From NCBI GenBank assembly GCA_015059095.1, contig SVBA01000017.1, positions 1 to 38,535 of the forward strand: a stretch of DNA of 38,535 nucleotides, read 5' to 3'. Source of the DNA: Erysipelotrichaceae bacterium (GTDB lineage: Bacteria; Bacillota_I; Bacilli_A; RFN20; CAG-449). Made by a program: the position numbers and the translations under genes. This document shows, piece by piece, positions 1 to 38,535 of the stretch (position 1 is the first letter of the stretch; each line of letters starts with the position of its first letter). Below the pieces are notes generated by a model. The model was not told where the DNA came from. It was given only the letters and a program-made list of their open reading frames with translations, and made no database searches.

Positions 1-101
1 TGTTCTGTATTTTCTATTCTACTTCTTATTTTTATTAATTCTCCTTGATATTCCATTTCTGGAATTTCTTCTATTATCTGTACTTTATTATTTTCTTTCA
101 T
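1..101 (-). CDS. hypothetical protein, N-terminal fragment cut by window edge
   Basis: An ATG at 99-101 is preceded by a good SD (GGAGG on the minus strand at 110-114, 8 nt away). It opens a frame of 33 codons that runs off the left edge without a stop. The visible part is charged (MKENNKVQIIEEIPEMEYQG and on), with no signal peptide or membrane segment. I do not recognise it. It lies downstream of the MATE gene on the same strand, separated by a 14-bp hairpin whose 3' arm contains this gene's SD, so its translation or transcription may depend on that structure. Confidence 0.6.
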   Translation of the reverse strand, partial: MKENNKVQIIEEIPEMEYQGELIKIRSRIENTE

Positions 102-104
102 ATT

Positions 105-141
105 AAAAACCTCCGTATATATATTTAATACGAAGGTTTTT
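105..141 (-). terminator. terminator-like hairpin containing the SD of the next gene
   Basis: Positions 105-118 pair with 128-141 around a 9-nt loop. One pair is G-U on the minus-strand RNA but C-A on the plus strand, so the structure is better in the minus transcript. The 3' arm ends in a U run that leads straight to the ATG at 101. It can end the MATE transcript, and it also buries the GGAGG of the left-edge gene. Confidence 0.7.
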
Positions 142-162
142 TTATTATTGCCTAGTTTGAAT

Positions 163-1581
163 TTAATTTTTTTCTACATTGCTAAATAATAGTTCATCTT
201 CTTGTTCTTTTTGCATTTTAGTTAATTTCTTCATTTCAAATACAATAAAGATTAAAGTAATAATAAAGGCTATTATATCAGAAGTTGGTGTTGCATACAA
301 AATGCCTTTTACTCCAAAGAATAATGGGAAAACTATTAAGAAAGGTATAACAAATACTACTTGTCTTGCTAAAACTAATATTACTCCTCTTTGAGGTTTA
401 CCAATTGCTGAAAAGAAATTTGCAGATAACAATTGAATTGCATTTAATACAATAGTAGATAAATAGATTCTCATACCCATTCTCATAAATTCAACATACA
501 ATTCATTATCACTTGAACCAAATAAATTAATAAATATATGCGGTGTAAATTCAAATAAACAGAAAGCGATAGTTGCTAATACAGCACATATAGAAATCGC
601 CCATTTATAAACTTCTTTAACTCTATCATATTTTTTAGCACCATAATTAAATCCATAAATAGGTTGTGCTCCTTGATTAACGCCAATAAATACACCTAAG
701 AAAATAGAGTTAATTTTCATAACTAATCCAAATGCTGATAAAGGAATATCTTCTCCATATATAGATAATGCTCCATAATGAGTTAAAGAATTATTAATAA
801 CGATTTGAAGAATTAATAATGCTAATTGATTAGTTGCATTAGATAAACCTAATGACATAATTTTTAAACTATGCTTGATATCAAAGTCTTTAAAATCTTC
901 TAGTTTTAATTTAATTCTTCTAAATCTAAACAAATATAAAATTGATACAAAACAAGATACTATTTGTGAAATGATTGTTGCCAAAGCTGCACCTTTAATT
1001 CCCATACTAAATACAAACATAAAAATAGGATCCAAAATTGTATTTAATACCGCACCTACAACCATACACAACATTGAATATCTTGGAGAACCGTCTGCTC
1101 TAGCTAAATTCGAAATAACGTGGTTTAAAATTAAAAAAGGAGTGCCTATAATTGTAATAGAAGCATACGCATATGCATATGGAAAATTTTCAGTAGTTGC
1201 ACCAAATAAATTTAATAATGGTTTTAAAAATATCATTCCTAAAATACAATAAAGAATTCCAAATACAATCGCTAAAATAATAGCGTTTACTACTGCATTT
1301 TTGGCTCTTTCTTCGTTTTTTTGCCCTAAAGATATTGAAAATCTACTAGAAGCACCAATACCAATTAATAAAGCAAAAACCAAACAAATAGTAGTTAAAG
1401 GATAGCTTACATTAGTTGCTGCATTACCTAAAAATCCAACTCCATGTCCAATAAAAATTTGGTCAACAATATTATATAAAGAACTCACTAGCATTGCTAC
1501 TACACTAGGAAAAGCAAATTTTAGTAATAATTTAGGTACTTTTTCATAACCTAGTGGATTTTTTTCTTTGACAATTTCCAT
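163..1581 (-). CDS. MATE family multidrug/Na+ (or H+) antiporter
   Basis: A 472-residue, strongly hydrophobic protein with the usual MATE layout of two repeats of about six membrane helices, the second starting near residue 240. Early residues FPSVVAMLVSSLYNIVDQIF and the following GHGVG stretch are typical of the family. It should export cationic drugs or metabolites across the membrane in exchange for Na+ or H+; the substrate cannot be read from sequence. The frame could open 11 codons earlier, but the ATG at 1579-1581 has an ideal AGGAGG 7 nt upstream and was chosen. It has its own promoter (1617-1646) and a small hairpin touching the SD. Confidence 0.9.
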   Translation of the reverse strand: MEIVKEKNPLGYEKVPKLLLKFAFPSVVAMLVSSLYNIVDQIFIGHGVGFLGNAATNVSYPLTTICLVFALLIGIGASSRFSISLGQKNEERAKNAVVNAIILAIVFGILYCILGMIFLKPLLNLFGATTENFPYAYAYASITIIGTPFLILNHVISNLARADGSPRYSMLCMVVGAVLNTILDPIFMFVFSMGIKGAALATIISQIVSCFVSILYLFRFRRIKLKLEDFKDFDIKHSLKIMSLGLSNATNQLALLILQIVINNSLTHYGALSIYGEDIPLSAFGLVMKINSIFLGVFIGVNQGAQPIYGFNYGAKKYDRVKEVYKWAISICAVLATIAFCLFEFTPHIFINLFGSSDNELYVEFMRMGMRIYLSTIVLNAIQLLSANFFSAIGKPQRGVILVLARQVVFVIPFLIVFPLFFGVKGILYATPTSDIIAFIITLIFIVFEMKKLTKMQKEQEDELLFSNVEKN

Positions 1582-1594
1582 AAATTTCCTCCTA

Positions 1595-1609
1595 AACCTA
1601 AAATAGGTT
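1595..1609 (-). promoter_or_regulatory. 5'-terminal hairpin abutting the SD of the MATE gene
   Basis: AACCTA (1595-1600) pairs with TAGGTT (1604-1609) around a 3-nt loop. The AGGAGG SD follows at once on the minus strand. With the promoter at 1617-1646, transcription would begin at about 1610, so the mRNA would start with this hairpin. Confidence 0.4.
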
Positions 1610-1616
1610 AACATTT

Positions 1617-1646
1617 ATTTTAAAATTTTAAAATAAAAAAAGTGAA
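1617..1646 (-). promoter_or_regulatory. sigma-A-like promoter for the MATE gene
   Basis: On the minus strand: -35 TTCACT (1641-1646), an 18-nt spacer and -10 TAAAAT (1617-1622). It partly overlaps the terminator of the upstream pentapeptide gene. Confidence 0.4.
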
Positions 1647-1663
1647 AATTATTTAACTTTCAC
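1642..1663 (-). terminator. intrinsic terminator of the pentapeptide-repeat gene
   Basis: GTGAAA pairs with TTTCAC across a 10-nt loop, followed on the minus strand by seven U. The 5' arm lies inside the last codons of the gene. Confidence 0.6.
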
Positions 1664-2266
1664 CCCTAATAAGTTGATTAGTGATACAACCTGATTCTCA
1701 CTAACAATGGATCCTTTAATCGATTTAAAATCAATTCTAATACCTTCTAAATTATTACTAGATAAATCAATGTCCTTTAATGAAGTAGAAATAAACTCAC
1801 TGAAAGATAAATTATTATCTTCAAAACAAACATTTTCTAAAGTAGATGAAATAAATGTCGACTCTTTTAAAGAACACTTATTAAATATTACATTTTTAGA
1901 TTCTATTTCACTCATATTAGTTAAGTTCATTAATGAACCATTAAAATTAACATCTTTAAATACACTCTTATTAAAAGATGCACCTAATAATTTGCAATTT
2001 AAAAATACTACTCTAGTAAAATGCATATTTTCTAATTTTACATTAGATAGATCACAATTTGAAAAAATTACATCTACAAAACTTGCATTAATGAATCTGA
2101 CTTTAGAAAAATCTATGCTTTTAAATTCGACACTATCGATATTTACATCCACTAATTCTACTTCATCATCTTTTTCTAAAATTAAAGCATCTCTTAAATC
2201 TTCACCATCTAAAGAAGTCAATCTAACTTCATCTAAATATTTAATTCTAGGTTTATTAATTTTCAT
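1649..2266 (-). CDS. pentapeptide-repeat protein
   Basis: A 205-residue soluble protein. From about residue 35 to 180 it repeats a five-residue pattern with a central L/F and small or polar neighbours (e.g. FSNCDLSNVKLENMHF), the signature of a right-handed quadrilateral beta-helix. The C-terminal part (GIRIDFKSIKGSIVSENQVV) matches the usual capping region of Firmicute members. Some relatives (Qnr, McbG, MfpA) mimic DNA and protect gyrase, but most have no known role. It has no signal peptide. The ATG at 2264-2266 follows a GGTGAT SD. The ORF6N gene lies 57 bp upstream on the same strand, so the two may be co-transcribed. Confidence 0.85.
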   Translation of the reverse strand: MKINKPRIKYLDEVRLTSLDGEDLRDALILEKDDEVELVDVNIDSVEFKSIDFSKVRFINASFVDVIFSNCDLSNVKLENMHFTRVVFLNCKLLGASFNKSVFKDVNFNGSLMNLTNMSEIESKNVIFNKCSLKESTFISSTLENVCFEDNNLSFSEFISTSLKDIDLSSNNLEGIRIDFKSIKGSIVSENQVVSLINLLGVKVK

Positions 2267-2322
2267 ACAATATCACCACAATTATTATACAAATTCAAGT
2301 GACATTTATCATTATAAATATT

Positions 2323-3297
2323 CTATAGAACCAATTTTTCATTATTAATAATTTCGTTAATTAATTTATTGTATATAATATTTTCTTCAATTTTAGTTAT
2401 TGTAGTAATTCTTTTTCCTGCATCTTTACTTGAAGCACCACAATGATATATTTTTTCAGTTAATTTATTAAAATCAATAATTATATATCTATCATGGAAT
2501 CTATTATTATTTTTCCTTAAAGTTATACTAACACCTGTATCTTTAATAAAATCATCTATAAAACTACTATTCAATTTATTCTTAGCTTTATTATCACTAA
2601 AAATAACGACTTCAAGATTGTTCGAAGCAGATTTTAATAACTGAAGTGTCTTTATATCAATATAATCATCAATAATATAAATGGATTTTTGAGCAGATTT
2701 ATATATCTCTTGATATGCAATATCTGCTTCAATTCTTTCTCCATTTAAAATTAGATAATGTTTATTAATATCTTTAGAAAAATCTTTAATAACATTTTCA
2801 AATCTTTCTTCTAATGTTTGAATTTTATTAGTATTTTCATTAATTAACCTAAATAAATTTAAATAATTATTTTGAGTAATTAAATCATTACTTTCAATTA
2901 TATAATCTTTCATATTTTTAAACATTCTAATTAGTGACTTACTTTGTTTAGTTGCTAATTCGCCTCTCAATACTGTCATTAACATATAAACCCCTTGTTC
3001 AGTAAATACATACGGCAAAGAAGTTCTTCCACCTTTATTTCCCATTACCCAATTTTGTGCAGTCGATTTTTTCGACCTCAATATTACTTCATATTCTTCT
3101 TTAGTTATTCGAAACCTAAAATCATCATCAAATCTCTCAATATTATTTTTAACTTGTTCATTGAATCGTTTAGTTTCATACCCATAAATTTCTGCAAGTT
3201 CAAAATCCAGCATCACTTTTTGTCCTCTTATAGTATAAATTTTTGATTCTATTAATTCTTCATTTAGTTCAGGTACTATTAAAGCATCTATTTTCAT
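2323..3297 (-). CDS. ORF6N domain protein with degenerate PLD-like C-terminal domain
   Basis: 324 residues. Residues about 10-130 are an ORF6N/KilA-type DNA-binding domain: IYTIRGQKVMLDFELAEIYG is the hallmark opening, and the GRTSLPYVFTEQGVYML stretch follows. A helical linker (about 135-190) joins it to a C-terminal alpha/beta domain with FHDRYIIIDF and YHCGASSKDAGKR. These resemble the phospholipase D signature (HxK-x4-D...GSxN) with Lys replaced by Arg and Asn by Lys. ORF6N proteins are common on phages and mobile elements, where they act as antirepressors or defence-linked factors. The computed frame begins at a GTG five codons upstream that contains the SD; the ATG at 3295-3297, 8 nt after GGGAGG, is chosen. 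It ends in TAG and is preceded by a structured leader. Confidence 0.75.
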   Translation of the reverse strand: MKIDALIVPELNEELIESKIYTIRGQKVMLDFELAEIYGYETKRFNEQVKNNIERFDDDFRFRITKEEYEVILRSKKSTAQNWVMGNKGGRTSLPYVFTEQGVYMLMTVLRGELATKQSKSLIRMFKNMKDYIIESNDLITQNNYLNLFRLINENTNKIQTLEERFENVIKDFSKDINKHYLILNGERIEADIAYQEIYKSAQKSIYIIDDYIDIKTLQLLKSASNNLEVVIFSDNKAKNKLNSSFIDDFIKDTGVSITLRKNNNRFHDRYIIIDFNKLTEKIYHCGASSKDAGKRITTITKIEENIIYNKLINEIINNEKLVL

Positions 3298-3318
3298 TTC
3301 AAATCCTCCCACATAAAA

Positions 3319-3346
3319 AAGATGAGATTTATTGACACCTCATCTT
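3319..3346 (-). terminator. terminator-like hairpin in the ORF6N leader
   Basis: On the minus strand AAGATGAG (3339-3346) pairs with CTCATCTT (3319-3326), followed by a U run (3315-3320) and then directly by the SD and ATG of the ORF6N gene. It lies downstream of the ORF6N promoter, so it is better read as an attenuator than as the end of an upstream gene. Confidence 0.5.
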
Positions 3347-3369
3347 ATTAACTACATTAGTTTATAAAA

Positions 3370-3402
3370 CAGCATCAACAAATTTAAATTAAGTCGATAC
3401 TG
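3370..3402 (-). promoter_or_regulatory. leader stem-loop upstream of the ORF6N attenuator
   Basis: The segments at 3370-3379 and 3393-3402 pair over 10 bp in the minus-strand RNA. Two of these pairs are G-U and would be mismatches on the plus strand, which favours an RNA structure in the ORF6N leader. Confidence 0.4.
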
Positions 3403-3421
3403 CATTTGACTTATTATTTAT

Positions 3422-3450
3422 ATTTTACAAATTTTTAAAAATATTTTCAA
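3422..3450 (-). promoter_or_regulatory. sigma-A-like promoter for the ORF6N gene
   Basis: Minus strand: -35 TTGAAA (3445-3450), a 17-nt spacer and -10 TAAAAT (3422-3427). The predicted start near 3415 leaves a leader of about 117 nt holding two hairpins. Confidence 0.55.
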
Positions 3451-3530
3451 GGTTTATTTATATTATTATTTAATTTACAAAGTTTTACTAAATACGCAAT
3501 TATACAAAATATAGTCTTTTCTTTCCAAAA

Positions 3531-3554
3531 GAAAAAGGAATTTCTTCCTTTTTC
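3531..3554 (-). terminator. intrinsic terminator of the XRE operon
   Basis: GAAAAAGGAA (3531-3540) pairs with TTCCTTTTTC (3545-3554) around a 4-nt loop. It touches the stop codon of the small downstream gene. The U tract is short (UUUUGG). Confidence 0.55.
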
Positions 3555-3793
3555 TATACTCTAATTTTAATATACTCTCCATCATTAGTTATCACTTCAA
3601 CTAAATTAAAATGTCCATTTTCTTTTATATAATCTTTCAATACTTTATACATGTTTTTGAATGTATTTATATCCAAATCTACTCCACTATATTTTTTTAT
3701 CTTATTTAAAATAATTTTTGATTTAATTAATGATGTAGGTAATACTAGATTAATTTTCACTTTTTCTTCTTTACTAATTACCTTTATTCTCAT
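3554..3793 (-). CDS. stand-alone copy of the XRE regulator's C-terminal domain
   Basis: A 79-residue soluble protein that I can place only by comparison with its neighbour. Its pattern (IKV.., KVKINLVLPTSLIKSKI, then LVEVITNDGEYIKIRV) aligns with residues about 85-163 of the upstream XRE protein (KVNVKLPMLLIKSFL ... LVNVESSDGDTVRIVVE). This small beta-alpha-beta-like domain recalls the short domain next to YvlB/LiaX-type envelope-stress proteins, with low certainty. Its ATG lies 2 nt after the XRE stop (TAATTATG), so translation is probably coupled and the product may pair with, titrate or sense alongside the regulator. Confidence 0.6.
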   Translation of the reverse strand: MRIKVISKEEKVKINLVLPTSLIKSKIILNKIKKYSGVDLDINTFKNMYKVLKDYIKENGHFNLVEVITNDGEYIKIRV

Positions 3794-3795
3794 AA

Positions 3796-4287
3796 TTACT
3801 CAACAACAATGCGAACTGTATCTCCATCACTAGATTCAACGTTTACTAGTTCTCCAATTACTCCTTGTTCTACTAAATCAAAAACTTGTTTAAAATCAAT
3901 ATTTTCTAAAGCTTTATTTCCACTTACAGGAACTGCCATACCAGAATCCAAGAAAGACTTAATTAAAAGCATTGGTAATTTAACATTAACTTTATCTCCA
4001 TCATTAGATTCTACTATGATTTTTAATACCATATTCTTTAAATCTTTTCTTTCAGTTTTATCTACTAATTTTACCTCATTAGGATCTACTCTACCTAATA
4101 ATTCATCAATAGTTACTCCTAATATATTAGCAAGTTCACCTAAAATAGAGATATCTGGAGAAGAAATATCATTCTCCCATTTAGATACTGCTTGATAAGA
4201 TATATTAACTTTATCTGCGATTTGTTCTTGAGTATAACCTTTGCTCTTTCTAAGACGAGCGAATCTTTGTCCAAATGTTTCTTTCAT
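3796..4287 (-). CDS. XRE-family transcriptional regulator with C-terminal sensing domain
   Basis: 163 residues. Residues 6-62 form a Cro/C1-type helix-turn-helix (FGQRFARLRKSKGYTQEQIA, ISYQAVSKWENDISSPDISIL). A linker follows, and residues about 85-163 form a small domain with two DGD turns (ESNDGDKVNV, ESSDGDTVRI). The helix-turn-helix should bind promoter DNA, and the C-terminal part probably dimerises or senses a signal. The start has GGAG 8 nt upstream. It is first in a two-gene unit with a stand-alone copy of its own C-terminal domain. Repeats at 4349-4401 just upstream are a likely autoregulatory operator. Confidence 0.8.
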   Translation of the reverse strand: MKETFGQRFARLRKSKGYTQEQIADKVNISYQAVSKWENDISSPDISILGELANILGVTIDELLGRVDPNEVKLVDKTERKDLKNMVLKIIVESNDGDKVNVKLPMLLIKSFLDSGMAVPVSGNKALENIDFKQVFDLVEQGVIGELVNVESSDGDTVRIVVE

Positions 4288-4348
4288 AATGTTTTTCTCC
4301 TTTTTATACTTTCATTATGTGCTTTTAAATTTGTTAAATTAACATACC

Positions 4349-4401
4349 ATTAGTTGAATCGACTAACTTATTAGTTGAGTTTTCTATTAATTATAGGTTG
4401 A
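4349..4401. promoter_or_regulatory. candidate XRE operator: direct repeats and imperfect palindrome
   Basis: ATTAGTTGA occurs at 4349-4357 and 4370-4378, exactly 21 bp apart (two helical turns), with a degenerate third copy ATAGGTTGA at 4393-4401. The first copy is also the left half of an imperfect palindrome TTAGTTGAATCGACTAA (4350-4366). All lie upstream of the XRE start at 4287. Confidence 0.4.
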
Positions 4402-4405
4402 GTTA

Positions 4406-5263
4406 CTATTCATTAAATATATTACAAGCACTTAATACTTGAGAATTAGTTAATTTTATTTTTTCTTTACTATAATTAAATTCTTCAATACTATAAACTA
4501 TAGAACTAATATAATTAAGTTTAATTAACTTCTCATTTCTATTATATATATTTCTACATTCTTCGATATTTATTGACATAGATTTAGGTAAAAGAGTCGA
4601 GTTTTTCGCTAAAAACTCACTAAAATTCGAACAAGAATTAACTATATTAGTTGCTCTTACTTTACCAATTCCTTTTATACCTTTAATATTATCTGAACTA
4701 TCCCCAACTAATGATTTATAGAACACATATTTACTTGGATCAAACCCCATTTTTTCTTTAAATAAATTAATATCATATAATAAAGAAGCTTTACCTCTAT
4801 ATCTTAGAACTGCTGTATTCTCATTTATTAATTGGAAGAAATCACTATCAAAAGAAGAAATAATAACTTTATGATCTTTATTAAATAAATATGTAAGTGA
4901 CGCTATTACATCATCTGCTTCCATATTAATTGAATCAATATATTTAATTCCTAAATAAGATAAACATCTTTTAATCTTTTCTTCTTCAAAAAAAGGAACT
5001 TCATCTTGAGGCAAACTCTCCCAATCTGTAAATCTATTATTTTTATATTCACTATATTCTTCTTTCCTATCACTTGATCCATCATAGTCAAATACAACAC
5101 ACACTTTATTAGCACCATATACTTTTACTTGCTTTAACACAAAAGAAATAAATCCAATAGTCGCATGAATCGTTTCTCCTTTTTTATTATAAATTTTACT
5201 AGGCATACCAAAAAACATTTGAAATAATAAATTATTACCATCAATAATTAAAAAAGTTTCCAT
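4406..5263 (-). CDS. 5'-3' exonuclease (FEN/PolA N-terminal family, YpcP-like)
   Basis: 285 residues, the size of stand-alone bacterial FEN nucleases. Metal-binding acids appear in the expected order: D8 (LIIDGNN), D59/D61 (VVFDYDG), E115-D117-D118 (EADD), D139/D141 (SSFDSDF) and D188/D191 (GDSSDN), followed by a helix-hairpin-helix (IKGIKGIGK, about 193-201). It should remove RNA primers or 5' flaps during lagging-strand synthesis and repair, a task shared with the 5' domain of Pol I; no polymerase domain is attached. Its SD overlaps the stop of the sirtuin gene 7 nt upstream, so they form an operon. Confidence 0.85.
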   Translation of the reverse strand: METFLIIDGNNLLFQMFFGMPSKIYNKKGETIHATIGFISFVLKQVKVYGANKVCVVFDYDGSSDRKEEYSEYKNNRFTDWESLPQDEVPFFEEEKIKRCLSYLGIKYIDSINMEADDVIASLTYLFNKDHKVIISSFDSDFFQLINENTAVLRYRGKASLLYDINLFKEKMGFDPSKYVFYKSLVGDSSDNIKGIKGIGKVRATNIVNSCSNFSEFLAKNSTLLPKSMSINIEECRNIYNRNEKLIKLNYISSIVYSIEEFNYSKEKIKLTNSQVLSACNIFNE

Positions 5264-5270
5264 ATATCTC

Positions 5271-6005
5271 CTAAATTTCTAATAATTTTTCTAATACTTC
5301 TCCAATATCCTCATGGAAAACAAAATCAGCATAACTATCATAAGGTGTTTCTTCTTTATTTATAATGATTAAACACTTACCTCTATAATATCTAATTAAG
5401 TCTGCTGCAGGATATACATGTAAAGAAGTTCCACCAATAATTAAAACTTCAGCATTATGAAAAGTATTACAAGCATCCATCCACGCTCTTGAATTTAATG
5501 CTTCACCATATAAAGTAACTTCTGGTCTAATAACTCCTCCACAAGAACATTTTGGTACACCATTACTCTTTTTAATAACATCTAATCCATATTTTTTAAA
5601 GCAATTCATACAATAATTTCTATAAATAGAACCATGTACTTCAATTACATTATTTGAACCACCTAATTGATGCAAATTATCAATATTTTGAGTAACGATA
5701 CTTAAATTATGATATTCATTTTCAAATTTAGCCAAAGCAAGATGAGCCTTATTTGGTAAAACATCATCTTTTATCATAAATTCTCTATAAAACTCATAAA
5801 ACGTTTTAGTATCTTCTAAAAAATAATCTATAGATAACATCTCTTCATAACTACGATTATATTTACTCTTTAAATTATATAAACCTTCTTTGCTTCTAAA
5901 ATCTAATAATCCAGAATTAGTAGACACCCCTGCACCACCAAAAAAGCAAACACTACTCGCATTTTTAATAATTTTATTTAAACTACTATAAATATCATTA
6001 GTCAT
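5271..6005 (-). CDS. NAD-dependent protein deacylase (sirtuin, SIR2 family)
   Basis: 244 residues. The Rossmann NAD-binding start GGAGVSTNSG is followed by LLDFRS, TQNIDNLH, the catalytic His in EVHGS (H124), and a zinc ribbon of four Cys (132, 135, 153, 155), then GTSLHVYPAADL. It removes acetyl or other acyl groups from lysine using NAD+, giving nicotinamide and O-acyl-ADP-ribose. The frame can be extended three codons to a GTG that overlaps the SD; the ATG at 6003-6005, just after AAAGGTGA, is used. It is first gene of a unit with the exonuclease. Confidence 0.92.
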   Translation of the reverse strand: MTNDIYSSLNKIIKNASSVCFFGGAGVSTNSGLLDFRSKEGLYNLKSKYNRSYEEMLSIDYFLEDTKTFYEFYREFMIKDDVLPNKAHLALAKFENEYHNLSIVTQNIDNLHQLGGSNNVIEVHGSIYRNYCMNCFKKYGLDVIKKSNGVPKCSCGGVIRPEVTLYGEALNSRAWMDACNTFHNAEVLIIGGTSLHVYPAADLIRYYRGKCLIIINKEETPYDSYADFVFHEDIGEVLEKLLEI

Positions 6006-6082
6006 AAAGTTCACCTTTTATAATTATATCATACATATTAAAAAAAGTATTTATTTATATAATTAAAAATAAACAACAAAAA

Positions 6083-6100
6083 AGCCCAACGAATTGGGCT
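6083..6100 (-). terminator. intrinsic terminator of the tRNA operon
   Basis: AGCCCAA (6083-6089) pairs with TTGGGCT (6094-6100). On the minus strand the loop is UUCG and a U run follows. It lies just after tRNA-Glu. Confidence 0.85.
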
Positions 6101-6111
6101 AATTTAACAAA

Positions 6112-6188
6112 TGGTGACCTATACGGGATTCGAACCCATGAATGCATGCGTGAAAGGCATGTGAGTTAAGCCTCTTCTCCAATAGGCC
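6112..6188 (-). tRNA. tRNA-Glu (anticodon TTC)
   Basis: On the minus strand a 77-nt cloverleaf with encoded CCA. The acceptor GGCCTAT pairs with ATAGGTC, the anticodon stem is CATGC/GCATG with loop CTTTCAC, and the T arm contains GGTTCGAATCC. It is co-transcribed after tRNA-Asn with a 5-nt spacer. Confidence 0.96.
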
Positions 6189-6193
6189 AGTAA

Positions 6194-6269
6194 TGGCGCC
6201 TATCGTAGGACTCGAACCTACGACCGATCGGTTAACAGCCGATTGCTCTACCGACTGAGCTAGATAGGC
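6194..6269 (-). tRNA. tRNA-Asn (anticodon GTT)
   Basis: On the minus strand a 76-nt cloverleaf with encoded CCA. The acceptor GCCTATC pairs with GATAGGC, the discriminator is G, the anticodon stem ATCGG/CCGAT encloses loop CTGTTAA, and the T arm is GTAGG/CCTAC. First of a two-tRNA operon. Confidence 0.96.
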
Positions 6270-6274
6270 AGCTT

Positions 6275-6332
6275 CTTGCTTGTAATATCTTCAAGCAAGT
6301 AAGAGTTTACCATAACATTTTTTAATATGCAA
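6275..6332 (-). promoter_or_regulatory. tRNA operon promoter and leader hairpin
   Basis: Minus strand: -35 TTGCAT (6327-6332), a 17-nt spacer and -10 TAAACT (6304-6309). The short leader carries a perfect 8-bp inverted repeat (6275-6282 with 6292-6299) that ends 5 bp before the mature tRNA-Asn, possibly a processing signal. Confidence 0.5.
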
Positions 6333-6354
6333 GTGTTTTTTTAAACTATTTTAA

Positions 6355-6579
6355 CTATTTTGTTTTATTTTCAATTGCAGAGACGATATCTTTGACTACT
6401 GTGAATGCCATCATTTCATCGTTTTCAAATTCGATACCGAATTTTTCTTCTAGGTCCATTAACATATCAACTACATCTAATGAGTCTAAACCTAATTCTT
6501 TTAAGTTGCTTTCTAAAGAAACTTCTTTACCATTAACAACTTTTTTTAATCCTTCAAGGACTTGTTCTTGGATATTCAT
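6355..6579 (-). CDS. acpP: acyl carrier protein
   Basis: 74 residues, acidic and helical. The LGLDSLDVVDMLMDLEEKFG motif carries the phosphopantetheine-attachment serine (S33). Holo-ACP carries growing acyl chains in fatty-acid synthesis. The SD GGAG is well placed. The gene stands alone with its own promoter rather than in a fab operon. The end of the third helix (TVVKDIVSAIENK) departs a little from the usual TVGDAV, so a specialised carrier protein is possible, but a general ACP is the simplest reading. Confidence 0.88.
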   Translation of the reverse strand: MNIQEQVLEGLKKVVNGKEVSLESNLKELGLDSLDVVDMLMDLEEKFGIEFENDEMMAFTVVKDIVSAIENKTK

Positions 6580-6610
6580 AATAATTCTCCTTCCAATATC
6601 TGCTGCCTTG

Positions 6611-6639
6611 ATTATAACAATATTATTTTAATATTACAA
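6611..6639 (-). promoter_or_regulatory. sigma-A-like promoter of acpP
   Basis: Minus strand: -35 TTGTAA (6634-6639), a 17-nt spacer and a perfect -10 TATAAT (6611-6616), about 30 nt upstream of the start codon. Confidence 0.65.
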
Positions 6640-6649
6640 GTTTTTTGTT

Positions 6650-7315
6650 TTACTCACCAAATAGTACCTTTACTGCATCTAATAAAGGTAGCACAACAAT
6701 TTCTTTATCGTTAGATAAAAACTTTAATAAACTTTCTATCTTTTCCCAATCATTCTTCATTTCAAATTCATAAGAATGTCCTGCAATTACAAATAAAGAA
6801 TTATTTAAATTATTCTTTTTAAAATCTTCTAATTTTTCATAAATATCTTCATCATCATACAAAGCATTAATTGGTAAATGATATCGATCCTTAGGCATAT
6901 ATTCATTTGATAAATACGAATATCTAATATATTTTAAGTTAATATTATCTTTTACAGTTTGAATATTGTCTTCCGTTTGGTCATGAAAAGGAAACGCAAA
7001 ACCTTCTATTTTACATCCAAATATCTTATTCAAATTACGGATATCTTCTTTTACTTGTCTTATTACTTCTTCTTTAGATAAAGAAGAAAAATATGGATGA
7101 GTTAAAGAATGAGAAGCAACTTCATGACCATTATAATACTCTTTAACTTCATTTAATCTTAGTCTTTTAATTGGATGATCACCATAATACCAAACAAAAT
7201 CTTCTAATCCAGAGTTAAGATTCAAACTTGCTTTTAATTTATATTTATTTAATAGTTCAATAAATTGTAGATCATATATAGTCCCATCATCGAAGCTCAA
7301 ACTTACTATCTTCAT
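6650..7315 (-). CDS. polysaccharide deacetylase family (NodB-like) protein, no signal peptide
   Basis: 221 residues. NodB signatures are present: SFDDG (D9, D10) for catalytic base and metal, SHSLTHP (H69, H73) for metal, and GFAFPFHDQTE in place of the usual FAYPYG. A GHS motif near residue 178 may correspond to the last family motif. Relatives remove acetyl groups from sugars such as GlcNAc in peptidoglycan, chitin or exopolysaccharide. This copy lacks a signal peptide or membrane helix, so a cytoplasmic carbohydrate substrate is more likely than cell wall. It is divergent from the lipoprotein gene at 7412. Confidence 0.78.
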   Translation of the reverse strand: MKIVSLSFDDGTIYDLQFIELLNKYKLKASLNLNSGLEDFVWYYGDHPIKRLRLNEVKEYYNGHEVASHSLTHPYFSSLSKEEVIRQVKEDIRNLNKIFGCKIEGFAFPFHDQTEDNIQTVKDNINLKYIRYSYLSNEYMPKDRYHLPINALYDDEDIYEKLEDFKKNNLNNSLFVIAGHSYEFEMKNDWEKIESLLKFLSNDKEIVVLPLLDAVKVLFGE

Positions 7316-7377
7316 AATTAAAGTCTCCTATAATTCCTAATAACTTAACAATATTTTACTATCATTTACTAAAAATA

Positions 7378-7386
7378 TGATATAAT
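7378..7386 (+). promoter_or_regulatory. extended -10 promoter for lipoprotein gene
   Basis: TG at 7378-7379 followed by a perfect TATAAT (7381-7386) gives an extended -10. The -35 is weak. It is about 25 nt upstream of the ATG at 7412. Confidence 0.5.
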
Positions 7387-7411
7387 AATTTTTAGTTTTG
7401 GAGGTAGTCCT

Positions 7412-7966
7412 ATGAAAAATAAAAAACTATTACTATCTTTAGTTTCATTGATTGGATTAACAAGTTGTGGAGGTATCGCATCTCATAACACTTTTTTTGC
7501 TGCTAGTTATTTAGAAAACTTAAACTTATTTAATATGCCTACTATAGAAGTAGATAATACTAGATTATACGATGGAACTCATCTTTACTATACAACTACA
7601 CAAGTAGAATTTGATAATTACGCTTCTAAAGTATTTACTTATTTAATAGAAAGAGAAACGATGAAATATGTTTTATATAAAGGAGAAGCAAGATCGGATT
7701 TACTAGATTCTACTTATAATCGATACAATGTGTACGCTTCTGAAAATATTAATGATTATAAGATTGATAATGGATATTATTTTATTTTTTCATATACAGA
7801 TTTAAATAATGATACTTCTTTACAAATGGCTTTCTCTATCACATTAGAATATTATAATGAATCCTCAACCAATGAATTATTTGAAGAAGATTTCACATAT
7901 AATGCATTAATGAAAATAGAAGGCATCGATAAGCCACACTATTATTTCTACACCATAAATGATTAA
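7412..7966 (+). CDS. predicted lipoprotein of unknown function
   Basis: 184 residues. A signal sequence (MKNKKLLLSLVSLIGLTSCG) ends in a lipobox with Cys19, so the mature protein should be lipid-anchored on the outer face of the membrane. The rest is rich in Tyr, Asn and Thr and looks beta-structured; I recognise no family. GGAGG lies 8-12 nt before the ATG. It is a single-gene unit with its own promoter and a terminator at 8023. Confidence 0.72.
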   Translation: MKNKKLLLSLVSLIGLTSCGGIASHNTFFAASYLENLNLFNMPTIEVDNTRLYDGTHLYYTTTQVEFDNYASKVFTYLIERETMKYVLYKGEARSDLLDSTYNRYNVYASENINDYKIDNGYYFIFSYTDLNNDTSLQMAFSITLEYYNESSTNELFEEDFTYNALMKIEGIDKPHYYFYTIND

Positions 7967-8022
7967 TAGTTTTATTACAAATAAAAAGTTTTGTAAATAA
8001 AAAATATAAATCACAGATAATT

Positions 8023-8044
8023 AAGACCTTTAGGTCTTTTTTTC
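8023..8044 (+). terminator. intrinsic terminator
   Basis: AAGACCT (8023-8029) pairs with AGGTCTT (8032-8038), followed by a run of T. It ends the lipoprotein transcript before the next promoter. Confidence 0.8.
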
Positions 8045-8056
8045 TTACTTTTTTAG

Positions 8057-8085
8057 TTAACATTTAGTGAAATATTCTCTATAAT
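8057..8085 (+). promoter_or_regulatory. strong sigma-A promoter of the M28 peptidase
   Basis: -35 TTAACA (8057-8062), a 17-nt spacer and -10 TATAAT (8080-8085), 27 nt upstream of the start codon. Confidence 0.75.
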
Positions 8086-8112
8086 ATAGACTATATAAAG
8101 GAGAAATTATAT

Positions 8113-9387
8113 ATGTATAATACAAAAAGAGCTTTTTCGTTATTAGAAAAAATTAGTTTTGTTAGAACTGGAGGTTCATTAGAAGAACTAAAAGCTGCTA
8201 ACATCTTAAAAGAAGAAATTGAAAAAACAGGAACAAAAGCATGGTTAGAAGAATTCCCTGTTGATCATTCAGAAGTTAAACTTGTTAAATTTGAAGTTAC
8301 TGAACCATATCAAAAAGAATACGAATGTGTTGCTGTTAAAATGACAGGCAATACACCTATTGAAGGAATCGAAGCTGAAGTAGTCTATGTACAAGACGTT
8401 GATGAATGCTTATCTAGAAATTTAGAAGGTAAAATCGTTTTAATTAATGGTAGAATGATTCATAAACATTACAAAAAGATTATCGAAAAGAAACCTGCAG
8501 CATTTATCTCATTTGCAGGTTCAGTATATGATGAATTAGATAAATCAGATTTAGATGTTTATCCATTAAGAGAAAAACAATATGAAATGGGTAAAATTCC
8601 TGGCATTGGAGTAAGAGCAATCGTCGCTCAAGATTTAGTTTTAAATCACGCTTCTAAAGCAAGAATTACTTTAATTCAAGAAGAAGGAAAGCGCAATTCT
8701 AGAAACGTAGTATGTGAAATTAAAGGTACAACTTATCCAGAAGAAATTATCGCAATCACTGCTCACTATGACTCTGTTCCATTCTCAAATGGTGCTTACG
8801 ACAATGCTTCAGGTTCAGTAGGTATTATGGAATTATTCCATCACTTCAATGAAAATAAACCTGCTAGAACATTACGCTTTGTATGGTGTGGTTCTGAAGA
8901 AATGGGCTTACTTGGTTCAAGAGCTTATGTAGCAGCTCATGAAGAAGAATTAAAAAATTATGTTTATAACTTAAATATTGATATGATTGGTGTAATTTTA
9001 GGCAAAGAAATTGCTTGTTCAACAGCAGATAATTCGTTAGTGTCATATATTGATTATGTTGGTAAAGAAGTTGGTATTAGTGTTGCATCATATCAAGGAG
9101 TATACTCTTCTGACTCTACTCCATTTGCAGATAAAGGTATTCCTGCTACTTCATTCTGTAGAGCAGCTGCTCAAGGAGGAGCACAAATCCACTCTCGTAA
9201 AGACGTACTAGACCACATGTCACACGAAGCATTTGATCCTTCATTAAAACTAATAACTGCTGTTGCAGATCGTTTAGTAAATGCTCATACATTCCCAGTT
9301 AATAGAAATATTCCAGATAATATGAAACTTGAATTAGATTACTACAATCTAAGAAAAGAAAGACCAGGACCTTCTGGAAGATTCTAG
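8113..9387 (+). CDS. M28 family zinc aminopeptidase with PA-like inserted domain
   Basis: 424 residues. The dizinc site is readable: H218 (TAHYDS), D230 (GAYDNASG), E262/E263 (GSEEMGLLGS), D290 (NIDMIG) and H360 (QIHSRKD). Residues about 80-190 resemble a protease-associated domain inserted before the catalytic core, as in many M28B/Y-type aminopeptidases. It should cleave N-terminal residues from peptides. Unlike many relatives it has no signal peptide, so it probably recycles peptides in the cytoplasm. It is a single-gene unit with a strong promoter and a terminator shared with topB. Confidence 0.88.
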   Translation: MYNTKRAFSLLEKISFVRTGGSLEELKAANILKEEIEKTGTKAWLEEFPVDHSEVKLVKFEVTEPYQKEYECVAVKMTGNTPIEGIEAEVVYVQDVDECLSRNLEGKIVLINGRMIHKHYKKIIEKKPAAFISFAGSVYDELDKSDLDVYPLREKQYEMGKIPGIGVRAIVAQDLVLNHASKARITLIQEEGKRNSRNVVCEIKGTTYPEEIIAITAHYDSVPFSNGAYDNASGSVGIMELFHHFNENKPARTLRFVWCGSEEMGLLGSRAYVAAHEEELKNYVYNLNIDMIGVILGKEIACSTADNSLVSYIDYVGKEVGISVASYQGVYSSDSTPFADKGIPATSFCRAAAQGGAQIHSRKDVLDHMSHEAFDPSLKLITAVADRLVNAHTFPVNRNIPDNMKLELDYYNLRKERPGPSGRF

Positions 9388-9391
9388 TCGA

Positions 9392-9425
9392 AAAAATCCT
9401 TCATTAATTTGAAGGATTTTTATTT
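9392..9425. terminator. bidirectional terminator between M28 peptidase and topB
   Basis: AAAAATCCTTC (9392-9402) pairs with GAAGGATTTTT (9411-9421), with U runs in both directions. The last codons of topB and its stop (9404-9406) lie inside it. Confidence 0.8.
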
Positions 9426-11572
9426 TGCTCATTATTTGGAAATTCAAACTTAAATGCTACATATTTATTAGAGAAGTCTGCAACTAACGTTGCATTATAT
9501 GTTTTACCAGTCTTTTTAGAAACAAGATTTTCAAATTCTACTTTTCCTTTAGTAAATATTTGTTTAGCAAGAGTCTTAGTTAGTTTCTTTTCTAAAGATT
9601 CAAACAATTTATTATTTTTAAATAAAGATAATCCACATCCAGAATTACAACATCTATATCCTAGTTCAGTAACCTCAATAAAGTTTCCACACTTAGGACA
9701 TTTACATAATTGATTTTCTTTTGCCACTTCAAATATTCTAGGAGGTCTACCAACTTCAAAAGTCTCCATTTTATGCGAAAAAACCTCATCAATTTCTTTT
9801 TTCGCTACATTTAGAGAATCTTCAACACTTATTTCGTTACGATAAACTTTCTTTAAAGAACGACCTATCTCTGCTGTCTTTTCTTTAGGCATCATAATAT
9901 GCAATTTATCTAATGTCTCGACATAATATTTACCCATTGGTTGAAGATAGTAAACGTTATCTTTTAATAAAATATAACTGGAATTAATCGCATTTTCAAT
10001 AATAGAAGATCTAGTTGCTTCCGTACCTAATTCGATACCTTCAAACATTGCTTTTAATTCTTCTAAATCATCTTCTTCTGATTCTTCATCTTTTTTATCT
10101 TCTATTTCTTTTAAATTATCTTTAAAAGGATTCTTTAAAAAATTATTAAAAGTCTCAACAGTATAATGTTTTGGAGGATTAGTTTCCTTCTCTTGAGGAA
10201 CAAAGTTGATATTTACTTCATCACCAATTTTTAAATTTGGAAGAACTTTATCTTTCTTTTCTCGATCTTCAAAAACTGTCCACCCTTTATTTAATACTAC
10301 ATCACCAGTTAATTTAAATTGTTCCTCTTCGCCTAAATCAATATCAATAGTAGATCTAGATACTATTAAATCTTGATTAGAGAATACTGCAAAGAAACGA
10401 TGAACAATCGTTTGATAAACTTGATATTCTTTTTCACTTAATTCTGATTTTTTAGGAATCTTATAAGTAGGAGTTAATGCAGAGTGAGATTCAATTTTGG
10501 AATCATCAAATATTGCTTTACTATCTTTAAATCGTAAATCAACTCCTAAATTTTTAAAATTATTGACAATTTCTTTAAATTTTCCCTTTTCATTTTCTGC
10601 TAGATGTTGGGCAGGAGTTCTAGGATAAGACACATATCCTTTTTCATACAAGTCTTGAACAATCTTTAAAGACTCATCTAAACTCATTTTATACTTTTTA
10701 CCTAATTCACCTTGTAATTTACTTAATGAATATAGTTTACCTGGAGAAATAGTTTTCTTTTCGCTTGTTACATTAGTAACAATCGCCTTTAAAGAATTCA
10801 TTCTACTAGCTTCTTCTTTAGCCTTATTTAATTCATCAAATTCAAATTCTTTTTTAGAAGTTAATTCAACTACTTCACCATTAGTTAGTTCTTTAGAAGT
10901 TAAGACATAATACTTTCTTGGTACAAAGTTAGTAATTGCCATATCTCTTTTATATATAGCTTGAACAATAGGTGCAATAACTCTACCTACTCTTAATAAT
11001 TGATTATTCGCTTTTAAAGTAGCATATCTAGATAAGTTAATACCATACAACCAATCAATATAAGTTCTCGCTAATCCTTCATTAGCCAAATTATCATAAT
11101 ACGAATCATCTCTCATAATTTTCAATTCTTCTTGAATTGTTTTAGGAGTTTGATCTGGCATCCATAATCTTTTAATAGGAATATCTTTTTTTAATGCATA
11201 CTTAATAACAAGACGAACAATAATTTCCCCTTCTCTATCACTATCACCCGCATTTACTATGCAAGAACAATCTTCCCTATTAATTAAAGATCTTATAATT
11301 TTAAATTGATTAATTATTCCTTCATCTCTTTGAAGCCCAAACTTAAATTCTTCTGGATAAAAAGGTAAATTATCTAAAGTCCATTTAACTTTTTCTTCAG
11401 GAGGTAAACCTTCATATTGTTCAATATCATAAAGTCTAAAAAGATGTCCAAAAGCAAAAGTAACAATGTAATCTTTATTTTCAAAATAACCATTGTTTCT
11501 TTTCATTTTTGGATCAATTGCATCTGCAATGTTTTTTGCTAGACTTGGTTTTTCTGCGATTATTACTATCAT
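9404..11572 (-). CDS. topB: DNA topoisomerase III (type IA)
   Basis: 722 residues. The TOPRIM domain carries VNAGDSDREGE (about 107-116), and the catalytic tyrosine is Y316 in GYVSYPRTPAQHL. An acidic insert lies near residues 490-510. A C-terminal four-Cys zinc finger (CKCPKCG ... CCNSGCG) is followed by a basic tail. It relaxes and decatenates single-stranded or gapped DNA, resolving replication and recombination intermediates. It is adjacent to gltX on the same strand but separated from it by a terminator (11591-11610). Confidence 0.95.
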   Translation of the reverse strand: MIVIIAEKPSLAKNIADAIDPKMKRNNGYFENKDYIVTFAFGHLFRLYDIEQYEGLPPEEKVKWTLDNLPFYPEEFKFGLQRDEGIINQFKIIRSLINREDCSCIVNAGDSDREGEIIVRLVIKYALKKDIPIKRLWMPDQTPKTIQEELKIMRDDSYYDNLANEGLARTYIDWLYGINLSRYATLKANNQLLRVGRVIAPIVQAIYKRDMAITNFVPRKYYVLTSKELTNGEVVELTSKKEFEFDELNKAKEEASRMNSLKAIVTNVTSEKKTISPGKLYSLSKLQGELGKKYKMSLDESLKIVQDLYEKGYVSYPRTPAQHLAENEKGKFKEIVNNFKNLGVDLRFKDSKAIFDDSKIESHSALTPTYKIPKKSELSEKEYQVYQTIVHRFFAVFSNQDLIVSRSTIDIDLGEEEQFKLTGDVVLNKGWTVFEDREKKDKVLPNLKIGDEVNINFVPQEKETNPPKHYTVETFNNFLKNPFKDNLKEIEDKKDEESEEDDLEELKAMFEGIELGTEATRSSIIENAINSSYILLKDNVYYLQPMGKYYVETLDKLHIMMPKEKTAEIGRSLKKVYRNEISVEDSLNVAKKEIDEVFSHKMETFEVGRPPRIFEVAKENQLCKCPKCGNFIEVTELGYRCCNSGCGLSLFKNNKLFESLEKKLTKTLAKQIFTKGKVEFENLVSKKTGKTYNATLVADFSNKYVAFKFEFPNNEQNKNPSN

Positions 11573-11590
11573 AATTCACCTATAAAAATA

Positions 11591-11610
11591 AAAGAGGTTT
11601 TCACCTCTTT
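11591..11610 (-). terminator. intrinsic terminator after gltX
   Basis: AAAGAGGT (11591-11598) pairs with ACCTCTTT (11603-11610) around a 4-nt loop, with UUUUAUUUUU following on the minus strand. Confidence 0.75.
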
Positions 11611-11617
11611 CATTATA

Positions 11618-13279
11618 CTATAATTTTGAAATTGCAACAGCAATTCTTTCTTTAATTTTATCTTCTTTTAAAATATTTAAAACATAGTAGATATTTGGAG
11701 ATTGTTTAGAAGAAGTTAAGGCAATTCTTACCATTTCTGCTACATCACCAACATGGCCTAAATATAATTCTTTATTTTTCTTATAAATTTTATTATTTTC
11801 TGCAAAATTATGTCTAGTACCTAGTACTTTTAAATTATTAAACCAATCTTGTTCAGGAATTTCATAATTTAAAGTAGAAGCAAAATCATTTAAAACATCC
11901 TTAATTACTTCTTTGTCCATAGAAGGATTCCAAGGTAATTCTTCATTCATTTTTTCTAAATAATATTCATCATAGAAAAATTTCACTTTTTCAAGAATAT
12001 CTGAGCATTTTTCGTAATCTTTACGAGGATTTTCTTTGTCTTTTTCAATATTCATAATTTGAGCAAAATAATCTTCATCTCTTAGAATTAAACTATATAA
12101 TTCTTCATTATATTCTTTAGCCCATTCCTTAACAAAATCTTTCATTTCAGGGCCTTTATATTTACCTAATAGTTCTTTTGAGAAATATTTTAATTTATCA
12201 ATATCAAATAACGCTCCATCAAGACTCATCTTACTAAATGAGAACTTAAAATCATCTAAAGTTAAATCTTTATTTTCAATTTGCCATTCTTCAAAATTAG
12301 AGTTTGCAATAGTAAATAAATATTGTTTAAAAGCATATACAGGATAACCATCTTGTAAGAAGAAAGAACAAGCAGCTTCATTATCTTTTCGTTTAGATAA
12401 TTTTCTTCTAGTACCATTATCCATTTTCATAATTACAGGAAGATGAGCATATCTAGGCGCAGTCCATCCCATAGTTTCAAATAATTCTAAATGAATTGGT
12501 AAAGATGGTAACCATTCTTCCCCTCTAGAAACTACAGTAGTTCTCATGAAATGATCATCAACTAAATGAGCAAAATGATATGTTGGTAAACCATCAGATT
12601 TATAGATTACGATATCTTGATCATTTTGAGACAATTCTAAATCTCCTCTAACTAAATCTGTTACTCTAACTTTATTTTCATGATTACCATTAGATTTAAA
12701 TCTAATGACATATGGTTTTCCATTTTTAATATTTTCGATTTGTTCTTCTAAAGATAGTTTTCTACATATAGCATAGTCTCCATAATAACCAGGAGTAACT
12801 TTATTTGCTTCTTGTTCTTTTCTTAATGCGTCTAAATCATCTCTAGAACAAAAACAAGGATACGCTCTACCATTTTCTAAAAGATGTTTAATAACTACTT
12901 TATAAATGTCTGCTCTTTTCGATTGGATGTAAGGACCATATTTACCTTCTTCGTGATCTCCAAAATAACCTTCATCATTAACTACACCAAATACTTTCAT
13001 TTGGTCTAGTAATTCTTTACCAGAGCCTTGAATTTCTCTTTTTGTATCAGTGTCTTCAAGTCTAATGAAGAAAACACCACCAGATTGTTTTGCTACCTTT
13101 TGAGTAACCATTGCAGTAAATAAACTACCTGTGTGTAAAAATCCTGTTGGAGAAGGTGCAAATCTAGTTACTTCCGCTCCTTCAGGTAAATCTCTTTTTG
13201 GATATTTCTTTTCTAAATCTTCAACTGTTTCTTTAATATCAGGGAAGATTAAATTTGCTAATTCTTGTAATGTTGCCAT
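11618..13279 (-). CDS. gltX: glutamyl-tRNA synthetase
   Basis: 553 residues, longer than most bacterial GluRS because of an N-terminal extension of about 35 residues before the class I core. The HIGH-type motif is SPTGFLHTGSLF (about 43-54) and the KMSKS-type motif is KLSKR (293-297). It charges tRNA-Glu with glutamate; a tRNA-Glu gene lies 5 kb away. In bacteria without GlnRS it may also charge tRNA-Gln for GatCAB, but that cannot be judged here. The YitT-family gene ends 12 nt upstream, so they probably share an mRNA. The SD AAAGGAG is well placed. Confidence 0.93.
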   Translation of the reverse strand: MATLQELANLIFPDIKETVEDLEKKYPKRDLPEGAEVTRFAPSPTGFLHTGSLFTAMVTQKVAKQSGGVFFIRLEDTDTKREIQGSGKELLDQMKVFGVVNDEGYFGDHEEGKYGPYIQSKRADIYKVVIKHLLENGRAYPCFCSRDDLDALRKEQEANKVTPGYYGDYAICRKLSLEEQIENIKNGKPYVIRFKSNGNHENKVRVTDLVRGDLELSQNDQDIVIYKSDGLPTYHFAHLVDDHFMRTTVVSRGEEWLPSLPIHLELFETMGWTAPRYAHLPVIMKMDNGTRRKLSKRKDNEAACSFFLQDGYPVYAFKQYLFTIANSNFEEWQIENKDLTLDDFKFSFSKMSLDGALFDIDKLKYFSKELLGKYKGPEMKDFVKEWAKEYNEELYSLILRDEDYFAQIMNIEKDKENPRKDYEKCSDILEKVKFFYDEYYLEKMNEELPWNPSMDKEVIKDVLNDFASTLNYEIPEQDWFNNLKVLGTRHNFAENNKIYKKNKELYLGHVGDVAEMVRIALTSSKQSPNIYYVLNILKEDKIKERIAVAISKL

Positions 13280-13291
13280 AAATTCTCCTTT

Positions 13292-14311
13292 CTATTTATG
13301 TGGTGCAATATAGAATCTACCATTTAAAGAGTTAACTTTAGTAGAAACTATAAATGCATTTGGATCTATTTCATGTACAATCTTTGTACATCTTTTTACT
13401 TCATTTGTGGATAAAACAATATAAATTATCAATTTATCTTGTTTAGAATATGCTCCCTTACCTTGAACAATAGTTGCACTATGAGGAAAATAAGAAATTA
13501 ACATATCTGGAATTTGTTCATTCGAAGTAATAATTTGTAATGATTCTTTTTTATTTCTAATAACTAAAGAATCAGTAACAGTAGAAGAAACAAAGAAATA
13601 AACAAAACTATACAAAGCCATAGTTAAGAAAGATAAATTTCCTACTCCAATAAATGTTAGTATCGCATAAACAACAACAATTCCAGTATTGACAGTCATC
13701 GATATTTTGCCAATAGATGAATTAGTATTCTTTTCTGTCATATAAACAGAAATAATATCAATACCTCCTGCTGAATGTCCATGAATAATTGCTAGAGATG
13801 CTGAAACACCAGTCAATACACCTGAGAACACTGCTCTACCAAACATTTGTAGTTCAACGCCATAACTATTTTCATAATAGATGCTACATATACTTTCAGG
13901 AATAGTATTCGCAAATACAAAATATAAACTAATATTTATTACAGAGAAAATAGCAAATTTTTTACCAATCTTACGATATGCTAAGATTAATAATGGTATA
14001 TTAACTATTACATAGAAAGCAGATTGAATAATGTAACCAATTGAAGAGTTGCCAATTTGTTCATCAACAGGAACACCAACTAACTCTGCAATTTTTTGAA
14101 TAATTTGTGATACCCCGGAAGCTCCACCTGTAACAATCGCATTTTGTCCTTCGAACAAAGGAGCAACAAACGCCCTAAAATTATAAGCATAAATAAAACT
14201 AGACGTTGCCGCTATAATAAGAGTAAAAATACACTCACAAATATTTCTAAATAATGGATGATCATAGAAGTAATCTTCTATCGCCTTATAAATTTGTTTT
14301 AATTTCTTCAT
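13292..14311 (-). CDS. YitT family membrane protein with C-terminal DUF2179 domain
   Basis: 339 residues. An N-terminal amphipathic stretch is followed by five or six membrane helices (about 25-250), including SAGGIDIISVYMTEK. A soluble C-terminal ferredoxin-like DUF2179 domain (about 260-339) contains IIVHEIDPNAFIVS-like spacing (KIVHEIDPNAFIVSTK). YitT proteins are widespread in Firmicutes; the transported substrate is unsettled. It is first gene of a unit with gltX. A GAGG-type SD lies about 10 nt before the ATG. Confidence 0.88.
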   Translation of the reverse strand: MKKLKQIYKAIEDYFYDHPLFRNICECIFTLIIAATSSFIYAYNFRAFVAPLFEGQNAIVTGGASGVSQIIQKIAELVGVPVDEQIGNSSIGYIIQSAFYVIVNIPLLILAYRKIGKKFAIFSVINISLYFVFANTIPESICSIYYENSYGVELQMFGRAVFSGVLTGVSASLAIIHGHSAGGIDIISVYMTEKNTNSSIGKISMTVNTGIVVVYAILTFIGVGNLSFLTMALYSFVYFFVSSTVTDSLVIRNKKESLQIITSNEQIPDMLISYFPHSATIVQGKGAYSKQDKLIIYIVLSTNEVKRCTKIVHEIDPNAFIVSTKVNSLNGRFYIAPHK

Positions 14312-14467
14312 AAAAATATAACCTCGAAATCACTAATTATTTTATCATTTACGCCAAATAAATCTAGATTTAATTTGCATATTTCTAAAATAATTAAAAA
14401 TATATCCTTTTAGGATACATTTTATCAAACATTTTGAACAGTTTTTTCTAAAAACATAAATTGTTTA

Positions 14468-14496
14468 TTGAAAATAAAAATATATAGTGGTAAGAT
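14468..14496 (+). promoter_or_regulatory. sigma-A-like promoter of the anchored thioredoxin-like gene
   Basis: -35 TTGAAA (14468-14473), a 17-nt spacer and -10 TAAGAT (14491-14496), 45 nt before the ATG. The divergent region 14312-14467 otherwise holds only a short inverted repeat (TATCCT/AGGATA near 14406-14420). Confidence 0.5.
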
Positions 14497-14541
14497 AATA
14501 ACGCTATTTAAGAAATAGGAATACAAAAAACGGAGGAAATT

Positions 14542-15327
14542 ATGGATAAATTTTTCATCGCTATCGGTAGATTTTTCAAAAAAATTTGGGAATGGATCAA
14601 ATCAACTGCATGGGTCCAACCTTTATTAATCGTTGCAGTCATCTTTGGTATTATCTTCTCTATTAATCCAATCGCTGATGCAATCAAAGAAGCAGTAGAA
14701 GCTGATGACACTGGTGAATTCTATGAAGAACACAATGTAAAATATAACGAATTATACGTTCAATTACCTGATCAAAGTCCAAAATATTATAAAGACGTTG
14801 AAAACGGTAAAAAAATCTTAACTGAAAATTCAGGTACTGTTATCGTAATTTATTTAGATTCAGGCGTAAGCGCTGGTATTGAAAACGAAATCGCTGCATT
14901 CTATAAAAATATCGAAAAAACAGAAACTAAATTCTATATTGTAGACTTTGCTTCTGAAGAAAACTCTAACTCTACATGGAACGAAGACGAAAAAGAATAT
15001 AGTGCAGATGCTGGTAAAGTATATTACAATCACTTATTAGACGAAATCTATTCTGCTTACAATGATGACGCTTGGAGAGGCGACTACAATGAAGCATTTG
15101 AAAACGAATATGGTTATTCTGTATTATACAATGGTTTAGATTCATTTGAAACAAATGAAACTTCTCCAGATCTAGCAGCAAACGACTTAACATTACCTTT
15201 AGCTGTCAAATACGAAAACGGTAAAATTGCTGATATGAGATTTGGTACTTGGACATCTTACTCAAAAACAATTACAAAATCTAACAACGAAATTTTACAA
15301 GACATGTGGAAAGGCGTTTCTAAATAA
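14542..15327 (+). CDS. membrane-anchored protein with a thioredoxin-like domain lacking CXXC
   Basis: 261 residues. One membrane helix (about 25-45) with a basic, aromatic N-terminus inside is followed by an acidic extracytoplasmic domain. GTVIVIYLDSGVSAGIENEI (about 98-117) and LPLAVKYENGKIADMRFG near the C-terminus resemble the first strand-helix and the TPTLVFFKNGK strand of thioredoxin folds. The active-site CXXC position reads DSGVSAG, so no redox activity is expected. The role is unknown. GGAGG lies 7 nt before the ATG. Codon use appears polished (many GAA, AAC, GCT), suggesting good expression. Confidence 0.6.
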   Translation: MDKFFIAIGRFFKKIWEWIKSTAWVQPLLIVAVIFGIIFSINPIADAIKEAVEADDTGEFYEEHNVKYNELYVQLPDQSPKYYKDVENGKKILTENSGTVIVIYLDSGVSAGIENEIAAFYKNIEKTETKFYIVDFASEENSNSTWNEDEKEYSADAGKVYYNHLLDEIYSAYNDDAWRGDYNEAFENEYGYSVLYNGLDSFETNETSPDLAANDLTLPLAVKYENGKIADMRFGTWTSYSKTITKSNNEILQDMWKGVSK

Positions 15328-15341
15328 TTAATTAGCAAACT

Positions 15342-15366
15342 AAAAGAACCTCGGCGAGGTTCTTTT
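15342..15366. terminator. bidirectional terminator
   Basis: AAAAGAACCTC (15342-15352) pairs with GAGGTTCTTTT (15356-15366) around a 3-nt loop, flanked by T and A runs. It serves both the upstream plus-strand gene and the convergent CotD-like gene. Confidence 0.85.
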
Positions 15367-15367
15367 T

Positions 15368-15607
15368 TTATCTTTGAATGTTATTTGGTTGAGTACCTGT
15401 ATGACACATATTCTCTTCTGTTTGAGAGAAAGTATGATAATATACTGGTCTAGGAACATAATGGTTAATGATTCTTGTATTATGTGGAACTACAATTGGT
15501 TGCTCAACATAATAGCAGCGATTACAAACACATTCTTGGACTGGCATAACTATCACTTGACATTTACAAGGTGCACCATAATTACAACACTTATTTTGAT
15601 AATTCAT
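15368..15607 (-). CDS. CotD-like spore coat protein
   Basis: 79 residues. The N-terminal half has Cys pairs (C7, C8, C14, C16, C26, C28, C31), and the second half reads PIVVPHNTRIINHYVPRPVY followed by YHTFSQTEEN. That tail matches the repeating His/Tyr/Pro pattern of the inner spore coat protein CotD family (VPH...NHxH...YYPHTES). Such proteins are cross-linked into the spore coat. The frame runs 16 codons further upstream, but only the ATG at 15605-15607 has an SD (GGAGG at 15612-15617). A CATATATTA element (15629-15637 on the minus strand) matches the mother-cell sigma -10 pattern CATANNNTA. Confidence 0.6.
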   Translation of the reverse strand: MNYQNKCCNYGAPCKCQVIVMPVQECVCNRCYYVEQPIVVPHNTRIINHYVPRPVYYHTFSQTEENMCHTGTQPNNIQR

Positions 15608-15628
15608 AAATAACCTCCAATAACACTT

Positions 15629-15637
15629 TAATATATG
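15629..15637 (-). promoter_or_regulatory. possible mother-cell sigma (E/K-like) -10 element
   Basis: CATATATTA on the minus strand fits CATANNNTA and lies 21 nt before the CotD-like start, leaving a leader of about 15 nt. I see no clear -35, so this is tentative. Confidence 0.3.
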
Positions 15638-15685
15638 CAATATTTTTTTCTTCATAAAGATTAATGCCTAGAAATATCTTTTACT

Positions 15686-16507
15686 ATGAAGAAAAGCTTA
15701 TTTATTATCCTAATATTTATACTAACGTTCTTATTTTATTTACTATTTAACGACTTATCAAAGGCAAATATCATTGTGTTTAATGATCTTTTTATTAATA
15801 AATATCTTCCTTGTCTTCTCCCATTTCTTATACTTACTAATCTATTATATAAATTCATTAATTTTGAAGATCTTTACATTCTACTAAAAAAGAAAAATCT
15901 TTCATTACTATTTGATATCCTTATTATATTTGTATGTTTAATTAATGGAGTTCCTGGCCAATATATTTTATTAAATCATCTACAAAATAAAGGGATATAT
16001 TCAAAAGAAAAAGTAGAAGATATTATTAATAATTATGGAATTATTTCATTACCATTTATTTACTCAATTACCAACAAAAATATACTTTACATTTTCTTGT
16101 TAATTGGTATTAACACAATATCATATTTATTAACTAAATCTAAACCAACTACTTACCAAATAAAAGATACTTCATTAAATAAAAATATCACAAATAAGAT
16201 TTTTCATTCTTTATCGACTATATATTTATTTTCTACTAGTGTAGTATTACTTGCTATCCCATTAAAATTAATCTTTAATTGTCCTTTAATATTTCTATTA
16301 TTAGGACTAATCGAACAGACATTCCCCATCATAAATTTAGTAATAGCCAAGTACTATTACATATCTTATTTTTTACTAAATTTCACCTCGTTTTCTTTAA
16401 TATATCAAATAAAAAAACTAAACCCTTCTTTTTCGTCTATCAACTATATAAAAAAGAGGCTCATTTTAGCCTCTTTAACACCATTAGTATATTTTATCTT
16501 TTCTTAA
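15686..16507 (+). CDS. YlbJ-like sporulation integral membrane protein (short form)
   Basis: 273 residues with about seven or eight membrane helices. INKYLPCLLPFLILTNLL matches the YlbJ segment with VFPSLLPFFILSELL, and the stretch NGVPGQYILLNHL through IISLPFIYS aligns with the nucleoside-recognition (Gate) core SGNPAGAKL...NPLFIFG. B. subtilis YlbJ is about 408 residues, so this is a short form. Gene order supports the call: ylbJ lies beside coaD (ylbI) in Bacillus, here convergent. It is needed for spore formation in Bacillus, with unknown transport role. No SD precedes the ATG, so leaderless or weak translation is possible. Its last 14 nt overlap coaD. Confidence 0.62.
   Translation: MKKSLFIILIFILTFLFYLLFNDLSKANIIVFNDLFINKYLPCLLPFLILTNLLYKFINFEDLYILLKKKNLSLLFDILIIFVCLINGVPGQYILLNHLQNKGIYSKEKVEDIINNYGIISLPFIYSITNKNILYIFLLIGINTISYLLTKSKPTTYQIKDTSLNKNITNKIFHSLSTIYLFSTSVVLLAIPLKLIFNCPLIFLLLGLIEQTFPIINLVIAKYYYISYFLLNFTSFSLIYQIKKLNPSFSSINYIKKRLILASLTPLVYFIFS
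16449..16476 (-). terminator. coaD terminator embedded in the ylbJ-like coding region
   Basis: AAAGAGGCT (16453-16461) pairs with AGCCTCTTT (16468-16476), with a U run on the minus strand. It follows the coaD stop and sits within the last 20 codons of the convergent gene. Confidence 0.75.
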
Positions 16508-16964
16508 AATATTTTAATACTGGTTCTGGTACTAAACTAGAAATATCAACATTATTCAAATAAAAATCTTTAACATATGAAGAAGAAATAAATCCTTTAC
16601 CAGAAGATGCCATTAGAAACATCGTTTCAATTTCATCATTGATAAATTCATTTGCTGCTGCTAATTGAAATTCAAATTCAAAATCTGTTACTGCTCTAAG
16701 ACCTCTTACAATCACTTTACAACCTAATTCATGCGCTTTATTAACTACTACACCATCAGTATAAATAACTTCAACATTAGGAATATCTTTGCAGGATTCT
16801 TTCGCCATATTTAGTCTTTCTTCAGTAGTAAAAAAGTATTTTTTCATTGGATTATCTGCAACACAAACATACACTTTATCAAATACATCACTCGCTCTTT
16901 TAATAATGTCTAAATGTCCATTTGTTAATGGATCAAAACTTCCAGGGTAAATTGCTTTTTTCAT
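16494..16964 (-). CDS. coaD: phosphopantetheine adenylyltransferase
   Basis: 156 residues, the standard CoaD length. The nucleotidyl-transferase motif is PGSFDPLTNGHLDI (about 8-21), with RGLRAVTDFEFE mid-protein and ISSSYVK near the end, corresponding to the ISSTxVR loop. It makes dephospho-CoA from phosphopantetheine and ATP, the fourth step of CoA synthesis. The computed frame begins at a TTG that overlaps the SD; the ATG at 16962-16964, 5 nt after GGAGG, is correct. It is coupled to rsmD, whose TAG ends 2 nt before, exactly the Bacillus ylbH-ylbI order. Confidence 0.95.
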   Translation of the reverse strand: MKKAIYPGSFDPLTNGHLDIIKRASDVFDKVYVCVADNPMKKYFFTTEERLNMAKESCKDIPNVEVIYTDGVVVNKAHELGCKVIVRGLRAVTDFEFEFQLAAANEFINDEIETMFLMASSGKGFISSSYVKDFYLNNVDISSLVPEPVLKYFKKR

Positions 16965-16966
16965 AA

Positions 16967-17506
16967 CTACCTCCAATACACGCTCACATGGATTATACCA
17001 TATTTATACTTTCTATATTTAGAAAATCTTTCATCTTCTTGAAAATGTACATCACATTCCTTAACAATTACTGCATTTTCACTAAGCATATCATTTTCAA
17101 ACATAAAGTCAATTACTTCATCATATATCTTCTTTTCTTTATATGGTGGATCTAAGAAAACTAATCCAAATTTTCTATTCTTATTATTATTTAAAAACGT
17201 TTTATAATCTTGTAAATAAACTTCAGTTTTTTCAGAAACTTTAATATTTTTTATATTTTCTTTAATCGTTTTATAAGCTTTTAGATTAGTGTCAACAAAC
17301 ACACAAGAAGTTGCTCCTCTAGATAAACTTTCCAAACCTAGAGCACCTGAACCTGCAAAAAGATCTAATACATCCTTATTAGCAATGTCAAAACTAAGAG
17401 CAGACATTAAAGCTTCTCTTACTTTATCAGTTGTAGGTCTAGTAGAATCTACATCCGGTGCCTTAATTTGTAAATGACGATATTTTCCTGCAATAATTCT
17501 TAACAT
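16967..17506 (-). CDS. rsmD: 16S rRNA (guanine(966)-N2)-methyltransferase
   Basis: 179 residues. The opening RIIAGKYRHLQIKAP and RPTTDKVREALMSAL are characteristic of RsmD. The SAM-binding motif is VLDLFAGSGALGLESLSRGA and the catalytic motif is FLDPPY. It methylates G966 of 16S rRNA during 30S assembly. It forms a unit with coaD (2-nt gap; the coaD SD lies in its last codons). No convincing SD precedes the ATG; a short GTG reading frame with a good SD (17463-17564) overlaps the start and might couple translation. Confidence 0.93.
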   Translation of the reverse strand: MLRIIAGKYRHLQIKAPDVDSTRPTTDKVREALMSALSFDIANKDVLDLFAGSGALGLESLSRGATSCVFVDTNLKAYKTIKENIKNIKVSEKTEVYLQDYKTFLNNNKNRKFGLVFLDPPYKEKKIYDEVIDFMFENDMLSENAVIVKECDVHFQEDERFSKYRKYKYGIIHVSVYWR

Positions 17507-17515
17507 TACTTTTTT

Positions 17516-17600
17516 TAGGTATATTTTTTACTTTCCTACCTATAATAATAGTGTGCTTGAGCACTATTCCTCCATACTAAAGTAGGCTATGCCTACTTTT
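17516..17600. promoter_or_regulatory. ylbF-rsmD intergenic region with three inverted repeats
   Basis: From right to left: AAAGTAGGC/GCCTACTTT (17579-17599, U run only on the plus strand), AATAGTG/CACTATT (within 17547-17568) and TAGGTA/TACCTA (17516-17521 with 17537-17542). The first could be a plus-strand terminator or end ylbF weakly. No plus-strand gene points at it. Confidence 0.35.
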
Positions 17601-17957
17601 TTATTTACAACTCCCTTTATTAATTTTAAATAATGACAATAACTTCATTTCTAAATATCTTAATGGTTCATTAACTTCCTTTAATAAAGAGTAATACTCT
17701 TCTACTAATGGATGAGTATCTAAATTTAATTTCTTCTTATAAAGAATCCTTTGATATTCTAAAACTTCTTTAGAATCCTCTTCATAATGATTAAGTGAAG
17801 AAGAATAATCTCTCTGTGCTTTTTCAAATTCTAAAACCAAAGAAATAACCGAAGGATCTTCTTCCATTTTCTTTTCAACTTCTTTAATTTTATTTACACA
17901 TTCTCTAGATTTAATTAATTCACTAATTTCATCTATTTTTTGATAAATATCCTTCAT
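17601..17957 (-). CDS. ylbF: YlbF/RicF family regulator
   Basis: 118 residues, all helical and charged (KIKEVEKKMEEDPSVISLVL, FEKAQRDYSS), matching the Com_YlbF family. In Bacillus, RicF acts with RicA and RicT as a specificity complex for RNase Y and affects sporulation, competence and biofilm, and the complex carries iron-sulfur clusters. Here Cys occurs at residue 20 and in the C-terminal KGSCK. The position between ylbE and rsmD matches Bacillus. SD GGAG is present. It is shorter than the 149-residue Bacillus protein. Confidence 0.82.
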   Translation of the reverse strand: MKDIYQKIDEISELIKSRECVNKIKEVEKKMEEDPSVISLVLEFEKAQRDYSSSLNHYEEDSKEVLEYQRILYKKKLNLDTHPLVEEYYSLLKEVNEPLRYLEMKLLSLFKINKGSCK

Positions 17958-18011
17958 ATTCTACTCTCCTATTATATTTTAGTATTTGTCTAATTATCTT
18001 TCAAGAATAAA

Positions 18012-18035
18012 AGAAAAACTAGACACAGTCTAGCC
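18012..18035 (-). terminator. intrinsic terminator after ylbE
   Basis: On the minus strand GGCTAGAC pairs with GTCTAGTT around a 3-nt loop (two G-U pairs), followed by a U run. It separates ylbDE from ylbF. Confidence 0.65.
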
Positions 18036-18245
18036 TTACATCAACTCTTTTGCTAGAGATATCATCAAAGAGATATCTTCCATTTTATCTACTAATCTTT
18101 TCCTTCTTTTCGTCTTATAATCTTCTAAAAAATTCTTAAATTCATTTACATTTCTTGATAAGGATTTATGCCAATAAGGATTTTCTCTTAAAAAAAGAAA
18201 ATAATCTAAATCTTGTTCTAAATAAATCAATAAATCATTTCTCAT
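18036..18245 (-). CDS. ylbE: YlbE-like protein
   Basis: 69 residues. YLEQDLDYFLFLRENPYWHK is the family hallmark (short helices, then R-x-x-P-x-W/Y) and is close to Bacillus YlbE. The function is unknown. Its start overlaps the ylbD stop by one base (TAATG), so the two are translationally coupled, as expected from Bacillus gene order. Confidence 0.8.
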   Translation of the reverse strand: MRNDLLIYLEQDLDYFLFLRENPYWHKSLSRNVNEFKNFLEDYKTKRRKRLVDKMEDISLMISLAKELM

Positions 18246-18583
18246 TAATCTACATCCCTTTCATATGGTTGATGCATTTTTCTTTTAGTATTCACATCAT
18301 CTTTTTGTGTAATTTCTGATAAAATTGATAATACTTTTTTCATTCCATTCAAACCTTCAGTAATCTTATCGATATCTATATTATTTATCATATCCATAAA
18401 AGAAGAAAAAGAATTAGATTCTTGTTTACTAGAAGAACTATCTTCCTTAAAGATTGGATCCTCTTCCCCATAAATATCATACTTTTCATAAAGTTCTTGC
18501 CAAGTAACCTCTTTATTATCCACTTTCTTTTTTAAAAAAGGTTTACTAGAAGCGAACTTTTTAAATTGTTCCATTTTATCCAT
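18245..18583 (-). CDS. ylbD: YlbD-like spore coat family protein
   Basis: 112 residues from the chosen ATG. KFASSKPFLKKKVDNKEVTW, then QELYEKYDIYGEEDP, matches the YlbD coat family (xxHPxLvkxvRxGxxTWQdlFEeWvLfGEeDxxW). A Ser-rich linker and a conserved helical tail follow. The frame extends four codons to a TTG, but GGTGA lies 5 nt before the ATG at 18581-18583. In Bacillus YlbD is reported as a spore coat protein. It is coupled to ylbE by TAATG. Confidence 0.75.
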   Translation of the reverse strand: MDKMEQFKKFASSKPFLKKKVDNKEVTWQELYEKYDIYGEEDPIFKEDSSSSKQESNSFSSFMDMINNIDIDKITEGLNGMKKVLSILSEITQKDDVNTKRKMHQPYERDVD

Positions 18584-18654
18584 ATCATTCACCAATATAA
18601 GATATGCAAAATAAAATAATTTTAATCAAAATAATATCATTTTAAAAATTACTA

Positions 18655-18663
18655 CATATTTTA
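18655..18663 (+). promoter_or_regulatory. possible mother-cell sigma -10 element before the YjcZ-like gene
   Basis: CATATTTTA fits CATANNNTA and places transcription start at about 18670, directly before the AAGGAGG SD. There is no convincing -35. Confidence 0.3.
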
Positions 18664-18688
18664 AATTAGTTAAGGAGGTAGACATTAT

Positions 18689-18868
18689 ATGTACTATTAC
18701 GGTCAAAACTTTGGAGGTTATCCTAATGGCTATCAATATCCAACAAATACTGGTGGATCATGGGGTGGCGTCTTTGCTATTATCCTAGTCTTATTTATCT
18801 TATTAGTTATTATCGGATGCGGTTGTTCTAATAAAACTAATGGATGTGGATGTAACGGAGGGTACTAA
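18689..18868 (+). CDS. YjcZ-like tiny sporulation-associated membrane protein
   Basis: 59 residues. A Tyr/Gly/Asn-rich head (MYYYGQNFGGYPNGYQYP) is followed by WGGVFAIILVLFILLVIIGC, very close to the GGFALIVVLFILLIIVG core of YjcZ-family tiny proteins, then a Cys-rich tail (GCGCSNKT, GCGCNGG). AAGGAGG (18672-18678) is an excellent SD. Family members are small membrane proteins made during sporulation in Bacillus. The extra Cys-rich tail is unusual. Its stop codon forms the loop of its terminator. Confidence 0.68.
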   Translation: MYYYGQNFGGYPNGYQYPTNTGGSWGGVFAIILVLFILLVIIGCGCSNKTNGCGCNGGY

Positions 18869-18880
18869 GTACCCTCTTTT
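18858..18880 (+). terminator. terminator with the stop codon in its loop
   Basis: GAGGGTAC (18858-18865) pairs with GTACCCTC (18869-18876). The 3-nt loop is the TAA stop of the YjcZ-like gene. TTTT follows. Confidence 0.8.
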
Positions 18881-18939
18881 ATTAAATAAACTATTTCTTT
18901 TTCTTCATCCATTTGATAAACTATTAAATGGTGATGTAA

Positions 18940-19479
18940 ATGTTTAAAATTGTAAAAGATTCAGCAAAATCTATTAGAGAAAAATGTAAACCCGTAGAAA
19001 CTCCTATTTCTAAAGAAGACAAAGAATTAGCACTTTCTATGGTTGATTATTTAATTAAAAGTCAAGATGACGAATATGCTTCAAAACATAATATTCGTTC
19101 TGGAGTCGGTTTAGCTGCTCCTCAAATTGGTATTCAAAAAAGAATATTTGCAATTTATTATGTAGTAGATGATGAAATAGTCCAATATGCTTTAATCAAT
19201 CCAAAAATTATTCAAAATTCTTTAAAGAAAGTTGCTTTAGCAAGCGGAGAAGGTTGTTTAAGTGTTGATAACGATCATCCTGGCTATGTATATCGTTATA
19301 ATAAAATTGTTATTAAAGGATTTGATGCTATCCAAGATAAAGAAGTAACAATTACTGCTAGAGGATATGATGCAATAGTATTACAGCATGAATATGACCA
19401 TCTTGATGGAATTTTATATTACGATAGAATAGACAAAAAGAATCCAAATAAAGAAATAGAAAATTCTTATTTAATTTAA
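18940..19479 (+). CDS. def: peptide deformylase (type 2, Gram-positive)
   Basis: 179 residues. All three motifs are intact: GVGLAAPQIG (55-64), GEGCLSV with metal ligand C106, and QHEYDHLDG with ligands H150 and H154 and catalytic E151. The longer loops between motifs are typical of Gram-positive type 2 enzymes. It removes the formyl group from nascent proteins, using Fe2+ or Zn2+. SD GGTGAT. It is followed by its own strong terminator. Confidence 0.95.
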   Translation: MFKIVKDSAKSIREKCKPVETPISKEDKELALSMVDYLIKSQDDEYASKHNIRSGVGLAAPQIGIQKRIFAIYYVVDDEIVQYALINPKIIQNSLKKVALASGEGCLSVDNDHPGYVYRYNKIVIKGFDAIQDKEVTITARGYDAIVLQHEYDHLDGILYYDRIDKKNPNKEIENSYLI

Positions 19480-19485
19480 TAATAT

Positions 19486-19516
19486 ACACATTAGATATAT
19501 CTAATGTGTTTTTTTT
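19486..19516 (+). terminator. intrinsic terminator of def
   Basis: A perfect 24-nt palindrome (19486-19509, arms ACACATTAGA/TCTAATGTGT) is followed by a run of eight T. Confidence 0.85.
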
Positions 19517-19570
19517 ATTTTTTTCTGCATATAATAACAATAAATTATTGAATAATTTCCCTTAATAAAC

Positions 19571-19599
19571 TTTACAAAGTTAGTTCAAATCAATATAAT
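19571..19599 (+). promoter_or_regulatory. strong sigma-A promoter of the RNase J gene
   Basis: -35 TTTACA (19571-19576), a 17-nt spacer and -10 TATAAT (19594-19599). It leaves a leader of about 48 nt. Confidence 0.7.
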
Positions 19600-19652
19600 A
19601 TATATTAGATTTAAGACCAATATCGATAATTTCATAGAAAGGATTTTTGTAT

Positions 19653-21347
19653 ATGATTAATCAAGTATTATTACAATCGCCTGTATCAATTTATGCTTTA
19701 GGTGGTCTAGGCGAAGTAGGTAAAAATACCTACTGTATTGAAAATGAAAACAATTTAATTATTATTGACGCTGGTGTCATGTTCCCAGAACAAGGTATCT
19801 TAGGTGTCAACTATGTTATACCAGATTATACACACTTAAAAAATGTAAGAAGTAAAATCAAAGCACTATTTATTACTCATGGTCATGAAGATCACATCGG
19901 TGCCATTCCATTTTTACTTCAAAATGTAAATATTCCTGTAATTTATGCTCCTAAATTGGCAGCATCACTTATCAAACATAAATTAGAAGAATCAAGAGTA
20001 TCTACTAAAGTTAAAATAGTAGAGTACAACGAAGATTCTGTTATTGAAGTCGGTGACTTTAAAGTACAATTTTTTAATGTAACTCACTCTATTCCAGATG
20101 CATTTGGTATTTGTGTTGATACTCCTCATGGTAGAATCGTAACTACCGGAGATTTTAAAATTGACTTAACACCAATTTCTGAAGATATTTCTTTAAACAA
20201 AATAGCTAAACTTGGAGAAGAAGGTGTTGATTTATTATTATCAGATTCTACTAATGCTGAACAAGAAGGATACACTCAATCTGAAAGAAGTGTTATTGAT
20301 GCAATATTTGAAGTATTTAGTAAGGCACATGGTCGTTTAATTATTTCAACTTTCTCAAGTAATATTTCTCGTATCCAACAAATTGTTGAAGCATGTATTA
20401 ACTTCAAAAGAAAAATTGTTATTATTGGTAGATCAATGGAAACAAGCATTTCTGTCTCTAGACAATATGGATATATTAAAGTTCCTGATGATACTATTAT
20501 AACTCCAGATAAAATCAAAGATTTTAAGCCAAATGAAATTGTTATTTTATGTACAGGTTCTCAAGGCGAACCAATGGCTGCTTTAAGTAGAATTGCAAAT
20601 GGTGAACATAATATGATTAAAATAGTTCCTGGAGATACAGTTGTATTCTCTTCTTCACCAATTCCTGGAAATACATATTCAATAAATCTAGTAGTAGACC
20701 AATTAGCTAGAGTCGGTGCAAATGTTATTACCAATTCAGTATTCTCCAATTTACATGCATCTGGTCATCCAAGCAAACAAGAATTAAGATTAATGATAAA
20801 ATTATTTAAACCTAAGTACTTTATGCCAGTACATGGCGAATATCGTATGTTAAGATTACATGCCGAATTAGCGCAAACTCTTGGTATTCCAAAAGAAAAT
20901 ACATTTGTTCTTGCTAACGGAGATACTCTCGAACTAAGAAAACACACAATTAAAGAAGGAAATAGAGTACCTGTAGACAATATCTATATTGATGGAAAAG
21001 ATATCACTGGACTATCAACCGCAGTTATTAAAGATAGAAAATTATTATCGACTGATGGAATGGTCGCTGTTTTAATCGCAATGGATTCAAGAACTAATTC
21101 TATTCTTAAGAAACCAGAAATAATTACTCAAGGATTCATTTATCCTGATGAAAGATCGATTAAACTATTAAATTATGCGACTGAAATGTTAAATGAAGAC
21201 TTAAAAACATTAATGAAATCTAAAGTTACTTTCGGAGAAATCAAAAACATAACTAGATCCACAGTAGGAAAAATCTTATTTGAACATACTCATCGTAATC
21301 CAATGATTATTCCAATTATTATGAATAAAAATGAAGGAAAGATTTAA
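19653..21347 (+). CDS. rnj: ribonuclease J
   Basis: 564 residues. The metallo-beta-lactamase core opens with YALGGLGEVGKNTYCIE and the zinc motif THGHEDHIG (H76, H78, D80, H81). A beta-CASP domain follows with SDSTNAE, ISTFSSNISR and the HASGHPSKQEL motif, and then a C-terminal dimerisation domain. RNase J degrades RNA 5' to 3' and also cuts internally, processing 16S rRNA and mRNAs in Firmicutes. Whether this is J1 or J2 cannot be decided. The frame opens two codons earlier at a TTG; the ATG at 19653, after AAAGGA, is used. It is coupled to maf by TAATTATG. Confidence 0.94.
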   Translation: MINQVLLQSPVSIYALGGLGEVGKNTYCIENENNLIIIDAGVMFPEQGILGVNYVIPDYTHLKNVRSKIKALFITHGHEDHIGAIPFLLQNVNIPVIYAPKLAASLIKHKLEESRVSTKVKIVEYNEDSVIEVGDFKVQFFNVTHSIPDAFGICVDTPHGRIVTTGDFKIDLTPISEDISLNKIAKLGEEGVDLLLSDSTNAEQEGYTQSERSVIDAIFEVFSKAHGRLIISTFSSNISRIQQIVEACINFKRKIVIIGRSMETSISVSRQYGYIKVPDDTIITPDKIKDFKPNEIVILCTGSQGEPMAALSRIANGEHNMIKIVPGDTVVFSSSPIPGNTYSINLVVDQLARVGANVITNSVFSNLHASGHPSKQELRLMIKLFKPKYFMPVHGEYRMLRLHAELAQTLGIPKENTFVLANGDTLELRKHTIKEGNRVPVDNIYIDGKDITGLSTAVIKDRKLLSTDGMVAVLIAMDSRTNSILKKPEIITQGFIYPDERSIKLLNYATEMLNEDLKTLMKSKVTFGEIKNITRSTVGKILFEHTHRNPMIIPIIMNKNEGKI

Positions 21348-21349
21348 TT

Positions 21350-21898
21350 ATGTTTATTTTAGCAAGTAAATCTCCTAGAAGAAAAGAACTATTAAAATCT
21401 ATTATTCCTACATTTGAAATAATTCCAAGTAATGTTGATGAATTTAAATATTCTTTAGATGAATTATCATTAGTTAAAGCTCTAGAAATTGCAAAAGATC
21501 ATCCTAATGATATCATTATCTCTGCAGATACAATTGTTATATTAGATAATAAAGTATTTGGGAAACCTCAAGATGAAAAAGATGCATATCGTATGCTAAA
21601 AGAATTATCAAGTAATGTCCATGAAGTTAAAACTATATACACTATTTTCTGCGAAAAACTCCATATTTCTCATACAAGAGTAATTACAAGTAAAGTATAT
21701 TTTAACTCATTGAGTGAAGAATTAATTTCTTCATATATTGCGTCTGGTTCTCCTCTTGATAAAGCAGGAGCATACGGAGTTCAAGACAATTCATCTTATC
21801 CTATTATTTCACATATTGAAGGAAGTTACACAAACATTGTTGGACTACCAGTTGACGAATTAAAAGAAGACTTAATTGCTCTTAAGTTAATCGCCTAA
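21350..21898 (+). CDS. maf: Maf family nucleoside triphosphate pyrophosphatase
   Basis: 182 residues. FILASKSPRRKELL is the Maf opening signature, with SADTIVILDNKVFGKPQDEK in the middle and DKAGAYGVQD later. Maf proteins hydrolyse dTTP, UTP or modified nucleotides to monophosphates and have been linked to septum inhibition in Bacillus. The ATG lies 2 nt after the RNase J stop, so translation is coupled. A hairpin holding the next gene's SD follows. Confidence 0.92.
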   Translation: MFILASKSPRRKELLKSIIPTFEIIPSNVDEFKYSLDELSLVKALEIAKDHPNDIIISADTIVILDNKVFGKPQDEKDAYRMLKELSSNVHEVKTIYTIFCEKLHISHTRVITSKVYFNSLSEELISSYIASGSPLDKAGAYGVQDNSSYPIISHIEGSYTNIVGLPVDELKEDLIALKLIA

Positions 21899-21909
21899 AC
21901 AAAATAAAC

Positions 21910-21942
21910 AAAGCCTCATAAACATACTTAGGAGGCTTTTTT
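21910..21942 (+). terminator. terminator hairpin that contains the SD of the next gene
   Basis: AAAGCCTC (21910-21917) pairs with GAGGCTTT (21932-21939), followed by T to 21942 and then ATG at 21943. The AGGAGG SD (21930-21935) lies in the loop edge and 3' arm. It would end the RNase J-maf transcript and mask the SD of any read-through mRNA. Confidence 0.7.
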
Positions 21943-22197
21943 ATGCGTTATATACCATATCCTTGGAAAGAAGGAGAATTCGAAAATTTAACAAAAATTA
22001 GTTTATGCAAAGATAAAGAAGATAGATTTATAGGACCATTACTTCCATTTCTTGGCGGAGTATTAATAGGAGGACTATTCTTACCTAGACCTACACCAGT
22101 CCCTCCATATGGACCTATTTATCAACCTATTCCTTACGTACAACCTGTTCCTTATGTTAATGAAGCGCCAACATATAGTGTTCCAGTAAACAAATAA
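21943..22197 (+). CDS. small Pro/Tyr-rich protein, possibly surface or spore-layer
   Basis: 84 residues. The start MRYIPYPWKEGEFENLTKIS leads to a hydrophobic glycine-rich stretch (FIGPLLPFLGGVLIGGLFL) and a Pro/Tyr-rich tail (PPYGPIYQPIPYVQPVPYV). I do not recognise a named family; the layout recalls small coat- or membrane-associated proteins of spore formers. SD AGGAGG is 7 nt before the ATG but lies inside a terminator hairpin. It ends in a terminator shared with the convergent gene. Confidence 0.55.
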   Translation: MRYIPYPWKEGEFENLTKISLCKDKEDRFIGPLLPFLGGVLIGGLFLPRPTPVPPYGPIYQPIPYVQPVPYVNEAPTYSVPVNK

Positions 22198-22217
22198 ACG
22201 ACCAATTAAGGTCGTTT
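22196..22217. terminator. bidirectional terminator between convergent genes
   Basis: AAACGACC (22196-22203) pairs with GGTCGTTT (22210-22217). It holds the stop of the minus-strand gene (22206-22208). Confidence 0.75.
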
Positions 22218-22580
22218 GTTTTCATTTATAAATTCTTCTAAATCTTTAGATTTTTCACCAATTATTAAAGTAACTTTATTAGTCGCTCTAATTAAAGAAG
22301 TTACACCATTTTCTTTTAATTTTTCTTCATTAAGTAAACTATAATCTTTTAAGACTAATACTAATCTAGAGCCTTTTGATTCACAAGAAATAATATTTTC
22401 ATTTCCACCGAATATCTCTAAAAATATATTATTTTGTTTTTTATCATTTTCAATTTGCTTTCTTACCTTTTTATTTTTTATTAAGACAATAGTAATTGCA
22501 ATAACAAGTAAAACTCCTACTATTAAAAGAATTATCCATCCCCAACTTATAAACCAATTTGATTTACTTAAAATACTCAT
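22206..22580 (-). CDS. membrane-tethered PTS EIIB-like domain lacking the active-site Cys
   Basis: 124 residues. One membrane helix (about 14-34) is followed by a basic linker and a domain of about 70 residues. FLEIFGGNENIISCESKGSR matches the EIIB (glucose-type) pattern xLGGxENIxSVDACATRL, and the rest (LKDYSLLNEEKLKENGVTSL, GEKSKDLEEFINE) also aligns. The phosphorylated Cys is replaced by K69; a Cys occurs three positions earlier (C66). It is therefore unlikely to pass phosphate to a sugar and may be a sensor or regulator. It is divergent from the CYTH gene. Confidence 0.65.
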   Translation of the reverse strand: MSILSKSNWFISWGWIILLIVGVLLVIAITIVLIKNKKVRKQIENDKKQNNIFLEIFGGNENIISCESKGSRLVLVLKDYSLLNEEKLKENGVTSLIRATNKVTLIIGEKSKDLEEFINENKRP

Positions 22581-22636
22581 AATGTTTCCTCCTAGTAATC
22601 ATTCTAATTAATAAGCAATAAAAAAACAACTTTTTC

Positions 22637-22659
22637 TTTAATAAAGTCTCTTTATTAAA
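22637..22659. repeat. 10-bp inverted repeat between divergent genes
   Basis: TTTAATAAAG (22637-22646) and CTTTATTAAA (22650-22659) are separated by 3 bp. It lies between the EIIB-like and CYTH genes and upstream of both, so it may be an operator. Confidence 0.45.
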
Positions 22660-22669
22660 ACTTTTTAAC

Positions 22670-22699
22670 TAGACTTAACTACATAATATAGTTTAGAAT
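22670..22699 (+). promoter_or_regulatory. possible promoter of the CYTH-trpS unit
   Basis: -35 TAGACT (22670-22675), an 18-nt spacer and -10 TAGAAT (22694-22699). Confidence 0.45.
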
Positions 22700-22727
22700 A
22701 TATTATGTAAATGAAGGGAGAATCACC

Positions 22728-23309
22728 ATGAACTCAAATATTGAAATCGAAGCTAAGGTCTTATTATTAAAAGACGAATACGATACTATTATTAGAGAAT
22801 TACAACTTGATAAATATCGTAAAATCACTCAAACAAATCATTACATTGATACACCAGATTCATTTTTAAAAAGAAATGGAATCGCTTTAAGAGTGAGAGA
22901 AAAAAACCAAGAGTTTGTATTAACTCTTAAAACTCCATTAAGCGAAGGCTTATTAGAAAAAAACGATAGCATTTCATGGCGTGATTTTGATTTACTTCAA
23001 GATGAAGGTATATTCCCTGAAGGTGGAATTAAAAAATTCTTAGCAATTCTAGGCGTTAATGTTCAAGAGCTAAAAATTTTGACAAGTTTAACAACTGATC
23101 GAATTGAAGTAGACTATAAAGGTGGAATTCTTTGTGTAGATAAGAATCATTATAGTGGCATTATCGATTATGAATTAGAAGTTGAATTCACTTCAATCGA
23201 AGGTGCTAAAGATTTAGCTCTTAAATTATTAAGAGAATGTAATATTTCTAATTCAACATTTAACAATATTTCAAAACAAGCTAGGGCTTTAAATGCTCTA
23301 AGAAAGTAG
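22728..23309 (+). CDS. CYTH domain protein (YjbK-like triphosphatase)
   Basis: 193 residues. The CYTH hallmark ExExK is at E6-E8-K10 (NIEIEAKVLL), followed by HYIDTPD, ALRVREK, LTLKTP, and the acidic/basic strands of a triphosphate tunnel (DRIEVDYKGG, DYELEVEF). Family members hydrolyse inorganic triphosphate or related polyphosphates with a divalent metal; the physiological substrate is unclear. It lies 6 bp upstream of trpS and its stop overlaps the trpS SD, so they share an mRNA. Confidence 0.88.
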   Translation: MNSNIEIEAKVLLLKDEYDTIIRELQLDKYRKITQTNHYIDTPDSFLKRNGIALRVREKNQEFVLTLKTPLSEGLLEKNDSISWRDFDLLQDEGIFPEGGIKKFLAILGVNVQELKILTSLTTDRIEVDYKGGILCVDKNHYSGIIDYELEVEFTSIEGAKDLALKLLRECNISNSTFNNISKQARALNALRK

Positions 23310-23315
23310 GTAAAA

Positions 23316-24305
23316 ATGGAACAAGTAGTTTTAAGTGGTATTAAACCAACTGGTCAATTACAACTTGGAAATTATATTGGAGCTTTACGCAACTTTGCAA
23401 AATATCAAGATGATAATCAAGTCTTTGTATTCATTGCTGACTTGCATGCATTAACTCTTCCAATTGATCCACAAGTTTTATATAACAACACTCGCGATAT
23501 TGTCGCATTCTATTTAGCATGTGGACTAGATCCAAATAAAGCGACTATTTTCCTTCAATCAGATGTTCCTGCTCATAGTGAACTTGGAACAATTTTAGGA
23601 AACTATGCCTATATGGGTGAAATGAATAGAATGACTCAATTTAAAGAAAAAGCATCAAAATTAAACGATAAATCTATTGGTCTCGGATTATATACTTACC
23701 CTGTTCTAATGGCAGCAGATATTCTTTTATATAATGCAAAAACAGTCCCAGTAGGTGAAGATCAAAAACAACACGTAGAATTATGTAGAAATCTAGCAGA
23801 AAGATTTAATCATCGATATAAACAAGATGTATTCACTATTCCAACTCCTGTTATCAACAAAACAGGTGCTAGAATTATGTCTCTTTCCGACCCAACAAAA
23901 AAGATGTCTAAATCTGATCCAAAAGGCGACATTCTATTAAAAGATGATTTAAAAGCAGTTAGGAAGAAAATTATGTCTGCTGTAACTGATTTAGAATGTG
24001 AAGTAAGATATGATAAAGAAAATAAACCAGGTATTTCTAACCTATTAACAATTTATTCATGCTTAAAAGATATAACAATCGAAGAAGCAGAAAAAGAATT
24101 TATAGGTTGCAATTATGGAACATTTAAAAAAGCAGTTGCAGATGTAGTATGTGCTACATTAGAAGAGTTACAAGCAAAATACAATCAAGTTATCGAATCT
24201 GGAATAATTGATGAAGTATTGCAAAAAGGAGCGGAAAAAGCTTCTAAAATTGCAAATGAAACAGTAAAACGAGTTAAAAAAGTAATTGGTCTTTACACAA
24301 AATAA
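23316..24305 (+). CDS. trpS: tryptophanyl-tRNA synthetase
   Basis: 329 residues, the usual TrpRS size. The class I motifs are PTGQLQLGNYIGAL (HIGH equivalent, about 11-24) and KMSKS (196-200). GEDQKQHVELCRNLAERFN is the typical specificity and dimer region. It charges tRNA-Trp. I see no T-box upstream. It ends at a strong terminator. Confidence 0.96.
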   Translation: MEQVVLSGIKPTGQLQLGNYIGALRNFAKYQDDNQVFVFIADLHALTLPIDPQVLYNNTRDIVAFYLACGLDPNKATIFLQSDVPAHSELGTILGNYAYMGEMNRMTQFKEKASKLNDKSIGLGLYTYPVLMAADILLYNAKTVPVGEDQKQHVELCRNLAERFNHRYKQDVFTIPTPVINKTGARIMSLSDPTKKMSKSDPKGDILLKDDLKAVRKKIMSAVTDLECEVRYDKENKPGISNLLTIYSCLKDITIEEAEKEFIGCNYGTFKKAVADVVCATLEELQAKYNQVIESGIIDEVLQKGAEKASKIANETVKRVKKVIGLYTK

Positions 24306-24308
24306 ACT

Positions 24309-24335
24309 AATCACCACTCTGTGGTGATTTTTTTT
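24309..24335 (+). terminator. intrinsic terminator of trpS
   Basis: AATCACCAC (24309-24317) pairs with GTGGTGATT (24321-24329), followed by a long T run. Confidence 0.85.
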
Positions 24336-24339
24336 GTTA

Positions 24340-24365
24340 AAAAAAATACTGGCAAAGCCAGTATT
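24340..24365 (-). terminator. intrinsic terminator of the lipoprotein gene
   Basis: AATACTGGC (24345-24353) pairs with GCCAGTATT (24357-24365). On the minus strand a U run follows. Confidence 0.85.
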
Positions 24366-24385
24366 CTTTCATTATAGAATAATAA

Positions 24386-24922
24386 TTATTCAGCTTCAGT
24401 TGTAGCTAAAGCATAAGCTTCTTGAACAGCTAAGAATGCAGTTCCTTGTAATTTATATGATACTGCTAATGTTTCTGCATAATAAACACCTGGAACAACT
24501 GATTCAGATGATGTATCAAGATAATCTAAAGAACCTTTTTTAACTTTAGTGTATTCAAATGTATATGGACCTACACCTTCAGTATCTGCTGCTTCATCAT
24601 ATTCCCAGTTATAAGTACATGTAAAGTCTGCTTCGAATTCAACACCCTCTTTAAGAGTTTTAGCATAAAGAGTACCTTTATCTGTTTTAAAGTCATATGA
24701 AATTGTATATTTACAATCATATGATGCTGCTGTTGTAGTTACAGACCAAGCAAATTTATTTCCTTCTAAATCGAATTGTCCGTACTTTCCAGAATCTTCA
24801 TTTGCAACCATATATTCTCTTGCTTTAACTTCGTTTGCATGATAAGCTGCTGGATTGCCACAAGAGACTACAGCACAAACTGCTGCTAAGCTAGCTAATC
24901 CAAAAAATTTAAGATTTTTCAT
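24386..24922 (-). CDS. predicted lipoprotein of unknown function
   Basis: 178 residues. A signal peptide with lipobox (SLAAVCAVVSCGNP, Cys21) predicts lipid anchoring outside the membrane. The mature part is acidic, rich in Tyr/Thr/Ala and probably beta-rich, with no motif I recognise. Codon choice looks optimised (e.g. many GCT, GAA), and the promoter is good, so it may be abundant. SD AAGGGAG is present. Single-gene unit. Confidence 0.75.
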   Translation of the reverse strand: MKNLKFFGLASLAAVCAVVSCGNPAAYHANEVKAREYMVANEDSGKYGQFDLEGNKFAWSVTTTAASYDCKYTISYDFKTDKGTLYAKTLKEGVEFEADFTCTYNWEYDEAADTEGVGPYTFEYTKVKKGSLDYLDTSSESVVPGVYYAETLAVSYKLQGTAFLAVQEAYALATTEAE

Positions 24923-24958
24923 ATTATTTTCTCCCTTCTAATTTTATTTGACATATAG

Positions 24959-24987
24959 ATAATAACACCACTACCAAAAAAAGTAAA
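24959..24987 (-). promoter_or_regulatory. promoter of the 24386 lipoprotein gene
   Basis: Minus strand: -35 TTTACT (24982-24987), a 17-nt spacer and -10 TATTAT (24959-24964). Confidence 0.55.
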
Positions 24988-25055
24988 ATAAAATAGTATT
25001 TTTTTATCAATTTATTTACTTGTTTATTCTTCAAAGAAACTACAACTCTTATTGT

Positions 25056-26054
25056 TTACAATAAGTGAATATTATTTTTTCTAAATAATTCAACATCTTC
25101 ATCATCCCAATAAGAAACTTGAACTTCACCAATATGGGCTTTCTTCAACATAAATAAACACATTCTTGATTGTCCAATACCTCCACCAATTGTTAAAGGT
25201 AATACACCATTGATAACATCTTTATGATATGAGTAATTCAACTTATGCAATTCATTTTTTTCTTTTAATTGTCTCATCAAAGATTCTTTATTTACTCTAA
25301 TACCCATAGACGAAATTTCAAATGCTATTTGAAGAGGTTCATACCAAAGTAATATGTCTCCATTTAAATTCCAATCATCATAATCAGATGCTCTTCCATC
25401 GTGTGGCATACCATCATTTAAAGGATTTCCAATCTTCATCAAAAATACAGCTTTATACAATTTTGTGATTTCGTTTTCTCTTTCTTTTCTAGATAAATTA
25501 GGATATCTTTTTTCTAGTTCACTACTAGTAATAAATGTGATTTTTTCCGGTAAATCATAAGTTATTTCAGGATAAGCATTATGAACAACTTTACATGTTT
25601 CTAATAATACTTCATATATTTTATTAACAATATTTTTTAAATATTCTTCAGTTCTTTCTTCTTCTTTTATTACCTTTTCCCAGTCCCATTGATCAACATA
25701 TAAAGAATGGATATTATCAAGTTCTTCAAAAGGACGAATAGCATTCATATCTGTGTAAATACCATTACAAGAATATTTATGTAGCGCATTTCTTTTCCAT
25801 TTTGCTAAAGATTGAACAATTTCTAGAGAAGCATTAGTATTATGTGCCTTAAAATTAACAGCCTTTTCCACCCCACTCAATTCATCATTTAGCCCAGTAG
25901 TAGGCTCAACAAAAAGAGGCGCAGTAACACGAGTCAATTCTAAAGCTTCTGCAAGTTTATCTTCAAAAGTATCTTTCACTAGTTTGATTGCAACTTGAGT
26001 GTCATGAATATTTAAAATAGATTTGTAATTCTTAACTATAATATTATTTTTCAT
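25056..26054 (-). CDS. asnA: aspartate-ammonia ligase
   Basis: 332 residues, the standard AsnA size. The class II synthetase-like core is clear: VTAPLFVEPTTGLNDELSG, DMNAIRPFEELDNIHSLYVD, then VDQWDWEKVI, and GGGIGQSRMCLFML near the end. It makes asparagine from aspartate, ammonia and ATP. It follows the nitroreductase gene by 8 bp and is probably the last gene of a unit with it and the phosphodiesterase. SD AAGGAG. Confidence 0.95.
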   Translation of the reverse strand: MKNNIIVKNYKSILNIHDTQVAIKLVKDTFEDKLAEALELTRVTAPLFVEPTTGLNDELSGVEKAVNFKAHNTNASLEIVQSLAKWKRNALHKYSCNGIYTDMNAIRPFEELDNIHSLYVDQWDWEKVIKEEERTEEYLKNIVNKIYEVLLETCKVVHNAYPEITYDLPEKITFITSSELEKRYPNLSRKERENEITKLYKAVFLMKIGNPLNDGMPHDGRASDYDDWNLNGDILLWYEPLQIAFEISSMGIRVNKESLMRQLKEKNELHKLNYSYHKDVINGVLPLTIGGGIGQSRMCLFMLKKAHIGEVQVSYWDDEDVELFRKNNIHLL

Positions 26055-26062
26055 AATTCTCC

Positions 26063-26569
26063 TTAAATATAAAATACATTACTTTCATCATATTGAGTTC
26101 TTTCTTCTAATTCACAATCTGGATATCCTACATGAATTAATCCTAACGGAATCAACGTTTCATCAATATTTAAAATTTCTCTAATCGCCTTAATTCTATC
26201 TTCCATTGGAAAAACGCCACACCAACAAGTCCCCAAGCCTAAAGAAGTCGCCATCAATAATATATTCTCAATACTACTCGAACAATCTTGAATCCAATAA
26301 TCTTCAACTTTATTAGTGACTGTATTAGTAGTATCCCCACACACAACTATATGCATAGGAGAATTAAAATTAAAAGAACGACCTGCAAATCTTAACTTTG
26401 CAAGTTTTTCTTCGTTTGTAACAATAAAGAACTTCCAAGGCTTTTTATTACAAGCGGAAGGTCCAGACATTGCTGCCATCATCAATTCTTTTACAATGTT
26501 ATCTTCTACTTTTTTATTTAAAAATTTTCTACAGCTTCTTCTTTTTAATAGTGCTTCTTTTAATTCCAT
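26063..26569 (-). CDS. nitroreductase family FMN-dependent oxidoreductase
   Basis: 168 residues from the chosen ATG. The N-terminal RRSCRKFLNKK is the FMN phosphate-binding motif, with GPSACNKKPWKFFIVT (PSxxNxQPW type) and LGTCWCGVFP later, typical of small single-domain nitroreductases. It should reduce quinones, flavins or nitro compounds with NAD(P)H; the natural substrate is unknown. The frame also opens at a GTG overlapping the previous TGA, but AAAGGTGA lies properly before the ATG at 26567-26569. Confidence 0.85.
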   Translation of the reverse strand: MELKEALLKRRSCRKFLNKKVEDNIVKELMMAAMSGPSACNKKPWKFFIVTNEEKLAKLRFAGRSFNFNSPMHIVVCGDTTNTVTNKVEDYWIQDCSSSIENILLMATSLGLGTCWCGVFPMEDRIKAIREILNIDETLIPLGLIHVGYPDCELEERTQYDESNVFYI

Positions 26570-26574
26570 ACTTA

Positions 26575-27123
26575 TCACCTTTCATTAACATAATATTCAT
26601 CAATAATTTTCGAATTTAAATCTAATAATAAAATTCTACCATTCACTAAAGCAATAAATGATTTTTTAGTATTTTCTTTAGGTAATGTAATAGATCCTGG
26701 ATTAATAAATGTTATGCCGTTAATTCTTTCGCATTTACTAACATGTGTATGACCATAAAAAACTATGTCTCCCTTTTGATAATTACTATTTTCTTTATCT
26801 AAATGATGGCCATGTTCCAAGTAAATAGTTTTTAAGTTATACATTATTTTCTTTTTATTATGTATTTTAAAATCTAATACCATTTGATCAACTTCTGCTT
26901 CGCAATTACCTTTAACCATAACAATTTTATCTTTTAAAGGATTTAATAACTTGATTACTTCTTTAGGATTATAACCTCTAGGAATATTATTTCTTGGTCC
27001 ATGATATAATAAATCACCTAAAATAATTAATTTATCAAATTTGTTAATTAAGAAAAAATCTACAACTTTCCTTAAAGTTGTAATGGAACCATGAACATCA
27101 GAACAAATAACATAATTTTTCAT
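26575..27123 (-). CDS. YfcE/MJ0936-like metallophosphodiesterase
   Basis: 182 residues. Calcineurin-fold metal motifs: SDVHGS, LGDLLYHGPR, GNCEAE, LEHGHH and YGHTH. The GNC(D/E) version and small size match YfcE-type phosphodiesterases with Mn2+ dependence; substrates in cells are unknown. The frame can be extended 16 codons, but the ATG at 27121-27123 with AAAGGA upstream is chosen. It ends in TGA, a rare stop in this window, overlapping the region of the next SD. Confidence 0.86.
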   Translation of the reverse strand: MKNYVICSDVHGSITTLRKVVDFFLINKFDKLIILGDLLYHGPRNNIPRGYNPKEVIKLLNPLKDKIVMVKGNCEAEVDQMVLDFKIHNKKKIMYNLKTIYLEHGHHLDKENSNYQKGDIVFYGHTHVSKCERINGITFINPGSITLPKENTKKSFIALVNGRILLLDLNSKIIDEYYVNER

Positions 27124-27171
27124 AACTGTATTCCTTTGATATATTTTACAATAAGTAAAAATATTTCTCAA

Positions 27172-27621
27172 TTAATTATCTAGACTATTTTCATAATGAT
27201 AAATATTATATTGATAGATAAAATTTATCAGAAAAAATAACATAAAATAAATGATTAACAGAAAAATATATATAACAAAGTTAAGATAATTTAATGTTTC
27301 TCCATAAACTTCTAATGACATATAAAGCCATATTAAACCAACAAGATAACAACTACCTAGCGTCATATCATAGAAAGGAGTTTCTTCATCAATTGGTTTT
27401 GTTTCTATAGACAATCTATCATCTTCTGTCTCATCAACCATCTCATTGATTGATAAATCAAAATAATTTGACAACAATCTTAACTCATGTAATGTAGGAT
27501 TAAATTCGCCTAGTTCCCATTTAGATATTTTTTTATTACTGATTCCTATCTTTTCCGCCAAATTTCCTTGAGTTTCCTCGTCATCATATCTTGCAATTAA
27601 TAATAATTCTCTAATTTTCAT
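27172..27621 (-). CDS. membrane-anchored XRE-family regulator
   Basis: 149 residues. The N-terminal helix-turn-helix (about 3-62: GNLAEKIGISNKKISKWELG and NPTLHELRLLSNYFDLSINE) is joined by an acidic linker to two predicted membrane helices (about 88-105 and 115-138). Membrane-tethered XRE proteins can sense envelope signals or pair with a membrane partner. It lies 48 bp upstream of the phosphodiesterase gene. An inverted repeat ATATTAT/ATAATAT near 27652-27675 precedes it. The target genes are unknown. Confidence 0.75.
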   Translation of the reverse strand: MKIRELLLIARYDDEETQGNLAEKIGISNKKISKWELGEFNPTLHELRLLSNYFDLSINEMVDETEDDRLSIETKPIDEETPFYDMTLGSCYLVGLIWLYMSLEVYGETLNYLNFVIYIFLLIIYFMLFFLINFIYQYNIYHYENSLDN

Positions 27622-27702
27622 AAATACCTCGCATATAACTTAAAATTAAAATATATTATACGAAATATAATATGGTAAAAATTATCTCAAAATAAAAGAA
27701 TT

Positions 27703-28320
27703 CTATCCAAAAATTAATTTAAAACTCTCTATTACTAAGTCAAAATTCGAAAAAAAGATTTCAAATCCAATAAAAATCAATATACATCCACCTACAAGAC
27801 CCGCTTTAGAAGAAAACAAACTACCAAACTTTTTACCTAATAAAACTGCCAAAACACATATACCAAAAGTAACTACTCCAATAATTAAAAAAGTAATCAT
27901 CGCTTTATACATTTCCATATCGCCTAAAACAACACCAACACTTAAAGCATCAATTGAAGTTGCAATCGATTGAATAAATATAAGTGTAAAATTGATAGGC
28001 TTCTTTTCTTTCACTTCTTCTTTTTTCATACTATCCACAATAGATTTTATTCCTAAATATCCTAAAATAATTAAAGCTAAATATGGAACAAAATATTGGA
28101 ATATTCTAGTAAAGTCTTCTCCTAAAACTGCGCTAAAAACAGTTACTGCCAAGTAACCTATTGTTGGCATTAACATTTGGAAAAACCCAAACATCCCACT
28201 AATCAATAATATCTTTTTCCATTTCATATTAGGTTCTGATAACCCATCTGTTGTACTAACAGCACATGCGTCCATAGATAATCCTAATCCTAATAAAAGT
28301 GCAGTAAGAATCCAATTCAT
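27703..28320 (-). CDS. mntP: manganese efflux pump MntP
   Basis: 205 residues with six membrane helices in two inverted repeats. The repeated acidic motifs LGLGLSMDACAVS and SIATSIDALSVG are the MntP signature (Asp in helices 1 and 4). It exports Mn2+ to relieve toxicity. The computed frame starts at a TTG one codon earlier; the ATG at 28318-28320, 8 nt after GGAG, is chosen. It follows the Zn/Cd ATPase gene and has its own promoter and a 5'-terminal hairpin that could be a metal-responsive site. Confidence 0.9.
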   Translation of the reverse strand: MNWILTALLLGLGLSMDACAVSTTDGLSEPNMKWKKILLISGMFGFFQMLMPTIGYLAVTVFSAVLGEDFTRIFQYFVPYLALIILGYLGIKSIVDSMKKEEVKEKKPINFTLIFIQSIATSIDALSVGVVLGDMEMYKAMITFLIIGVVTFGICVLAVLLGKKFGSLFSSKAGLVGGCILIFIGFEIFFSNFDLVIESFKLIFG

Positions 28321-28340
28321 CAATCTTTCTCCAAAATAAA

Positions 28341-28362
28341 GACTTATGATAATTCATAAGTC
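28341..28362 (-). promoter_or_regulatory. perfect palindrome at the mntP transcription start
   Basis: GACTTATGA (28341-28349) and TCATAAGTC (28354-28362) are separated by 4 bp. It can be a DNA operator at the start site, or a stem-loop followed by UUUAUUUU right before the SD GGAG. Confidence 0.5.
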
Positions 28363-28371
28363 ATTAAAAAT

Positions 28372-28400
28372 ATCATAAAGAAAATTCTATTATTAATCAA
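28372..28400 (-). promoter_or_regulatory. sigma-A promoter of mntP
   Basis: Minus strand: -35 TTGATT (28395-28400), a 17-nt spacer and -10 TATGAT (28372-28377). The start is near 28365. Confidence 0.6.
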
Positions 28401-28409
28401 TCGTATATT

Positions 28410-30938
28410 TTATTTTTTATATAAAATTCGTAGAGAGTTTAATACACAAAGTAAGCAGACACCAACATCTGCAAAAATTGCTATTAGCATCGCATATGAA
28501 TCTAATACACCAGTAATAGAAATAATGATTGCAATTATTTTAGTTAGTAATATAAAAACTAAGTTTTGAACAATAATACTTTTAGTAAATTTAGAAATTT
28601 TAATAATTTCATTAACTTTAGAAAGATCATCATTCATTATTACTACATCTGCAGATTCTTTAGCTAAATCCGATCCAATTCCTCCAAGAGCAATACCAAC
28701 ATCTGCTCTTTTTAATGAAGGAGTATCATTAATACCATCTCCGACATAAACAATATTTTTCTTTTTATTAGCAATTATTTCATCAACAATTGTATATTTT
28801 TCTTGAGGTAATAATTCTGATTTGACTTCTTTAATTCCTACTTCTTTTGCAACAAACTCTCCAAACACTTTTTTATCACCGGTAAGCATTAAAGTATCAA
28901 TTTTTTTATTATGTAATTGTTTAATAACTTCTTTTGAAGATTCTTTAATCTTATCTCTAACAGTAATACTTCCTAAAAACTCGTTATTCTTAGCAACATA
29001 CACAGCAGTTCCTACTTCTTCATTACAAACAGATTCAATAGAATATTCAATCATCAATTTATCATTGCCTACTAAATAAATGTCACCATCATGTTCCATT
29101 TTTAATCCATATCCTGATATCTCTTCAATAATCGAATTTTTAGTATCTACTTCTATTAGATTACCATTACAAATTGATTTTGCGATTGGATGATTAGAAA
29201 ATGATTCAACCATTGAAGCAATATTTAGTAATTCTTCTTCAGTTCCTTTTTCAACTTTAATAGAAACAATTTCAAATTCTCCTTCTGTAATGGTTCCTGT
29301 TTTATCAAAAATTATTTTTTCAATATTAGTTAGTGCTTCTAAATAGTTTCCTCCTTTAACTAAAATACCATGTTTAGAAGAAGAACCTAATGCAGCAAAA
29401 TAAGCTAAAGGAATAGAAATAACTAACGAACAAGGACAAGAAATAACTAAAATTGCAAAAACACTATTAAGTGCTTCTTGAATTGTCTTTTGATATATCA
29501 ATAATACAACCAATACTACTAATGAAATACATAGAACTATAGGAGTATATACTCTAGCAAATTTAGTAATAAATTGTTCAGAAGAAGACTTCTTTTCATT
29601 TGCCTCTTCTACTATTTTTTTCACTTTTGATAAAGTTGAATCCTTATATTCCTTTTTAACTTCAATAGTAACAACATTAGTTAAATTTATAGATCCAGAT
29701 AAAAGTTCATCATCCTCTTTTTTAAATATTGGTTCAGATTCTCCAGTTAATGCTTTCATGTCAAAAGAAGATTTACCCTCACAAATAATTCCATCAAGAG
29801 GAACTTTTTCACCAACTTTAACAAGGATTCGTTCACCAATCTTAACTTCTTCAATTTGTTTAACTATTCCATTAATCAAAGTAACTTCTTCAATTTCTAA
29901 ATCTATTAACTCTTTTATCGCATCTTTAGATTTTTTTGTTGCTTTATCTTGTAACGACTCACCAATTTTATATAATAAAATAACTGCACACGCTTCAAAT
30001 AATTCAATATCTCCAATAAATGAAAGAACAATAGCTCCTAAAGAAGCAATTACCATTAATAATGATTCATTAAAATAATCTTTGTGTAATATGCCATATA
30101 TCGATTTATATATTAAATCATATGCTAATAGTATATAACTAGTAATATATAAAACAAACAAAGGAATTATGTATCCACTACCGCTTATTAACGGGTCAAC
30201 ATTAAATAATTTTAATAATTCCTCATTTCCTAAAATATTTAATATTGTAGCAATACCAAATAAAATGCAACCTACTATAAACGCTGTTTTTTGCGAAAAA
30301 ATCATATTTTTTTTTATATTACACTGTTTATGAGCATGATGATTGCAACAACAATCATGTTCATCACCTTTGTTATGATGGTGATGATGCTCATGTTTTT
30401 CTTCATGACAGCAACATTCTTTTTTATGTTGATGGTCACAACTACATTCTTCATTGTGTTCATGATGATGATCACAACAACATCCCTCTTCATGTTCATG
30501 ATGATGAACTAGATTATTCAAAGATACTTTTGTCTTAAGTTCATTTTTATTTCTATAAATATTTGTATCTTTCTCGATACTTTTAACAATTGCTTCCACT
30601 TCTGAAAATATATCTTCTTCATTATGTTTAATAATAATTTTATTTGATAAAAATACTACATTTGCCTCTTTGATTAAGGTTGATTTATTTAATGCTACTT
30701 CAACTTTATTCGCACAGTTAGGACAATCAATTTCATCAAAATAGAATTCATCTATCTTTTCTTCTTTTTCATTTAATAAAGCTAATATATCTTCTTCCAT
30801 CAATTTTGCATTTGAAATAATTAATAATTCATCGTTATCTATATTTACGCTTTCAACACATTTATTACTTGTTAGCTTTTCTTTAACTATTTTAATATCC
30901 CATTGAGGATTAATTAAAACTTTCTTTTTATATTTCAT
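28410..30938 (-). CDS. zntA: Zn2+/Cd2+/Pb2+-exporting P1B-type ATPase with His/Cys-rich segment
   Basis: 842 residues. A degenerate HMA-like domain (1-57, no CXXC) and a true HMA domain with DCPNC (71-75) are followed by a segment at 145-206 with 21 His and 12 Cys. The P-type core shows TGES (398-401), the membrane CPC motif (501-503), the phosphorylation site DKTGT (D545), SNHP and GDGIND. The last helix pair carries ADVG, whose Asp with CPC marks the P1B-2 Zn/Cd/Pb class. It pumps metal out using ATP. It lies 11 nt downstream of the ArsR-type sensor gene and is co-regulated by it. Confidence 0.93.
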   Translation of the reverse strand: MKYKKKVLINPQWDIKIVKEKLTSNKCVESVNIDNDELLIISNAKLMEEDILALLNEKEEKIDEFYFDEIDCPNCANKVEVALNKSTLIKEANVVFLSNKIIIKHNEEDIFSEVEAIVKSIEKDTNIYRNKNELKTKVSLNNLVHHHEHEEGCCCDHHHEHNEECSCDHQHKKECCCHEEKHEHHHHHNKGDEHDCCCNHHAHKQCNIKKNMIFSQKTAFIVGCILFGIATILNILGNEELLKLFNVDPLISGSGYIIPLFVLYITSYILLAYDLIYKSIYGILHKDYFNESLLMVIASLGAIVLSFIGDIELFEACAVILLYKIGESLQDKATKKSKDAIKELIDLEIEEVTLINGIVKQIEEVKIGERILVKVGEKVPLDGIICEGKSSFDMKALTGESEPIFKKEDDELLSGSINLTNVVTIEVKKEYKDSTLSKVKKIVEEANEKKSSSEQFITKFARVYTPIVLCISLVVLVVLLIYQKTIQEALNSVFAILVISCPCSLVISIPLAYFAALGSSSKHGILVKGGNYLEALTNIEKIIFDKTGTITEGEFEIVSIKVEKGTEEELLNIASMVESFSNHPIAKSICNGNLIEVDTKNSIIEEISGYGLKMEHDGDIYLVGNDKLMIEYSIESVCNEEVGTAVYVAKNNEFLGSITVRDKIKESSKEVIKQLHNKKIDTLMLTGDKKVFGEFVAKEVGIKEVKSELLPQEKYTIVDEIIANKKKNIVYVGDGINDTPSLKRADVGIALGGIGSDLAKESADVVIMNDDLSKVNEIIKISKFTKSIIVQNLVFILLTKIIAIIISITGVLDSYAMLIAIFADVGVCLLCVLNSLRILYKK

Positions 30939-30949
30939 AAATATTACTC

Positions 30950-31246
30950 CTATTGGTGTTCTATATGTTTAAAAGTTAAATTAATAATATCGTAAACATG
31001 TTGATCATCTATTGAATAAAAAATATTTTGTCCCGATCTTCTATACTTTACTAGATGCATTTGTCTTAATAACTTTAATTGATAAGAAACTGCAGTTTGA
31101 GACATATTTACTTCTTCAACAATCTCACTAACACATTTTTCTCCACTCATTAAAACAAAAACGATCTTAAATCTAGAATAATCTGATAATGCTTTATAAA
31201 ACTCTGCTGTTCTTAAAATTAATTCATCTTGATCAAATTTTTTCAT
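30950..31246 (-). CDS. ArsR/SmtB-family zinc-type metal sensor (CzrA-like)
   Basis: 98 residues, winged helix. The recognition helix is SQTAVSYQLKLLRQMHLV and the wing is RRSGQNIFYSID. The C-terminal helix carries D81, H83, H94 and H97 with exactly the D-x-H-(10)-H-x-x-H spacing of the alpha-5 zinc site of CzrA and SmtB. The alpha-3 position has only one Cys (EKCVSEI), so Cd/Pb sensing as in CadC is unlikely. It represses itself and the ATPase gene and releases DNA on binding Zn2+. Its operator overlaps the promoter start at 31266-31289. Confidence 0.9.
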   Translation of the reverse strand: MKKFDQDELILRTAEFYKALSDYSRFKIVFVLMSGEKCVSEIVEEVNMSQTAVSYQLKLLRQMHLVKYRRSGQNIFYSIDDQHVYDIINLTFKHIEHQ

Positions 31247-31265
31247 AGTACTACCTCTTAATTAG

Positions 31266-31289
31266 ATATATGTGCATATACACATATAT
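31266..31289. promoter_or_regulatory. metal-sensor operator palindrome
   Basis: ATATATGTG (31266-31274) and CACATATAT (31281-31289) flank a 6-bp centre, a 24-bp palindrome of the ArsR/SmtB type. It covers the predicted transcription start of the sensor-ATPase operon. Confidence 0.75.
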
Positions 31290-31293
31290 TAAT

Positions 31294-31322
31294 ATAATAA
31301 TAAGGATAATAGAATATGTCAA
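31294..31322 (-). promoter_or_regulatory. promoter of the sensor-ATPase operon
   Basis: Minus strand: a perfect -35 TTGACA (31317-31322), a 17-nt spacer and -10 TATTAT (31294-31299). Confidence 0.75.
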
Positions 31323-31340
31323 TCTATTACCCGAAAACAA

Positions 31341-32075
31341 TTATTTATATTCATCAATCATTAAAGAAAGACTTCTATTCATTTCTTTAAAGAATTCTGA
31401 TTTTGCTTTCATCTTAATTGTTGCATTTACTAGTTGAGATACTTTTTTATGTTGTTCTTCTATATTATTTAAATAATCAAACTTGTTAACAAAAGTTTCT
31501 TCACTTTTTTCTTTAAATTCGTTTTCAAATACAACATCTCCTACTTTAAATCTTCTTGCTTTTGGAATAGGATTTTCATTTTTCTTATATCCAAAAACAA
31601 GCATACAAATAGGATTAATGTATTTTGGCAATCCTAATAATTCTTTCATTTCCTCATAGTTTTCAACAATATCGCCAATATAACAAGATCCTATACCTAA
31701 AGATTCTGCAGCTATAACTGCATTTTCAGCAGCAATATGAGCATCAGCCATGGATAAATAAAAATCAGCTAAAGAAGGTTTTAAATTTTCATTATTTAAT
31801 TTATTATAAACATCATACCATTTTTTTGCATTAGCAACAAAAACTAAAACCATCTTTCCTTTTTTTATAAATGGTTGATTATCACATAAGACACTTAATT
31901 TGTCTTTCTTATCTTGATTGACAACATCAATAATACTATATAGAAGCATATTTCCTGCTGTAGGAGCATTAATTGCAGCTTCTAAAATAGTCTTTTTATC
32001 TTCTTGAGATATTTCTTTATCTAAATAAACTCTAGTAGATCTTCTTTCATCAATTGTTTTTAGTGTATCATTCAT
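31341..32075 (-). CDS. nitroreductase family protein (NfsA/FRP-like)
   Basis: 244 residues. The N-terminal RRSTRVYLDKEIS and APTAGNMLLYSIIDV are FMN-site motifs, with ESLGIGSCYIGDIVEN and LPKYINPICMLVFGYK later, then a C-terminal helical tail as in the larger NfsA-like group. It should reduce flavins, quinones or nitro compounds with NAD(P)H. Its ATG lies 2 nt after the stop of the small upstream gene (TAATTATG), so the two are translated together. Confidence 0.82.
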   Translation of the reverse strand: MNDTLKTIDERRSTRVYLDKEISQEDKKTILEAAINAPTAGNMLLYSIIDVVNQDKKDKLSVLCDNQPFIKKGKMVLVFVANAKKWYDVYNKLNNENLKPSLADFYLSMADAHIAAENAVIAAESLGIGSCYIGDIVENYEEMKELLGLPKYINPICMLVFGYKKNENPIPKARRFKVGDVVFENEFKEKSEETFVNKFDYLNNIEEQHKKVSQLVNATIKMKAKSEFFKEMNRSLSLMIDEYK

Positions 32076-32077
32076 AA

Positions 32078-32476
32078 TTATTTCTCCTTTATTAAATTAA
32101 ATTCTTCTATTAATTTTTGTATTCTTAACAACACTTTTTCATCTTTTGTTCTTTCATATTGTTTAGAAAATATATTTTTACTTTTTTCTAATAATTCAAT
32201 ATCGATATTATTTTTATCTAAAGTCCCTTTAATTAAATAAAACTCTGCTAAAACTAATTCTTTTTCTTCATCGACAATAAAATCTAAATATCTATTTGTT
32301 GCTTCAATACCAAATTCTATAATATTTCTAACAATGTCAATTTCACTTTTATATATAACCATCAACTTTAACGATGAATCAATAATTAAGTCTAACAATT
32401 CTAAATCATCTATTTTTTTGATTGATAAATTAGATATTTCATCTAACGTCATTACTTTTCTTTCTTTCATTACCAT
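32078..32476 (-). CDS. hypothetical helical protein coupled to a nitroreductase
   Basis: 132 residues, charged and mostly alpha-helical (EISNLSIKKIDDLELLDLII and a C-terminal TPR-like stretch KNIFSKQYERTKDEKVLLRI). It has no signal peptide, membrane helix or Cys. I do not recognise the family. The ATG has GGAG rather far upstream (13 nt); a second in-frame ATG follows two codons later. Coupling by TAATTATG to the nitroreductase suggests a shared pathway or complex. Confidence 0.6.
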   Translation of the reverse strand: MVMKERKVMTLDEISNLSIKKIDDLELLDLIIDSSLKLMVIYKSEIDIVRNIIEFGIEATNRYLDFIVDEEKELVLAEFYLIKGTLDKNNIDIELLEKSKNIFSKQYERTKDEKVLLRIQKLIEEFNLIKEK

Positions 32477-32643
32477 ATATTATTAAATTCTCCTACACAT
32501 TATACACACTTTACTAACTAAAATACTTATTTTCTCTATCATATCACTTTTTATATCATAATCATACTTTTTTATATTCTATATTTATTAGTTAATTGAT
32601 AAAATTTTATCTATATTTTGTATTATATTTTTTTAAAAAGTAG

Positions 32644-32671
32644 TATAATTCATATGTTGTCTAAAAGACAA
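32644..32671 (+). promoter_or_regulatory. TATAAT box and 5'-terminal hairpin of the ABC lipoprotein gene
   Basis: TATAAT at 32644-32649 (no clear -35) predicts a start near 32656. The RNA would begin with a stem TTGTCT/AGACAA (32657-32662 with 32666-32671), immediately followed by the GGAGG SD at 32672-32676. Confidence 0.45.
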
Positions 32672-32682
32672 GGAGGCAATTT

Positions 32683-33675
32683 ATGAAAAAAATTAAATTA
32701 TTAAGTTTATTAACTTTATTAACTTTTAGTTCATTAGTAGGTTGTGGCAATCCAAACTCTTCTAGTGGAAACGAACAAATTAGTTCAAGTGAAAATTCAA
32801 TCGAAGTATCAAGTGAGATTAAAGACGATTACAAATTAACAATAGTATCTCCTAGTGGCGCTCCTGCAATTGCAATCGCAGATCTAGCATACAATTATAA
32901 AGATCAATACAATTTCGAATTAAATAAAGAAGCAACTATTTTACAACAATCATTTTTAGGAAATGAATTAGATGTAATCATCGCACCAATTAATCTAGGT
33001 GCTACAATGTATAATAAAAATGGCAATTACCAATTAGCATCTATGCTAACTTGGGGCAATTTATATTTTGCATCTAGAATTGAAAATTTTACTTTAGAGT
33101 CAATGAATGATCAAGATGTTGTATTCTTTGGCCAAGGAACAATAAATCAATATGTTGTTGAATCGATTTTAGAGTATAATAATATTGAACCAAAAAGTAT
33201 TTCTTATTTAGGTTCGACAAGTTTAACTCAAGGCCAATTAATTTCTGATGAAAATACAATTGCTTTAGTAGCAGAACCTGCTTTATCTGTTGCAAAAAAT
33301 AAAGTACAAGGCATCACTTCTATTTCAGTACAAGAATTATATGCCGAAATGACAAAAAAAGGTTCATACCCTCAAGCAGGATGCTTCATTAGAAAAAATA
33401 CAATCAAAGAGCACAAAGAAGTAGTAGATAATTTTATTGTCAATTTAGAAAATTCGGCTAATAAAACATCTACTAATACAGAAGAAATTGCTGGTTATGC
33501 TCAAGAATTACAATTCGGTGGAACAAAAGCAGTATTAACTAATGCAATTCCAAATTGTAATATTGATTTTGTAAAGGCAATTGATTGTAAAACACAAGTA
33601 GAAACTCTATTTGCTAACGCATTAAATTATTGTGGAGGAAAATTGCCAGATGAAGGATTCTATTATCAAAAATAA
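32683..33675 (+). CDS. ABC transporter substrate-binding lipoprotein (NMT1/SsuA-like)
   Basis: 330 residues. Lipobox FSSLVGC with Cys21 and a Ser/Asn-rich spacer, then a periplasmic-binding fold resembling the NMT1/THI5 and SsuA/TauA group (SPSGAPAIAIADLA, NELDVIIAPINLGATMY, VAEPALSVAK). Such proteins bind thiamine precursors, sulfonates, nitrate or similar small organic molecules; the substrate cannot be told. The permease gene overlaps its 3' end by 26 nt. The mRNA probably starts with a hairpin next to the SD. Confidence 0.82.
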   Translation: MKKIKLLSLLTLLTFSSLVGCGNPNSSSGNEQISSSENSIEVSSEIKDDYKLTIVSPSGAPAIAIADLAYNYKDQYNFELNKEATILQQSFLGNELDVIIAPINLGATMYNKNGNYQLASMLTWGNLYFASRIENFTLESMNDQDVVFFGQGTINQYVVESILEYNNIEPKSISYLGSTSLTQGQLISDENTIALVAEPALSVAKNKVQGITSISVQELYAEMTKKGSYPQAGCFIRKNTIKEHKEVVDNFIVNLENSANKTSTNTEEIAGYAQELQFGGTKAVLTNAIPNCNIDFVKAIDCKTQVETLFANALNYCGGKLPDEGFYYQK

Positions 33676-34435
33676 GACCATTAAAAAAATAATTATCTAT
33701 ACATTATCTATACTAGCTTTATATCTAGTAAGTTTAATCGCGTCTTTTATTTTTAATAATACAATTATCCTACCAAGTCCAAATGATGTACTAATGAGTT
33801 TATCTTCTTTATTAATAAAAGGAACTACATATTATTATTTAGGAAACACACTATTATCTTTATTAATTTCTTTAGTTATTAGTTTTATTATCGGATTAAC
33901 ATTTGGAATACTTTCTGGACTATATGATTCATTTAGGACTTTTTTAAAGCCATGGATTACAATTATGAGAAGTTTCCCTTTATCTGCTATCATCATTCTA
34001 ATTCTAGTTATTGCAGGGTTTAAAAATACTCCTTATATAGTAGCAACATTTGTTTTAGCACCTATTATTTATGAATCCATTCAAAATGGAATTAGAGATA
34101 TTGACCAATCCTACATAGACACATATAAATTAGAAAGTAAAATTAATTTAAAAATTATTACAAAAGTATATTTACCTTTAATTTCTTCTTCAATAAAAGC
34201 ATCGTTTACTAGCGCAGTAGGACTAGGAATTAAAGTACTTATTATGGCAGAATTTCTTGCGGGTTCATCCAATTCTTTAGGTTATGCAATTAAACCTTCT
34301 ATCGACAATTTAAATTATGCAGAAGTATATGCTTATTGCATTATTATTATCATTGTTGTCTTATTAGTTGAATCATTACCAAAATTAATTATCAAATTAA
34401 ACGATTTCATTAAATCAAAAAAGAAAAAAGTTTAG
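33650..34435 (+). CDS. ABC transporter permease (SsuC/TauC type)
   Basis: 261 residues with about six membrane helices and the BPD_transp_1 fold. The EAA-like loop is IRDIDQSYIDTYKLESKINL through ITKVYLPLIS. It pairs with the preceding lipoprotein. The frame starts earlier at a GTG; the ATG at 33650, about 11 nt after GGAGG, is preferred, giving a 26-nt overlap with the upstream gene. No ATP-binding subunit follows: a terminator (34446-34469) ends the operon, so an ATPase must be supplied from elsewhere. Confidence 0.88.
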   Translation: MKDSIIKNKTIKKIIIYTLSILALYLVSLIASFIFNNTIILPSPNDVLMSLSSLLIKGTTYYYLGNTLLSLLISLVISFIIGLTFGILSGLYDSFRTFLKPWITIMRSFPLSAIIILILVIAGFKNTPYIVATFVLAPIIYESIQNGIRDIDQSYIDTYKLESKINLKIITKVYLPLISSSIKASFTSAVGLGIKVLIMAEFLAGSSNSLGYAIKPSIDNLNYAEVYAYCIIIIIVVLLVESLPKLIIKLNDFIKSKKKKV

Positions 34436-34445
34436 TTTTTAGCAA

Positions 34446-34472
34446 AAAAGTCGGGGTTTCCTGACTTTTATT
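34446..34472 (+). terminator. intrinsic terminator of the ABC operon
   Basis: AAAAGTCGGG (34446-34455) pairs with CCTGACTTTT (34460-34469) with one G-U pair. Confidence 0.75.
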
Positions 34473-34531
34473 TGTTAATAATCTTATTTATTATCTAATA
34501 AAATTATGTTAATATTTATGTGGGTGAAAAT

Positions 34532-36142
34532 ATGAAAACATTATTAATTGGAATTAATTCAAAATATATACATCCCAATTTAGCAATTAGATTATTAAAG
34601 GCTAATTGTTCTTTTCCAGTTGATATAAAAGAATTTAATATAAAACACTCTTTAGAAGATATTTATAATTACATAATAGAAAATAAATATGAAATAGTAG
34701 GTATATCTTGTTATATTTGGAATATAGAATTAGTTAAATTATTACTTCCACTTCTAAGAAAACATAATATTATCATAATTCTTGGTGGACCTGAAGTTTC
34801 ATACAATTCTACCTATTATTTATATAATAATTTAGTAGATTACGTAATCAAAAACGAAGGTGAAGAGACATTTGATTTATTAATTAGATATCTTCATAAT
34901 GATAAAATTAAAATTGAAGATATCCCTAATTTATACTATCAAGATAAATTCACTTTTGATAAGCTTGTCGATATTTCCAAATCAAAGATGGCTTATGATC
35001 TGTTAGAGGATGTAGAAAATCAAATAATCTATATTGAAACTTCTAGAGGCTGTCCATTTCATTGTGGATACTGTATGGCTAGTTTAGACAATAAACTTCG
35101 TTTCTTCTCAATCGAAGAAATTAAAAGACAAGTTTTATCATTAATTGAAAAAGGTGGAAGAATTTTCAAATTTTTAGATAGGACCTTTAATGCAAATAAA
35201 AAGAATTTCATTTCATTAATTGATTTTATTATTAAGCATCATAAAGAAAATAACTCTTTCCAATTTGAAATTACAGGTGACTTATTAGATGATGATGTAA
35301 TCAATTACATCAACGAACATTCACCTAAAGATTTATTTAGATTTGAAATTGGAATTCAATCTACAAATTTAAAGGCAAATAAGGCCGTTTATCGAATCCA
35401 AAATAATGAAAAACTTTTTCATAACATTAAATTAATTCAAGAAAAAGGAATTATCGATTTACATCTAGATTTAATCGCTGGATTACCTTATGAAGATTAT
35501 TCTTCATTTATTAATACATTTAATGAAGTATTACAATTAAGACCAAAAGAATTACAATTAGGTTTCTTAAAACTATTAAAAGGAACAAAATTATATGAAG
35601 AAAAAGATCAATATGGATATAAATTTAACAAAAAGGCTCCTTATGATATTATTTCAAATAACTTTCTAAGCGAGGAAGACGTTTATAATATTCATATTGT
35701 CGAAGACGCATTTGATTACTACTACAATAAAGATTACTTTAAAACTTCCATCAATTATATTTTAGATAAAACTGATAATTGTTTTTCTTTCTTTCACCAT
35801 TTAGGTAAAAAAGAACTAAAGTCTAAAAAGCTCGAACACACATTTAAATTACTAGATGATTTTGTTAAAGAAAATTTTATTGAATACTACAATAATTTCC
35901 ATGAATTACTTATTTTAGATTATTTGAACTGTTACAATATTAAGCCAGGTTCATGGTGGAACGAAAGATTATCTCCAAAAGATAAGAATGAAGTAATAAG
36001 AACTTATCATAAAAACGAATTAAAAGATATTGATATTAATATTTTATATAAATATAGTTTAGTAATCCCTCTAGAAAATAATTACTTAATCGCTATATAT
36101 AAAGACAACAAAAAATCTATATATAAAATAAAAAGAAGTTAA
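34532..36142 (+). CDS. B12-binding domain radical SAM protein with DUF4080
   Basis: 536 residues. An N-terminal cobalamin-binding fold (about 1-125: LLIGINSKYIHPNLAIRLLK, IIIILGGPEVS) is followed by a radical SAM core with CPFHCGYC (C174, C178, C181) and FKFLDRTFNAN, EIGIQS, then a C-terminal DUF4080 region. Such enzymes use a 4Fe-4S cluster and SAM, often with cobalamin, for methylation or rearrangement; the substrate of DUF4080 members is unknown to me. The frame opens at a GTG four codons earlier; the ATG at 34532, after GGGTGA, is used. Monocistronic. Confidence 0.88.
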   Translation: MKTLLIGINSKYIHPNLAIRLLKANCSFPVDIKEFNIKHSLEDIYNYIIENKYEIVGISCYIWNIELVKLLLPLLRKHNIIIILGGPEVSYNSTYYLYNNLVDYVIKNEGEETFDLLIRYLHNDKIKIEDIPNLYYQDKFTFDKLVDISKSKMAYDLLEDVENQIIYIETSRGCPFHCGYCMASLDNKLRFFSIEEIKRQVLSLIEKGGRIFKFLDRTFNANKKNFISLIDFIIKHHKENNSFQFEITGDLLDDDVINYINEHSPKDLFRFEIGIQSTNLKANKAVYRIQNNEKLFHNIKLIQEKGIIDLHLDLIAGLPYEDYSSFINTFNEVLQLRPKELQLGFLKLLKGTKLYEEKDQYGYKFNKKAPYDIISNNFLSEEDVYNIHIVEDAFDYYYNKDYFKTSINYILDKTDNCFSFFHHLGKKELKSKKLEHTFKLLDDFVKENFIEYYNNFHELLILDYLNCYNIKPGSWWNERLSPKDKNEVIRTYHKNELKDIDINILYKYSLVIPLENNYLIAIYKDNKKSIYKIKRS

Positions 36143-36166
36143 CGAATACGTTAAACTTCTTTTTTC
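36134..36166. terminator. bidirectional terminator between convergent genes
   Basis: AGAAGTTAACG (36134-36144) pairs with CGTTAAACTTCT (36149-36160) with a one-base bulge, and T runs follow. Confidence 0.7.
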
Positions 36167-36892
36167 TTACTTTTTAATATTTTTTGCAACTTCTTTAGCT
36201 ATTTCTAACGCTCCTTCTTTATTAGGATGAATTAAATCAGAAGAAATTAAATCACTTCTCCCTTCAGTTAAATTATTAATATCTATTAATTTATATCCCT
36301 TTTCTTGAGCGTATTCTCTAACAAATTCTGCGATTTCTTCAACAATACTAGGTTGAATATCAAATGATGATTCAGATGTTTCAACATCATCGTCAAATGC
36401 AGTTGCTGGAGTACACAAATAAACTTCTAAATCAGCATTATTTTCTAAATACGAATTTAATAGTTTTTCATAATCTTCTTCAAATGCATCAATACCTTTC
36501 CAATTATAAGGTTTTGCATCATTACTCCCTAACATAAAAACTAAAATATCTGCATCAAAATCTAAACCTTTTCTATAAGCTTCTACACTACTATATGGTT
36601 TATCTGCATCATCTTGAACACAAAATCCACTTACCCCGTAATTATTAACACAGTAGTCATCTCCTAATAATTCTTGAAGTTTTACAGGATAATTATTTTT
36701 AGACCAATTACTTATTCCATGACCATAAGTAATAGAATCACCTACGCAAGCTACTTTTATTTGATTATCTTTAGCTTCTTTATATTTATTCATTCCAGAT
36801 AAACCAATATTGTATAAAATAATAATTCCAGTTGTTAATAAAATAGCAACAGAAGCTATTACAATACCAAATATTTTAAATACTTTTTTCAT
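36167..36892 (-). CDS. membrane-anchored SGNH/GDSL esterase
   Basis: 241 residues. One N-terminal membrane helix (about 8-29) anchors an extracytoplasmic SGNH hydrolase. Block I is VGDSITYGHG (nucleophile S53), followed by NNYGVSGF, the block III motif GSNDAK and the catalytic Asp-His in DLIHPN near the C-terminus. It probably removes acetyl or other ester groups from surface or dietary carbohydrates. The best relatives by eye are sialate or xylan O-acetylesterases, but substrate is inferred only. Monocistronic; SD AGGAG-type. Confidence 0.87.
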   Translation of the reverse strand: MKKVFKIFGIVIASVAILLTTGIIILYNIGLSGMNKYKEAKDNQIKVACVGDSITYGHGISNWSKNNYPVKLQELLGDDYCVNNYGVSGFCVQDDADKPYSSVEAYRKGLDFDADILVFMLGSNDAKPYNWKGIDAFEEDYEKLLNSYLENNADLEVYLCTPATAFDDDVETSESSFDIQPSIVEEIAEFVREYAQEKGYKLIDINNLTEGRSDLISSDLIHPNKEGALEIAKEVAKNIKK

Positions 36893-37098
36893 AACTTTTT
36901 ACTCCTATAAAAATATTATATCTCATCTATAATTAAATCGTTATTTTTTTGTACTTTTTTTCTTTCAATATTTCTACAAAAAATCTCATATTAATAAACA
37001 TTATTTATAAATAAATAATAACTACTTAACGTGAAAATAATATATATCTTACCTAAGATTTATGTAGGAGAAAATAGGGATTCATGCCTTTTTTACTA
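36893..37098. other. A/T-rich intergenic stretch upstream of the toxin-like locus
   Basis: No gene is supported here. It holds the SD and promoter region of the divergent SGNH gene, T/A-rich tracts, and near 37068-37096 a weak hairpin with a T run (TAGGG ... CCTTTTTT) just before the toxin-like promoter. Confidence 0.5.
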
Positions 37099-37107
37099 TG
37101 CTAAAAT
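37099..37107 (+). promoter_or_regulatory. extended -10 promoter of the toxin-like mRNA
   Basis: TGCTAAAAT (37099-37107) is an extended -10 element. The predicted start near 37113 places a hairpin (TTCTTGAT 37115-37122 with ATCAAGGA 37129-37136) at the extreme 5' end of the RNA. Confidence 0.45.
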
Positions 37108-37155
37108 ATATGTGTTCTTGATACATTCATCAAGGACTATTAGAAGGAGTAAGTC

Positions 37156-37194
37156 ATGCAAAAAGCACACCATATGGATCCTATGGACGTGTGA
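37156..37194 (+). CDS. 12-residue leader peptide coupled to the toxin-like ORF
   Basis: ATG at 37156 has a very good SD (AAGGAG at 37144-37149). It encodes MQKAHHMDPMDV and stops at TGA (37192-37194), which overlaps the ATG of the next ORF (TGATG). Its codons run into a hairpin (37166-37193) that ends just before that ATG, so translating the leader would open it. The arrangement recalls the mok-hok coupling. Confidence 0.5.
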   Translation: MQKAHHMDPMDV

Positions 37195-37292
37195 TGGAGG
37201 TGTACCAAGTGGAATTCTACTTGGTAATGCTAGTTATTATATTAACTTTAATCAGTTATATATTAACTAATAAATCTACTTCTAGAAAGTAG
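37194..37292 (+). CDS. small single-helix membrane peptide, type I toxin-like
   Basis: 32 residues: a short head MEVYQVEFYL, a hydrophobic helix (VMLVIILTLISYIL) and a basic tail (TNKSTSRK). Size, layout and the opening M-x-x-Y/F-Q resemble TxpA/BsrE-type (holin-like) toxins of Firmicutes, which disturb the membrane and are silenced by antisense RNA. It has no strong SD of its own for ATG 37194; a GTG at 37209 is 8 nt after GGAGG and would give 27 residues. The coding region contains a hairpin (ACCAAGT 37204-37210 with ACTTGGT 37219-37225). Confidence 0.5.
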   Translation: MEVYQVEFYLVMLVIILTLISYILTNKSTSRK

Positions 37293-37301
37293 AAGTCATA
37301 C

Positions 37302-37336
37302 TTATTAACTTATAGAGACACTCTATTTGTTAATAA
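37302..37336. repeat. 35-nt nested inverted repeat in the toxin-like 3' UTR
   Basis: TTATTAAC (37302-37309) pairs with GTTAATAA (37329-37336), and inside it ATAGAG (37312-37317) pairs with CTCTAT (37321-37326), with a symmetric 2-nt internal loop and 3-nt end loop. No U run follows, so it is a structural element rather than a terminator. Confidence 0.65.
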
Positions 37337-37342
37337 TTCACT

Positions 37343-37427
37343 TGACATTGCATGCTCCTTAGTTCCCAATAATAGGAAAAGGACTAGAGTGGCTTCTAGT
37401 CCTTTTTCAATGCTATGACATTGCATG
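37343..37427. repeat. 12-bp direct repeat flanking the terminator
   Basis: TGACATTGCATG occurs at 37343-37354 and again at 37416-37427, on either side of the terminator hairpin. Confidence 0.6.
37377..37408. terminator. strong terminator of the toxin-like mRNA
   Basis: AAAAGGACTAGA (37377-37388) pairs with TCTAGTCCTTTT (37395-37406), followed by T on the plus strand. It also forms a weaker stop for minus-strand RNA. Confidence 0.8.
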
Positions 37428-37434
37428 TATATAT

Positions 37435-37463
37435 ATTATACATTACTATTTTGAAAATATAAA
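37435..37463 (-). promoter_or_regulatory. opposing promoter, possible antitoxin RNA
   Basis: Minus strand: -35 TTTATA (37458-37463), a 17-nt spacer and a perfect -10 TATAAT (37435-37440). RNA starting near 37428 would be antisense to the toxin-like 3' UTR. A plausible end is the hairpin with UUUAUU at about 37265-37292, giving roughly 160 nt. Confidence 0.4.
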
Positions 37464-37481
37464 CAATCCAATAAAATATTT

Positions 37482-38363
37482 TTAAACATATTTACTAATA
37501 AATTTTTTAATAACACTTTGATATAAATTAGTTTGTTTATACATTCCATTACCATGATTACATCCAGGTAAAATAATAATTTCTGTTTCTTTTGGACTAA
37601 TTTTTTGTAATCCATTTAATAAATCATCCATATGTTCATTTTCTCCTGCAGATAATAATAATGGATATTTAGCATTAGCAATTGTCTTAAATCCATCAAA
37701 TTTAGAAATATCAGTTTTAAATGTTTTATTAAATTTATTAACACAGTGTTTATATACTTCATCGCCATCTTTTTTAAAAGCAGAATGGGCAACAGCATTA
37801 AAGAATCCTTCAATACTTATACTTGGTGCATCCGCGATTAGACACTTAACATTTTTTATTTCTTTATCAATCAAATCTAAAACAATTCCTCCACCCATAC
37901 TTAAACCATGGATAATTATTTTACCATTAGGAATTCTTTTATTAATAAGGTCACACCATTTAATAATATCTAAATAATCTAAAGCACCAAAAGATATATA
38001 TTTCCCTTCACTTGGTCCATGTGCTCTTAAATATGGAATTAAAAAATTATATCCTAAAGAATGATAAAAAAGTCCTGGGAAAGCAGATTCTCTTTCAGCA
38101 TGACTAGTATATCCATGAACCCAAATAACAGTAATATCGCTACTTTCACTAGGGTAAAACAAACCTTTTAACTTTAAATTATCTTCACTTATTATTTCTA
38201 CATCTTCATGTGGAAGTTTTTTTATTTCCGCTAAAGAATTATGAACTTTAGTAATAGTATCATACCAAGAATCTTCTGGTCCTACCATTTTATATGCCCT
38301 ATTAATATCATGTCTTTTTAATAAAACGTTAAATAAAATATTTCCTTTTAATTTATTAAACAT
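37482..38363 (-). CDS. alpha/beta hydrolase (serine hydrolase, BD-FAE/UPF0227-type)
   Basis: 293 residues. VIWVHGYTSHAERESAFPGL is the oxyanion-hole HG region and IIIHGLSMGGGIVLDLI the nucleophile elbow (S155). SAGENEHMDDL probably carries the acid and LPGCNHGNG the catalytic His. There is no strong signal peptide. Members are esterases, lipases or peptidases of varied specificity. The frame extends to a TTG five codons earlier; the ATG at 38361-38363, 9 nt after GGAG, is preferred. Confidence 0.85.
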   Translation of the reverse strand: MFNKLKGNILFNVLLKRHDINRAYKMVGPEDSWYDTITKVHNSLAEIKKLPHEDVEIISEDNLKLKGLFYPSESSDITVIWVHGYTSHAERESAFPGLFYHSLGYNFLIPYLRAHGPSEGKYISFGALDYLDIIKWCDLINKRIPNGKIIIHGLSMGGGIVLDLIDKEIKNVKCLIADAPSISIEGFFNAVAHSAFKKDGDEVYKHCVNKFNKTFKTDISKFDGFKTIANAKYPLLLSAGENEHMDDLLNGLQKISPKETEIIILPGCNHGNGMYKQTNLYQSVIKKFISKYV

Positions 38364-38424
38364 AATCTTATTCTCCAATCTAGAATAATGATATCATATT
38401 TATTTATTTTATATAATTAAAAAA

Positions 38425-38450
38425 CAAAAAAACGACACCGAAGTGCCGTT
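38425..38450 (-). terminator. tRNA-type terminator downstream of the tRNA-Gly 3' fragment
   Basis: AACGACAC (38431-38438) pairs with GTGCCGTT (38443-38450), with a UUCG loop and a U run on the minus strand. It stands where the terminator of a minus-strand tRNA would be. Confidence 0.7.
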
Positions 38451-38460
38451 AATAATCTAA

Positions 38461-38479
38461 TGGAGCAGGTGACGGGAAT
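38461..38479 (-). pseudogene. 3' end of tRNA-Gly only: candidate attachment site
   Basis: On the minus strand the 19 nt ATTCCCGTCACCTGCTCCA are the T-arm end, acceptor strand, discriminator U and CCA of a tRNA-Gly. Upstream sequence (38480 on) has no tRNA structure: the anticodon and D arms are missing. Such 3' fragments remain at one end of elements integrated in tRNA genes. Confidence 0.6.
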
Positions 38480-38483
38480 TTTC

Positions 38484-38512
38484 TTCACTTACTTCATTTT
38501 TTATGATATAAT
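38484..38512 (+). promoter_or_regulatory. promoter pointing out of the right edge
   Basis: -35 TTCACT (38484-38489), a 17-nt spacer and a perfect -10 TATAAT (38507-38512). It begins five bases after the tRNA fragment, so it would drive the first gene of whatever lies to the right. Confidence 0.55.
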
Positions 38513-38535
38513 AATTATATAAAAAACTTATTGGA

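Follow-up and report, generated by a model that had tools for sequence, protein, structure and literature searches.

Features at the right end of the window

The window, by which is meant the whole stretch of DNA analysed (38,535 nucleotides), is a complete contig (C20) of a draft genome of 1.76 Mb in 38 contigs, and it stops on the right at a break in the assembly. Proceeding towards that break, the features that matter here are:

28410-30938, minus strand: P-type metal ATPase, used as a synteny anchor
30953-31261, minus strand: ArsR-type regulator, open frame, also a synteny anchor
37482-38378, minus strand: alpha/beta hydrolase gene (Pfam Hydrolase_4, 6.1e-10)
38431-38450, minus strand: intrinsic terminator with a TTCG loop, AACGGCACTTCGGTGTCGTT plus T-run
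38459-38479, minus strand: putative att core, 21 nt, the displaced 3' end of tRNA-Gly(TCC), matching C2:19817-19837 exactly
38480-38535, no strand assigned: putative terminal 56 bp of an integrated element (tRNA-distal end), differing from the expected tRNA-Gly body

On the minus strand, positions 38479-38459 read ATTCCCGTCACCTGCTCCATT, and the genome's intact tRNA-Gly(TCC) gene has the identical 21 nt at its 3' end. The preliminary description had recognised the last 19 nt of a tRNA-Gly here (ATTCCCGTCACCTGCTCCA, minus strand, 38479-38461); against the genome's own gene this match is exact up to the CCA, and the identity continues for 2 nt (TT) beyond it. The shared core takes in the end of the T-loop, the 3' strands of the T-stem and of the acceptor stem, the discriminator T, the CCA and the TT. 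The sequence TTCCCGTCACCTGCTCC has exactly two copies in the genome, one in the window fragment and the other at C2:19818-19834 inside the intact tRNA-Gly(TCC), so that the fragment is the only exact extra copy; the intact tRNA-Gly(GCC) gives a third match, which differs at two positions. The rest of the tRNA is absent, as had been described: there is no tRNA body upstream of the fragment, and ARAGORN calls no tRNA at this position. The fragment is intergenic, lies outside conserved protein domains and reaches the tRNA end rather than being internal, and the first chromosomal gene downstream of it encodes the alpha/beta hydrolase.

The terminator of tRNA type with a UUCG loop that had been noted behind the fragment is real (1 found versus 0.1 in shuffles), and its T-run extends to about 38422. 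It is most likely the original tRNA-Gly terminator, left with the chromosome flank. The fragment and terminator together align at 81% with the tRNA-Gly and terminator of C2. The ancestral status of the window's terminator is not certain, however, because the terminator of C2 resembles that of the tRNA-Gly in a congener (G003) more closely than the window's does. A sub-threshold Rfam match to a SAM/SAH riboswitch (plus strand, 38429-38467; 19.8 versus 40 bits) overlaps both the terminator and the tRNA fragment and was judged to be due to chance. On the other side of the core, positions 38480-38535 are cut by the contig end and match nothing else in the genome bin significantly. The outward promoter proposed there did not prove significant: TTCACT-17-TATAAT (plus strand, 38484-38512) is a consensus match only, with 3 promoter-like sites against 2.2 in shuffles, and has no bearing on the conclusion.

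The intact tRNA-Gly, the integrase and the contig break

The intact tRNA-Gly(TCC) is on a different contig (C2:19762-19835, plus strand), in a cluster with tRNA-Ser(GCT) and tRNA-Asp(GTC) that is present in most of the family genomes examined. C2 stops about 505 bp past this gene. The final open frame of C2, read from the minus strand, lies about 360 bp beyond the tRNA-Gly, has its 3' end pointing at the tRNA and is cut by the contig end; the 49 aa that are left (ITYLTYKNFTPMEICERTGHKDKTIIVNKYSHLINTYQKQIVDCINEDY) are the C-terminus of a tyrosine integrase. The tail matches the PHROG_7685 integrase (E = 1.1e-5, model positions 191-237 of 240), tblastn pairs it with annotated phage integrases at values as low as 2e-4, and the GH and Y residues of its motif GHKD...NKYSHL align with those of full-length integrases. 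It is below detection in Pfam and NCBIfam, its PDB matches to DARPins are composition artefacts, and close integrase relatives were not found in GTDB genomes.

In its C-terminal GH...YSHL motif, and in the position of its gene next to the att site, the protein resembles the tyrosine integrases encoded by temperate phages and by the integrative elements of low-GC Gram-positives (PHROG_7685, PHROG_1, Phage Wrath integrase). Unlike those full integrases, it is represented by its last 49 residues only, with identity of at most about 40% over most of that length, and for these reasons its subfamily cannot be named. An integrase gene beside the att tRNA, with its 3' end facing the tRNA, is the usual arrangement. 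Thus both partners that had been predicted to lie right of the window, an intact tRNA-Gly sharing the core bases and an integrase gene beside it, are present, but on C2, across an assembly gap. The orientations of the C2 and C20 ends match those required by integration at this tRNA gene, and physical continuity of the two contigs across the gap would follow from it.

The position of the break is itself informative. Among the contig ends of this genome, 16 pairs share exactly 77 terminal nt and 2 more overlap by 77, and the assembly k is therefore 77. As computed, the terminal 77-mer of C20 (38459-38535) and the shared core start at one and the same base, which is preceded by T in the window and by A in C2. 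C20 ends 56 bp past the core and C2 about 505 bp past the tRNA, both flanks facing the gap. A break at the core is what would be expected of a de Bruijn fork, at which a second sequence would carry the same core and element end with a different flank. This second branch may come from attP, if the element was present as a circle or in tandem, or from a further insertion. C2 runs through the core unbroken, although a fork caused by attP or attB might have been expected there as well. Among all 76 contig ends, neither an integrase N-terminus nor an overlap with the C2 and C20 ends was found.

Relatives and alternative origins of the fragment

Among the 18 family genomes, an exact copy of the 17-mer TTCCCGTCACCTGCTCC outside an intact tRNA is found only in the genome of the window; a double match in G013 corresponds to two intact tRNA-Gly genes. 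The other family genomes have tRNA-Gly without an adjoining PF00589 integrase, and none of their PF00589 integrases, judged by contig and coordinates, lies beside tRNA-Gly(TCC). The exact joined attB, consisting of the tRNA end and the window flank, was not found in GTDB genomes. It had been anticipated that relatives would carry an uninterrupted tRNA-Gly next to the hydrolase gene. This expectation was not borne out: in both relatives with a DNA match (G003 and G006) the hydrolase homologues, 60-62% identical, lie elsewhere, away from tRNA-Gly. Upstream neighbours vary between species, and the synteny of the hydrolase gene is uninformative.

In the congener G003, the intact tRNA-Gly has downstream of it the genes for an ArsR regulator and a P-type metal ATPase, arranged and oriented as they are in the window (31261-28410), which places the window's right end downstream of a tRNA-Gly. 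This association of the ATPase and ArsR genes with tRNA-Gly is seen in G003 only. G005 keeps the ArsR-ATPase run over a longer part of the window, though not near a tRNA-Gly, and in G006 a nitroreductase gene like that at 26063-26578 lies downstream of tRNA-Gly, such genes having paralogues. Synteny is thus supportive in one genome and neutral in the others.

Two further observations concern the same tRNA gene in relatives. Repeats of the GTCAAAAAATAAC type lie downstream of tRNA-Gly(TCC) in several of them (L200, L201, L070 and L203; G005, G001, G007 and G013). These were considered as kin of the element at C2 and C20 and are read instead as insertion sequences, since two of the repeat flanks carry transposase-like frames. 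In G004, a contig ends within the tRNA-Gly 3' end.

That the fragment is a decayed tRNA-Gly duplicate, or the scar of an ancient element since lost or rearranged, with no element now at the right, would fit the hydrolase not being beside tRNA-Gly in relatives, and only 56 bp can be read beyond the core. However, a relic of this kind is unlikely to show 21 identical nt with a sharp edge and no gradient of decay, nor does it account for the integrase adjoining the intact tRNA, for the end of that contig at the gap as well, or for the break of C20 exactly at the core; we consider this origin improbable. Still less likely is an assembly chimera, in which the core and the 56 bp would have been wrongly joined to the chromosome at 38459. 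Short repeats are places where assemblers misjoin, and the draft of 38 contigs includes at least one that looks foreign (C16), but with k = 77 no false join is expected over a repeat of only 21 nt, and a tRNA-type terminator stands in register directly behind the fragment on the chromosome side. A chance match can be dismissed, since about 8e-7 occurrences of a 21-mer are expected in the genome (uniform-base estimate), a count that already refutes it, and the match covers the CCA and is followed by a terminator.

Probable integration at tRNA-Gly and a possible family of elements

The 21-nt match, the intact tRNA and integrase on C2, the break at the core and the synteny in G003 together support the proposal that the window ends at the edge of an integrated element. 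We put at roughly 93% the probability that this end is the tRNA-distal junction of a tyrosine-integrase element (genomic island, ICE or prophage) inserted at tRNA-Gly(TCC). A mobile element with a tyrosine integrase would have entered the chromosomal tRNA-Gly(TCC) gene at its 3' end by site-specific recombination, and the element's own att site would have restored the tRNA that is now intact on C2 with the integrase alongside. The original last 21 nt and the original terminator would have been displaced to the far end of the element, where they would now be 38459-38479 and 38431-38450. The body of the element would sit past the right edge of the window, as had been suggested, in the gap that separates the right end of C20 (38535) from that of C2. 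A fork of the assembly graph at the att core is the probable reason for its absence from the bin.

Islands of the Islander type arise when integration splits a tRNA gene and the island restores it, so that the restored gene and a displaced fragment mark the two ends; the majority of displaced fragments are 3' ends (PMC4383910). The present case resembles these tDNA islands in having the intact, restored tRNA and the displaced 3' fragment at opposite ends, a tyrosine integrase and a crossover region of T-stem/acceptor type (PMC4383910). Of the Islander criteria, an intact tDNA with a cognate end fragment, a fragment that reaches the tRNA end and an integrase are all found here, the integrase gene being incomplete. 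In contrast to the Islander islands, in which the 3' fragment is downstream in the same orientation on the same replicon at 2-200 kb (PMC4383910), the interval here is not assembled.

A second integrated element is probable in the same genome. A complete integrase gene at C31:1943-3028 (PF00589, 2.4e-22) adjoins tRNA-Leu(GAG), and at C8:7003-7018 (L205) there is a 16-nt fragment of a tRNA-Leu 3' end that has a terminator-like hairpin of its own; its neighbours are a gene for a phage-type repressor and small genes that match no family. Taken as the two parts of one element, C31:1-3222 (L076) and the C8 fragment can be counted as a same-genome parallel for integration at tRNA-Gly. A further contig of this draft, C16 (3.2 kb; L095, L135), carries a long frame like a retrotransposon gag-pol, with motifs recognised by eye, and has probably come into the bin as eukaryotic contamination.

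The C2 and C31 elements share a 105-bp repeat with two hairpins, 99% identical between L005:10095-10199 (C2) and L076:184-288 (C31). It adjoins the integrase gene on C2 and sits at the element's left end on C31; C2 has a diverged second copy, and there is no comparable match in 57 other genomes. Patterns like attP or attR were also sought, as was the repeat in IMG/VR, and nothing was found. A tentative reading, to which we give somewhat less than even odds, is that the element was active in the sampled population, the break at the core reflecting both attR reads and attP reads from an excised circular or a tandem form, and that it is a member, with the tRNA-Leu element of C31/C8, of a single family of integrative elements in this genus that has the two-hairpin repeat in common.

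The recombination event, as reconstructed from these junctions, is an ordinary tRNA-targeted integration of a common and well-understood type. Its value for this organism is that the exact insertion site is marked and the two contigs flanking an unbinned mobile element are named, which is useful for finishing the genome. Draft contig ends can coincide exactly with att cores, so that a displaced tRNA fragment found at the end of a contig is a pointer to a lost element.
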